Shown one piece after another: positions 1-46,749 of a stretch of DNA of 46,749 nt. The notes beneath the pieces are model-generated. The model was not told where the DNA came from and did not search any database. It saw only the letters and a program-made list of their open reading frames with translations. The number at the start of each line of letters is the position of its first letter. Position 1 is the first letter of the stretch. The position numbers were made by a program, and so were the translations under genes. The DNA comes from Candidatus Falkowiibacteriota bacterium (GTDB lineage Bacteria; Patescibacteriota; Patescibacteriia; Patescibacteriales; UBA12465), in NCBI GenBank assembly GCA_009995495.1, contig JAACPL010000009.1, forward strand, positions 1 through 46,749. The letters run 5' to 3'.

Positions 1-10
1 GGGAGCAAGT
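1..10. repeat. Candidate attachment-site repeat, left copy
   Basis: The ten bases gggagcaagt at the very start of the window recur exactly at 7438-7447. This copy lies inside the 3' part of the serine recombinase gene. The window starting within the repeat would fit a contig broken at the recombination site, but the repeat is short and its left extent cannot be seen. Confidence 0.45.
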
Positions 11-1478
11 CAGAACAGTTGTTCGCTAAAAGCACCGTATCATACGGTGTTTTTAGTTTATATTCGAGGTTTTTTTGTCTTAATTCAAGGTTCTGAAATA
101 CGAAATTTAACAATTGGCGTTTTTCTTGTGGTTCAGAACTTTCAAATATCTCAATCGCTCTTTGAGCGAGATTTAACACTGTATTTGCGGTGATATGATA
201 GGTTTTGTCGGCCTTATCGTGCTTAGCTAATTCTTCCATTACCTTGCCTTGCTTTTCAGTATATTCTTTAAACTTTTTGTTGTAGAAATCGTTAGTAATA
301 CACTGGTCATATTTATCATCGGCTAATTTGTTAATTCTGTTTTCCAATTTGTCGTATTCAGTTCTTAAAGTTCTTACAGTGTTCATAAAATAAGCATTCT
401 GATTTTTGGTCGCTTGCTTTAAATCTTCGCTTAGCTCTTTTATCTTGTCATCTGGGAGCTGTATGCCCTCTAAAGCCTCGTATAATGGCTTTAAAAGCTC
501 TTTCTCGGTGATATAAAGCCTTTTGGCGTGGAATTTACGGAAGTTAGTGCAACTATAGTAAATATGGCCTTTTGAGGTTTCGGGAGTAATCGTGCAACCA
601 CATTCGGCACATTTTATCATTCCTCGTAGAGAAAACGGCTTAGAAGCATATTTAAAAGGCTTCTTGTGCCAACCAGCGCTTACTGATTGGGCTTTATCAA
701 AGATATATTTTGTTATTAGTGCAGGATATTGATGAGGGTATAAATTGTTTTTTATTCTCATCATTCCGTAGTAAAAAGGATTTTTAAGAGTATGGTTAAT
801 CATACTAATAGTCATTGGCGCTCCTTTATTTGATTTACTGGTTAAGCCAGCTTCATCTAAGAAGTCTTTTATTTTTCGCATTGAGTAGTTGCCAGTTGCA
901 TACATTTCAAACATCTTGGTTATATAAGGGCTTCTTACTGGATCAACAATTATATTTTTAATGCCGTGTTCATTCTCAACGTTAAGATAACCAATAGGCG
1001 CCCAGCCTGGCCATTCGCCTTTTTTAACTTTTGTTTCATTAGCTCTTTTTACATTATCCGCAATAGCATCCGAATAGTATTTAGCTAAACTCAGGTTAAT
1101 GCTAAACATAAAATTTGAATTAGCCGTCATCTCGGAGTTAATTACAAGATTGTCTGATGTAAAATGCAATTCAATTTTATTAGTTAGTGCCATTTCGTTA
1201 AGACTGGCAACTCGTTTATCAAAAACATTTCTTGAAAATCTATCTACCTTATCAAAACAAACTATCATTTTTTCCTTTGACTGTTTAATATAATCGATAA
1301 TTTTATCAAAGTCATTCCTTTTTGTTTTATAAGCGCTTTCGTCAAAACTTAATTCTTTTACAACTTGAAATCCTTTTTGCTTGCAGTAATTTTTCATACG
1401 AACAATCTGAGCTGGCAAAGAATTGCCCGCTTCTTTTTGTTCTTCAGTTGATACTCTCGCAAGGATTATGGCTTTCAT
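1..1478 (-). CDS. Large serine recombinase (site-specific integrase), C-terminus cut by window edge
   Basis: About 492 residues can be read from an ATG at 1478 leftward with no stop before the window edge, so the C-terminus is missing. The N-terminus reads ARVSTEEQ, with the serine at residue 9 as the expected nucleophile of the resolvase/invertase fold (about residues 1-140). A recombinase domain follows (about 150-260), then a zinc ribbon with CAECGC and a later YYSC (about 285-315), then a charged coiled-coil-like stretch. This order is that of large serine integrases, which insert and excise elements by double-strand exchange at att sites. It is the last gene of a minus-strand set with a restriction system and a replication initiator, so it is probably the integrase of the element at 1-7447. 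Its last readable codons overlap a 10-base repeat also found at 7438. Confidence 0.93.
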   Translation of the reverse strand, partial: MKAIILARVSTEEQKEAGNSLPAQIVRMKNYCKQKGFQVVKELSFDESAYKTKRNDFDKIIDYIKQSKEKMIVCFDKVDRFSRNVFDKRVASLNEMALTNKIELHFTSDNLVINSEMTANSNFMFSINLSLAKYYSDAIADNVKRANETKVKKGEWPGWAPIGYLNVENEHGIKNIIVDPVRSPYITKMFEMYATGNYSMRKIKDFLDEAGLTSKSNKGAPMTISMINHTLKNPFYYGMMRIKNNLYPHQYPALITKYIFDKAQSVSAGWHKKPFKYASKPFSLRGMIKCAECGCTITPETSKGHIYYSCTNFRKFHAKRLYITEKELLKPLYEALEGIQLPDDKIKELSEDLKQATKNQNAYFMNTVRTLRTEYDKLENRINKLADDKYDQCITNDFYNKKFKEYTEKQGKVMEELAKHDKADKTYHITANTVLNLAQRAIEIFESSEPQEKRQLLNFVFQNLELRQKNLEYKLKTPYDTVLLANNCSDLL

Positions 1479-1483
1479 AAAAT

Positions 1484-2563
1484 TTATTCGTGCATTACAT
1501 ATTTTACAACATCAACTTCGTCTAATGCTTTTTGCAAAAACTTAGCCATATCAATATCTTTCATTTTGAGAATTGGATGACTAAAACCAACATCCCTTTT
1601 TAATAGCTCAGCGATTGTTCTTGGCCAATAAGCCAGGCTCATTTGGATTATTTCTCCACCAACACCTTTGGCTAATTCTTCAATTTTGCTATTTTCGCCA
1701 ATTCTATCGACCACAATATATGTTCCCATATAATGAGTTTGTCTTCCAAGCACCATCTCTCGCTCAAATCTCGTTACTTTATCAAGTGATATTTCTGGAT
1801 TTCCTCTGCCAATAAAACCTATATCAAATCTAATTCCTTGTCCTGGCTTTACAATTAAAGTTGCATCACTTTCTCTTTTCTCTGTAGTGCTAAGCCAAAA
1901 TACTTTCTCTAATTTATTTGGTGGATTTTTTGGGTCTATTAGTGTAAATCCAAAAATCTCTAATAATGAACCGAGAACTAATCTTTCAAACATCTTTCCA
2001 TAAGTTGACTTTTCAGAACCTCTTATCGTTAGTGTTTGAGCGCCTATTGCTAAGAAAACTTTCATAATGAGCAACCAACTCATTGGAGTAGTATTTCCTT
2101 CAAATTTAATATTTCCATCAAGGGTTCCGTAACTTTCTTCAAAATCAATTACTGCATCCAGTAATGTTTCATCAAGTTTTTGTCTATAATTATCAAGCTC
2201 TTTAGGATTATCTCGTAATATATTTTGGACGGCCTTGTCAGTTAATCCAAGTAGCCATTCCAATATCCATTTTTCATCTTTTTTCTTTGTTTTTCTAAGT
2301 TCTTCTACTGATTTTTCGGATACATCTTTTAAAAAATTTTTATCTTGATTACAGTTTCTTAAAAACATAGCTAAAAGAGCGCCGTTAGAAAGGGCTAATC
2401 TTCTTCGTGTTATAAATTCAGTTGAGTTCCTTACGTTTTCGCCGCCTAAAACAGAAAAAACGGCCTCTCTTACTGCCTCATTTCCAATCTTCTTTATAAC
2501 TTCTGGAGCCTTACTTATTAAAAGACCTTTTTCTTTTATGGGGTAATTGTTTACTATTTTCAT
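1484..2563 (-). CDS. Type II restriction endonuclease, probably CfrBI-like
   Basis: This 359-residue protein starts with an ATG that overlaps the stop of the methyltransferase by 4 bases (ATGA), which implies translational coupling. A PD-(D/E)XK-like patch is visible around residues 230-265 (ESDATLIVK, then RFDIGFIGRGNPE and SLDK), giving acidic residues and a lysine suitable for metal-dependent DNA cleavage. I recall the overall pattern as similar to the CfrBI endonuclease family, whose members pair with N4-cytosine methyltransferases; the adjacent methyltransferase has the matching TSPPY motif. If so, the target could be related to CCWWGG, but that is inference from family memory. The stop (TAA) lies 5 bases before the recombinase start, so cargo and integrase may share a transcript. 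Confidence 0.7.
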   Translation of the reverse strand: MKIVNNYPIKEKGLLISKAPEVIKKIGNEAVREAVFSVLGGENVRNSTEFITRRRLALSNGALLAMFLRNCNQDKNFLKDVSEKSVEELRKTKKKDEKWILEWLLGLTDKAVQNILRDNPKELDNYRQKLDETLLDAVIDFEESYGTLDGNIKFEGNTTPMSWLLIMKVFLAIGAQTLTIRGSEKSTYGKMFERLVLGSLLEIFGFTLIDPKNPPNKLEKVFWLSTTEKRESDATLIVKPGQGIRFDIGFIGRGNPEISLDKVTRFEREMVLGRQTHYMGTYIVVDRIGENSKIEELAKGVGGEIIQMSLAYWPRTIAELLKRDVGFSHPILKMKDIDMAKFLQKALDEVDVVKYVMHE

Positions 2564-3759
2564 AGAAGTTTTTTTAAAATAGATTTAATGGGCGAGGTGT
2601 TAATGCAAACAATACTATCTGCTTTGTCTGCTAACAGTCTTTCCATTTTTTGTTTAATTATATTTATATAACCTTTGTCGTTATCTAATAATACAAAACG
2701 TCTATCTAATTTTATGGCGGCCTCGCCAACTGTTCCCAAGCCTGCGAATGGGTCCATTACTACATCGCCCTTAAAAGAATAATATGTTATTACTTTTTCA
2801 GCTAATTTGATTGGGAAAATGGCGGGGTGGTCTTTAGAGTGAGCTGGCGATAATTTCCACACATTAGTTGCATCATAGCCATCTGAAATTTTAGATTGCT
2901 TTACTAATTTTTGATCGGGATGTTTACGAATAAACCAGTCAATTAGTTTCTCACTTTTTTTTCTATAAACTAAAACATACTCGGTGACTGGCACTGGTTT
3001 GTATTGTAGCGGATTTCTATCAGCGGCAAATCTTCTGCCTCTACTTGTTGCCCATCCAGCGCCATCTGGTTTTTGCCAAATAATATCATCAACAAATTCA
3101 AAGCCCTCCTCTATAAATAATCTGTGAAAATCAAATGGAACTGCGAGCCTCTTTGAGGCTTTACTTCGATTTTCTCTCCTAATCAATACTGGTGAAATAT
3201 TAAGCACAAAGAACCTTCCTTCGGTTAATACTCTTTCACAGGCACGTATAATTTTTCTCATTTTATTCAGGTAATCATCATAGTCAACGTATTCAGAATA
3301 CTCTGGTTTCGCATTGTAATAGGGTGGAGATGTAAAAATTAGCTCTACTGAATTTTTTGGTAAATCAGATAATATTTTTTCACTATCTCCGTGTGCAATT
3401 GTATTGCGCATTTGAGATTGCATATACATATCCTTGTCTGCAGTTCTTTTTTGCGCAGGGCTATCTCTTTTTAGTAGTCTTTTTTCAAGAAATTCCTTTT
3501 TTGTGCTTCTTTTTTCGTCAATTAAAGACGTTTTAGCGCTTAAAACAACTTCACCTATTCGTGTCTTATCCGATTTGCTCATTATGGGTATTCTCCATAT
3601 ATGGCTCCTATCATCAATCTCTGGCAAGCCAAAAGTTACAGCCTTATTTAATTCGTATTCTTTCATTAAATCTTCGGCGATATTTTTTGCTGAAGCAGTA
3701 TTTTTTATTAGATAGTGTCTTTTTTCTGCTACAGTTTTCTTTACATCATTATTTTTCAT
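2560..3759 (-). CDS. Site-specific DNA methyltransferase (N4-cytosine or N6-adenine, beta class)
   Basis: This 399-residue protein has the catalytic motif IV TSPPYYN at residues 143-149 and the S-adenosylmethionine-binding motif DPFAGLGT at 336-343. The order (catalytic motif first, cofactor motif last) is that of beta-class amino-methyltransferases, and the serine in SPPY favours N4-cytosine. About 115 residues precede the methyltransferase fold and are rich in Lys and Glu; their role is not clear. The gene lies 4 bases after the small HTH gene and overlaps the endonuclease start by 4 bases, so it is made first and can protect host DNA before cutting begins. Its stop is TGA, the only TGA stop among all complete genes called in this window. 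Confidence 0.9.
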   Translation of the reverse strand: MKNNDVKKTVAEKRHYLIKNTASAKNIAEDLMKEYELNKAVTFGLPEIDDRSHIWRIPIMSKSDKTRIGEVVLSAKTSLIDEKRSTKKEFLEKRLLKRDSPAQKRTADKDMYMQSQMRNTIAHGDSEKILSDLPKNSVELIFTSPPYYNAKPEYSEYVDYDDYLNKMRKIIRACERVLTEGRFFVLNISPVLIRRENRSKASKRLAVPFDFHRLFIEEGFEFVDDIIWQKPDGAGWATSRGRRFAADRNPLQYKPVPVTEYVLVYRKKSEKLIDWFIRKHPDQKLVKQSKISDGYDATNVWKLSPAHSKDHPAIFPIKLAEKVITYYSFKGDVVMDPFAGLGTVGEAAIKLDRRFVLLDNDKGYINIIKQKMERLLADKADSIVCINTSPIKSILKKLL

Positions 3760-3763
3760 AATT

Positions 3764-3940
3764 TTATTTTGTTTTTACTTTTTTTAAGAAAGACTGAAAT
3801 TCTTCAATATCAATTCGAAATTCTTTACCTATTTTGTAAGCCTTTAATTTTCCAGATTTAATATATCTGTAAATTGTCATTATATTATAGCCGAGTGTTT
3901 CTGCCAGTTCTTGGGCAGTATAAAATTGTTTATCGTTCAT
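3764..3940 (-). CDS. Small excisionase-type helix-turn-helix protein
   Basis: This 58-residue gene starts with ATG at 3940 and ends with TAA at 3764, 4 bases before the methyltransferase start. The protein has the pattern of MerR-like excisionase domains: FYTAQELAETLGY (first helices), MTIYRYIKSGKL (recognition helix and turn), then AYKIGKEFRI (beta wing) and an acidic C-terminal helix. Such proteins bind DNA and in mobile elements direct excision; just upstream of a restriction-modification pair the same fold could serve as a controller protein. The sequence does not decide between the two. Confidence 0.8.
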   Translation of the reverse strand: MNDKQFYTAQELAETLGYNIMTIYRYIKSGKLKAYKIGKEFRIDIEEFQSFLKKVKTK

Positions 3941-3972
3941 AAAATTAAATGTTGTTATATTGATATTATACT

Positions 3973-5103
3973 TTACTTTTCTTTACATATCAAGTTTTCT
4001 GTTTTGGTTAGCCGATAAGGCTTAAAATCCTTTAATTCTCGGCGTATATCTTTTATAAATCCCCAAGTAGAACTTGTAAAAAGTTCGTCTTCAAATTGTT
4101 TTAAATTTTCTTTTACCGTTTGCCAGTCAGCTCGATTGCGCCTATGGCTATCAATGATTTGTCTAAATCCCTTAATGCCGTCATCATCTTTACAAAGCAT
4201 ATATAGCCCGACTGCTTTTATCGCCTGTAGAATTTTAGTTTTCGGATATTTCATAAAAATAAGCTGTAGGATATATTGCGGACTGCTGTTAGTGTTAAAG
4301 ATAAATAGGTTGTTGCCGAAGAAGCTATCCCAGTAAGAATTGACGATTTTTTGGCATAGCTTTTTGCTAAAAATATCTTTAAACGTAGGGTTCGTTTTTT
4401 GCTCCAGAAAGTCCATTACATTGTTGAGCTTTTGCTTTAAACTTAGCCTAATCTCTAATCTTAATATCTGTAGCACCTGCTCATTGGTTTTTAGGTAGTC
4501 AAATATCGATAATTGTTGTTTAGTCTGGTCTTTATCGGTAGCCCTTTTTTGCGGTTTTACCAAGTCATTTATTTTGTCGTAAATAACAAAAGAATGGGAG
4601 CGAGTATAGAATTGTAAAACCTCGCCGTTATTCCTGTAGTTTTTTTCGTCAAAATCAAAGCGCTTACTGCAGTCTATTTTGTTAAGCTCTTTAATTGCTA
4701 AATTAGCGGTATATCCCTTACTGAGCGGTATATTCTTTGAGGGGTGAAATGATATAACTTCTGAATTTTCAAGGTTAGCGCTAAATATCAATACTCCCAT
4801 TGATTGCAGTCTTTCTCTTAGAGTTTTAATGACTAAGTCAAAATCACTGTCATCAAGTTCATCAATGTTGTTGCCGAAAATTAGTTTGGGAGCTGAAAAC
4901 TCTATCTTTAAAATAAAGCGTATGCCTCGTTTTATGAGTGTTAGCCTGGGTTTATAAATATCGTCTTTCTTGCTTGGGTTATTTATCCATTTTTTAAAAG
5001 GACTTTTTGAACTTAAAATCTGCTCTTTGCTTGCGCCAAAGTTTTCATATTCTTGAATATAAAATTTATTATAATCAACTTGTAGTATTACTGTGTCCAA
5101 CAT
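3973..5103 (-). CDS. Rolling-circle replication initiator of the phage gene II/X type
   Basis: This is a 376-residue protein. Residues 67-79 (IEFSAPKLIFGNN) align by eye with the conserved segment of filamentous phage gene II protein (IKASPAKVLQGHN in fd). It also has the YDK signature at 175-177 and RLEIRL at 215-220, matching the F/Y-x-K and RxExR blocks of that family. Gene II proteins nick one strand to start rolling-circle replication of ssDNA phages and plasmids. It sits 32 bases before the excisionase-like gene on the same strand. With the serine recombinase it suggests an element that can excise and copy itself through single-stranded DNA. The usual inovirus partners (Zot, coat proteins) are not seen. 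Confidence 0.72.
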   Translation of the reverse strand: MLDTVILQVDYNKFYIQEYENFGASKEQILSSKSPFKKWINNPSKKDDIYKPRLTLIKRGIRFILKIEFSAPKLIFGNNIDELDDSDFDLVIKTLRERLQSMGVLIFSANLENSEVISFHPSKNIPLSKGYTANLAIKELNKIDCSKRFDFDEKNYRNNGEVLQFYTRSHSFVIYDKINDLVKPQKRATDKDQTKQQLSIFDYLKTNEQVLQILRLEIRLSLKQKLNNVMDFLEQKTNPTFKDIFSKKLCQKIVNSYWDSFFGNNLFIFNTNSSPQYILQLIFMKYPKTKILQAIKAVGLYMLCKDDDGIKGFRQIIDSHRRNRADWQTVKENLKQFEDELFTSSTWGFIKDIRRELKDFKPYRLTKTENLICKEK

Positions 5104-5129
5104 TTCATTACATTTTTAGAAAGTGATTT

Positions 5130-5390
5130 TTAGGCAAATAGCTTGTTCACTTTTTTTGTAATCTCATCTTCGATGAGCTTACTTACTTCTTTATTTATTG
5201 GATGAAAGATATTTATATCTTTTTCGCCGATTTTCTTTGTGGGATAGGTTATTCGATATCCGCTCCCATCGAGCTTTTTATGGATGCCGATTGAGCCTAA
5301 GAACAGGCAATCGTCAAACAATACGCTCCCAAAGGCTATTAAGCCGTTGTTGGCCTTAATTGGTATTATCTGGACTTCCGTTATCTTCAT
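5130..5390 (-). CDS. SpoVG-family nucleic-acid-binding protein
   Basis: The preferred start is the ATG at 5390 (MKITEVQ), giving 86 residues; an ATG at 5417 would add nine residues with no family match. The protein follows the SpoVG layout: an N-terminal beta strand (ITEVQIIPI), a central LIAFGSVLFDDCLFLGSIGI, a YRITYPTKK segment and IFHPINKE near the C-terminus, which correspond to the MPSK and AHPI motifs of SpoVG. SpoVG proteins bind DNA and RNA and act as small regulators; homologues are common on plasmids and phages. Here it lies 26 bases upstream of the Rep gene, so a role in copy control or ssDNA binding is plausible but unproven. Confidence 0.82.
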   Translation of the reverse strand: MKITEVQIIPIKANNGLIAFGSVLFDDCLFLGSIGIHKKLDGSGYRITYPTKKIGEKDINIFHPINKEVSKLIEDEITKKVNKLFA

Positions 5391-5502
5391 AAAGATTTGG
5401 GTTATTTCGCATATCAATTTCTAAGAGCAACTTAAAAAAGCCAGTCAGATTATGCTTGGCTTCGAGTTGATCGTTAGCAAGTTGTTTGTCTTGATTGCAA
5501 AT

Positions 5503-5534
5503 AAAAAATAACCTTAGTTTGTTATAAGGTTATT
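5503..5534 (-). terminator. Rho-independent terminator after the 413-codon reading frame
   Basis: AATAACCTTA at 5507-5516 pairs perfectly with TAAGGTTATT at 5525-5534. Read on the minus strand the hairpin is followed by a run of six T. It would end the transcript of the gene at 5570-6805 and implies a separate promoter for spoVG and rep. Confidence 0.75.
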
Positions 5535-5569
5535 TTATAGAAAAGGTGTTTATCTAACTTTACCTAACT

Positions 5570-6805
5570 TTAACTTACATATTTAGGGTTAATTCTGGTT
5601 TGTTTTGTGCCTTTTATTAAGAAATCTCTAATACTAGTTTCTAAGGCTATCATTTTATTTATTTCATCGCTGGCCGTATAGAACTTTAAAGTTTTCTTTT
5701 GAAAGTCTTGCTCGCCCCAATCTTCCCAAATTTCGTCATTGCTCCAATTATATTTAGGCTTTTTAAATAGGGTATTAAGCAGGTCTTTTTGTATCTGTTT
5801 TTTATCAAAATTAAACTGCTTATCTTGAAAATATAGAGTGCCGTCTTTAAATTTAGAGCCGATTTTTGCCTTTGATTGTTTGGTAGCCTTTGAGTTGCTA
5901 ATAAGGCTTTCGATAGTAATGGGAGTATTTAAAAAATCTACTTTCCAAAAGGCCTCATCATCCCATTTATTTATTCTTATCTTCTTATTTAGTTCTAAGA
6001 ATTTAAGTATTTTTACGGCCTCAAAATCCTTATTTTCCAAGACAGAAAAGGGTATATTGATAGTATTGCCGATAAGGGGAAGTGTGTTTAGATATATATA
6101 AAAGTTTTCAATTTGTTTGGCAAAATACAGGCGACTGGTTAGGGCGTAATCTGCTTGATAGTCTTTCAGTAAGTCATTGGCAAAGTCATTTAAAAAGCTC
6201 CTCATTTTCTTTTCAATAGCTTCGACTTCGATGTCAATAAATGTTGCCCTTAAATATATATATTCAGGAACGATGTCTATTAAAAGAGTTATATGCTTAC
6301 TGTAGTTATCATTAAAGAATATAGGCTCTCTTAATTTTTCCATCGAGTATTCTTTATTTTTAAATAAATTTTCATTTCGCTCTTTTTCGATAATCTGCAA
6401 TTTCATTATCTCGTCAATAACGGCGCAGTAATAACCAGCCTCAGTAGGGAACATCTTATCGTTTTTTATAGCGCATTCAACAACTTTTTCAAGCATTACT
6501 CCCAATTTAAAAGCTCCAATTTGCCTAAGTTTTATGATATTCAAATCGCCCTCAATCCTAATTAAATGGCTTAAGATGTAGTTATTAGGGCTACTGTAAT
6601 CGTTTGTGTCGTCTATTTCGTCTGTTATTTCTTCAAGATTTAACGGATTGCCTTTTACAAAGTCATTTAGGACAAATTCGCTACTTACGCCAAAGCCATC
6701 TCTTTCGCCCGTATGATACTTTTCTAATAAAATCAAAAGCATTAAGAGCAGATAATCGCTATTAAAATAGTAAAGATGTGGGTTTTCTAACTCGTCTTCT
6801 AACAT
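5570..6805 (-). CDS. Unknown element protein with possible C-terminal winged helix
   Basis: This is a 411-residue protein from the ATG at 6805; a TTG two codons upstream is a weaker start. It is mostly helical, with many Leu, Ile, Glu and Lys residues and no signal peptide or nucleotide-binding loop that I can see. Near the C-terminus, a segment of the form DKKQIQKDLLNTLFKKP followed by WSNDEIWEDWG resembles the helix-wing part of winged-helix DNA-binding domains. It is the second gene of the element and ends in its own terminator, so it may be an element-specific replication or regulatory protein. I do not recognise the family. Confidence 0.72.
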   Translation of the reverse strand: MLEDELENPHLYYFNSDYLLLMLLILLEKYHTGERDGFGVSSEFVLNDFVKGNPLNLEEITDEIDDTNDYSSPNNYILSHLIRIEGDLNIIKLRQIGAFKLGVMLEKVVECAIKNDKMFPTEAGYYCAVIDEIMKLQIIEKERNENLFKNKEYSMEKLREPIFFNDNYSKHITLLIDIVPEYIYLRATFIDIEVEAIEKKMRSFLNDFANDLLKDYQADYALTSRLYFAKQIENFYIYLNTLPLIGNTINIPFSVLENKDFEAVKILKFLELNKKIRINKWDDEAFWKVDFLNTPITIESLISNSKATKQSKAKIGSKFKDGTLYFQDKQFNFDKKQIQKDLLNTLFKKPKYNWSNDEIWEDWGEQDFQKKTLKFYTASDEINKMIALETSIRDFLIKGTKQTRINPKYVS

Positions 6806-6875
6806 ATTCAATTAGTCATTACATTTTTCATTAAAGAATATCCCAGCCAAAGAGCGAGCCAGGATATAGATTTGC

Positions 6876-7322
6876 CTATTTAATCTTAAATATGAAATAG
6901 GCGACTATGGCCGTAGAAAGCAGTGTAATCAAAAGGGCGTAATACCAGGGTATAAAAATAAATAGGGCTATAGCCATCAAGGGAATAAGGCACACAATAA
7001 AGCCGAGTAAGGTGCTGATGTTCTCGCTTTTATTCCGACCCTTAATAGCCTTTTCTATTTCTCTTTTAGTCTTTTCTCTTTCAGGCAAGCTGGTTCTGGG
7101 TATCGTATGATATGGTTCATTGTCATTGGGGTCAGTTATTAAGCCATCAGCTCTACTTTCTTTTGATATAAGCGTAGGATAGTCATAGGGCGGAATTAAA
7201 TCTCTAACTTCGTTAGCGCTTAGCTCACTATTTAATTTTTCCGCTGGCAAAACACGAACAGGGTTTGCCCGTCTTTTGTTATTAAAATCGCTATCCGCTG
7301 GATTAAATGTTTCGTATGACAT
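6876..7322 (-). CDS. Unknown two-helix membrane protein
   Basis: This 148-residue protein starts with ATG at 7322. The first 100 residues are polar, charged and proline-containing, with no recognised domain. Residues of about 103-147 form two closely spaced hydrophobic segments (around FIVCLIPLMAIALFIFIPW and YALLITLLSTAIVAYFIF), so the protein should be a membrane hairpin with a soluble N-terminal tail. It is the outermost gene of the element, next to the candidate att repeat. Possible roles include entry exclusion, release or a coat-like function, but nothing in the sequence fixes this. Confidence 0.7.
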   Translation of the reverse strand: MSYETFNPADSDFNNKRRANPVRVLPAEKLNSELSANEVRDLIPPYDYPTLISKESRADGLITDPNDNEPYHTIPRTSLPEREKTKREIEKAIKGRNKSENISTLLGFIVCLIPLMAIALFIFIPWYYALLITLLSTAIVAYFIFKIK

Positions 7323-7437
7323 AAATATATTCTTATATATATCCTATCATTTTAGAGCAAAATGGCAATCCTCTTGAAAAATACGCAAATCAACGGCTAT
7401 ACGCTCCCAATCCAGAGTTCTAAATATGTGCTTAACG

Positions 7438-7447
7438 GGGAGCAAGT
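7438..7447. repeat. Candidate attachment-site repeat, right copy
   Basis: This is an exact copy of the first ten bases of the window, lying between the outermost element gene (ends 7322) and the chromosomal guaB promoter. GCTCCC at 7412-7417 and GGGAGC at 7438-7443 form an inverted pair around it, as integrase att sites often do. A terminator-like hairpin follows directly at 7451-7477, which may belong to the gene that flanked the site before integration. Confidence 0.45.
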
Positions 7448-7450
7448 ATA

Positions 7451-7477
7451 AAAGGCCTAATTTTATTAGGTCTTTTT
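7451..7477 (+). terminator. Terminator next to the candidate att site
   Basis: AGGCCTAA (7453-7460) pairs with TTAGGTCT (7466-7473) with one G-T pair and is followed by five T. No plus-strand gene now lies directly upstream, so it may be the terminator of a chromosomal gene separated from it by insertion of the element. Confidence 0.6.
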
Positions 7478-7604
7478 GTATACCATTGATGGGGCTATAA
7501 TCTTTAGTGATTGAAGCATACAATGCAATTTTTATCTAATTAATTTATTAATACTTTTAATATTTACTTCCATGAGTGAACTTAAATTCTGTAACTTACA
7601 AAGT

Positions 7605-7633
7605 TTGACTTAACTCATTTTTTCTAGTAATAT
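7605..7633 (+). promoter_or_regulatory. Promoter of guaB-purA
   Basis: TTGACT at 7605-7610 is followed after 17 bases by TAATAT at 7628-7633. RNA would start near 7640, leaving a leader of about 60 bases before the ATG at 7699. This argues against the TTG at 7642 as the start. The other bases between 7323 and 7604 hold only the att copy, the terminator and an isolated TATAAT at 7496. Confidence 0.6.
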
Positions 7634-7698
7634 TTTTAGAATTGAAAAATTCAATAAATCAAAGATTCTTTAACAACTTAATAAAAAAAATAGTAATT

Positions 7699-9207
7699 AT
7701 GACAGAACAAAGAAAAGGTGATGCGTTTTTTAATGCGCAAAGAGAACGCTTCTTTGCGGTCGGGTTTGATGATCTCCGTTTGCGAACGGATTATTCAGAA
7801 ATTCTACCAGAAGAAGTTGTTTTGCAGTCCAAATTTTCACGAAACGTTGGTTTGCAAATTCCAATCGTCAGTTCACCGATGGATACGGTGACTGAGGCGA
7901 AGATGGCTATTGCGATGGCAATGGCTGGTGGTTTAGGGATAATTCATAAAGGATTATCAGCCGACAGACAGGCAGCGCAAATTGCCAAGGTAAAGCATTG
8001 TTTAAATGCTTTTATTTCTGATCCAATCTGTATTTCTGCCGATAATAAAGTAGCGGACGTTTTACGGATGAAGGAGGAGAAAGACTACGGTTTCTCTTCT
8101 TTCCCAGTAGTTAACAACGATAACAAGTTTATCGGTATTGTAACTGGTAACGACTTTGAGTTTTGCCACAATCCTAAAGAAATGATTATCGCTGATATTA
8201 TGTCAACGAATGCTTTGGTAACCGATTCCACTGATTTAAACCAGGCCTATCAAATTATGCGCAAAAATCATAAGAAGATTTTGCCTGTAGTTGACGATGG
8301 GGGGCGGTTATTAGGTATCTATACTTGGACTGATATTAAAAGGATTATGTCTAACAATGCTTCCGGATTTAATCTGGATAGCGCTGGCACTTTAATTGTC
8401 GGGGCAGCGATTGGTGTTCATGAAGATGATTATGAGCGCACACATTTGCTGGCTGACAAGGGTGTTAATGTCTTCGTGGTTGATACCGCCCATGGTGATT
8501 CGTTAAAAGTTATAAAAATGGTTCGCTATCTTAAAAAACATTATCCTGATGTTGACGTCGTGGCTGGCAATATTTCTGAAGGCGAGTCGGCTAAACGTTT
8601 AGTAGTGGCTGGTGTTGATGGCATTAGAGTTGGGCAAGGACCAGGCTCAATTTGCACTACGCGTATCGTGTCTGGAATTGGTCATCCGCAGGTTTCGGCA
8701 ATTCACGAATGTGCCAAAGCAATTCGCGGTTCTGGTGTGCCTGTTTGTGCCGATGGTGGTATCAAATATTCTGGCGATATCACTATCGCGATTGGAGCCG
8801 GCGCCGACAATGTTATGCTAGGCAATCTCTTAGCAGGGACAACCGAAGCGCCAGGAGAAGTTATTTTCCGAGACGGTAAAGCCTTGAAACTTTATCGGGG
8901 CATGGGCTCACTTGGAGCGATGCTTGATAATAAGGCCTCGCGCGAGCGTTATGGTCAGACCGGAAAAACGAGCGACAAGCTCGTTCCTGAAGGAGTGGAG
9001 GGTGCCATCCAATTTAAGGGCGAAGTCGCTAACATCCTCTTTCAGCTTATTGGCGGTTTAAAATCCGGTATGGGCTATACTGGAGCGAACGATCTCGCAA
9101 CTCTGCAGCAGATTGCTAATTTTTATTTAGTGTCCGTGGCTGGCATGCAGGAATCGCATCCGCATGATTTGTATTTTGTAAAAGACGCGCCTAACTATAG
9201 GCGGTAA
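7699..9207 (+). CDS. guaB: Inosine-5'-monophosphate dehydrogenase
   Basis: The enzyme oxidises IMP to XMP with NAD+, the committed step to guanine nucleotides. The ATG at 7699 gives 502 residues, near the usual 490; the TTG at 7642 would begin at the predicted RNA start. The barrel begins with [15 protein letters not shown], and [20 protein letters not shown] is the classic N-terminal motif. Two CBS domains follow at roughly 105-215. The catalytic cysteine lies in [11 protein letters not shown] (Cys319), and the active-site flap region reads [10 protein letters not shown] with ERYGQ after it. It is 28 bases upstream of purA, so the two IMP-consuming branches are co-transcribed. Codon third positions and overall composition look richer in G+C than in the neighbours. 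Confidence 0.98.
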
Positions 9208-9235
9208 TGTAATGTAAAAACCAAAAAAAAAGAAC

Positions 9236-10792
9236 ATGAAGAACGTATCTGAAAAGTTGAATTACAGTTTAGGCCAGTATTTTTCCGCTGGTAAAAGAAT
9301 TATGGCGGTGAATTGTCTCCAGTTTGGGGATACCGGTAAGGGAAAATTTGTGGACATATTCGCAAATTGGGCAGACATTATCGTGCGCTGTACTGGTGGC
9401 GATAATGCTGGTCACACCATAATTTTCAATGGAGAAGAAATGATTTTTCACCTCATTCCTTCGGGAATTGTTCATGACGTTAATGGTAAAATTAATGTCA
9501 TCGCAAGCGGCACGGTCATTTATCCGAAGACGCTGATTGATGAGACTACTCTTTTGCAAAGCAAAGGAATTCCATGTAAGAATCTTAAAGTCTCTAAGGA
9601 TGCTAAGGTGATTATGCCTTATCATATTCTGTTTGACCGTTTAAGCGAAGCAAGAGCGGGTTCGACAAAAATTGGCACTACTGGTAAGGGCATAGGTCCT
9701 TGTTATGCAGATTTTATTGCGCGTCGGGGCATTTCGGTTAATGATTTGCTTAATCCTGATTTATTTCGGCGTAAGCTGACTAAGAACATAGAATATGTTA
9801 ACCGATTATTGCAAACTTATCATCCTGAGAGTATTGATACTATTATGCTTCATGAGCACCTGGAAAACGGCGAATTCAGCAATAAAGAAGGCGGCTTAAA
9901 CATCAAGGCAATTGCCGAAAAGTATTTGGCCTATGGCAGAATACTGCAACCCTACATTACTAACACGGATGAATTCCTCCAAGATTCGGTTGACAGATAT
10001 AACATTCTTCTTGAAGGCGCTCAAGGTTATCTTTTAAGTGTTGATTATGGGACCTATCCATACGTCACCTCTTCTGATTGTTCTATTCAAGGACTTATGA
10101 AGGGGGCAGGGCTAGAAATGTTTTCCGTCGATTTGCCATTTGGCATAATTAAGGGCTTGTACATGTCCAGGGTTGGTAGTGGACCATTTCCAAGTGAAAA
10201 TGGCGGAGAAGAATCAGAAATTTGGTGTGGCACGCCTGGGGCTGGCGCTGATGAAAAAATAATTTATGCTAATTGCGATATCAATCATGAGAATGAATTT
10301 ATTCAGGGTATTGCAATACGTCGCGTCGGTCATGAATATGGGGCGACTACCGGTAGGCCACGAAGAATAGGATGGCTTGATTTGCCATTATTACGTCATT
10401 CTTTACGGAGTGAAGCAAATCAAATCATCATGACCAAGCTTGATGTGCTTACAGGATTGAAGAAAATAAAAATTTGTAGCTGTTATCAGTATACTGGTGA
10501 AGACTATGTTTACGGTGATAAAGTTATAAAGTTTGGAGATATTATCTCCACTGCCATTGTTGATCCATATTTCCTCTATTACTGCAAGCCAATTTATGAA
10601 GAATTTGATGGCTGGGATGAAGATATTCGTGGCGTTCGCAAATATGCCGACTTGCCTCAAAATCTGAAAAACATTCTGAAATTCATTTTCATAGAAGTTG
10701 AGTCGGCCGAGCTGAGAATTATTTCCGTCGGGCCTGGTCCCGAGGAGACGATTTTCGTTGGCGAAGAGGAACTGTACGGAGATGAAGATTAA
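9236..10792 (+). CDS. purA: Adenylosuccinate synthetase, long form
   Basis: The enzyme joins IMP and aspartate using GTP, the first step from IMP to AMP. Key motifs are QFGDTGKGKFVD (P-loop with the catalytic Asp), DNAGHT (catalytic His), IGTTGKGIGP, YPYVTSSD, GATTGRPRRIGW and TKLDVL (guanine recognition). At 518 residues it is about 90 longer than the E. coli enzyme, with about 22 extra residues at the N-terminus (an internal ATG at 9302 would remove them) and extra sequence in the middle and at the C-terminus. The usual GDEGKGK is GDTGKGK here, losing the Glu next to the catalytic Asp. The retained Asp argues against the phage PurZ type. It follows guaB and ends at a strong terminator. Confidence 0.95.
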   Translation: MKNVSEKLNYSLGQYFSAGKRIMAVNCLQFGDTGKGKFVDIFANWADIIVRCTGGDNAGHTIIFNGEEMIFHLIPSGIVHDVNGKINVIASGTVIYPKTLIDETTLLQSKGIPCKNLKVSKDAKVIMPYHILFDRLSEARAGSTKIGTTGKGIGPCYADFIARRGISVNDLLNPDLFRRKLTKNIEYVNRLLQTYHPESIDTIMLHEHLENGEFSNKEGGLNIKAIAEKYLAYGRILQPYITNTDEFLQDSVDRYNILLEGAQGYLLSVDYGTYPYVTSSDCSIQGLMKGAGLEMFSVDLPFGIIKGLYMSRVGSGPFPSENGGEESEIWCGTPGAGADEKIIYANCDINHENEFIQGIAIRRVGHEYGATTGRPRRIGWLDLPLLRHSLRSEANQIIMTKLDVLTGLKKIKICSCYQYTGEDYVYGDKVIKFGDIISTAIVDPYFLYYCKPIYEEFDGWDEDIRGVRKYADLPQNLKNILKFIFIEVESAELRIISVGPGPEETIFVGEEELYGDED

Positions 10793-10826
10793 AAGTAGTT
10801 AGTAATTAAGATTAAATAGTCATTTT

Positions 10827-10855
10827 AAACCGGTAGGGCAACTTACCGGTTTTTT
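10827..10855 (+). terminator. Terminator of guaB-purA
   Basis: AACCGGTA and TACCGGTT form a strong stem around a short loop, followed by a T run. It closes the purine operon. Confidence 0.9.
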
Positions 10856-10907
10856 CTTATATGAGTAATTTTATAAAGGCTTTACTATAATTTAGATAGG
10901 AAAAAAA

Positions 10908-11258
10908 TTAAAACCACCAAAAATCAAGACAACCTAAATAATCAATTAAAAAGTGAACTAAAATTCCCAAGAAAAAATAACGAAAACGACTCAGTAAGCC
11001 CAGGGCATAAACTGGCAAAAAATTAGTAGAGTGAAGAAAGTGATTATTAAGACTACAGCGTCCGGCTTGATAAATCGGCCAGGAAAATAAATGATCGAGA
11101 TCAATTAAATTAGCAGTGAGTAACTGTCCTAAAACCATCCAAGTCTTAAAAGACCGTCCTAAAATTTTTCCTTCAACAATATACAAAATGCCCCATAGTA
11201 GAAAACTAACCAAAAGATGAAGCCACCAATCAGATTGAGTAATAATATTTAGCAACAT
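10908..11258 (-). CDS. Small integral membrane protein, DUF6122-like
   Basis: This 116-residue protein has about four hydrophobic segments. It carries conserved-looking polar residues inside the membrane region: NLIDLDHLFSWP, CSLNNHFLHS and GILVHFLIDYLGCLD. The pattern of Asp and His in helices is like that of DUF6122/YdjM-type membrane proteins, which have been suggested to be metal-dependent hydrolases. This is family memory, not proof. A TGCTATAAT element on the minus strand at 11269-11277 places the RNA start only about 4 bases before the ATG, so the message may be nearly leaderless. Confidence 0.75.
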   Translation of the reverse strand: MLLNIITQSDWWLHLLVSFLLWGILYIVEGKILGRSFKTWMVLGQLLTANLIDLDHLFSWPIYQAGRCSLNNHFLHSTNFLPVYALGLLSRFRYFFLGILVHFLIDYLGCLDFWWF

Positions 11259-11268
11259 AGCTTAATAT

Positions 11269-11277
11269 TATAGCATG
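11269..11277 (-). promoter_or_regulatory. Extended -10 promoter of the DUF6122-like gene
   Basis: The minus strand reads TGCTATAAT, an extended -10 element, ending about 10 bases before the start codon at 11258. No good -35 is visible. Confidence 0.5.
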
Positions 11278-11354
11278 AAAATTAATATATGAAATGATTG
11301 TAATATATGATAAAATATTAGTGATTTCAATTTACTATTTTTAAATTTTCTCGT

Positions 11355-12920
11355 ATGAATAAAAAAACGTATTTGTTAATACTTGTCTTGATGCCAGTCA
11401 TGTTATTAAGTGGTTGTTCAATTTCTAAAAAAGCAGCCCTTGAATCGGATGTCATAATTACTAGCGATGAAACAACTCAAGATGATTTAAACCCATCGGA
11501 AAATAAAACAAGTGATCGAAAAGTAGTAACTGAGATTGTTTATCAAGAAGCAAAAACTATTATCGATTTACAGGATTTTGCTCAAGAGGCTCAAAAACTA
11601 GCCTTTGACAAGATTGGCCCAGACGCAATGCTGAAGAGAATAGAATTTGAATATTTAAGCGATGAAAATTACATTGCCTATACTGCCATTTTTTTAAGTA
11701 ATGAAAAATTTTCAAATGATATTAATAAAAATTTATTCGTTACTTATAACAAAAAATACGAGATAAAAGATAACCCATATCAGTCAGAATTCAGTGGACA
11801 TGAAAATGAGACTGATAATAACCGTGAACTAATAGCTATGCAATGTAGTTTAGATAAATCTTGTGAATTTATGATTGGTTATTTTAAGCATGGTAGTGTA
11901 AATGCTGATAATTTACAGATTTCCTTAGTTAATTTAGTTAAAAATTATGATTATCCTTGGGAGAGCTCATTTGGAAAAGTTGGGTGGATAGCCGTAAGTA
12001 ATGATATTTTAAAAGGAGTCTATGGTCGTTATAGGTTTAAGCCAGCAACAGGAGAAGTTGCTTTATCCGATGATATAGATGAGGCAAAATGGTTTGGTTA
12101 TGCTACAACCCCAGATTCAACACCCGTAACAATAAATAAAGTTGATACAGATGGAGACGGTTTGTCAGATTATGATGAAATAAACATTTATAAAACTGAT
12201 CCTTTAAATCCTGATACTGATGGTGACGGATATTCAGACGGCGAAGAAGTTAAGGGTGGCTATAATCCTTTAGGGGATGGAAAATTAATAGAAAAAAATG
12301 TTAATCAAGCCATTCCGTCATTGCCAGAAGCATCAGAAGAAAAAGTGATTACAAAACCTGAGACAGCACTAAAAACTTCAACGGACAAAACTTGTTCAAG
12401 TGATGAGTGTTATAGAGATTTAGCAATTACGAAAAAAGATGTCGCTATTTGCAGTAACATAAAAGAGCGCTCTTTTTATGGCACGTGCTTAGTTGCCGTG
12501 GCCTTTGCAAACGGGAATATGAATCCTTGCGAAGTATTGGGAGATGATTATCCTGAATTAGATGATGATTGTAAAAAAATGAATGAAGCAATAAAACAAG
12601 CACAACAACCAGTAGATCGAGATTCAGTTACATTATCTGACATCAAGATACTTCTGGTTGTGTTAGAGCTTTACTATAACGACGCTGGTAAATATCCAGA
12701 AAATATTATTACAGGTCAGCCCGTAGCTTTTAATGGTAATACATATATCACTAAAGTACCTTCTGCGAAAGAGGGCAAAACGGATATTTGCTCCGTGAAT
12801 TATGAATATAAATATACATATATAAATGATAAAAATTATTCTTTGACATATTGTTTAGACAAGGATGTTGATATTGTTCCTTCTGGATTTCATACCGCGT
12901 CGCCTAAAGGAATTTTTTAG
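11355..12920 (+). CDS. Lipoprotein with Ca-binding-type repeats and a pilin-like C-terminal head
   Basis: This 521-residue protein begins with a lipoprotein signal ending in LLSGC (Cys21), so it should be anchored to the outer face of the membrane. Residues of about 264-305 hold thrombospondin-type-3-like repeats (DTDGDGLSDYDE, then DTDGDGYSDGEE), which bind calcium in related proteins and often act as spacers. The region around 345-400 has six cysteines that could form disulfides. The last 105 residues read DIKILLVVLELYYNDAGKYP, then YITKVPS, and end with YSLTYCL, the pattern of the globular head of type II secretion pseudopilins and type IV pilins. The pilin N-terminal helix is not attached. 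A role in the envelope or as a pilus-associated component is inferred. Confidence 0.88.
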   Translation: MNKKTYLLILVLMPVMLLSGCSISKKAALESDVIITSDETTQDDLNPSENKTSDRKVVTEIVYQEAKTIIDLQDFAQEAQKLAFDKIGPDAMLKRIEFEYLSDENYIAYTAIFLSNEKFSNDINKNLFVTYNKKYEIKDNPYQSEFSGHENETDNNRELIAMQCSLDKSCEFMIGYFKHGSVNADNLQISLVNLVKNYDYPWESSFGKVGWIAVSNDILKGVYGRYRFKPATGEVALSDDIDEAKWFGYATTPDSTPVTINKVDTDGDGLSDYDEINIYKTDPLNPDTDGDGYSDGEEVKGGYNPLGDGKLIEKNVNQAIPSLPEASEEKVITKPETALKTSTDKTCSSDECYRDLAITKKDVAICSNIKERSFYGTCLVAVAFANGNMNPCEVLGDDYPELDDDCKKMNEAIKQAQQPVDRDSVTLSDIKILLVVLELYYNDAGKYPENIITGQPVAFNGNTYITKVPSAKEGKTDICSVNYEYKYTYINDKNYSLTYCLDKDVDIVPSGFHTASPKGIF

Positions 12921-12990
12921 AGTCGTTAATTAATATTGTTATTTACTTATCTTTACGATACCCCCCATATTGATAGCGAAGCTGAAGGCC

Positions 12991-13019
12991 GTGACAAACA
13001 GGCATTTAAATGCTATAAT
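12991..13019 (+). promoter_or_regulatory. Promoter of the split transglutaminase-like locus
   Basis: GTGACA at 12991-12996 is separated by 17 bases from TATAAT at 13014-13019, which also carries the upstream TG of an extended -10 element. RNA would start near 13026, supporting the ATG at 13068. Confidence 0.7.
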
Positions 13020-13067
13020 AGACAAACAATATTGCTTCTTAGCCTTATTAGTCAACCGAAAAACACG

Positions 13068-13280
13068 ATGAAAAAAACAAGAAAAAAAATTATTCTCATA
13101 CTAATTATTTGTTTATTGTTCTTAGCTATAGTTGCTTATTTTCTTAATCAACGTTCTCAGAATCAACTTAATGTTAGTAGTCAAAACCAAGTTGATAATC
13201 AGGCTAATGAAATTATAGAAGTTGATGAAATGCTTGGAGGAGAAGAGAAAGAGGAAGAAAAAGAAGTTGGAATTACTTAA
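13068..13280 (+). CDS. Short membrane-anchor reading frame, probable N-terminal part of the next gene
   Basis: This 70-residue frame starts with MKKTRKKIILILIICLLFLAI (positions 1-21), a basic start followed by one membrane helix, and then a polar, strongly acidic linker ending EEKEEEKEVGIT. It stops at 13280, inside the next frame, which begins at 13222-13225 in the +1 frame. Alone it is a one-helix peptide with no domain. It looks like the missing anchor of the transglutaminase-like protein: dropping one A from the run of five near 13258 would fuse the two frames as EEEKKLELLN. Whether this is a real frameshift, a sequencing error or two coupled genes cannot be settled here. Confidence 0.6.
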   Translation: MKKTRKKIILILIICLLFLAIVAYFLNQRSQNQLNVSSQNQVDNQANEIIEVDEMLGGEEKEEEKEVGIT

Positions 13281-15177
13281 CCTAATCCATAAGCCCAATT
13301 TAAAAGATATTGATAAATATTTAGAAGAGCATGAAAGCGATGAAGCTAGTTCTATCACTGATAGCCAAGCTAATATACTATCGGGCGCTTTAAATAGTAG
13401 TAAAGAACTTCTTCTTGATATTATGCCCGCCAAGAAAGACAGATCGCTTAGTTTGTTGTCTAGTAGAATTATTTACAAACTTTTTCCCGAGGTATTAGAA
13501 AATATTAAAAAAGAAAAAAAACAAAATAATCCCGAGGCGATTAATAGTTTCTGGACTAGAATGGGATTCGGTAGAGGCTCGGGTAGGAGCGGCGCTGAAG
13601 CAACGGATTCTCAAGAACGCCACGCGAATCTTGAAAATCGTAGTTCGGCTGGTACCTATGAAGGCGGCGATGGTGGAGGAACTGAAAGAGGAAAAAAACC
13701 GGTTGAAGTTTTTAAATTACGGGAAAATATATCTGCCATGTTTGCTAATAATATTTTTGGTCAATACCGAGATGGTAAATGGAGTAAAATAGAGTTTAAC
13801 GTGGGTAAAGAAGTAAATACTCCATTTAAAGAAATAACTAATACACTATTAAATGTTGGAAACAGTTTTAATATTAGTTTACCTAAACCACTGGAAGCCA
13901 GAATTATCCCGGAAAGAGTTAAGGGAATTAGAGCTGATGGCACTGAAATTAATTTAAATATTCAAGTTAATGCTTTACAAGAAGTAACTTGTACCAGTAG
14001 CGAGGCGGTCAAAGAAATTGTTTATTCTTTCAAAATGAGCGAAGCTTTTAAACCCCTTGAAAATATAAGCGAAAAAAATTATGAGAAGTTTTTAGATAGT
14101 GTTGAAGAAAAAGAATCATTAGTAGAGGGTATCTCGGATTTAAATGAAGAACTTGAAATATTTATCTATTCAATCAAAGATAAATCACCTAAAGAAAAAT
14201 TAATAGCAATTGAAAATTATGTCAGAAATAATAGTTATTATGATGATAAAAATTCTGAAGTAAGGGAAATGAAAAAAGATAAGAATATATCAGAAGTAAT
14301 AGATATTATGCAGCTTCGAGCGCAAGAATTGAAAGAAGCAGGAATTAATAAAGGTTCTAAAAAGTTTGCCGGAGTCTGTGCTGATTTTGCTCTTCTTACT
14401 ACTTCATTACTTAGAAAAGCTAATATTGCTAGTGGTTATTTAAAGGGCTATAAAATATCAGGGAAGAGTGCGACGACGAAAGACGCTCATGGTTGTTCTT
14501 TTGTTTTGTGGCCGGGTGATAAAGGGGAAGCGCGTATGGTATTTGTTGACGGTACTCCAAGTGGTTCAAGCTCGGAGTTTGGTAAAGAAATAAATGATGC
14601 TGTTTCAACCCCAAGTATAGAAGAAAGGGAAGCGGAATTTGAAAAAATTAAAGCCGAAAAAGAAAAAGAATCTATTAAAACTCTTGATGAGATAGAGGCG
14701 CAATTTGATACTCTTTCTGAAGAGGAATTGAAAGAGCTAAGTAATGGTAGATTGGAAGAGGCTCTGAACAATTTATTAAGTTATAATATTAATAATGACA
14801 ACCTAAAAAGAATAACTAAAATTTTAGAGGCTTATTGGTATTCTCCGCTTAGCAAGCTTGATTTAAGCAAGGTGGAAAACAGTATTCAAGCTAGCTCTTT
14901 TTTGGCGACTCAATTAGAAAAAGTAGAAGATGTTGTAAATGATGAAAATAAGGCCACGTCTTCTCTTTATGGCTCAGAGTTATTTAATGTTTTAGAAAAT
15001 TATATTTCTAGATTTAAAAGGGATGAAATGATTGAAGATACAAATGCTGGTCTAGATGTTTTAGAGAAGATTTATGAGTTGGCTAAAAACGACTTGAATA
15101 TAATAGAGAGAAAAGCTTTAAGCGCGACGATGAATTATTTAAGGGCTAAAAATATTAAAGGGAAGACGCCTCGTTAA
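13225..15177 (+). CDS. Transglutaminase-like protein, start uncertain
   Basis: About 650 residues. The central part has the transglutaminase/cysteine-protease triad: Cys in AGVCADFALL (about residue 385), His in DAHGCSFVLWP (about 422) and Asp in VFVDGTP (about 442), preceded by the typical helix PKEKLIAIENYVRNNSYYDD. The first 30 residues in this frame are a Lys/Arg-rich run that looks like an out-of-frame reading of the acidic linker of the preceding frame. The ATG at 13225 is the first in frame but is probably not the true start if the two frames form one protein. The C-terminal 200 residues are charged and helical. The family includes surface peptidases and crosslinking enzymes; the substrate is unknown. 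Confidence 0.8.
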   Translation: MKCLEEKRKRKKKKLELLNLIHKPNLKDIDKYLEEHESDEASSITDSQANILSGALNSSKELLLDIMPAKKDRSLSLLSSRIIYKLFPEVLENIKKEKKQNNPEAINSFWTRMGFGRGSGRSGAEATDSQERHANLENRSSAGTYEGGDGGGTERGKKPVEVFKLRENISAMFANNIFGQYRDGKWSKIEFNVGKEVNTPFKEITNTLLNVGNSFNISLPKPLEARIIPERVKGIRADGTEINLNIQVNALQEVTCTSSEAVKEIVYSFKMSEAFKPLENISEKNYEKFLDSVEEKESLVEGISDLNEELEIFIYSIKDKSPKEKLIAIENYVRNNSYYDDKNSEVREMKKDKNISEVIDIMQLRAQELKEAGINKGSKKFAGVCADFALLTTSLLRKANIASGYLKGYKISGKSATTKDAHGCSFVLWPGDKGEARMVFVDGTPSGSSSEFGKEINDAVSTPSIEEREAEFEKIKAEKEKESIKTLDEIEAQFDTLSEEELKELSNGRLEEALNNLLSYNINNDNLKRITKILEAYWYSPLSKLDLSKVENSIQASSFLATQLEKVEDVVNDENKATSSLYGSELFNVLENYISRFKRDEMIEDTNAGLDVLEKIYELAKNDLNIIERKALSATMNYLRAKNIKGKTPR

Positions 15178-15300
15178 GCTCAAATTTTGATTATAATGCT
15201 TTTAGCCTTAAGTGTTTCCAAGCTATTGAACTATTTGGATGTTTTAGGTACACACATATTGCACTTTTAGCACCAATTTATAGGCATATCGCAAAAACTA

Positions 15301-15329
15301 TTGACAAATATAAAATATTATGATATAAT
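15301..15329 (+). promoter_or_regulatory. Consensus sigma-70 promoter before the GT2 gene
   Basis: A perfect TTGACA (15301-15306), 17-base spacer and perfect TATAAT (15324-15329). RNA should start about 12 bases before the ATG at 15348, leaving almost no leader. Confidence 0.9.
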
Positions 15330-15347
15330 ATTGTGTTAAATATTATT

Positions 15348-16676
15348 ATGAAAAAGAAGACAATTAACAAAATTATCTTATTAGTTATCCTCTATGCACT
15401 ATCATTGCTAGTTTTTATTTTTGGCTTTTCTCAAGAACCACGGGACATTCAGGGTTGGGAGCATATTAGACCGATAATGTTTATTTTATTTATTCCCTTA
15501 TTAACTAAATACATTATTCATCTTTTAATTGTCCCTTGGCATAATTATGTTAATAAAAGAGTGTTAAAAAATAATAATAAAAATTATCAGCCCTTAGTTT
15601 CTTTTATTATTCCAGCTTGGAATGAGGAGGTTGGAATTGTTAACACTATTAAATCTGTTTTGAAAAGTGATTATAAAAAATTTGAAATAATTATTGTTAA
15701 TGATGGTTCTACTGATAAGACTGGATTAAGAGTTAAAGAATTTATTAATAGTTATAAAGGAGCTATTACAATTAAATATTTTAAGAAAGAAAATGGCGGT
15801 AAATCATCGGCCTTGAATTTAGGTATTAAGAAAGCTGAGGGAGAAATTATTATTACTTCGGATGCAGATTGTGTGCTAGATTTTAAAGCCATTTCTAATT
15901 TAGCTAAATATTTTTCTAATCAAGAAGTTATGGCGTCAGCAGGTAATGTTCGAGTTGGTAATAATCAGAAAATTATTGGCGCTATCCAAAAATTAGAATA
16001 TCTATACGGGTTTTATTTTAAGCGCTCTGATTCTATCCTTAATACTGTTTACATTGTCGGTGGCGCTGCCGCGGCTTATCGCAAGACAATATTTAAAAAA
16101 TTAGGGTATTTTGATGAAGAAATTATTACTGAAGATATTGAGTATTCAACGCGCATTCTAAATTCTGGTTACAAGATCTGTTATGCCGCTGATGCCATTT
16201 TTTATACTGAAGTGCCGTCTGATTTAAAAAGTCTGATTAAACAGCGCTTGCGTTGGAAATACGGACGTTTAAAAACATTTCTAAAATATCAAAATTTATT
16301 TTTTAAGATTAAGGGTCAGCATAGTAAATTTTTAAGTTTTTTAATTTTGCCCGTAGCCTTGTTTTCAGAAATATTATTATTTTTTGAAGTTATTCTTTTG
16401 CCAGTATTTTTTGTTTATACTTTTTTATCAGGAGATTTTATTCCTTTAATTGTTGTGGTTTCAATTTTATCAATTATTATTTTTTTACAAATCATAACTG
16501 ATGTTAAGTGGCGCGAAAACAAAGATGTGATTTTTTGGGCGCCAATTGCTTGGTTAGTTTTCTATTTTGTTGATTTTATTGAATATGTTGCCTTGGTAAA
16601 AAGTATTATTAAGATAATAAAAAATAAAACGGTTGCTTGGCAAAAATGGGAGCGGGTTGGTGTTTTTGGAGCTTAA
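15348..16676 (+). CDS. Processive family 2 glycosyltransferase, membrane-bound
   Basis: The protein has 442 residues from the ATG at 15348; a GTG at 15333 lies too close to the promoter. Two N-terminal membrane helices are followed by a GT-A domain with VNDGSTD (Asp119), SDADC (metal-binding DAD near 172-174), TEDIE (catalytic Asp region, 261-263) and QRLRW (299-303). The QxxRW motif marks processive synthases of the cellulose, chitin, hyaluronan and poly-N-acetylglucosamine type. Two to three C-terminal membrane helices complete the usual layout. It probably polymerises and exports a surface polysaccharide; the sugar cannot be told from the sequence. It appears to be transcribed alone from the perfect promoter upstream. 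Confidence 0.93.
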   Translation: MKKKTINKIILLVILYALSLLVFIFGFSQEPRDIQGWEHIRPIMFILFIPLLTKYIIHLLIVPWHNYVNKRVLKNNNKNYQPLVSFIIPAWNEEVGIVNTIKSVLKSDYKKFEIIIVNDGSTDKTGLRVKEFINSYKGAITIKYFKKENGGKSSALNLGIKKAEGEIIITSDADCVLDFKAISNLAKYFSNQEVMASAGNVRVGNNQKIIGAIQKLEYLYGFYFKRSDSILNTVYIVGGAAAAYRKTIFKKLGYFDEEIITEDIEYSTRILNSGYKICYAADAIFYTEVPSDLKSLIKQRLRWKYGRLKTFLKYQNLFFKIKGQHSKFLSFLILPVALFSEILLFFEVILLPVFFVYTFLSGDFIPLIVVVSILSIIIFLQIITDVKWRENKDVIFWAPIAWLVFYFVDFIEYVALVKSIIKIIKNKTVAWQKWERVGVFGA

Positions 16677-16779
16677 ATATAAATTATTAGTTGATAAAAT
16701 AATATTATAATGGTATTATTTTTTGTTACTTTAAAAACTTAATATCACTATCAGCATTAATCAAAAAAATAATAAAAAA

Positions 16780-16932
16780 ATGGACAAGAAAAAGTTAAGC
16801 TTGAAAAGGGTAGAAATTCTGGCAATTTCTAGAATATGGTTTAAAAAAATCATGGAAATCCCTTTATTTTTTCTCTTCAATTCCGAAAAAATTGCGGATC
16901 TTATAAATTATGAAAAAAATAAAACAAAATAA
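16780..16932 (+). CDS. Possible small basic protein
   Basis: A 50-codon frame from ATG to TAA encodes a lysine-rich peptide (MDKKKLSLKRVEILAISRIW and a hydrophobic IPLFFLF stretch). It fills the space between the GT2 gene and a convergent terminator. No family is recognised and it could be chance in AT-rich DNA. Confidence 0.35.
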   Translation: MDKKKLSLKRVEILAISRIWFKKIMEIPLFFLFNSEKIADLINYEKNKTK

Positions 16933-16940
16933 AACAAAAT

Positions 16941-16963
16941 AAAAAATGAGCTTTATAAGGCTC
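16941..16963 (-). terminator. Terminator after the 73-codon minus-strand gene
   Basis: GAGC (16948-16951) pairs with GCTC (16960-16963), extended by CTT/AAG pairs, with six T on the minus strand after it. Confidence 0.55.
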
Positions 16964-16966
16964 CTT

Positions 16967-17188
16967 TTAACTTTGATAATTTTCTTCAGCAATGAGAACG
17001 GGGAAACTGTTTAATTTCTGGGATTTTTCAGTCGCTGGTTTATCCATGATTAATATTTTTTCCTCTAAAACAGGGCTAATTCTTTTAAATGCCCTTTCCC
17101 AGGTTCTTGAAGTTTCATCGTGGCTAATTATAGCCAAATTTTCGCTAAAAAAAGCCAAGATATTCAAGGCTAATTGATTTGCATCCAT
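16967..17188 (-). CDS. Unknown small cytoplasmic protein
   Basis: This 73-residue frame has a perfect consensus promoter upstream (17224-17252, minus) and a terminator immediately after the stop, so it is very likely a real gene. The protein begins MDANQLALNILAFFSENLAII and continues with a charged part including TSRTWERAFKRISPVLEEKI. There is no signal peptide or cysteine, and I do not recognise a domain. It is divergent from the dehydrogenase gene at 17317, with which it may share regulation. Confidence 0.62.
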   Translation of the reverse strand: MDANQLALNILAFFSENLAIISHDETSRTWERAFKRISPVLEEKILIMDKPATEKSQKLNSFPVLIAEENYQS

Positions 17189-17223
17189 AATTATTAATTT
17201 TTTTAAGTTTTTGTATAAAAGAT

Positions 17224-17252
17224 ATTATATCATTAATTTTATATCCTGTCAA
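17224..17252 (-). promoter_or_regulatory. Consensus promoter of the 73-codon gene
   Basis: On the minus strand TTGACA (17247-17252) is followed after 17 bases by TATAAT (17224-17229), a perfect sigma-70 promoter with about 30 bases of leader. Confidence 0.88.
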
Positions 17253-17268
17253 TACTATCTTTTTTTAC

Positions 17269-17297
17269 TTGACAAAATTATTATAATAGGATATAAA
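17269..17297 (+). promoter_or_regulatory. Promoter of the Rossmann-fold dehydrogenase gene
   Basis: TTGACA (17269-17274), 17 bases, then TATAAA (17292-17297). The -35 is only 16 bases from the divergent minus-strand -35, so the two promoters may compete or be jointly regulated. Confidence 0.82.
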
Positions 17298-17316
17298 AAA
17301 CTTACACATTAAGTTC

Positions 17317-18369
17317 ATGATAAAAAAAGAGAAAATGAGCACATTAAAAACTAAAAAAGAGAAGCCTGTTATCGGTATTATCGCTAACAGTATTTCGCCA
17401 GCCAATCGGTGGGATTTAATCACCGAGCTCGGTGAGCCAGATCCAGATAAGGGTTTTTTTAAGCCCTTGAAATTTTCATTTAAAGATGTCCGGGGGGAAA
17501 TAATTGCGCTGGACATCCAGCCAAATGAAGTATTAGATAAAACGGGCATGATTAAGGCTAAGCATTTTATGTTTAATGCCTTAGAATATCTCGTAGCTCA
17601 AGGCGTAAAGGTTGTATGTTTCACAGCTTCAACCAAAAGGTTACCAGGGAGATTCGGACAAGATGTAAAAAAATTATATCCCAATATAATTTTTTCAATC
17701 GGGGATACCGCTACAATGATCTCCTATTTAACAACGATTGATTATTTCGCGAAAGATTTTCGTCCTGAAATTGATCAAGTTGCTTGTTTAGGAGCTGGCT
17801 TCCTCGGAACTATCTCTGTTAAATATTTAACTGATCGCGGATTTAAAAATGTTAATTTAGTCACTGAGCAAAAGCTCGATGGCTTAGGAGAACATGTTAA
17901 GACTTTCCAAGCTTTAGAAGACTTACCGGAGAAAAATGTTTTATTTTTGAGTTGTTCTCATAAATATGACATTGATCCAAAGATCTTGCAAAAAAAATTA
18001 GCTCCTGGGGCTGTGATTTTGGACGTAGCTGTGCCACCGGGAATTAAGTTTAAAGTTTTTCAAAGCTTGAATTCAGGCACTAAGCGCTTTGATACTGGGG
18101 ATTTTTTCTTAGAGGAAATTCAATATGATTTTCCGTCAAAGATTTTAAATTTCCCGGCCGTTGGCTTCTGGTTTGGTTGTTTTACTGAGGCAGTACTTCT
18201 TGGTTTAGCGATTGAATCGGGTGAGGATTTCAGCACAAGAAACTTTTTCGAAGTGACTGAAGATAACCTGAAGCTCTTAAGAAGTTTGTTGGTGAAAGAA
18301 GAACTTTCAATTCCGCTGATAAATTTTTATGAGCCGCAGAACATGAAATTTTTTGAATTTTCAGGTTAA
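17317..18369 (+). CDS. Rossmann-fold NAD(P)-dependent dehydrogenase or acyl reductase, COG5322-like
   Basis: A 350-residue soluble protein; the ATG at 17335 is an alternative start. A nucleotide-binding motif ACLGAGFLGTISVKYL lies at about residues 157-172, in the middle of the protein. An upstream VVCFTASTKRLPGRFG segment at about 99-114 contains a cysteine ahead of the Rossmann domain. This layout resembles the predicted amino-acid dehydrogenase and long-chain acyl-ACP reductase group (COG5322), which carry a substrate thioester on a cysteine before the cofactor domain. I cannot say which substrate is used. It has its own promoter and terminator and so is a single-gene unit. Confidence 0.62.
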   Translation: MIKKEKMSTLKTKKEKPVIGIIANSISPANRWDLITELGEPDPDKGFFKPLKFSFKDVRGEIIALDIQPNEVLDKTGMIKAKHFMFNALEYLVAQGVKVVCFTASTKRLPGRFGQDVKKLYPNIIFSIGDTATMISYLTTIDYFAKDFRPEIDQVACLGAGFLGTISVKYLTDRGFKNVNLVTEQKLDGLGEHVKTFQALEDLPEKNVLFLSCSHKYDIDPKILQKKLAPGAVILDVAVPPGIKFKVFQSLNSGTKRFDTGDFFLEEIQYDFPSKILNFPAVGFWFGCFTEAVLLGLAIESGEDFSTRNFFEVTEDNLKLLRSLLVKEELSIPLINFYEPQNMKFFEFSG

Positions 18370-18386
18370 AGGGAGCTAACTCTCAT

Positions 18387-18413
18387 TAAAGGGAGCCTAG
18401 TCTCCCTTTTTTA
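18387..18413 (+). terminator. Terminator of the dehydrogenase gene
   Basis: AAAGGGAG and CTCCCTTT form a stem with a 6-base loop and a following T run. A second GGGAG...CTC copy just upstream (18369-18384) looks like a partial duplication of the stem. Confidence 0.88.
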
Positions 18414-18462
18414 TTTTCTAAAATAATGTTAAAATATTATTGTTGTATTAATCTGATTAACT

Positions 18463-20667
18463 ATGTTAATTGTTGGTAATTTAATTGGCCAGTTGTTTTC
18501 TTTATTGAGCCTGATTTTTATTATCGGTTTGAGTTTTTTTGTTTTGCGCAATAAAAAGCATTTGGTTAATCGTATTTTTTTCTTTTTAACTTTGATTTTG
18601 GATCTCTGGCTAATTGGCAGTTTCATGATGTTTGCCAGTTATAATACCAATCAAATTATTTTTTGGGATCGATTTATTTATTTTGGTGTAGTATTTTGGC
18701 CATCACTGCAATACCATTTTGGTTTAGCGATTACTTATTTTAATAAAAAAAGGCGAATTTATCTAGGTTTAGCTTATATAATGTCCTTTGCGTTCTTAAT
18801 TCTTAGCCGCACCGATTATTTTGTTAAAGATGTCTTCTTTTATAAATGGGGTTATCATTCGATAGCTCAATTTTATCATAATTTATTTATCGTATTCTTT
18901 TTGGTATATACTTCTTTCTTTTTAGTGATTTTATTTAAAAAATATAAAAAAGATAAAAATCGGATAGAGAAAAAAAGAGTTAAGTATTTTGTTGTCGGTT
19001 TTATGGCCCTAAATATTATGGGAGGAATTGGTTTTTTTCCGGCTTATGGAATAGCTGTTTTTCCAATTGCTTTAGCGGCACCATTAATTTTTTCAATTAT
19101 TATTTCTTATGCCATTGTTTATTTTGGCTTAATGGATGTAAAGCTTATTGCTCGTCGCTATTTTGTTTATACCCTATCTCTTATTCAAGTTCTTAGTCCT
19201 ATTTATATTTTTTTACTTTATATTAATCGTGTTCTACCGGGATATTTATTTTTAATTTCCTTGCCTCTTGTTGTTTTTGCCTTTCCAATTTTTTATAGTG
19301 TTAAAGAATATTTTTATCGTTTATCGAACAAATATTTCTTCTCCTCTTTATATGATGCTAATGAAGTTATTTTTGAGCTGAATAATTGTCTCAGATCTTC
19401 TTTGGATATTTCTCAGATTTTTTCTTCAACTGTCGATGTTTTGCGTCAGGCCTTTAATAGTAAGGCGGTCGCTGTGATTTATTATAATTATAAAGAAAAA
19501 TCCTGGTCAGTCCTTTATAATTATGGTTTTAATTTTAAACCTAATCCCATTAAATGGGACTACTGTTTATTTAAAAAAATTTTTTTTAATAATAAACCGC
19601 TAAGTATTAATACTATAACCCCTTTATTGCGTAAAAAAAATCATGATATTTTAGTCGGGTTAAGAAATTTAAGCATCCAGTTGTTAGTGCCAATCAAAAT
19701 TAAAAAAGATCGTTTAAGTAGTGTGATGATTTTTGGTCCTAAAGAGTCTAATGAAAGTTATAATGATAGAGATAACCAAGTTTTAGAGTCCATTGCTTCA
19801 CAGATTGGCATTTCCTTAGAAAATGCTTTATTGTATAAGAAGATGGCTGAGTTTAATATTTCTCTTAAAAAAGAAGTTGTTAAGGCTACTAAAAAATTAA
19901 AGGAACAAAATGAGGCTTTAAAACAACTTGATAAAGCTAAATCGGAATTTATTGGTATTGCTTCCCATCAGTTACGCACCCCCTTAACTGGCATTCGTTG
20001 GTTTAATGAATTGTTATTAAAAAATAAAGAGAAGAATCTTAACGATAAGCAGATTAATTTTTTAAATCAAATAAATGAAAGTAATCAAAGGATGATTAAA
20101 CTTGTTAATGATTTATTAGATGTTTCCCATATTGAAACTGGTCGTAAATTTGAAGTCGTGTTAGGGAAATTTAAAATAGCTGAAATTATTCAAGACGTTA
20201 TTCAGGAGAATGCCTTTTTGATTAATAATAAAAAGTTGAAAATTAATAATAAAATTCCTGAGGACCTTGTCATATTTGCTGATCGTGATAAGATTCGTCA
20301 GGTTCTACTTAATCTTTTATCTAATGCAACGAAATATTCTGCCGAGGGTAAGGTCATAACTATTAGCGCCTCGCGACAAAAAAAACAGGCAACCATTTGT
20401 GTTACTGATCAAGGAATTGGTATCCCCGAGAAGCAACAAAAAAATATTTTTTCTAAATTCTTTCGAGCTAGTAATGCGTCTTTGCAAAATAGTAATGGCA
20501 CCGGACTTGGTCTATATATCGCTCGTGAAGTAGTTCGTGCTCATAATGGGGAACTTTGGTTTGAATCTAAAGAGGGGTGGGGTTCAACTTTCTGTTTTTC
20601 TTTGTCTTTAGAGGAAAATAAGGTTCCGGAAGTTATTAAAAAAAACAAAAAATATAAAATTAATTAA
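18463..20667 (+). CDS. Membrane sensor histidine kinase with GAF domain
   Basis: A 734-residue kinase. About eight hydrophobic segments fill residues 1-285, in the style of 7TMR-type input domains. A GAF-like domain (about 305-450) is followed by a coiled coil, the HisKA domain with the phosphorylated histidine in IASHQLRTPLTGIRWF (His502) and a HATPase domain with LLNLLSNATKYS (N box), DQGIGIP (G1), FSKFFRAS (F box) and GTGLGLYIARE (G2). All catalytic motifs are intact. It is 20 bases upstream of a lone receiver protein, its likely partner, and precedes glycan genes. The signal sensed is unknown. Confidence 0.96.
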   Translation: MLIVGNLIGQLFSLLSLIFIIGLSFFVLRNKKHLVNRIFFFLTLILDLWLIGSFMMFASYNTNQIIFWDRFIYFGVVFWPSLQYHFGLAITYFNKKRRIYLGLAYIMSFAFLILSRTDYFVKDVFFYKWGYHSIAQFYHNLFIVFFLVYTSFFLVILFKKYKKDKNRIEKKRVKYFVVGFMALNIMGGIGFFPAYGIAVFPIALAAPLIFSIIISYAIVYFGLMDVKLIARRYFVYTLSLIQVLSPIYIFLLYINRVLPGYLFLISLPLVVFAFPIFYSVKEYFYRLSNKYFFSSLYDANEVIFELNNCLRSSLDISQIFSSTVDVLRQAFNSKAVAVIYYNYKEKSWSVLYNYGFNFKPNPIKWDYCLFKKIFFNNKPLSINTITPLLRKKNHDILVGLRNLSIQLLVPIKIKKDRLSSVMIFGPKESNESYNDRDNQVLESIASQIGISLENALLYKKMAEFNISLKKEVVKATKKLKEQNEALKQLDKAKSEFIGIASHQLRTPLTGIRWFNELLLKNKEKNLNDKQINFLNQINESNQRMIKLVNDLLDVSHIETGRKFEVVLGKFKIAEIIQDVIQENAFLINNKKLKINNKIPEDLVIFADRDKIRQVLLNLLSNATKYSAEGKVITISASRQKKQATICVTDQGIGIPEKQQKNIFSKFFRASNASLQNSNGTGLGLYIAREVVRAHNGELWFESKEGWGSTFCFSLSLEENKVPEVIKKNKKYKIN

Positions 20668-20687
20668 GTTATCCTTATTGTAAATTT

Positions 20688-21059
20688 ATGTCTAAAAAAA
20701 TATTAATAGTTGAAGATGATTTAAGTTTAGCCTCTGCCTTAAGAGCTGGCTTAGAGGATGAAGGTTTTAATGTTATTGAAGCTCACGATGGCGGACTTGG
20801 CTTAAAAATGGTAGAAGATAATCTACCGAACTTAATTATTTGTGATATTGCTATGCCAAAGATGGATGGTTTAGAAATGCTAGCAGCTATGCGTAAAACT
20901 TCTTGGGGAAAAAGTTTATCAGTCTTTATGTTAACTAATTTTAGTGATGCCAATAGAATTTCTACCGCTTTAAGTTATTCATCTTTTAGATATTTTGTTA
21001 AAAGCGATTGGGACTTATCGAAAATTATTGAGGAGGTTAAAAAAGAGTTAAAAGTTTAG
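20688..21059 (+). CDS. Single-domain response regulator (CheY-like)
   Basis: A 123-residue receiver domain with acidic pocket residues EDD (9-11), the phosphorylated Asp53 in ICDIAMPKMDG, the switch Thr in MLTNF and the conserved Lys in YFVKSDW. No DNA-binding or enzyme domain is attached, so output must pass through another protein. It follows its likely kinase by 20 bases and precedes the methyltransferase-glycosyltransferase gene by 31 bases, so the three may be one operon. Confidence 0.95.
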   Translation: MSKKILIVEDDLSLASALRAGLEDEGFNVIEAHDGGLGLKMVEDNLPNLIICDIAMPKMDGLEMLAAMRKTSWGKSLSVFMLTNFSDANRISTALSYSSFRYFVKSDWDLSKIIEEVKKELKV

Positions 21060-21090
21060 CTCCTATTCTCGCATTAAATTGAGCTCTGCT

Positions 21091-22983
21091 ATGGATAAAA
21101 AGAATAGAAGGATGGAATATTTGTTGAAATATTATATCAAACCTTTTTTTGGGTTAAATAATAGTTTTGTTATTTGCCCACTCTGCAGACTTCGGATTAA
21201 TGAATTTTTACCTTTTGGAGTTATAAGAAGGGAAAATGCCTTTTGTCCTAATTGTCACAGCTCAGAAAGGCATAGACTTTATTATTTTTATTTAAAAAAA
21301 ATATTGCCGAAAAAAGAGGTAATAAACCTTCTACATGTAGCGCCTGAGAAATCATTGAAGAAATATTTTAAATCTTATAAAAACATTAACTACCTCGCCG
21401 TTGATAAAAATTTCTTAGCAGCCGATAGGGTCGAAGACTTAATGGGTTTGTCATTTAAAAGTAATACTTTTGATATTGTTTTTTGTTCGCACGTTTTAGA
21501 GCACGTTGATGATGATAATAAAGCGATGCAAGAGATTTTAAGAGTTATTAAGCCTGGAGGATTTGCAATATTACAAGTTCCTCTTTCTGATTTTGAAGAA
21601 ACGCTGGAGGATAAAACAATAACTGACCCAAATATGAGGGAGGAGATGTTTGGTCAGAAAGACCATCTGAGAAAATATGGACAAGACTATAAAAAACGCT
21701 TAGAAGGGGCTGGTTTTATAGTGAAGCCTGATAAATTTTCTTTAACCTTAAGCAATAAATTAATTAAAAAATATTCCTTAATTCGAGAGGATATTTATGT
21801 TTGTTATAAACCAGAAACAATGTTAGATAAATTAGTAGAAACTAAAGATGATATAAAATTAGTTGATAATTTTTATGTTATTACGACTTTTTTTAATCCT
21901 AATAATTCTAAAAATAAGCTTTTAAACTATAAATTTTTCAGGAATAAATTAAAAGAGCAGGGTTTAAAGCTAATAACAGTAGAGTGTGCTTTTAAAGAGA
22001 AAAAACATATCTTCACCAAAGAAGATGCTGATATTCTTATTCAAGTAAGAAGTAATTCAATTCTTTGGCAAAGAGAAAGGTTAGTTAATATTGCTCTTGA
22101 TAATTTACCTCAAGATTGCGATAAGATTGCTTGGCTTGATGCTGATATAGTAATTTTAGATGATAATTGGGCAAATGAAGCCGCTAAATTATTAGATAAA
22201 TATCATTTTGTTAAGCCATTTTCTGAAGCATTAAGATTAACTAAAGAAGATAGTAAAAAAATTATCAACGGGGAGAGTTTGGAGAAATTTGGCTTTTTTA
22301 ATTCAGATGATATTCATGAGTACTATTCTTTAACCCTAAAAAGACAAATAGTTTTTTTCGCTGTCTTAGGAATGTGCGCTCGCCGGGAAATCTTTGAGCA
22401 TGTACGTTTTTATGACAAAATGATTTTAGGAAGCGGTGACTTAATAATGACTAATGCCTTTATAAATTCAAATCCTAAGGTAGAGGATCTTGATATTTCA
22501 GAATATTTCTCAGAAGCCTTAAAACAAGATATAAATAATTGGTATAGAGATATTAAAAACGGTAGAGAAAATTTTAATATAAGCTTTTTAGATACTAAGG
22601 CCTTACATCTTTTTCATGGCTTGACTTCAAATAGAAGCTACAAAGAAAGGCAGGTTATGCTAAAAAAATACGACTATGAGCCAGGAAATGATTTAAAGCT
22701 TAATGATGATCAATGCTTTGAATGGGGAAGTGATAAAAATGAATTTCATAATGCCGTCGCTTTATATTTTAAATTAAGAAACGAAGATAATAAAATTTGG
22801 TTTAATTTAAAGCCAGGAGCTAAAAGAATATATGAATCTTTTAAGAAAATTTCTAAGAGAAAAATACAATCTCTAGTTCTTGGTATTGATAGGGGCGTTG
22901 GTATTGTTGGTCAAAATATTAAGAAGCTGTCGCCGAGGATGTATAAAGTGTTAAAGAAAATTATTTCTAAATCAAAATCTTAA
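21091..22983 (+). CDS. Fusion of a SAM methyltransferase and a glycosyltransferase-like domain
   Basis: The ATG at 21091 gives 630 residues; a TTG at 21079 is a weaker choice. A zinc-ribbon-like pair CPLC (29-32) and CPNC (52-55) leads into a class I methyltransferase: LLHVAPEKS (cofactor loop), DIVFCSHVLEHV and GGFAILQVPL (about 75-180). A second domain from about residue 268 has WLDADIVILDD (DAD at 350-352), typical of GT-A glycosyltransferases, and closely matches the whole of the next gene. The protein ends in a basic tail GIVGQNIKKLSPRMYKVLKK shared with the neighbours. It probably makes and caps or methylates a surface glycan; substrates are unknown. Confidence 0.85.
   Translation: MDKKNRRMEYLLKYYIKPFFGLNNSFVICPLCRLRINEFLPFGVIRRENAFCPNCHSSERHRLYYFYLKKILPKKEVINLLHVAPEKSLKKYFKSYKNINYLAVDKNFLAADRVEDLMGLSFKSNTFDIVFCSHVLEHVDDDNKAMQEILRVIKPGGFAILQVPLSDFEETLEDKTITDPNMREEMFGQKDHLRKYGQDYKKRLEGAGFIVKPDKFSLTLSNKLIKKYSLIREDIYVCYKPETMLDKLVETKDDIKLVDNFYVITTFFNPNNSKNKLLNYKFFRNKLKEQGLKLITVECAFKEKKHIFTKEDADILIQVRSNSILWQRERLVNIALDNLPQDCDKIAWLDADIVILDDNWANEAAKLLDKYHFVKPFSEALRLTKEDSKKIINGESLEKFGFFNSDDIHEYYSLTLKRQIVFFAVLGMCARREIFEHVRFYDKMILGSGDLIMTNAFINSNPKVEDLDISEYFSEALKQDINNWYRDIKNGRENFNISFLDTKALHLFHGLTSNRSYKERQVMLKKYDYEPGNDLKLNDDQCFEWGSDKNEFHNAVALYFKLRNEDNKIWFNLKPGAKRIYESFKKISKRKIQSLVLGIDRGVGIVGQNIKKLSPRMYKVLKKIISKSKS
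22900..22980 (+). other. Shared C-terminal tail, copy 1
   Basis: The last 27 codons of the fusion protein encode a Gly-x-x-Gly, IKK, SPR, Tyr and Lys-rich pattern that recurs at the ends of the next two glycosyltransferases. It looks like an amphipathic basic helix suited to membrane or complex binding. Confidence 0.6.
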
Positions 22984-22992
22984 ACTAATATC

Positions 22993-24165
22993 ATGGAAGA
23001 TAATAATAAAATTGAGGGAATAATCAAAGCAAGTAAGCCCGAGGACTATAAAAAATTACCGGGAAGTTTTTGGGTTATTACTAGTTATTATAATCCGGAA
23101 GATATAAAAGATAAAAGAGAAAATTATTTATTCTTTAAAAAAACTTTAAAAAAACAAGGCGTTAATCTTATTACTGTTGAATGCGCCTTTAAAAAACAGG
23201 GCTTTAATTTAAATAAAGAAGATGCTGATATTCTTCTTCAAGTAAGAAGTAACTCAATTCTTTGGCAAAAAGAAAGACTTTTAAATATTGGTTTAGAAAA
23301 TTTGCCAAATGATTGTGACAAAATCGCTTGGCTTGATGCGGATATTATAATTTTAGATGATGACTGGGCGAAGAAGGTTGTAATTTTACTTGAAAAATAT
23401 CCGATTGTTAAACCATTTTCTCAAGCTATAAGATTAACAAAAAAAGAGTCAAAGAAAATTCTTAAAGGGGAGAATGAGAAATTGAATAATCTTTTTTCAT
23501 ATCGAAACAGAGTGATAAATAATTATTATCAACCATCAATGATGTGGAAATTAATATTTCTTGCTGTTTTTGGAATGTGCGCGAGAAGGGAAGTATATGA
23601 AAAAGCCGGCTTTTATGATCGTATGATTATTTGTAGTGGCGATATGGTGATGGCTAACGCTTTTTTGTATAAAGATTCAAGGGCTAAAGATTTAAAGGAA
23701 AGATTTCATTTATCAGAAGCTTTAATGGTTGATATTGATGAGTGGTACGCAAAATTATCACCAAGAAGAGGGAATTTTGGTATTTGCTATTTAGAGGGAG
23801 TTACTATGTTTCACATTTTTCATGGCAAGATGATGAATCGAAAATATGAACAGACTTGTAAATTACTTGATAAATATGAATTTGACCCGAAGAAGGATTT
23901 AATAATAAACGGGGATGGTTGTTATGAGTGGGCGTCTTCAAAACCAAAACTTCACGAAGGTCTGATTAATTATTTTCATGCCAGAAATGAAGACGATAGG
24001 TTGATTACTAATTTAAAAACATTTACTATTAATTTTTTAAAAAAAATAAGGATAAAGTTTTATTTCCTTACCATTATTCGTAGAATACTAGGATTAACTG
24101 GAAAATTAATTAAATTCTTTTCACCTCGTGCTTATAATTTTATTAAGAAATTAAATAATAAATAA
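22993..24165 (+). CDS. Glycosyltransferase-like protein, paralogue of the preceding C-terminal domain
   Basis: This 390-residue protein aligns almost end to end with residues 268-630 of the preceding gene. Shared blocks include the EDADILLQVRSNSILWQKERL region, DCDKIAWLDADI (metal-binding DAD at 115-117), KPFSQAIRLTK and FGMCARRE. Long stretches also match at the DNA level, so the duplication seems fairly recent. A histidine block HIFHGK near residue 278 resembles the HG-containing metal ligand seen late in several GT-A families. It starts 9 bases after the fusion gene, so it is co-translated with it. It ends in the same type of basic tail. Donor and acceptor sugars are unknown. Confidence 0.82.
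   Translation: MEDNNKIEGIIKASKPEDYKKLPGSFWVITSYYNPEDIKDKRENYLFFKKTLKKQGVNLITVECAFKKQGFNLNKEDADILLQVRSNSILWQKERLLNIGLENLPNDCDKIAWLDADIIILDDDWAKKVVILLEKYPIVKPFSQAIRLTKKESKKILKGENEKLNNLFSYRNRVINNYYQPSMMWKLIFLAVFGMCARREVYEKAGFYDRMIICSGDMVMANAFLYKDSRAKDLKERFHLSEALMVDIDEWYAKLSPRRGNFGICYLEGVTMFHIFHGKMMNRKYEQTCKLLDKYEFDPKKDLIINGDGCYEWASSKPKLHEGLINYFHARNEDDRLITNLKTFTINFLKKIRIKFYFLTIIRRILGLTGKLIKFFSPRAYNFIKKLNNK
24091..24162 (+). other. Shared C-terminal tail, copy 2
   Basis: The last 24 codons encode GLTGKLIKFFSPRAYNFIKK and a short end, the same pattern as at 22900-22980 and 24181-24246. Confidence 0.6.
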
Positions 24166-24177
24166 ATCATATATTTT

Positions 24178-25176
24178 TTAATTTTTTTTAAGCCTAATTA
24201 TATTATATAATTTTGGGCTTATTTTTTTTATTTTTAAACCAATTTTGCCGATTTGTTTATCCACTTTTAAAAGAGGGTTTTTAAGAGAAATTTTTTTATT
24301 TATTTTTGCCTCTCGTTTTTTAAACCAGATATAAATTCTATATAAAATAATTTCATAGTTTTTAATTTCTCTCTTAGCTTTTGGTCTGTTAGCTAGATTA
24401 ATATTTTCTGCAAGTTTTAAATTCTCTTGCCATTCACTATGATACGAACTTTCTTTGTCCCATGGTTTGGGTAAATAAATAAAATGAATAGCAATAGACT
24501 TAGTTCTTTTTTCCTTAATTTTATATTTAATTTTTAATAAATTAATCGGATCATTGTAGGCAGCGGGTATTGTATTCCAGTTATTGTAGAAATAGAGATT
24601 AAATAAAGCCTCATCACCGTTTTTAAATATTTTTTTATTATTATTAAACATTTCAAATAGCTCTCTAAAGGTATTTTTTGTTATTATCTTAGTTTTAAAA
24701 GTAAAGGCGCCGGCACAAAAGGATGGTTTTTTGGGGTCTATTTTTTCTCTTATTTCTTGAGACATCTCCTCGAAATTATATTCATCTTCTAATCGAAAAT
24801 GATCACCAGAAGGCGCGCTGAAGCCCTGATATTTTAAAAGACTGTCTAAAGATCCACGTACAATAACATCACAATCATAAAAAATAATAGTATTCCAGCT
24901 TTCTTTAAAAGATTCTGTAAAGAAATAAAGTTTTGAAAGAAGTAGGGGGCTGTGTCTTGGGGTTAAAGATAAGGGGGTAAGAAGCGGGGGGCTATAAACA
25001 ATTATTCCTTTTTTCTCAAACCAATTTTTATCTTCTTCGCTTATGTCATCAGTTAGAAGCATATAATCACCTTGCCAACCAGAATTAAAAAAAACCGAAG
25101 CAAAGAATTGTTTAGCTTGAGCAACGTAATTCTTATCGGCTAGGGTAATTAATAAATTTTTTTTATTAGTATTCAT
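24178..25176 (-). CDS. GT8-type glycosyltransferase
   Basis: A 332-residue protein with the glycogenin/LgtC pattern: LLITLADKNYV at the start, the metal-binding DCD in IFYDCDVIVRGSL (101-103), FCAGAF, an NGDEALFNLYF block and HFIYLPKPW near residue 237. These are the hallmarks of retaining GT8 enzymes that use UDP-sugars. It is convergent with the preceding gene, with only 12 bases between the stops, yet it ends in the same basic tail (KIGLKIKKISPKLYNIIR). That links it functionally to the two plus-strand glycosyltransferases. It probably adds a hexose to a surface glycan. Confidence 0.88.
   Translation of the reverse strand: MNTNKKNLLITLADKNYVAQAKQFFASVFFNSGWQGDYMLLTDDISEEDKNWFEKKGIIVYSPPLLTPLSLTPRHSPLLLSKLYFFTESFKESWNTIIFYDCDVIVRGSLDSLLKYQGFSAPSGDHFRLEDEYNFEEMSQEIREKIDPKKPSFCAGAFTFKTKIITKNTFRELFEMFNNNKKIFKNGDEALFNLYFYNNWNTIPAAYNDPINLLKIKYKIKEKRTKSIAIHFIYLPKPWDKESSYHSEWQENLKLAENINLANRPKAKREIKNYEIILYRIYIWFKKREAKINKKISLKNPLLKVDKQIGKIGLKIKKISPKLYNIIRLKKN
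24181..24246 (-). other. Shared C-terminal tail, copy 3
   Basis: The last 22 codons of the GT8 gene repeat the tail pattern although the enzyme belongs to a different family and is on the opposite strand. Confidence 0.58.
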
Positions 25177-25345
25177 TTAAATATTGTCAAATATTTTGAT
25201 TAAGGACTAATATTATTATAGCTTTAAATCAAGTGATAATTTAAATTTATCACTAAGAAGGTAAAAAATCAATTAAACATTAATTTTGCCGATGTGCTAT
25301 ACTTATCTTAGTAGTAATTTAACAAGTCCCTTAGGGGCAAGAAAA

Positions 25346-26038
25346 ATGAATGAGATTAATAAAAAAAGTGAAATGGAAAAAATCGAAGAATTTGTAGCGA
25401 TTTTTAGAGATGTTGTTTGCGTATCTCACGAGAAAGGATTATTATCATCAGAATATTTAGAAAACATCAATGATGAATCGCAAGAAGTTTCTTTATTTCT
25501 TGAACGATTTTTTGCTGAAAAAAGTCAGCATTTCGATAAATTGTATTTCAAGAAATTAGCAGATGATTTAACAATTGAAGCGTTATCCGGGATTTGTCCC
25601 TGTGTTGACTACGCTAAAACAGTTAAATATTTTTCAACGAGTCACTGGGAGGCGGATATTATTTCCATATTAGGTGGTCATACATCTCCGACAGAGGAAA
25701 TTAAGGTAGAGGCTTATCAAGCGGAAAAAGATATGAGCATCTTTCAAGCTTTTTCTAAGCTTTCTCCTGATTACAACAGAGCTGCTTTGAACAAATCTCA
25801 AATAAGATGGTTTTGTTTGAAGTATCGTTATTTTTTACAAGATGAGAAAAATTTTTTAGTATTTTTGCTGAAAAATTTTCATTCGCCAAAAAATGGCGAT
25901 TCGAAACTAATAGGATCTATTGTGCAAGCTGATAGTCATGGTCTCCATATTTCCATTGTCCCTGAGAGCAAAATTATCTCAGTGAAAGATGGCATAAATA
26001 ATTATGCCCATATCTTTATTGTTCCTAATTCTGCCTAG
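25346..26038 (+). CDS. Unknown cytoplasmic protein
   Basis: The ATG at 25346 gives 230 residues. An open frame extends upstream to 25286, but a TATACT -10-like element lies at 25298-25303 within that extension and an AGGGG stretch stands 9-13 bases before 25346, so the later start is preferred; this is one of few starts with a Shine-Dalgarno-like motif. The protein is mixed helix and strand, with no signal peptide. It includes a GICPCVDYAKTVKYF segment with two cysteines and ends with a beta-rich part (LHISIVPESKIISV). I do not recognise a family. It ends at a terminator shared with the convergent surface-protein gene. Confidence 0.68.
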   Translation: MNEINKKSEMEKIEEFVAIFRDVVCVSHEKGLLSSEYLENINDESQEVSLFLERFFAEKSQHFDKLYFKKLADDLTIEALSGICPCVDYAKTVKYFSTSHWEADIISILGGHTSPTEEIKVEAYQAEKDMSIFQAFSKLSPDYNRAALNKSQIRWFCLKYRYFLQDEKNFLVFLLKNFHSPKNGDSKLIGSIVQADSHGLHISIVPESKIISVKDGINNYAHIFIVPNSA

Positions 26039-26057
26039 CCCGTATAGGGCGCGAATT

Positions 26058-26095
26058 AAAAAAAGAAGCTAATAAAATTAAAAGCTTCTTTTTTA
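26058..26095. terminator. Bidirectional terminator
   Basis: AAAAGAAGCT (26061-26070) pairs with AGCTTCTTTT (26083-26092), with A and T runs on the two sides. It can stop both the plus-strand gene ending at 26038 and the minus-strand gene ending at 26118. Confidence 0.88.
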
Positions 26096-26117
26096 TTTCC
26101 GATTTCAATATTTAGTG

Positions 26118-28637
26118 TTATTGAGCTTTAGTTACTATGATAGGGTTTTGATTAATTTGGCCTTCTTCAACAACAGCGATAATAAAAGTATTACTGCGGT
26201 AATGAGTTTTAGCCCAAGTATTTCCAACTTTAACATCACCATTAGGACCGAAATTTCGACCGCTAATATATAAGACGCCCATCACTCTATTTTCCGCCGC
26301 CACAAATTGTACTCTTCTTTCAATCCGAGTAACAACTGCTGGGCCAATATTTACTTCGTTGCTAGTATTATTACCAACAGTGACACTGACAGAACCATAG
26401 TAATAATCATCTAAAATTTTAATTTTAATTTCCTGTCCCTCGTTAGAATTTTGAACGCTTACTATAGTAGCTTTAGGATTAACAATGGTTCCATCAGCAA
26501 ATTTATAATTAATTTTATTATTATCTATTACAGTAGAGAAGCCGTGTCCTTGAATTATTAATATTTTAGTACTCATATCTACCGAAGCTCTGTCAATTTG
26601 AGGATTAGTTTCTAGGTTGTAGCTCTCAACATTAAGCCAGTTTCCATATTGTAGTTTAATAGTTGAGCTATCGCTAGAAATTGATTTTGGCACTAATACT
26701 CTAACAATAACATCTCCTTGTCCAGACTCAGTTAAAGAAGTTGGTTTAACTTTGACAATTTCTTTAGTATTTAATTGAAAGTGAACTGTTGCTAATTCTT
26801 TATCTAAACCAACGCCATTAGTCCAGAAAGTCATTTCTTCTCCCGGGCTAGGAATAAGTGGGGTGGAAGAAATTATGTGAGGAATTATTTCCATTGGGAT
26901 CGGATTTGATTTCTGTCCGTTGATTTCAACAAATACCTGGCCATTTTGCGCCCCTTTTGGAACCACAAGTTCTAAATAATTACCATTAACATCAATCTTT
27001 TCTAGAGGAACGTAAGCTCTAATGACTTGATTATTTAAACCAGCAAATTCTACATAGGTACTTTCGCTACCCTTAAATCCCTGACCAATCAATTTGATAG
27101 TATCACCAGTTTTAGTGGCAACTATTTGAGCATTGTTTTCTGACAAACGACGAGATTTACTTGCTTGAATTGATTTTAAGATTGGACGAGCAGTATAGTT
27201 TAAAGCATCAGCCTTATCAGATTCATAACTACCAACTTTAACAGTAACTTGAAGTTTATTTAATTGTCTTGGAGTTACTACTTCAATTGTTTCATTGGCA
27301 CTATTTGCAGTAATTGGTAAAACAGTCGCTCTTGCACTAGAAATTAATTTTCCAGTCTCATCATAGAAATAAACTGTTGGCGAGTTGATTATGCCTTTAC
27401 CAGTAATAGTAATTTTATCACCGATTTGTTCGTAGCCAGGCTTACTCCAAGCTAGGCTATAAATAATTGGTTTAATTGCGTAACTAACAGTATTTGATTT
27501 AAGTTCAACGCCAGCGCCTTCAGGGTTATTATAATAACTACGAGCGCTAAGTTGGCCGTTAGTAACGCCTAATGGTAATTTAACAACAATGTAAGATAAT
27601 TTATTATCAACCATGTATGGTTGTATCCATTTTTCAACTATTTTTCCTTGTTCATTCATTGCTTTTAAGACAATGAAATTTTTCTCTTTTTCTGGATGAA
27701 AGCCAGTGCCATAAATTACTAAATCTTCATCAACTAGAACTGGATTAGGACTGACCTCTTTTAATTTTAGAAGAACCTCGTAGTTAAATTGACCGATTTC
27801 ATTATTAGCGGCATAAATTTTACCGATACCACTAAAGGTCTGTTCTGGCATTTCAAAGTATATGGTTGAACTTTTTTTACTATTTGGAGAGAATTTTTTT
27901 GTGCCAACAGTTCCAGTTTGAGCATCGATATAAGGTAATTCAATTTTTAAGTCTTCAAGAGAGAAGAGGTTACCATTATTTATAACAATTGATTTACTAC
28001 TACCGATATAGCCAGCTATCTTAATTGTTTTTAAGTTAGCATCATTTTCGAAGAGGTTTAAATTATCAAGGTATAAGGTAGATCCATCATTTAAAGAGCC
28101 AACAGCAAACACTAAAGAAACAAGGCCATTTGATTTTGGAGTTAAAATAAGCTGTTGCTTTGTCCAACTTGTAGTTGCATTAATTGCTTGAGTATCGGTA
28201 ACTGCTGCATAAGTTTCGCCACTTTCTAAATGTAGATTTACTGTAGTTGGAGTTGAAGCCTTGATATAAAACGATAAAATATAACTCTTATCAGCACTAA
28301 CCTCAAAACGATTAGTGTCTAAAGAAGTAATACCAGCATCATACATGCTTGGGTTTGCTCCAGTAGCAGTAATTGATAAAGAATAGGGACCGAAGCCAAA
28401 AGGGGCTTCATAGCTACGAGCTAAAACGTATTTTCTGTTTGAATTTTCGCCACTCCAGAAAAACCATGATTTATTAATATCCTTGTTAAAGCTGCCATCA
28501 AAAATTAGGTTGCTAGCGGCTGCCTCAGCTGTCTTAACGGTAGGGATTATAGTCGCGGGTAAAGGTAAAAATGACAACATTACAGCTATTATAGTAAAAA
28601 TTCTTAAAAACTTTCTTGTTTTTTGACTTTTTTGCAT
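26118..28637 (-). CDS. Secreted multi-domain surface protein with IPT/TIG-type repeats
   Basis: An 839-residue protein. The N-terminus is a clear signal peptide (KTRKFLRIFTIIAVMLSFLPL, then an AEAAA cleavage-like site near 40). Residues of about 42-195 form a carbohydrate-binding jelly-roll-like domain with DGSFNKD, WFFWSG and YLDNLNLFE, in the style of CenC-type modules. The rest (about 285-835) is a string of beta-sandwich repeats of the IPT/TIG kind, recognised by recurring phrases such as VLVDEDLVIYGTGFHP, IGDKITITGKGI, TGDTIKLIGQGF and NRVMGVLYISGRNFGP. It has no visible anchor. It is probably a cell-surface adhesin or glycan-binding protein. Confidence 0.9.
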   Translation of the reverse strand: MQKSQKTRKFLRIFTIIAVMLSFLPLPATIIPTVKTAEAAASNLIFDGSFNKDINKSWFFWSGENSNRKYVLARSYEAPFGFGPYSLSITATGANPSMYDAGITSLDTNRFEVSADKSYILSFYIKASTPTTVNLHLESGETYAAVTDTQAINATTSWTKQQLILTPKSNGLVSLVFAVGSLNDGSTLYLDNLNLFENDANLKTIKIAGYIGSSKSIVINNGNLFSLEDLKIELPYIDAQTGTVGTKKFSPNSKKSSTIYFEMPEQTFSGIGKIYAANNEIGQFNYEVLLKLKEVSPNPVLVDEDLVIYGTGFHPEKEKNFIVLKAMNEQGKIVEKWIQPYMVDNKLSYIVVKLPLGVTNGQLSARSYYNNPEGAGVELKSNTVSYAIKPIIYSLAWSKPGYEQIGDKITITGKGIINSPTVYFYDETGKLISSARATVLPITANSANETIEVVTPRQLNKLQVTVKVGSYESDKADALNYTARPILKSIQASKSRRLSENNAQIVATKTGDTIKLIGQGFKGSESTYVEFAGLNNQVIRAYVPLEKIDVNGNYLELVVPKGAQNGQVFVEINGQKSNPIPMEIIPHIISSTPLIPSPGEEMTFWTNGVGLDKELATVHFQLNTKEIVKVKPTSLTESGQGDVIVRVLVPKSISSDSSTIKLQYGNWLNVESYNLETNPQIDRASVDMSTKILIIQGHGFSTVIDNNKINYKFADGTIVNPKATIVSVQNSNEGQEIKIKILDDYYYGSVSVTVGNNTSNEVNIGPAVVTRIERRVQFVAAENRVMGVLYISGRNFGPNGDVKVGNTWAKTHYRSNTFIIAVVEEGQINQNPIIVTKAQ

Positions 28638-28683
28638 ATATTTATATTTGTTAAATATTATTATATTTTATATTCAACAAGGT

Positions 28684-28712
28684 ACTATATCACATAATTT
28701 AAAATAAGTCAA
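28684..28712 (-). promoter_or_regulatory. Promoter of the IPT/TIG surface protein
   Basis: On the minus strand TTGACT (28707-28712) is followed after 17 bases by TATAGT (28684-28689). The leader is about 40 bases. Confidence 0.78.
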
Positions 28713-28746
28713 TACCTAAGTCATAAGTTATGCACAGGCTTAAATT

Positions 28747-28775
28747 TTGTGATAAATAATTTTTTGTACTACAAT
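28747..28775 (+). promoter_or_regulatory. Promoter of the 120-codon unknown gene
   Basis: TTGTGA (28747-28752), 17 bases, TACAAT (28770-28775), about 35 bases before the ATG at 28819. Confidence 0.6.
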
Positions 28776-28818
28776 TAATTATATGAAGTACATTTGATAA
28801 GAAAAAAATAAGAAAAAG

Positions 28819-29181
28819 ATGAAACGGAATGCTATTGTTTTAGAATTAATTCAGACTTTTGATCTTAATATCAATGAAATCTTAGGTTATAAGACTTTGA
28901 TGAAAGATCTTAAACTGTCTTCAAAGAACTATATCATTGCCGTTGTCAATATTGACTATAAGCTCGGTAATGTCTTTGAAAAGTTCCTGTTCGAAAAAAA
29001 TGCGGACGAACAATTCTATGAGAGCGCACCTTTTTTGATACGCGGGCTCGCTAAAAGAGCAAGTATTCAAAAACAGTTGAATATCATAGATATGGCTATG
29101 GCTGAAAAATTATTAGCTATAACAAATATTCCTGTCATTGTAGCCGATAAAGATGTGGTAGAGATATTCTCAATTGAATAA
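28819..29181 (+). CDS. Unknown small protein with its own promoter and terminator
   Basis: A 120-residue soluble protein with alternating helix and strand (VLELIQTFDLNINEIL, then KNYIIAVVNIDYKLG, then IPVIVADKDVVEIF). It has no signal peptide, cysteines or known motif. A promoter at 28747-28775 and a strong terminator right after the stop make it a convincing single-gene unit. Its base composition is a little less AT-rich than the surface genes nearby. Confidence 0.7.
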   Translation: MKRNAIVLELIQTFDLNINEILGYKTLMKDLKLSSKNYIIAVVNIDYKLGNVFEKFLFEKNADEQFYESAPFLIRGLAKRASIQKQLNIIDMAMAEKLLAITNIPVIVADKDVVEIFSIE

Positions 29182-29183
29182 TG

Positions 29184-29212
29184 GCTCGAAACTAACAATT
29201 TCGAGCTTTTTA
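29184..29212 (+). terminator. Terminator of the 120-codon gene
   Basis: GCTCGAAA (29184-29191) pairs perfectly with TTTCGAGC (29199-29206), then five T. Confidence 0.9.
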
Positions 29213-29234
29213 TTTGGAATTATTAATCTAAATT

Positions 29235-29243
29235 TGTTATAAT
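29235..29243 (+). promoter_or_regulatory. Extended -10 promoter of the YceI-like lipoprotein gene
   Basis: TGTTATAAT matches the extended -10 consensus TGnTATAAT, about 30 bases before the ATG at 29274. The same form recurs before several other genes in the window. Confidence 0.65.
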
Positions 29244-29273
29244 ACTAGTATAATAAATTAAAGAGAAAAGTAT

Positions 29274-29963
29274 ATGAAAAAAAAAATTGGTATTGCCTCT
29301 GTTTTAGTGTTGGCGTTATTTGTTACTGGTTGTAGTTCAATATTTAATAAAAATAATGATAACAATGCTAAGATGATAGACGATGATACTAAAGTTCAAG
29401 ATGAGGTTGTTTATGAAGACGTTGTAAGAAACTTTTTTTTAATTTCAGAAGAGTCTGAAGTAGAATACAGTATCAATGAAATTTTAAGAGGAGTTCCAAC
29501 TAATGTTGTTGGTAAAAGTCACTCTCTTAGTGGTAATGTTGTAATGAATACTGAGGGAGATTTTGAAGTAATTAGTGGGGAAATTAAATTAGACGCTAAA
29601 TCATTTAAAACTGATATTAGTGCCCGCGATAATAATGTTGCTAACTTGATTTTAAAAGCTAATGAGGAAGGGAATGAGTTTATTGTTTTCAAGCCAGATA
29701 CAATTTCCGGTCTTGAAGGCGATTTAGTTCTTAACCAGGACTTGCCAGTTGAAATTACTGGTAATATCACAATTGCTAAAGTTACCCAAACTATGACTTT
29801 TATTGGCACCATGAATTGGAGTGATGAAAATACCTTTAGTGGAGTAATTAGTGCTGATTTAACTTATGGTAATTTTGATTTATTTCTACCTGACTTTGAT
29901 TTCTTTACTGGTGTCGACGAGATTGCTAAACTTAAGATTAGTTTTAAAGCTACGGCTAATTAA
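29274..29963 (+). CDS. YceI-like lipoprotein
   Basis: A 229-residue protein with a lipoprotein signal ending VTGC (Cys20), then a short linker and a YceI-type beta-barrel (about residues 58-228). Family marks include SEVEYSINEI at the start, VVGKSHSLSG, then FEVISGEIKLDAKSFKTD and a late KVTQTMTFIGTMNW. YceI proteins form a lipocalin-like barrel that binds polyprenoid or lipid chains. Here the protein would sit on the outside of the membrane. Function beyond lipid or isoprenoid binding is inferred. Confidence 0.88.
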   Translation: MKKKIGIASVLVLALFVTGCSSIFNKNNDNNAKMIDDDTKVQDEVVYEDVVRNFFLISEESEVEYSINEILRGVPTNVVGKSHSLSGNVVMNTEGDFEVISGEIKLDAKSFKTDISARDNNVANLILKANEEGNEFIVFKPDTISGLEGDLVLNQDLPVEITGNITIAKVTQTMTFIGTMNWSDENTFSGVISADLTYGNFDLFLPDFDFFTGVDEIAKLKISFKATAN

Positions 29964-29978
29964 AGCTTTAGCTAATAT

Positions 29979-30016
29979 GTAACAAAATTTAGTTTTCTAC
30001 GTATACTATAGTAGAA
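29979..30016 (+). promoter_or_regulatory. Promoter with an overlapping inverted repeat
   Basis: GTAACA (29979-29984), 17 bases, TATACT (30002-30007). The -10 lies between perfect inverted arms TTCTAC (29995-30000) and GTAGAA (30011-30016), a layout that suggests an operator for a dimeric repressor. Confidence 0.45.
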
Positions 30017-30024
30017 TTAAATAT

Positions 30025-30159
30025 ATGAACAAAAACATCTATAAAAATCTAATTTCCTTCATCGACTTAAGAGAAGCCGGCGTTTTTGTCAGTCCAATGG
30101 CTTGGATTAAGAACTATGGAAATGATTTTTATAAATGTTACCCTAAAAAGATTATATAG
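30025..30159 (+). CDS. Possible 44-residue protein
   Basis: A small frame from ATG to TAG (MNKNIYKNLISFIDLREAGV at the start, ending CYPKKII). It has a promoter-like sequence 18-46 bases upstream and a strong terminator 30 bases after its stop, so something is transcribed here. It may be a small protein or the transcript may act as RNA. No family is recognised. Confidence 0.5.
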   Translation: MNKNIYKNLISFIDLREAGVFVSPMAWIKNYGNDFYKCYPKKII

Positions 30160-30188
30160 ATATATAAATAAAGGCAGATAATGTTTCT

Positions 30189-30228
30189 AAGAACCATTTC
30201 CATAGAGAGGGAATGGTTCTTTGTTATT
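30189..30228 (+). terminator. Strong terminator after the 44-codon frame
   Basis: AAGAACCATT (30189-30198) pairs with AATGGTTCTT (30212-30221); the T-rich tail follows. Confidence 0.85.
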
Positions 30229-30249
30229 TAACAATCTAAATAGGTAGTG

Positions 30250-31425
30250 ATGAAAAAGATTATTAGGAATTATGGCATTTTCATGCTGTTTCAAGGATTA
30301 GCGATTAGCTTCTTCTTTAGTATCTATCAACTGTTCTTAGTTGAAAAAGGATTGAGCTTGCTCGAAATTAACCTCATTAACGGTTGCTTCATGCTTGCTA
30401 ACTTTCTGTTTGAAATTCCGACCGGGGTCATAGCAGATTTTTTCGGAAGAAAACGTTCAGTGATTATTGGTCTCTGGCTTTATTCGTTTTCATTCTTAAT
30501 TTATTTTTTGTCAGATTATTTTTGGCAATTTCTAGTAGCGGAAATAATTGGCGCTTTAGCAGCTACTTGTATTTCTGGAGCCCTTGAATCTTTGGTGGTT
30601 GACGCTTTAAATTTAGAAGGAGGACAAAATCTTTCCAATCGATTATTTCGTAAAGCGGAAATTAGAAGTATTGGGGTTTTAATTGGGGTAATTATTGGTT
30701 CTTATGTTGGTCAATTTAATTTAGCTTGGCCATGGATGCTTAGTGTAATTGCTTTTTCTTTGTTGGCTTTATTATCAAACTTTTTATTTATAAAAGATGA
30801 GGGTCAAATTAAAGAGAGCAAGGGAGGGAGATTGATAGCTGTAAAAAAAATTGCTCAAGACAGTATTTTCTATGGTTTTAAAAACAAACGTTTAATGTCC
30901 ATTGTTTCTTTTGCCGCTATTTTATCTTTTTCGGTTCAGCCAATTAACATGTATTGGCCAATTCTCTTTAAAGATAATTTTAACGTGCCAGTTAAATTTA
31001 TGGGTTTTATTTTTGCCGCCTCGATATTAATTATTTATGGCGCTTCGCAATTATCAGGGTTATGGCAAAAGAGAATTAAATGCGAAAAGAAGGCAATCTT
31101 TTTTTCTCAAGTTTTTACTATCTTAGGTATTTTCGGTTGCTATTATTTTCTTGATTTATCTTTATTTATCGTTTCCTTTTTAATTCATGAAAGTGGTCGC
31201 GGTTTATTTAATCCGCTTTATCGTTCTTATGTAAATAGGAGTATTAATGATAAAAATAGAGCTACCGTTTTATCCTTTGAATCAATGTTGACTAAAGCTG
31301 GCGCCGGTCTGGGTTTGATTTTTAGTGGATTAATAGCCGATAACTTTGGGATTTTAAATTCTTGGTTTATTAATGCTGTTATTTTGATTATGGGAATTTC
31401 TTGGTTTTTATTTAAAAATAAATAA
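30250..31425 (+). CDS. Major facilitator superfamily transporter
   Basis: The ATG at 30250 gives 391 residues; a GTG one codon earlier is possible. Eleven to twelve hydrophobic helices are visible. The family signature between helices 2 and 3 reads GVIADFFGRKRS, and helix 1 is preceded by a short basic N-terminus. This type is usually a drug or metabolite exporter driven by the proton gradient; the substrate is not apparent. It is a single-gene unit ending at a terminator. Confidence 0.93.
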   Translation: MKKIIRNYGIFMLFQGLAISFFFSIYQLFLVEKGLSLLEINLINGCFMLANFLFEIPTGVIADFFGRKRSVIIGLWLYSFSFLIYFLSDYFWQFLVAEIIGALAATCISGALESLVVDALNLEGGQNLSNRLFRKAEIRSIGVLIGVIIGSYVGQFNLAWPWMLSVIAFSLLALLSNFLFIKDEGQIKESKGGRLIAVKKIAQDSIFYGFKNKRLMSIVSFAAILSFSVQPINMYWPILFKDNFNVPVKFMGFIFAASILIIYGASQLSGLWQKRIKCEKKAIFFSQVFTILGIFGCYYFLDLSLFIVSFLIHESGRGLFNPLYRSYVNRSINDKNRATVLSFESMLTKAGAGLGLIFSGLIADNFGILNSWFINAVILIMGISWFLFKNK

Positions 31426-31439
31426 AACCAAAACTACTT

Positions 31440-31470
31440 AAAAGGGCTGTTGTTAAAAGAGCCCTTTTTA
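31440..31470 (+). terminator. Terminator of the MFS gene
   Basis: AAAGGGCT (31441-31448) pairs with AGCCCTTT (31460-31467), followed by a T run. Confidence 0.9.
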
Positions 31471-31492
31471 ATTTTACCTTAATCCGATAATT

Positions 31493-31515
31493 TGTTATAA
31501 TAAAATTGTTATAAT
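31493..31515 (+). promoter_or_regulatory. Two tandem TGTTATAAT elements before the beta-CASP gene
   Basis: TTGTTATAAT occurs twice, with TATAAT at 31496-31501 and 31510-31515, 14 bases apart. The second gives an RNA start about 23 bases before the ATG at 31545. Two alternative starts are likely. Confidence 0.6.
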
Positions 31516-31544
31516 ATAAGCCTAATAATCAATAATTAGTTTTT

Positions 31545-32909
31545 ATGAAAATATCATTTCACGGCGCTTGTCGAGAAGTCACTGGTTCTTGTATTTTAAT
31601 AGAAAGCGGGAAAACTAAATTTTTATTTGATTGCGGTATGTTTCAAGGAGAAGACTATGCTAGTGATAAAAATGCTGACGATTTTACTTTTAATCCCAAG
31701 GAAATTGATTTTGTTTTACTTAGTCACGCTCATATTGACCACTGTGGAAGATTGCCGAAATTATATCGGGATGGCTTTCGCGGAAAAGTTTATTGTACTG
31801 AGGCGACAGCTGATTTAACCGCCTTAATGCTTGAGGATTCGGTTGGGATTGTTTTTTCAGAGGCCGAGGAGCGGGGGGTTGAGCCTTTATTTTCGGCGGA
31901 TGATGTCGCGGGCATAGTCCGCCTTCTTGAACCCTTAGTTTATGATAAAAAAGTTGAAATAAATAGTGGTATTAAAGTTAAATTAGGGAATTCTGGACAT
32001 ATTTTAGGTTCTAGTTTTTTTGAGGTTTGGCTTAAAGAAGGTGCTAAGGAAAAGAAAATTGTTTATTCTGGTGATTTAGGTAAGGCGCCGGCCAGAATTA
32101 TTAAAGACCCTGATGTTGTCAATGGCGCTGATCTAGTCTTTATTGAATCAACCTACGCTAGAGATACGCATGAAAGTAAAGAGGAGGGGAGAGCGATGAT
32201 TAAAAAGGCAATAATAGATTGTGTTAAAAATAAAGGAACCCTAATCATCCCGGTTTTTGCCATGGAAAAGTCCCAGGAAATTCTTTATGAATTAAATCAT
32301 TTAGCGGAAAACGGAGAAATTCCTCGATTGCCAATGTTCTTAGACAGTCCTTTAGCAATTAGATCGACGGAAATTTATCGAAAGTATGAAGATTTATATG
32401 ATAAGGATTCTAAAGAAATTTTGCTTCATGATAATGATCTATTTGATTTTCCGGGAATGGAATTTACTTTAAGTCGGGATGATTCTATGAAAATTAATTC
32501 TCTTAAACCGCCTAAAGTTATTTTAGCCGGTGGTGGAATGTGTGTTGGTGGCCGAATTCAACATCATTTAAAATTTAATTTAGATAATGAAAAAAATCAC
32601 GTGCTTCTTGTTGCTTATCAAGCTAAAGGAACTCTTGGTCGTAAGTTAATGAAAAAATATGAATTCGTTGATATTCACGGTAGCCGAATTCCAGTTAGGG
32701 CTAAGGTATCTGTTGTTAATTCTTATTCCGCCCACGCTGATCACGGCGCTTTAATGTCTTGGCTTAAAGCTATAAAAAAACCGGTACCAAAAAATGTTTT
32801 TATTGTTCATGGGGCGGAGAGCTCTGGCTTAGACTTTCAAATAGATGCTGGTAAGGAAATTGCTAGTAACTTTATTCTCCCTGAGTATGGAAAAAGTTAT
32901 GAATTTTAA
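31545..32909 (+). CDS. Metallo-beta-lactamase fold RNA nuclease with beta-CASP domain
   Basis: A 454-residue protein. The zinc motif HAHIDH is at residues 61-66, with later metal ligands in LGNSGHILGSS, YSGDLG and SAHADHGAL. The beta-CASP domain spans about 210-350 (FAMEKSQEILYEL and PMFLDSPLA) and GGMCVGGR follows it. The C-terminal RNA-specificity motif is present (VNSYSAHADH). This is the COG1236 group related to archaeal and eukaryotic CPSF73-like nucleases. It probably processes or degrades RNA. Confidence 0.93.
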   Translation: MKISFHGACREVTGSCILIESGKTKFLFDCGMFQGEDYASDKNADDFTFNPKEIDFVLLSHAHIDHCGRLPKLYRDGFRGKVYCTEATADLTALMLEDSVGIVFSEAEERGVEPLFSADDVAGIVRLLEPLVYDKKVEINSGIKVKLGNSGHILGSSFFEVWLKEGAKEKKIVYSGDLGKAPARIIKDPDVVNGADLVFIESTYARDTHESKEEGRAMIKKAIIDCVKNKGTLIIPVFAMEKSQEILYELNHLAENGEIPRLPMFLDSPLAIRSTEIYRKYEDLYDKDSKEILLHDNDLFDFPGMEFTLSRDDSMKINSLKPPKVILAGGGMCVGGRIQHHLKFNLDNEKNHVLLVAYQAKGTLGRKLMKKYEFVDIHGSRIPVRAKVSVVNSYSAHADHGALMSWLKAIKKPVPKNVFIVHGAESSGLDFQIDAGKEIASNFILPEYGKSYEF

Positions 32910-32940
32910 AACTTATTATTAATTTAAATAAAAAAAATCT

Positions 32941-33351
32941 ATGAAAAAAAATTCAATTGTACTGATAATCGCTTTAGTATTTTTAGTTGCTCTTTATTTT
33001 CTTATTAGTTCTAGCTTAAAGAATAATGAAGAAAATTTAGTCAATGAAAATGAGAATTTAAATGAAGGAACTGACTTAGTTGAGGGTGACTTAGTTGAGG
33101 GTGACTTAGTTGAGGGTGACTTAGTTGAGGGTGACTTAGTTGAGGGTGACTTAGTTGAGGGTGACTTAGTTGAAGTTAGACCTGAAGATGAAATCGTTTT
33201 TTGTACAATGGATGCGATGGAATGCCCAGACGGATCCTTTGTTGGTCGAATTGCTCCTAATTGTGAGTTCGCTGGCTGTCCAATAGATGAGATGCCAATT
33301 TTTGAAGAAGAAGCTGTTGCTCCAGAAATGATAGAGCTTATTGTTGAATAA
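32941..33351 (+). CDS. Anchored surface protein with DLVEG repeats and a small cysteine-rich head
   Basis: A 136-residue protein: one N-terminal membrane helix (IVLIIALVFLVALYFLISSS), a polar linker, seven DLVEG-type repeats (residues 45-79) and a compact CTMDAMECPDGSFVGRIAPN and CEFAGCP module. The cysteine module, with CPDGSxVGR and PNCxFxxCP, is a small disulfide-type domain I associate with proteins of this bacterial group. The acidic repeat would act as a stalk that holds the head away from the membrane. The gene follows the nuclease gene by 31 bases and may be co-transcribed. Confidence 0.78.
   Translation: MKKNSIVLIIALVFLVALYFLISSSLKNNEENLVNENENLNEGTDLVEGDLVEGDLVEGDLVEGDLVEGDLVEGDLVEVRPEDEIVFCTMDAMECPDGSFVGRIAPNCEFAGCPIDEMPIFEEEAVAPEMIELIVE
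33073..33177 (+). repeat. 15-bp in-frame tandem repeat, seven units
   Basis: Seven copies of gacttagttgagggt, the last one changed at its end, encode DLVEG. The first six are identical at DNA level, so they arose recently or are kept alike. The unit is a multiple of three, so copy changes alter stalk length without a frameshift. Confidence 0.95.
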
Positions 33352-33393
33352 AATTATTATTGAATAAAATTGTTTTTATTTTCAATCAATATT

Positions 33394-33427
33394 AAAAAAT
33401 CCACCTCTAAGGGGGCGGATTTTTTAA
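33394..33427 (+). terminator. Terminator after the DLVEG-repeat gene
   Basis: AAAAAATCC and GGATTTTTT form the stem, with C and G pairs continuing inside; a T run follows. Confidence 0.8.
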
Positions 33428-33432
33428 AAGTA

Positions 33433-33441
33433 TGTTATAAT
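33433..33441 (+). promoter_or_regulatory. Extended -10 promoter of deoC
   Basis: TGTTATAAT, with TATAAT at 33436-33441, lies about 50 bases before the ATG at 33491 and just after the previous terminator. Confidence 0.6.
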
Positions 33442-33490
33442 TATTATAGATTAAAAGTTATTAAAATATTTATTTTAAAATTATAAATTT

Positions 33491-34177
33491 ATGTTTAAGA
33501 CTAAATTTCTATTAAAAAAAATTGATGAAAAGTTTGTTGCTTCTTTAATTGATCATACAAACATTGAATTATCAGCAACTAAGGCGGACATTAAAAAATT
33601 ATGCGAAGAAGCAATCCATTATAATTTCCGTGGCGTTGATGTTAGGCCAAAGTATGTTAAATTAGTAGCCCAGGAATTAAAGGGAACTAAGATTAAAGTC
33701 GTTGTTTTAATTGATGCTCCTATTGGTTTAAGTTCATCCTCTGAAAGAATTAAGGCTTGTAAAAAAGCTAAGGCTGACGGTGCTCACGAACTCGATGTTG
33801 TTATGAACTTAGTTGATATTAAATATGAGAAGTGGAATAAAATTTTGAAAGACTTGCAAGGAATTAGTAAAATTTTACCGACCAAAGTAATTATTGGTTC
33901 TGGCTATTTAACTGATAGTGAGGTTCTTAAAGCGGCTGAGATTGTGAAAAAAGCGGGAGCTATTTGTGTAAAAACAGCCACGGAAAAAGATCCACTTGAG
34001 CACCGTGAATTAGCGGAAAAGGCTCATCATTTAAAATTAATGAAGCAGGGAGCGCCTGGTTTAGAAATTAAAGCCTCGGCCCGAATTGGCAGTCTTGATG
34101 ATGTTAAACTTATGTTAAAGGCTGGAGCCACAATTATTGGCACAAGTTCTGGTGTTAAAATAATGAAGGGTTTTTAA
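33491..34177 (+). CDS. deoC: Deoxyribose-phosphate aldolase
   Basis: The enzyme splits 2-deoxyribose-5-phosphate into glyceraldehyde-3-phosphate and acetaldehyde in nucleoside salvage. The 228-residue TIM barrel has the substrate motif HELDVVMNLV (99-108), KVIIGSGYL, the Schiff-base lysine in CVKTATEK (Lys161) and the second lysine in EIKASARIGSL, ending GATIIGTSSG. Some conserved positions differ from the common form: the GFPxG loop is DAPIG and KTSTGF is KTATEK. The key lysines are retained, so it should be active but may have a shifted substrate range. Confidence 0.92.
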   Translation: MFKTKFLLKKIDEKFVASLIDHTNIELSATKADIKKLCEEAIHYNFRGVDVRPKYVKLVAQELKGTKIKVVVLIDAPIGLSSSSERIKACKKAKADGAHELDVVMNLVDIKYEKWNKILKDLQGISKILPTKVIIGSGYLTDSEVLKAAEIVKKAGAICVKTATEKDPLEHRELAEKAHHLKLMKQGAPGLEIKASARIGSLDDVKLMLKAGATIIGTSSGVKIMKGF

Positions 34178-34214
34178 ACCAAAGATTATTTTATAATTTT
34201 TTAATAATATTCAC

Positions 34215-34934
34215 ATGAAAAAATTAAATAAAAAAACTATTTCTAGGCAAGTTCCTCTTTATTCTGATCCAGAATTACCACCAGCAAAAGATGATTTTCG
34301 TAAAACTTTTGAATGGCGTGTTTTTAAAATTATGTCTGAGTTTATCGAAGGCTTCCATTTTCTAGCCGATATCAAAAAGACGGTTACTGTTTTTGGCTCA
34401 ACTTCTCTGCCAGAAACAAATAAGCATTATCAAGAAGCAAGAAAATTTGGGTTTTTAATAGCCAAGAAAGGTTATTCTGTGGTAACCGGCGGCGGACCAG
34501 GAATTATGGAGGCGGCTAATCGTGGCTGTTATGAAGCGGGGAAAGATTCAATTGGGATGAATATTGAGTTATCAGAGGGGCAAAGGATGAATAAATATGT
34601 TAATAAGCCAATTGGTTTTAATTATTTTTTCACCAGAAAAGTAATGCTTAGTTTTTCTTCCGAGGCCTTCGTTTTTTTTCCGGGAGGCTTTGGAACTTTA
34701 GATGAATTTTTTGAGATGGTAACTTTAGTCCAAACAAAAAAGCTCGGTCGTAAAGTGCCAATAATTGTTGTTGGACTTGATTATTGGGGGCCACTACTAA
34801 AGTGGATTAAAGATGATGTCTATGGAAAGTATGGAGCAATTAAGAAAACTGATTTTGATATAATTAATACTGTCGCTAATGTTGAGAAAGCAGTTGAGTT
34901 AGTTCTTAAGTTGAACACGAAAAAATTCAAGTAA
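34215..34934 (+). CDS. LOG-family nucleotide-monophosphate phosphoribohydrolase (TIGR00730-like)
   Basis: A 239-residue Rossmann-fold protein with VTGGGPGIMEAANRG (90-104), the catalytic FTRKVML segment (139-145) and PGGFGTLDE (156-164). These are the marks of the LOG/lysine-decarboxylase-like family, whose proven members release nucleobases from nucleoside 5'-monophosphates. The N-terminal 50 residues, with FEWRVFKIMSEFIEGF, resemble the longer bacterial subtype. It follows deoC by 37 bases, so the pair may act together in nucleotide salvage: base release, then pentose breakdown. Confidence 0.92.
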   Translation: MKKLNKKTISRQVPLYSDPELPPAKDDFRKTFEWRVFKIMSEFIEGFHFLADIKKTVTVFGSTSLPETNKHYQEARKFGFLIAKKGYSVVTGGGPGIMEAANRGCYEAGKDSIGMNIELSEGQRMNKYVNKPIGFNYFFTRKVMLSFSSEAFVFFPGGFGTLDEFFEMVTLVQTKKLGRKVPIIVVGLDYWGPLLKWIKDDVYGKYGAIKKTDFDIINTVANVEKAVELVLKLNTKKFK

Positions 34935-34983
34935 TAATCAATAAATAGATAATTATCAGGAAAATTTAGTTCCTTTATCTTTC

Positions 34984-35352
34984 TTATTCAACAATATTTT
35001 CCTCAATTAAGGTTTCTCTTTCCGTATTAATTAAAGGCTCATCAAAACTAGATTCGTCAGTATTAACTTCATTAGAATTTTCCTTGATTGAATTTTCATC
35101 ATCAGCGATTGAATTTTCATCATCAGCGATTGAATTTTTATTATCAGCGATTGAATTTTTATTATCAGCTTCTAAAATTATATTATCCCCAGTCCTATTA
35201 GCTTCTTGCTCAGCTCCTTGATTAGCTTCCTGTCTTTCCGTTAATTCTTGAGCGGGCTTGACTGCTAAAATAACAATTCCTGCCAAAATTACAATAGCGG
35301 CGACAACTAACACTGCTTCTAACATACTAAAAGCTATATTTGATTTTTTCAT
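34984..35352 (-). CDS. Prepilin-like membrane protein with an acidic repeat tail instead of a pilin head
   Basis: A 122-residue protein. The N-terminus has the length, hydrophobicity and Glu position of a type IV prepilin (AFSMLEAVLVVAAIVILAGI), with Ala where Gly usually precedes the cleavage point. After the helix comes a polar, acidic tail with four NSIADxx repeats and no globular head. It could be a degenerate pseudopilin or simply an anchored stalk protein. Convergent with the LOG gene; no other pilus gene is next to it. Confidence 0.72.
   Translation of the reverse strand: MKKSNIAFSMLEAVLVVAAIVILAGIVILAVKPAQELTERQEANQGAEQEANRTGDNIILEADNKNSIADNKNSIADDENSIADDENSIKENSNEVNTDESSFDEPLINTERETLIEENIVE
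35086..35169 (-). repeat. 21-bp in-frame tandem repeat, four units
   Basis: Four units of 21 bases encode NSIADxx on the minus strand. Units at 35086 and 35107 are identical, and units at 35128 and 35149 are identical to each other, so the array probably grew by duplicating pairs. Confidence 0.93.
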
Positions 35353-35495
35353 ATATTTCTATTCTAAGCCTAACTAGACCTTGGTTAAATTTATTATTTA
35401 AATATTATATCACATTTAAGGGGCTTGGGCTATTGTCTATTTTTGTGTTATGATAAGAAAATAAGATTTAACTATATTTTTTAACAATTAATAAT

Positions 35496-36632
35496 ATGAT
35501 GGATGTCTATCAGGAAGCCTTGGAACTTCATAGAAAACACAGGGGAAAACTAAGTATAAATTCAAAAGTTTCATTAAAAGATAAGAAATCTTTATCTTTA
35601 GCTTATACTCCGGGAGTAGCAGAGGTTTGTCGTTTAATCGCTAGCGATAAGGAAGCGGCTAAAACTCATACAATCAAAGGCAATACCATTGCGGTTGTTA
35701 GTGATGGCAGCGCTATTTTAGGACTTGGTAATCTTGGTCCAGAAGCGGCCTTACCGGTAATGGAAGGGAAATGTGCTTTGTTTAAAGAATTCGCTGGCGT
35801 TGATGCTTTTCCGATTTGCTTAGCGACTCAAGATACGGAAGAAATTATTAAAGCGGTTAAACAAATTTCCCCAGTTTTTGGTGGGATAAATTTAGAAGAT
35901 ATTTCCGCTCCTCGTTGCTTTGAAATTGAGGCGCGTTTAAAAGCAGAATTAGATATTCCTGTTTTCCACGATGACCAGCACGGGACAGCAACCATTGTTT
36001 TGTCCGCTTTAATTAATGCCCTTAAATTATCCGGACTTGAAAAAGAAAAGGCTCGTTTAGTTATTAATGGCGCTGGGGCAGCTGGTGATGCAGTTTCTCG
36101 TTTACTCTTAAGTTATGGTTTTAAAGATTTAATTGTCGTTGATAGTAAGGGGACAATTTCTAAAAATCGTCAGGATTTAAATTCAGCTAAAATAGAATTA
36201 GCGAATTTAACTAATCCGAGAAATATAGAAGGCGCTTTGGCCGAGGCTTTAGTCGGAGCTAATATTTTTATTGGTGTTTCCGCTCCTGGAGTTTTAAGCG
36301 AGGAGATGATTAAAACTATGAGTGAGAAACCGATAGTTTTTGCCCTCGCTAATCCAGTTCCAGAAATTATGCCCGACTTAGCTAAAAATGCTGGTGCTTA
36401 TATTGTTGCGACTGGTAGAAGTGATTTTCCTAATCAAATAAATAATGTCTTGGCTTTTCCGGGGATTTTTCGGGGAGCCCTTGATAATAAGGTTAAAGAT
36501 ATTAATGATAGAATGCTTGTTCAGGCAGCGGTTAATTTAGCGGCCTTAGTTGAGGATTTGGGGGTTGATAAAATTTTGCCAGATCCATTTGATGAAAGAG
36601 TGGCGCCGGCGGTGGCGGGAGCGATTAAATAA
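35496..36632 (+). CDS. NAD(P)-dependent malic enzyme
   Basis: The enzyme converts malate to pyruvate and CO2. This 378-residue short bacterial form starts VYQEALELHRKHRGKL and has LAYTPGVAEVC (catalytic Tyr), GLGNLGPEAALPVMEGK (catalytic Lys), metal-binding EDISAPRCFEIE and VFHDDQHGTA, then NGAGAAGDAV (cofactor loop) and FALANPVPEI. It has no phosphotransacetylase domain. A second ATG follows immediately and either could be used. In a small fermentative genome it would supply pyruvate or NAD(P)H. Confidence 0.96.
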   Translation: MMDVYQEALELHRKHRGKLSINSKVSLKDKKSLSLAYTPGVAEVCRLIASDKEAAKTHTIKGNTIAVVSDGSAILGLGNLGPEAALPVMEGKCALFKEFAGVDAFPICLATQDTEEIIKAVKQISPVFGGINLEDISAPRCFEIEARLKAELDIPVFHDDQHGTATIVLSALINALKLSGLEKEKARLVINGAGAAGDAVSRLLLSYGFKDLIVVDSKGTISKNRQDLNSAKIELANLTNPRNIEGALAEALVGANIFIGVSAPGVLSEEMIKTMSEKPIVFALANPVPEIMPDLAKNAGAYIVATGRSDFPNQINNVLAFPGIFRGALDNKVKDINDRMLVQAAVNLAALVEDLGVDKILPDPFDERVAPAVAGAIK

Positions 36633-36635
36633 TAG

Positions 36636-36664
36636 TTGACTTTTGTTAAAAATTAGTGTATAAT
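36636..36664 (+). promoter_or_regulatory. Promoter of typA
   Basis: TTGACT (36636-36641), 17 bases, TATAAT (36659-36664). RNA would start near 36671, giving an unusually long leader of about 120 bases for this genome. Confidence 0.88.
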
Positions 36665-36691
36665 ATAGTATAGAGTGTAGCTTTAATTTAG

Positions 36692-36759
36692 AAACTACGG
36701 CTTTCCGTGGTTTTTATTTTTGCTAAAAATTTAAGAAATAGGCTAAAATTAGCCTTTTA
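36692..36759 (+). promoter_or_regulatory. Structured typA leader with a terminator-like attenuator
   Basis: AAACTACGG (36692-36700) pairs with CCGTGGTTT (36705-36713) around CTTT and is followed by a T-rich run, like a rho-independent terminator inside the leader. A second hairpin, AGGCTA/TAGCCT with TTTT after it, is at 36740-36758. Both lie between promoter and start codon, so transcription into typA may be attenuated. Confidence 0.55.
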
Positions 36760-36791
36760 AATAAGAGCCTTAAGAGCTTCTTAAAATAATT

Positions 36792-38594
36792 ATGGAAATT
36801 AGAAATATTGCGATTATCGCCCATGTGGATCATGGAAAAACAACCTTAACCGACGCCTTAATGATGCAAACCGGAGCTAATGTTAATTCAGAAATTAGCA
36901 TGGACTCAAATGATTTAGAAAAAGAAAGAGGCATCACAATTTATTCAAAGAATACTTCAGTTACTTATAAGGATTCAAAAATCAATATCGTTGATACTCC
37001 GGGTCACGCTGACTTTTCTTCTGAAGTTGAACGAATCTTGCGTTCAATTGACTGCGTTTTATTATTAGTTGATGCTCAAGAAGGACCGATGCCACAAACA
37101 AAATTTGTTTTGAAAAAATCTTTAGAGCTTGGTTTGAAGCCAATTGTTGTTGTCAATAAAATTGATAAACCAGCCGCGCAGCCAGAAGCAGTCGCCGAGA
37201 TGGTTTATGAATTATTTTTAGACTTAGGCGCGAGTGATGAACAGCTAGATTTTCCAGTTATTTATGCGGCTGCCAAAAATGGTTTTGCTAAAATGAAATT
37301 AGAGGATGAGTCGGATAATTTTAACCCACTTTTAGATTTAATTTTAAATCATGTTAAACCGGCTTCTAGTCCGGAACTTGAAGCCAAGAAGCTTTTAGCT
37401 CAACCTTTTAATTTAGCTTATGATAATTTTTTAGGCCGTTTAGCTATTTGTCGTATTTATGAAGGGAAAATTAAAGCTGGTTCCCAAGTTTTCGTTGAAA
37501 ATTTAGTGGGAGAAACTCGTCCAGGGAAAATTACAAAACTCTTTACTTTTAAGGGAATCGCCCGAGAAGAAGTTAGTGAGGCGAAGGCGGGAGACATCGT
37601 TATGGTTGCCGGACTGCCTAATATTTATATTGGCGAAACTATTGCTCAGTCAAGCGAACAAAAACCTTTGCCGGCGATTTCAATTGATGAGCCGACAATT
37701 TCTTTGAATTTCTTAGTTAATAATTCGCCATTTGCTGGTCGCGAAGGGAAATTTGTTACTAATCGCCAAATTAAAGAAAGACTAGAAAAAGAATTAGAAG
37801 TTAATGTTGGTTTAAAAATCGATTTTTCTAATCAAAATTTTTATAAAGTTTTTGGTCGCGGTGAACTCCATATCGCAATTTTATTAGAAAATTTACGTCG
37901 TGAGAATTACGAATTACAAGTTTCAAGACCGCAAGTAATTATTAAAGAAGAAGATGGCAAGAAAGTTGAGCCTTATGAGGAAATTACGGTTGATGTTCCA
38001 GAAGCGATGACAGGAACGGTAATTGAGAAATTAGCGAAGCGAAAAGGACGGATGACGGATATGAAAAATTTGAATGGTCAATCTCGTTTGCTTTTTGATA
38101 TTCCAACTCGCGGACTTTTAGGTTATCGTAATGAATTTGTGGTTGATACGAAGGGCGAGGGAATTCTTTGTACTCATTTTATCGGTTTTAGAGAATTTGC
38201 TGGAGAAATCGAAAGAAGCTCTTTGGGGGCGATGGTTTCTATGACAAGCGGAAAGACACTCGCCTTTTCTTTATGGAATTTACAAGAACGAGGTGTTCTC
38301 TATATTTTACCAAATATTGAGGTATATGAAGGGATGGTTATCGGTAACGTCGCTAAGGGTAATGATTTAACCGTTAATCCGACTAAGGGTAAGCAATTAA
38401 CTAATGTTCGGGCTTCTGGTTCCGATGATGCGATTTTATTAACGCCGCCACTTGATTTAACTTTAGAGCGGGCTTTAAGTGTTATGAATGATGATGAATA
38501 TTTAGAAATCACCCCAAAAAACATTCGTCTTCGTAAGCAGTTTTTAACCGAGACCGAAAGAGCGAGAAATAAGGGGAAGATTGTTCAAGCCTAA
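36792..38594 (+). CDS. typA: Ribosome-associated GTPase TypA/BipA
   Basis: A 600-residue translational GTPase with all G motifs: AHVDHGKTTL (G1, residues 8-17), RGITI (G2), DTPGHADF (G3), NKID (G4) and an AAAKNG-like G5. EF-G-type domains follow, and the C-terminal BipA domain is recognised by GRGELHIAILLENLRREN, TRGLLGYRNEF and LTPPLDLTLERAL. Length matches the family. BipA binds the 70S ribosome and helps large-subunit assembly and growth in the cold or under stress. The long structured leader is consistent with control at transcription. Confidence 0.98.
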   Translation: MEIRNIAIIAHVDHGKTTLTDALMMQTGANVNSEISMDSNDLEKERGITIYSKNTSVTYKDSKINIVDTPGHADFSSEVERILRSIDCVLLLVDAQEGPMPQTKFVLKKSLELGLKPIVVVNKIDKPAAQPEAVAEMVYELFLDLGASDEQLDFPVIYAAAKNGFAKMKLEDESDNFNPLLDLILNHVKPASSPELEAKKLLAQPFNLAYDNFLGRLAICRIYEGKIKAGSQVFVENLVGETRPGKITKLFTFKGIAREEVSEAKAGDIVMVAGLPNIYIGETIAQSSEQKPLPAISIDEPTISLNFLVNNSPFAGREGKFVTNRQIKERLEKELEVNVGLKIDFSNQNFYKVFGRGELHIAILLENLRRENYELQVSRPQVIIKEEDGKKVEPYEEITVDVPEAMTGTVIEKLAKRKGRMTDMKNLNGQSRLLFDIPTRGLLGYRNEFVVDTKGEGILCTHFIGFREFAGEIERSSLGAMVSMTSGKTLAFSLWNLQERGVLYILPNIEVYEGMVIGNVAKGNDLTVNPTKGKQLTNVRASGSDDAILLTPPLDLTLERALSVMNDDEYLEITPKNIRLRKQFLTETERARNKGKIVQA

Positions 38595-38612
38595 TATAAT
38601 AAAACTCAATAT

Positions 38613-38650
38613 AAAAAAAGAAGGCTGCCTGTAAAGATACAGACAGCCTT
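38613..38650 (-). terminator. Strong minus-strand terminator
   Basis: A stem AAGGCTGcCTGTA (38621-38633) with TACAGaCAGCCTT (38638-38650) and a 4-base loop, followed on the minus strand by seven T. There is no T run on the plus side, so it ends a minus-strand transcript coming from the 91-codon gene. Confidence 0.88.
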
Positions 38651-38651
38651 T

Positions 38652-38874
38652 GGCTTAACCGGACGCTTTGGTTAAGCGTAGCATGTTCAAATAATAGAAC
38701 TCTGGTACAGTAAAACATGCTATGAACAATGAACAAAAATGGCTTCATGAACTAAACACTAAATCAACACTTCCTCTCAATCATTAAAACACAACCAATC
38801 TTTAAAAAAGCTCAATCAGCCCTTCCACACGAAAACTTCCCACAAAATCTCCCAAAATCTCCCGAAAATATTTT
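38652..38874 (-). ncRNA. Long 3' UTR or candidate small RNA with two further hairpins
   Basis: The 220 bases between the 91-codon gene and the terminator have no convincing gene. On the minus strand they are G-rich near 38830-38870 and contain perfect stems GCTTAACC/GGTTAAGC (38653-38660 with 38670-38677) and TAGCATGTT/AACATGCTA (38679-38687 with 38714-38722). Together with the terminator they could form a small regulatory RNA made alone or cut from the mRNA. Confidence 0.4.
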
Positions 38875-39150
38875 TTAATAAGTATTAAAGTACACCGCCC
38901 TGGGGTTGTGTATTTCCCGCTGTTGTTTTTCGATATTCTCTATCAGTTCCAATTCAGCTTTAATTCCTTTGACCCTTTCTTTTAAAAGTTCTCTGAACTT
39001 TTTTTGTTGTTTTTCGCTGGGTTGCCGGTTTTCCTGAAAATATTTTTCAAAATTATCTTCAATTAATCGAATAATTCGAAAATTGGAGACAGGATCTACA
39101 GAAGCGTCAGCGATGAGAATTTTGATGGATTCAATTCCATTTAATTTCAT
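38875..39150 (-). CDS. Unknown small charged protein
   Basis: A 91-residue protein with a promoter-like TTGACA-17-TAGGCT on the minus strand (39190-39218). It starts KLNGIESIKILIADASVDP, continues with FRIIRLIEDNFEKYF and a Lys/Glu-rich helix with coiled-coil character (KQQKKFRELLKERVKGIKAE). It has no signal, cysteine or known domain. Its message appears to run on for over 200 bases to the terminator at 38613. Confidence 0.65.
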   Translation of the reverse strand: MKLNGIESIKILIADASVDPVSNFRIIRLIEDNFEKYFQENRQPSEKQQKKFRELLKERVKGIKAELELIENIEKQQREIHNPRAVYFNTY

Positions 39151-39189
39151 CTTAGTTTTTCCTTTTTTTAGAAAAAACTAACTTAAAGC

Positions 39190-39218
39190 TAGCCTATCAC
39201 GACAAGATTCTTTTGTCA
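39190..39218 (-). promoter_or_regulatory. Promoter of the 91-codon gene
   Basis: On the minus strand TTGACA (39213-39218) is followed after 17 bases by TAGGCT (39190-39195). It is divergent from, and almost touches, the rlmH -10 element. Confidence 0.55.
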
Positions 39219-39227
39219 ATAATTTTG

Positions 39228-39236
39228 TGTTATAAT
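39228..39236 (+). promoter_or_regulatory. Extended -10 promoter of rlmH
   Basis: TGTTATAAT, with TATAAT at 39231-39236, gives an RNA start about 13 bases before the ATG at 39256. Confidence 0.6.
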
Positions 39237-39255
39237 AAAATTAAGAAAAATAAAT

Positions 39256-39729
39256 ATGTTAGATATTACTTTAATTAGTGTTGGTAAAATAAAAGATAAA
39301 AATTTAGCGACTTTGGCTCAAGATTATATTAAGAGGCTTAAGCCTTTTGCTAAATTAAAAATTATTGAAGTTGAGGCGAGCCCAATTATTTCTAATAATC
39401 AAACGGCAACTAAAGTTTTAGAAGGTGAGAGACTTTTAAAGATAATAAAACTAGAAGAGGAAAAAGCTCGAGGCGGAGTTGTTTATTTATTAGCGGAAAG
39501 AGGTAAAATTTTTAACTCATCCCCTGATTTAGCCGCCTGGCTTAATAAAAATAATCCTTTAATTTTAGTTCTCGGCGGCGCTCTGGGCTTTAGTGATGAT
39601 CTTTATAAAAACTATCCACAAATTTCTCTTTCGCCTTTAACTTTCCCTCATGAATTAGCGCGAGTAATTTTTTTAGAACAGTTTTATCGCGCTAGCTTAA
39701 TTAATATGAAAAAGGCTTATCATTATTAG
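39256..39729 (+). CDS. rlmH: 23S rRNA pseudouridine-1915 N3-methyltransferase
   Basis: A 157-residue SPOUT methyltransferase. The start ITLISVGKIKDKNL, the LAERGK segment, VLGGALGFSDDLY (knotted cofactor site) and the C-terminal SLSPLTFPHELARVIFLEQFYRA with KAYHY are family hallmarks. RlmH methylates the pseudouridine in helix 69 of 23S rRNA on the assembled ribosome. Length and motifs are complete. Confidence 0.97.
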   Translation: MLDITLISVGKIKDKNLATLAQDYIKRLKPFAKLKIIEVEASPIISNNQTATKVLEGERLLKIIKLEEEKARGGVVYLLAERGKIFNSSPDLAAWLNKNNPLILVLGGALGFSDDLYKNYPQISLSPLTFPHELARVIFLEQFYRASLINMKKAYHY

Positions 39730-39781
39730 AATTTTTTGCTATCATATACATAAGTCTTAAAAAAGATTTTAAAACTTAAAT

Positions 39782-40702
39782 ATGAAAAAAAATAACTTGT
39801 CAGTCAAAAAGAAAATTAATCCTCAAGGTAAGGCTCAGCCCAAAGTTCGGCCGAAGACAGCAACTTGGCCGGAAAATCACATTGAGCTGAAAAACTTTAT
39901 TCTCGGTTCGGCCGTTTCTTTTCTGGCTTTAATTGCTTTAATTTTTTTGGCAACTTTTTTCTGCCAATCATTGTTTTCTTTTATTAAAGGAGATAAAATT
40001 AATTATTCTTCTGAAAATAGCTCTGACTTAAATAAGGTTGAAGGGCTTAATGAAATAAGAGAGCTTGACGAAGTTGAGCGTTTAAGTAATTTAATTTATT
40101 TCGGTAAAGAGGATGGAGAAAGCGAAGAAGTTGAAAAAAATGAAGATAATGATCTTAATTTAGATTTTGGAAATTCTCCAAGACAAAACATAATCTCTAA
40201 TGATTTTATTATTGAAGAAAGCGAGTTCATGACCTTGCCTAGCGACGGCGCTAGTTTTGAAAATTTAAGTTTTTTAAATTCGCCTGATGGTTCCAAGTTT
40301 GCCTTTATTGTTAGGCAAGATGCTAAGGAGGCGGTCATGCTTAATGGTGATTTAGGGCCTTTTTATGATAAAATTACTTTTATGGCTTTTTCTCCTAATA
40401 GTAGTCGCTTCGCCTATGGGGCCAAGGTTGGTATTGATGAGATGGTTGTTTTAGACGGTTTACCAGGTAAAATTTATGACTGGACCTTCTTGCCAAGATT
40501 TTTTAGCCCAGATTCACAATATTTTGTTTATAAAGCTAGAAGTACTGAAGGAGATTTTTTAGTCTTTAACGAGACGGAAGGAAAGGTTTATGAACAAATT
40601 TATCAACCCTTCGTTAATAAAGATGAAAGTGCTTTAATTTTCTATAGCCGCAATGGACAACAAATTTATAAAAGTATTTTAAAATTAAATCCTAAAAAAT
40701 AG
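39782..40702 (+). CDS. Membrane-anchored protein with beta-propeller-like repeats
   Basis: A 306-residue protein. A basic cytoplasmic N-terminus of about 40 residues leads to one membrane helix (FILGSAVSFLALIALIFLATF, about 39-59), a charged linker, and an extracellular part from about 150 with recurring SPDGSKFAFIV, SPNSSRFAYGA and SPDSQYFVYKA phrases. These are PD40/TolB-type propeller blade motifs. Only four or so blades are visible, fewer than a full propeller, so it may pair with another chain. It lies 4 bases before the AlkD-like gene. Ligand unknown. Confidence 0.8.
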   Translation: MKKNNLSVKKKINPQGKAQPKVRPKTATWPENHIELKNFILGSAVSFLALIALIFLATFFCQSLFSFIKGDKINYSSENSSDLNKVEGLNEIRELDEVERLSNLIYFGKEDGESEEVEKNEDNDLNLDFGNSPRQNIISNDFIIEESEFMTLPSDGASFENLSFLNSPDGSKFAFIVRQDAKEAVMLNGDLGPFYDKITFMAFSPNSSRFAYGAKVGIDEMVVLDGLPGKIYDWTFLPRFFSPDSQYFVYKARSTEGDFLVFNETEGKVYEQIYQPFVNKDESALIFYSRNGQQIYKSILKLNPKK

Positions 40703-40705
40703 ATT

Positions 40706-41590
40706 ATGCCACAAAAAATCAAGGCTAAGGCTAAAACTACAGCTAAGGCTAAAACTACAGCTAAGGCTAAAACTACAGCTAAGGCTAAAACTACAGCTAA
40801 GGCTAGTGTTAAGGTAAAAAAAGTTGCCCCTCGAGATCTAAAGGCAGTTGATTTAATTGCCTTGATGGAGAAAAAGGCGAGTAGTAAATTTTATCGTGAT
40901 AAGCGTCCGGTTTTGGCAAGGTTTTTTAAAACCAGAAAAGGGGAGTATGCTGAGGGCGATGTTCTTATCGGTCTAGAAGTTCCTTTGGTTAGAAGTTTTG
41001 CAAAAAAATACAAGACTCTAAAATTAAGTGAGATTAAAAAATTATTAGCTCATAAGGTTCATGAAATTCGTTTAGCTGGTCTTTTAATTTTAGTAGCCCA
41101 GTATGAGGAGAATAAGGATAGAGAGGCGCGTCGAAAAATTGTTGGTTTTTATTTACAAAATTCTGCCCGAGTTAATAATTGGGACTTAGTTGATTTATCA
41201 GCTTATAAAATCCTAGGAGATTTTCTTTTAAACGAAGCGCCGCAAAAATCTCAAGCCTTGCTTAAAAAACTAGCGAGTTCAAAGAATCTTTGGAAAAGAA
41301 GAATTGCCATGGTTTCAACTTTCGCTTTCATTAAAGCTGGGCGTAAGGAGGAGGTTTTGTTAATTGCCAAAAAATTATTGAAAGACGGTGAAGATTTGAT
41401 TCATAAAGCGAGTGGCTGGATGTTAAGAGAACTTGGTAAGAGAGTTGACGAAGCTGAGCTTGAAAAATTTTTAAAGATTAATGGAAAAGACATGCCGCGA
41501 GTTGCTCTTCGCTATGCCATAGAAAAACTTGATAAAGTTAAAAAAATGTATTATTATAATTTAAATAAAAATAATAATAAAAATAATTAA
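40706..41590 (+). CDS. AlkD-like DNA alkylation repair protein with histone-H1-like tail
   Basis: A 294-residue protein. Residues 1-42 are almost only Lys, Ala and Thr, with four AKAKTT repeats, like the C-terminal tails of histone H1 and bacterial H1-like proteins. From about 46 to 280 it matches the AlkD/DNA alkylation repair HEAT-repeat fold: DLIALMEKKASSKFY, GLEVPLVRSFAKKY, HKVHEIRLAGLLILV, NNWDLVDLSAYKILG, NLWKRRIAMVSTFAFI and KASGWMLRELGKR. AlkD glycosylases remove positively charged alkylated bases. The basic tail probably adds non-specific DNA binding. The fusion is unusual. Confidence 0.9.
   Translation: MPQKIKAKAKTTAKAKTTAKAKTTAKAKTTAKASVKVKKVAPRDLKAVDLIALMEKKASSKFYRDKRPVLARFFKTRKGEYAEGDVLIGLEVPLVRSFAKKYKTLKLSEIKKLLAHKVHEIRLAGLLILVAQYEENKDREARRKIVGFYLQNSARVNNWDLVDLSAYKILGDFLLNEAPQKSQALLKKLASSKNLWKRRIAMVSTFAFIKAGRKEEVLLIAKKLLKDGEDLIHKASGWMLRELGKRVDEAELEKFLKINGKDMPRVALRYAIEKLDKVKKMYYYNLNKNNNKNN
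40724..40795 (+). repeat. 18-bp in-frame tandem repeat, four units
   Basis: Four identical copies of an 18-base unit (gctaaggctaaaactaca in phase) encode AKAKTT in the basic tail of the AlkD-like protein. The unit length keeps the frame, so the tail can lengthen or shorten. Confidence 0.95.
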
Positions 41591-41596
41591 AATTTT

Positions 41597-41845
41597 ATGC
41601 ACGAAGAAATTAAAGATGGGTTAGATGAAGATCTTGATAAGGACTCTTGTTGTTGTGGTGGTTGCTGTAGTGGCGATGAAGGTGAAGAAGGTGGAGAAGC
41701 TCATTGTCATGACCGTGGTGACGACTGTGACTGTGGTGACGACTGTGACTGTGACGATGATGATTGTGAATGTGGAGAAAATAAATCTTGCGGTTGCGGC
41801 CACGATGAAGAAAAAGGGGATAGTGAGGATAATGGTGAAAAATAA
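41597..41845 (+). CDS. Cysteine- and aspartate-rich mini-protein, possible metal-binding peptide
   Basis: An 82-residue acidic protein with 14 cysteines, four histidines and many Asp, Glu and Gly. It contains CCCGGCC, HCHD, two GDDCDC units, DDDCEC and SCGCGHD. There is no signal peptide and few hydrophobic residues, so it should be cytoplasmic and would fold only around metal ions. It resembles metallothioneins in composition, but the density of Asp is unusual, and no family is recognised. It follows the AlkD-like gene by 6 bases in the same operon and ends at a strong terminator. Frames that overlap it are repeats of Val and Thr and are not genes. Confidence 0.75.
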   Translation: MHEEIKDGLDEDLDKDSCCCGGCCSGDEGEEGGEAHCHDRGDDCDCGDDCDCDDDDCECGENKSCGCGHDEEKGDSEDNGEK

Positions 41846-41880
41846 TTGAAACCGATTGAAACTAATTGAAACAAATTGAT

Positions 41881-41905
41881 AAAAGCCCCTATTTAAGGGG
41901 CTTTT
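41881..41905 (+). terminator. Terminator of the AlkD/Cys-rich operon
   Basis: AAAAGCCCCT pairs perfectly with AGGGGCTTTT around a 5-base loop. Three attgaaac copies lie just upstream (41845-41878). Confidence 0.93.
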
Positions 41906-41956
41906 CTCTTAGACAAAAAGTTTCCCCCCTTGTTTATTGGCATAATATTTTAGATA

Positions 41957-41965
41957 TGTTATAAT
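41957..41965 (+). promoter_or_regulatory. Extended -10 promoter of the HU gene
   Basis: TGTTATAAT, with TATAAT at 41960-41965, leaves a leader of about 73 bases before the ATG at 42045. Confidence 0.6.
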
Positions 41966-42044
41966 AGCTATATAAATGTTAATAATTAAATGGTCTTAGT
42001 AATTAAGTTTTAATAAAACTTATTAATAAGCCGCATGCAAAACT

Positions 42045-42326
42045 ATGTCAAAAATGACAAAAACACAAATGGTTGCTTCTTTAGCGGAGGCTACTAATAT
42101 GAGTAAAAAGGAGGTAGTTGCTTTCTTAGAAGGGATGACAGATTTAGTTTACAAGGAAGTAAAAAAGAATGGTGAATGCATCGTTCCTGGATTTGGTAAG
42201 TTAGTAAAGGCTAAGAGAAAAGCTAGAGAAGGAAGAAACCCAGCTACTGGGGAAACTATTAAAATCCCAGCTAAGACTGTAGTTAAATTTCGTTTAGCTA
42301 AAGCAGCTAAAGACGCTATCCTATAG
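42045..42326 (+). CDS. HU-family DNA-binding protein
   Basis: A 93-residue protein with the complete HU/IHF layout: two N-terminal helices (KTQMVASLAEATNMSKKEVV), the GFGKLVKAKRKAREGRNPAT beta-arm with the DNA-intercalating Pro, and a C-terminal FRLAKAAKDAI helix. HU proteins bend and compact DNA. The second ATG three codons in is an alternative start. It ends at a terminator shared with the convergent helix-turn-helix gene. Confidence 0.96.
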   Translation: MSKMTKTQMVASLAEATNMSKKEVVAFLEGMTDLVYKEVKKNGECIVPGFGKLVKAKRKAREGRNPATGETIKIPAKTVVKFRLAKAAKDAIL

Positions 42327-42406
42327 TATTAATTCGGCGCGGTTTTAAGACCTTCTTTTAGTTCTTAAAGCCGTAATAGTTAGAAGAGAAAAATAAATTC
42401 TCGAAA

Positions 42407-42443
42407 TAAAAAAGCATCCCGTCGGAATCCGGGATGTTTTTTG
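42407..42443. terminator. Bidirectional terminator between HU and the HTH gene
   Basis: CATCCCG (42415-42421) pairs with CGGGATG (42430-42436), flanked by A and T runs on both sides, so it can serve both convergent genes. Confidence 0.9.
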
Positions 42444-42461
42444 TTGGAACTTTAATAGTTC

Positions 42462-42749
42462 TTAAAAGTCTTTCCATCTATCAACGTATTGGCCGAGGCC
42501 GAAGTTTAGGAATTTGTTATTTAATTTTGTATTTAAGTTCATATAATTGATTAAAGATTTGAGTTCAATTCTATATCTATCTTTAACAATTTTATAAACT
42601 AAAAGATTACTTTCTTTTACTGCTCGTCTAATGGTTTTATCCCCAACTCCAGCCAAAGAAGCCGCCTCAGAGACGGATAGCCAGATTTCATAATTTAGCT
42701 TTTTACTTGCTTCCTTTTGGGGAAGGGCCTTATTAGGGTTTTTAGACAT
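42462..42749 (-). CDS. Small helix-turn-helix regulator
   Basis: A 95-residue protein. The central part reads IWLSVSEAASLAGVGDKTIRRAVKE, a helix-turn-helix of the MerR/excisionase kind, followed by the wing VYKIVKDRYRIELKSLINYM. The N-terminus is a short basic tail and the C-terminal 25 residues are unique. There is no other mobile-element gene nearby, so a regulator is more likely than an excisionase. Four ACTTAAGT-type sites lie just upstream, over the place where its own promoter should be, which suggests self-control and perhaps control of the divergent sigma-factor gene. Confidence 0.8.
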   Translation of the reverse strand: MSKNPNKALPQKEASKKLNYEIWLSVSEAASLAGVGDKTIRRAVKESNLLVYKIVKDRYRIELKSLINYMNLNTKLNNKFLNFGLGQYVDRWKDF

Positions 42750-42760
42750 TTTATAAATAA

Positions 42761-42875
42761 TTAAGCATGCTTAAATTCATACTTAAGTCCACATTATTGT
42801 AGACTTAAGTCCTTATTTTTTTAGGCTAAGGTTTAAGGTCTTAAAACTTAAGTCTAGGATAGCTTGGACTTAAAT
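42761..42875. promoter_or_regulatory. Array of palindromic ACTTAAGT operator-like sites
   Basis: ACTTAAGT occurs at 42781, 42803 and 42846, and ACTTAAAT at 42868, giving spacings of 22, 43 and 22 bases (about two, four and two helix turns). A further perfect palindrome TTAAGCATGCTTAA is at 42761-42774. The first copies continue as GTCC or GTCT. The sites are on the same face of the helix and overlap the promoter region of the minus-strand HTH gene (a TACAAT on that strand at 42794-42799). The rest of the 389-base gap up to 43138 has the sigma-gene promoter and a leader hairpin. Confidence 0.6.
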
Positions 42876-43021
42876 AACGATTAGCACTCTTATCTTAACT
42901 TATTTTTTAAAAAAGTCAAGGGTCTAGGGGCTAGCTTGGGATCAGCTTGACCTTAGTCTTGAGTTACACTGGGGCCGATAAATTATCTCTTAAGTTTTCC
43001 CCTAATTACTTTATTTCTCGC

Positions 43022-43050
43022 TTGCTTTCTCCTTTTTCTTGTGATATTAT
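43022..43050 (+). promoter_or_regulatory. Promoter of the sigma-factor gene
   Basis: TTGCTT (43022-43027), 17 bases, TATTAT (43045-43050). RNA would start near 43057, about 80 bases before the ATG. Confidence 0.6.
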
Positions 43051-43081
43051 TCCTCTTGTAATTAAAAATTAAGTTATTTGT

Positions 43082-43108
43082 GGCGGGCGTTTTTCCCGTT
43101 ATTTTTGT
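43082..43108 (+). terminator. Terminator-like hairpin in the sigma-gene leader
   Basis: GGCGGG (43082-43087) pairs with CCCGTT (43095-43100), including G-T pairs, and is followed by a T-rich run. It lies between the promoter and the ATG at 43139, so it may attenuate the gene. An AAGGAG follows at 43117-43122, 16 bases from the ATG. Confidence 0.45.
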
Positions 43109-43138
43109 TTAAGAAAAAGGAGTGTTAAAACATTTAAA

Positions 43139-43786
43139 ATGCCAAGTGGATATTTTAAGAAATTTAAAGATAGGCAATTAATGGGTCGGCTTAAAAAGCG
43201 TGACCAGGAGTCTTTTATTTTAGCTTATGATGCTAATGTTAAGGAGATAAACCGCTTTGTTTATTTCAAGGTTGGGAGCCGGGATGAGGCTGATGATTTA
43301 ACCTCTCTTATCTTTTTAAAGGCCTGGAATTATGTTCAATCTAAGAACTTACTTGAGGCTAAAACCTTAAGAGCTTTACTATATAAAATCGCGCGAAATG
43401 CGATAATAGACCATTACCGAGAGCAGAAAGCACACTTAGAACTTTCTCTTTCTTTTGAGGCTAATTTAAACGAGGACGGGGAACTTAAAGATGGGATGGA
43501 ATCTATTAAAGACGAGAAAAGTGACGTTAAAACACTTGAAACTAAAATTGATAATGATGCCGAACTCGCTTTAATTGAAAAGAATTTGCCCTTATTGAAA
43601 GAGGAGTATCGAGAGTTAATTATTATGCGTTTTATCAATGATCTTTCTTTGGAGGAAATCGCTGATATTAATCAAAAATCAAGGGGCAGTATTAGAGTTA
43701 GTTTGCACCGGGCTTTAAAAGCCTTAAGAGAATTAATTGAGGAAGAGCAGAAAGGAAGTAAGAATGAGTCTGTAACAAAAACCTAA
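43139..43786 (+). CDS. ECF-type sigma factor
   Basis: A 215-residue sigma-70-family protein with region 2 (ESFILAYDANVKEINRFVY, then DEADDLTSLIFLKAW and LLYKIARNAIIDHYRE) and region 4 (LPLLKEEYRELIIMRFINDLSLEEIADINQKS, then VSLHRALKALRELI). A charged linker of about 55 residues joins them, longer than in small ECF factors. Genes with this order, followed by a membrane protein with a DUF5667-like domain, form a recurring sigma/anti-sigma-like pair. It may direct transcription of surface genes such as the one at 45273. Confidence 0.93.
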   Translation: MPSGYFKKFKDRQLMGRLKKRDQESFILAYDANVKEINRFVYFKVGSRDEADDLTSLIFLKAWNYVQSKNLLEAKTLRALLYKIARNAIIDHYREQKAHLELSLSFEANLNEDGELKDGMESIKDEKSDVKTLETKIDNDAELALIEKNLPLLKEEYRELIIMRFINDLSLEEIADINQKSRGSIRVSLHRALKALRELIEEEQKGSKNESVTKT

Positions 43787-43844
43787 AGCATCCGTATACT
43801 AGAGTGTAAGACTTAAAAGGGCCAAAGCCTCAATTATAATAAGC

Positions 43845-44765
43845 ATGAAAAATCAGAACTTAATTATAAAACTAAAAAGTCTAAATAGCGTAGAGCCTGA
43901 TGCAAAATTCTTAAAGGATAATCGGGAGCTTTTGCTTAGCCAAATTAAGAACTCTGGAGTAGAAAAAATTTCTTCTTTCGATAAAATTTTATTAACCTCA
44001 GAAAATTTAGCTCGTCTTTTTTCTCGCCCAGCTTTTGCGCTTGGTGTTTTTGTTTTTGTTCTATTCGGAGCTAATTTTGTTTCTTCAAGTGTTTTAGAAA
44101 AGTCTAAACCAAATGACTCTTTATATATTGCCAGAGTTATTTCTGAAAGAGTTAAAGTTAATACAACTATCAACCAAGAAGCAAGAGAGAAATTAGCTAT
44201 TAATTATGCTCTTCGTCACGCTGAAGATATTGCTAGTATTTTAAGTGATGAGAAATTTAATAATGAAGAAAATTCCGACCAAGTTGCTAAGTTAAGTGAT
44301 GATTTTATTAAAGAAGTAAATAAGGTTGAAGACGGTTTAAATCGTTTAAATATTAAAAGTCACAAAGCAAATTTAAATGTTGAAACTGTTACTAATCTTG
44401 CGGTTGATGATAATAATGTTGAAGGTAATAATGAAGTAACTATGATTATCGCTGATAATTCTAAAGACGACGATGGTTTAGAAATTTATATTCCGGAAGA
44501 GAGAAAGGCGGTTATGGGAGAAATTGATATTGATCTTGACGTTGAAGGTGATGATGATGAAATTAAAGCTACTACCTCAGAAGAAGTTGTAGTAGCAACA
44601 AGTAGTGAAACTAAAGCAAGTAGTTCCGAAGAAGTTGGAGGGGATTTAATTATTCAAACTTCTATAACTTCTAAAACTACTGAAGCGAAAGAGTTAGCGG
44701 AAAAGAAAGATTTCGGCGCCGCTTTAAATAAGTTGAACGAAGCCGTTGAGTCAATTAAAAATTAA
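43845..44765 (+). CDS. DUF5667-like membrane protein, probable anti-sigma partner
   Basis: A 306-residue protein. About 60 cytoplasmic residues could bind the sigma factor encoded upstream. One membrane helix follows (RPAFALGVFVFVLFGANFVS, about 61-80), then an extracytoplasmic helical domain with KPNDSLYIARVISERVKV and REKLAINYALRHAEDIASIL, the pattern of DUF5667. After about residue 170 the protein is acidic and low-complexity (ATSSETKASSSEE). It starts 59 bases after the sigma gene. Position and topology support an anti-sigma role, but no classical zinc anti-sigma motif is seen. Confidence 0.82.
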   Translation: MKNQNLIIKLKSLNSVEPDAKFLKDNRELLLSQIKNSGVEKISSFDKILLTSENLARLFSRPAFALGVFVFVLFGANFVSSSVLEKSKPNDSLYIARVISERVKVNTTINQEAREKLAINYALRHAEDIASILSDEKFNNEENSDQVAKLSDDFIKEVNKVEDGLNRLNIKSHKANLNVETVTNLAVDDNNVEGNNEVTMIIADNSKDDDGLEIYIPEERKAVMGEIDIDLDVEGDDDEIKATTSEEVVVATSSETKASSSEEVGGDLIIQTSITSKTTEAKELAEKKDFGAALNKLNEAVESIKN

Positions 44766-44775
44766 AAATTAAAAA

Positions 44776-45153
44776 GCGCTAGTCTGTTAGTTTATCTCCT
44801 CCTGGTTGTTCCTAGTCCGAAGATTCGTCATCTGATGTGGATAGTATCGGTCGAGATAAATTAACAGATTCGCGTTTTAGGAACACTAAGTTCAAAAATA
44901 GCCGAATCGGCAGACCTGTTCAAGGTCGAACTTTCCCTTAGAAGAAAGTTGGTTTGTCCCTTATAAACAAAAAATTCAGTTTTAGCTTGATGACGAGATT
45001 TACGACGATTTTTAAAATCAGTAGATCGGTTAAGCTTTTCTCCAGCCCGGCGGTTTATCGCGCTAGGTTGGCAGAAATTAAATTGTTATGATTTTTTATC
45101 GGCCGGCCTCTTAAGCCACTAGGACTAGGGAAGCGGGATTCCGACCGATTTAC
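44776..45153. ncRNA. Candidate structured RNA or leader, strand not resolved
   Basis: No gene fits the 507 bases between the DUF5667 gene and the surface-protein gene, yet the first 380 are richer in G+C than most intergenic DNA here and have strong pairing. The main helix joins 44776-44798 with 44853-44875 (22 pairs, one mismatch, some G-T). Others are 44807-44815 with 44877-44885 (pseudoknot), 44913-44917 with 44923-44927, 44929-44935 with 44944-44950, 45042-45047 with 45066-45071, and 45021-45030 with 45044-offset partner 45144-45153. CCTAGTCC (44811-44818) can pair instead with GGACTAGG (45122-45129). The T run lies on the minus-strand side of the main helix. I could not match tmRNA, RNase P RNA, 6S or SRP motifs by eye. 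The remaining bases to 45272 show no clear promoter. Confidence 0.5.
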
Positions 45154-45272
45154 AGAGATTAGAAAAAGTCAAAAAATCAAAACCAAAAAGCGAAAAATTG
45201 AAAAAACTTTTCATTCATAATTCGTTTAAACTACTATTGTTTAGACAATTAGAATGAATTTAACTATTACTT

Positions 45273-46749
45273 ATGAAAAAATTACGCAAATTCTTAAACG
45301 CTAGCGTAATGGTAATGACCATTCTTGCAATGTCTGGTCTAGGAATGTTTACTCCTAATTTTGCTAAGGCTGCAGCTTCTGCTGGAGACCTTATCAAGAT
45401 GGAAGGAAATACTTCCGTTTACTATTTTGATGGCGCAAAAAGATTCGTCTTTCCTAATGAAGCTACTTACTTCTCATGGTACTCAGATTTCAGTGGAGTT
45501 GTTACAATTCCATCATCTGAATTACAAAGCTACCTTTTAGGTGGTAATGTTGTTATGAGACCCGGTACTAAATTAGTTAAGATCACAACCGATCCTAAAG
45601 TATATGCTGTTGAAGCCAACGGTGTATTAAGACATGTACAAAGTGAAGCTCAAGCTATTGCCTTATATGGTACTGACTGGGCTAAAAATGTTGTAGATGT
45701 TCCAGATGCTTTCTTTACTAATTACACAATTGGTACAGCTTTAGCTTCTGGTTCAGTTCCAGCCGGTTCTTTAGTAAAGAATGCTGGTGACAATTCAGTT
45801 TATTACTATGATGGTACTAATTACAGAACTATCGCTTCAGAAGCTGCTATGACTGCAAACAGACTTAGCTTCGCTAATGTTTTAACTATTTCTAACCCTA
45901 TCACTGCTGGCGGAACCGCTATCAGCGGTATGGAAACAGCTTTAGTTAAGACTTCACAAGGTGGAACAACAACAGGTCCAGTTGTTGTAGGATCAGCAGT
46001 TATGGTTTCATTGAGTGCAATGACTCCAGCTGCAAACGATGTACCAATGGGTAACTCAAATACTATTTTAAAGTTTAATATAACAGCTGCTAATGATGGC
46101 CCTGCTGTCATTTCTGGTGTTAAATTAACTGCAATTGGTTTGGGCGATCCAAGTAAAATAACTGCAATTTCTGTTTATCAGGATGGTGTAAAATTAAATA
46201 ATACTCCTCGTAATATTGATTCTAATAAAGAAGCTCAAATTAACTTCACAAATGCTGTTAATATCTCAGCTGGAAATACCGCTACTTTTGAAGTAAGAGC
46301 TACTATTGGTGACACAGCAAAACATGGATTAAGTATTGCTAAGGCTTCTGATGTTATGTCTGGAAACTCTGTTTCTGGTTCATTCCCAGTTTCTGGCAAT
46401 ATTTTTTCAGGTGCAGATGTTACAGTTGGTGACTTAGTGATTGATAAGGATGGAAGCGCTTTATCCGAGGTTACACTTGGTGATAAAGGAGCTACTATTG
46501 CTAAATTTAAGTTATCTAACAATGCTGTAGAAGATATTACTGTTAGCTCTATTACTTTTAAGAAAGATTCTTCAAGCACTGCTTCAGATGGCGTTGTTGA
46601 AAACTTAAAATTAAATTTTGACGGTCAAGTTATTGCTTCAGCTGATTCAATTTCAAACCGTTATGTTACATTTAAGTTGAACTCACCAATTACTATCAGT
46701 AAAAATACAGCTAATAAAAGATTAACTGTTACAGCTGATGTAGTCGATG
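45273..46749 (+). CDS. S-layer-like surface protein, 3' end cut by window edge
   Basis: About 492 residues are visible from the ATG at 45273, with no stop before the window ends. A signal peptide (KLRKFLNASVMVMTILAMSG, then an AKAAA cleavage-like site) is followed by two related segments with SVYYFDGAKRFVFPNEATY and SVYYYDGTNYRTIASEAAM, a motif I associate with abundant surface proteins of Patescibacteria. From about residue 240 it is a series of beta-sandwich domains rich in Ser, Thr, Ala and Val, with no cysteine seen. Codon use is regular and GCT/GTT-rich, as in highly expressed genes. It is probably the main or a major S-layer protein, and lies downstream of a sigma/anti-sigma-like pair. 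Confidence 0.88.
   Translation, partial: MKKLRKFLNASVMVMTILAMSGLGMFTPNFAKAAASAGDLIKMEGNTSVYYFDGAKRFVFPNEATYFSWYSDFSGVVTIPSSELQSYLLGGNVVMRPGTKLVKITTDPKVYAVEANGVLRHVQSEAQAIALYGTDWAKNVVDVPDAFFTNYTIGTALASGSVPAGSLVKNAGDNSVYYYDGTNYRTIASEAAMTANRLSFANVLTISNPITAGGTAISGMETALVKTSQGGTTTGPVVVGSAVMVSLSAMTPAANDVPMGNSNTILKFNITAANDGPAVISGVKLTAIGLGDPSKITAISVYQDGVKLNNTPRNIDSNKEAQINFTNAVNISAGNTATFEVRATIGDTAKHGLSIAKASDVMSGNSVSGSFPVSGNIFSGADVTVGDLVIDKDGSALSEVTLGDKGATIAKFKLSNNAVEDITVSSITFKKDSSSTASDGVVENLKLNFDGQVIASADSISNRYVTFKLNSPITISKNTANKRLTVTADVVD

Follow-up and report, generated by a model that had tools for sequence, protein, structure and literature searches.

A large modular RNA structure upstream of the main S-layer-like gene in Patescibacteria, a likely cis-acting mRNA leader

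The noncoding gap at positions 44766-45272 of the window (the whole analysed stretch of 46,749 nucleotides, which is contig C27 of a 0.94-Mb genome assembled as 48 contigs) contains a genuine, undescribed structured RNA on the + strand. We consider it likely that the main S-layer-like mRNA begins with this RNA as an extended 5' leader built of structured modules, which acts in cis to set the amount of protein. The RNA is very likely transcribed together with the S-layer gene as its leader, rather likely acts on mRNA stability or translation, and probably controls the quantity of the main surface protein that is made. The gap separates the gene for a 306-residue anti-sigma-like membrane protein from that for a large secreted protein. 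The + strand at 44770-45170 folds at -126 kcal/mol (z = -4.8), a value equalled by none of 100 shuffles, and the - strand of the same stretch gives z = -2.4. An unidentified structured RNA had been the core of the original prediction, and this was indeed borne out, with no Rfam match at the gathering score and strong covariation among homologues. Compensatory base changes were found in the elements that we term P1, D1, D2 and D3, indicating selection on the RNA structure. The raised G+C content noted at the same time proved to be only slight (0.365-0.40 in the stretch versus 0.27-0.365 upstream and 0.32-0.405 downstream).

Homologues were collected by BLASTN over 60 relatives and then with a covariance model, R1, of the 3' domain D2 built from 28 sequences; order, class and phylum are used here as ranks of the genome collection searched. 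R1 found one copy of D2 per genome in 64 of the 111 genomes of the order, spread over 14 families, and no D2 in any other order in a class sample of 381 genomes. We read 66 D2 loci, three of which end before the next gene, and in all of the other 63 the same S-layer-like gene lies directly downstream, on the same strand and at a constant position relative to the RNA. The upstream neighbour is not constant, being either an anti-sigma-like or a methyltransferase-like gene, and therefore the RNA is tied to the downstream gene. Twelve genus or family genomes without D2 were also searched; the gene is missing from 11 of them, and the twelfth (G013) gave only a partial match. This constant link to one downstream gene argues for a cis-acting mRNA leader and not for a house-keeping RNA.

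The gene concerned (45273-46748, + strand) encodes in the window the N-terminal 492 amino acids of the protein, with the rest beyond the window end. The protein typically starts with M[KN][KR]LRK... and carries a version of AGDLIKMDGLSSVYYL. In a congener, the full-length protein comprises 1224 residues with a signal-peptide-like start, no Cys, 52% T/S/A/V/G, and 142 acidic versus 68 basic residues; a structure model of the first 492 residues is beta-strand-rich (mean pLDDT 72). Pfam and NCBIfam gave no convincing family match, and neither sequence nor fold comparison with the PDB was informative. We call the protein S-layer-like because of its size, composition, predicted signal peptide and beta-rich model, and the name does not imply homology to a characterised protein. 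Such a protein would be very abundant. Genes with the S-layer-like N-terminal domain are present in 176 of 240 genomes of the class. A small inverted repeat, TTACGC...GCGTAA, occupies 45282-45309 in the first codons of the S-layer gene and is kept in many relatives; it may form one more RNA hairpin where the coding region begins.

Upstream of the leader lies the anti-sigma-like membrane protein gene (43845-44765, +; weak DUF5667), the usual but non-constant partner, and before it an ECF-type sigma factor gene (43139-43786, +). In most members of the order this pair (43139-44765) stands before the leader and the S-layer gene, and similar anti-sigma-like ORFs are found upstream in other orders too (L147, L152, L165, L166). 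The ECF sigma factor may drive the S-layer promoter. At nine loci (L101, L103, L106, L107, L108, L111, L117, L119 and L120) a methyltransferase-like gene replaces the anti-sigma-like gene, and its product contains a stretch like (I/L)(I/L)YDEHLVRY. We found no promoter above chance in the window, and comparison across loci did not reveal a consensus promoter at any constant distance upstream of the leader. In a few loci the eye picks out a plausible -10 box at the leader 5' end, but this position did not rise above other offsets, and a fixed -10 box was rejected. In G042 (L127), a TTGTCA-17-TATAAT promoter stands just upstream of D1.

D1 (44909-44958, +) is the element with the widest distribution. 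It consists of helix P4 (44909-44916 with 44951-44958), a one-sided loop AAGGUCGA ending in AAGGUCG, and hairpin P5 (44929-44935 with 44944-44950), which abuts the other strand of P4; in the window the loop reads TGTTC-AAGGTCG (44917-44928), with the motif at 44922-44928. Among 61 matches, all 13 model pairs changed on both sides and 94.3% of cells were paired, where shuffles gave 58.7% and slid controls 42-52%; these figures are biased in favour of the structure because the alignment was fitted to it. The statistics exclude two MAFFT alignments of D1 (A2 and A3) whose helices were not in register. Forty fresh S-layer genes were drawn within the class and outside the order: exact AAGGTCG occurs upstream in 34 of the 40, compared with only 2 when the opposite strand is read and a shuffled mean of 1.7. 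Around these motifs, P4 and P5 exceeded flank shuffles at p <= 0.05 in 20 of 33 cases and at p <= 0.01 in 14 of 33. The motif mostly lies 86-170 bases before the protein match in class genes outside the order, and D1 lies 238-625 nt from the ATG within the order. It is retained on main S-layer genes that share only about 28-46% protein identity, as CAGGTCG in two of them. The exact motif is absent from 8 of 8 paralogues that share the N-terminal domain and from 6 of 6 genes outside the class.

The D1 model R3 matches the leader of its own genome at E=3.0e-5. D1 appears to be specific to the S-layer gene within the limits of this own-genome search, because the sole other match falls on the terminal part of an S-box riboswitch. 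Matches outside the class were few, marginal, and located inside genes or S-box riboswitches; we judged them to be chance. With so small a model and such strict filters, this phylum-wide search is a weak argument for the absence of D1 there. The S-box SAM riboswitch in question (65 bits; L174:1408-1514, G000:C43) precedes a 98-residue ORF with several CxxC pairs rather than any obvious methionine gene. The AAAGGUCGA element is present twice before one S-layer gene (L126:1239 and 1400; L153; genomes G050 and G156), as if the D1 site had been duplicated.

D2 (45021-45153, +) is a domain of ~130 nt in which the near-invariant AAGCUUUUC and GCGGGAUUCC lie between the closing helix PA (45021-45031 with 45143-45153) and helix PB (45038-45046 with 45124-45132). 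The corresponding strands in the window are AAGCTTTTC (45032-45040) and GCGGGATTCC (45133-45142), with variable arms between. In PA, 98.7% of cells are paired and four pairs show compensatory change (exchanges C-G/U-A, A-U/G-C and U-A/C-G); in PB, 90% are paired and three pairs show such change. Covariation over the domain is 0.364 versus 0.181 in shuffles, and none of 500 shuffles scored as high. The arms are reduced to a few bases in some genomes (L027, L029) with the core kept. In many members of the order outside the genus (L087, L092, L103, L119 and others), one arm forms a hairpin whose loop is conserved around CC(C)AUG; the window's genus has GGCAGAACUU at that position instead. Ten more distant genomes of the order have the S-layer-like gene and no R1 match; by eye, D2 is recognisable in four of them (G043, G058, G061, G062) and degenerate in G098, D1 occurs without D2 in G042, G044, G050 and G064, and G038 was left unclassified.

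The structure extends further on both sides. On the 5' side lies the P1 hairpin (44774-44877, +), a helix of 44774-44798 with 44853-44877 enclosing a variable internal part (44799-44852). The long helix of 44776-44798 with 44853-44875 had been proposed from the single sequence, and covariation in 10 congeners supports it: over the 24 pairs, comprising the 22-pair helix and two outer pairs, 95.8% of cells are paired compared with 25-45% in slid controls, with five pairs changed on both sides and 14 invariant. The inner part, 44786-44798 with 44853-44865 (GTTAGTTTATCTC / GAGATAAATTAAC), is near-invariant in sequence within the genus and therefore conserved beyond what pairing needs; it could also be a protein-binding site in DNA or RNA.

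Towards the start codon, the stretch between D1 and D2 is proposed to pair with the stretch before the ATG, a long-range helix that we term PL. Of 56 loci, 30 showed pairing better than shuffles at p<=0.05, and 16 did so at p<=0.01. It is not significant in the window sequence alone (p=0.37), where the putative strands, TTCAGTTTT at 44975-44983 and AAAATTGAA at 45194-45202 (both +), are assigned from their counterparts in relatives. The D3 hairpin follows at 45210-45259 (+), with the 5' strand TTCATTC-A-TAATT-C-GTTTAAAC, the loop TACTATT (45232-45238) and the 3' strand GTTTAGAC-AATTA-GAATGAA. D3 ends 13 nt before the ATG, its loop UACUAUU is conserved in the family, and within the family 82.4% of its cells are paired versus 65.6% in shuffles, with compensatory change in 15 of 19 pairs (0/500 shuffles). 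The 3' end originally placed at 45153 thus coincides with the end of the conserved helix PA, although the conserved leader continues to the start codon at 45273.

Could the RNA instead be a riboswitch for a metabolite or an ion, with D1 or D2 binding the ligand and refolding to switch S-layer synthesis on or off? Invariant unpaired letters held in a covarying scaffold upstream of one gene are indeed aptamer-like (AAGGUCGA; AAGCUUUUC/GCGGGAUUCC). However, no conserved expression platform was found among terminators or proposed alternative pairings. In 59 leaders, not one terminator-like hairpin was found on the way from D1 to the start codon, and the leader in the window lacks one as well. As for alternative pairings, a pseudoknot (44807-44815 with 44877-44885) and a competing helix (44811-44818 with 45122-45129) had been proposed to form a two-state switch. 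The former has nine possible pairs here, of which homologues retain 57%, no better than shuffles, and the latter is a perfect 8-mer here, of which homologues retain 66% against a shuffled mean of 65.4%. Both look like chance complementarity in a single sequence, and the switch is unsupported because homologues keep neither of them. In addition, the distance from D1 to the ATG or to the protein match varies as given above, and the leader is tied to a single structural gene, whereas aptamers mostly serve metabolic or transport genes. We therefore regard a riboswitch as unlikely.

An alternative is that a separate noncoding RNA, whether structural or catalytic, is transcribed here from a promoter of its own and has its 3' end near 45160-45200. 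This would account for the size, the single copy per genome and the high conservation, which resemble those of free-standing RNAs, and for the variable AT-rich linker of 24-387 nt between D2 and the ATG. In some genomes an AT-rich stretch lies between D2 and D3, and a promoter there could make D1-D2 a separate RNA. Against this, none of the 63 loci is found away from an S-layer-like gene, the genomes searched that lack the gene also lack the RNA, no terminator follows D2, and the proposed PL would couple the stretch before D2 to that near the ATG. In G064 (L129), moreover, D2 is deleted and PL has shrunk to a short hairpin that is followed directly by AAAGGA and the ATG, so that the leader runs straight into the ribosome-binding site. 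A free-standing RNA is thus an improbable reading.

D1 might also serve as a standby or decoy site for ribosomes, its AAAGG loop mimicking the Shine-Dalgarno core and loading ribosomes onto a heavily translated message. The loop usually contains AAAGG or CAAGG, close to the AAAGGA that precedes the ATG in several relatives. The invariant part includes UCG, however, which has no match to the anti-Shine-Dalgarno sequence, and the highly variable distance from D1 to the ATG likewise speaks against such a role, for which we see little chance. A divergent RNase P RNA or tmRNA, suggested in the original prediction and favoured only by the size of about 380 nt, proved wrong, since ordinary genes for both lie elsewhere in the same genome above the Rfam cut-offs (RNase P RNA, RF00010, at C35, E = 2.1e-65; tmRNA, RF00023, at C11, E = 4.5e-54), and the locus itself matched neither in Rfam, nor a tmRNA in ARAGORN. 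No Rfam 15 family exceeded its gathering score in the window, and the recommended search with relaxed thresholds returned only chance matches at E <= 10 (sn3071, rliE). When 11 loci were scanned against Rfam at E<=1, the leaders stayed unmatched, with miRNA, Qrr and Phe-leader models far below cut-off.

Taken together, we favour a cis-acting leader of the S-layer-like mRNA and propose the following mechanism. D1 would be the ancient core kept throughout the class and the likely docking site of a trans-acting factor, which might be a protein, possibly the S-layer protein, a ribosomal protein or another RNA-binding protein. D2 would be a compact order-specific domain with near-invariant internal-loop strands. 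PL and D3 would extend the structure to the start codon, where they may shield the message from decay and govern ribosome access. In this manner, the leader would act once transcription has begun and set S-layer synthesis by way of mRNA stability and access for ribosomes. That a protein factor takes part is a tentative suggestion, and participation of a small ligand is doubtful. Equally tentative is a class-wide feedback in Patescibacteria, in which the AAGGUCGA loop of D1 and, within the order, D2 as well would be recognised by a dedicated RNA-binding protein or by a small ligand. If this holds, S-layer synthesis would be matched to growth of the cell surface, and the leader would represent a new class of regulatory RNA, whose ligand or effector might be of a new kind too.

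To our knowledge, little is known about gene regulation in Patescibacteria. The RNA family described here is large and well defined; the clear target gene, the single copy in each of the 64 genomes (out of 111 in the order) in which it was found, and the class-wide core together give a direct handle on control of the coat, the surface by which these ultra-small bacteria meet their hosts. The leader can further help to mark the main S-layer gene in genomes, and D1, a compact and strongly covarying hairpin, is suited to structure and binding studies.

Structured leaders are known for S-layer genes of Lactobacillus and Thermus. We know of no sequence or structural similarity between these or other S-layer leaders and the Patescibacteria leader. 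Our literature search found no paper on a Patescibacteria S-layer leader and no report of a structured RNA of Patescibacteria's own, and no described RNA family was found to match the leader. In another bacterium, S-layer mRNAs have been reported to be unusually stable, and the passage on this point refers to an article about stabilisation through a 5'-terminal stem-loop (PMC8056022). Like S-layer mRNA leaders elsewhere, the present one would place a strong 5' structure on the message of an abundant surface protein; unlike them, it is far larger and modular, with invariant internal-loop letters throughout the class. With autogenous leaders of the ribosomal-protein type it shares a position upstream of one gene, a covarying scaffold and an asymmetric loop that is small and invariant, whereas the target here is a secreted surface protein and no Rfam leader family matches. 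Riboswitches such as the S-box SAM riboswitch (RF00162) are likewise cis-acting and have conserved unpaired letters, but in this leader neither a terminator nor a conserved form of the proposed alternative pairings provides an expression platform; the likeness of D1 to the S-box is by chance, as Rfam recognises the S-box at 65 bits and does not recognise the leader. RNase P RNA and tmRNA resemble it in length and are encoded elsewhere in the genome. Structured leaders of S-layer messages were thus already known, and what is new is a leader family of this size and modularity, together with its unexplained invariant loop.
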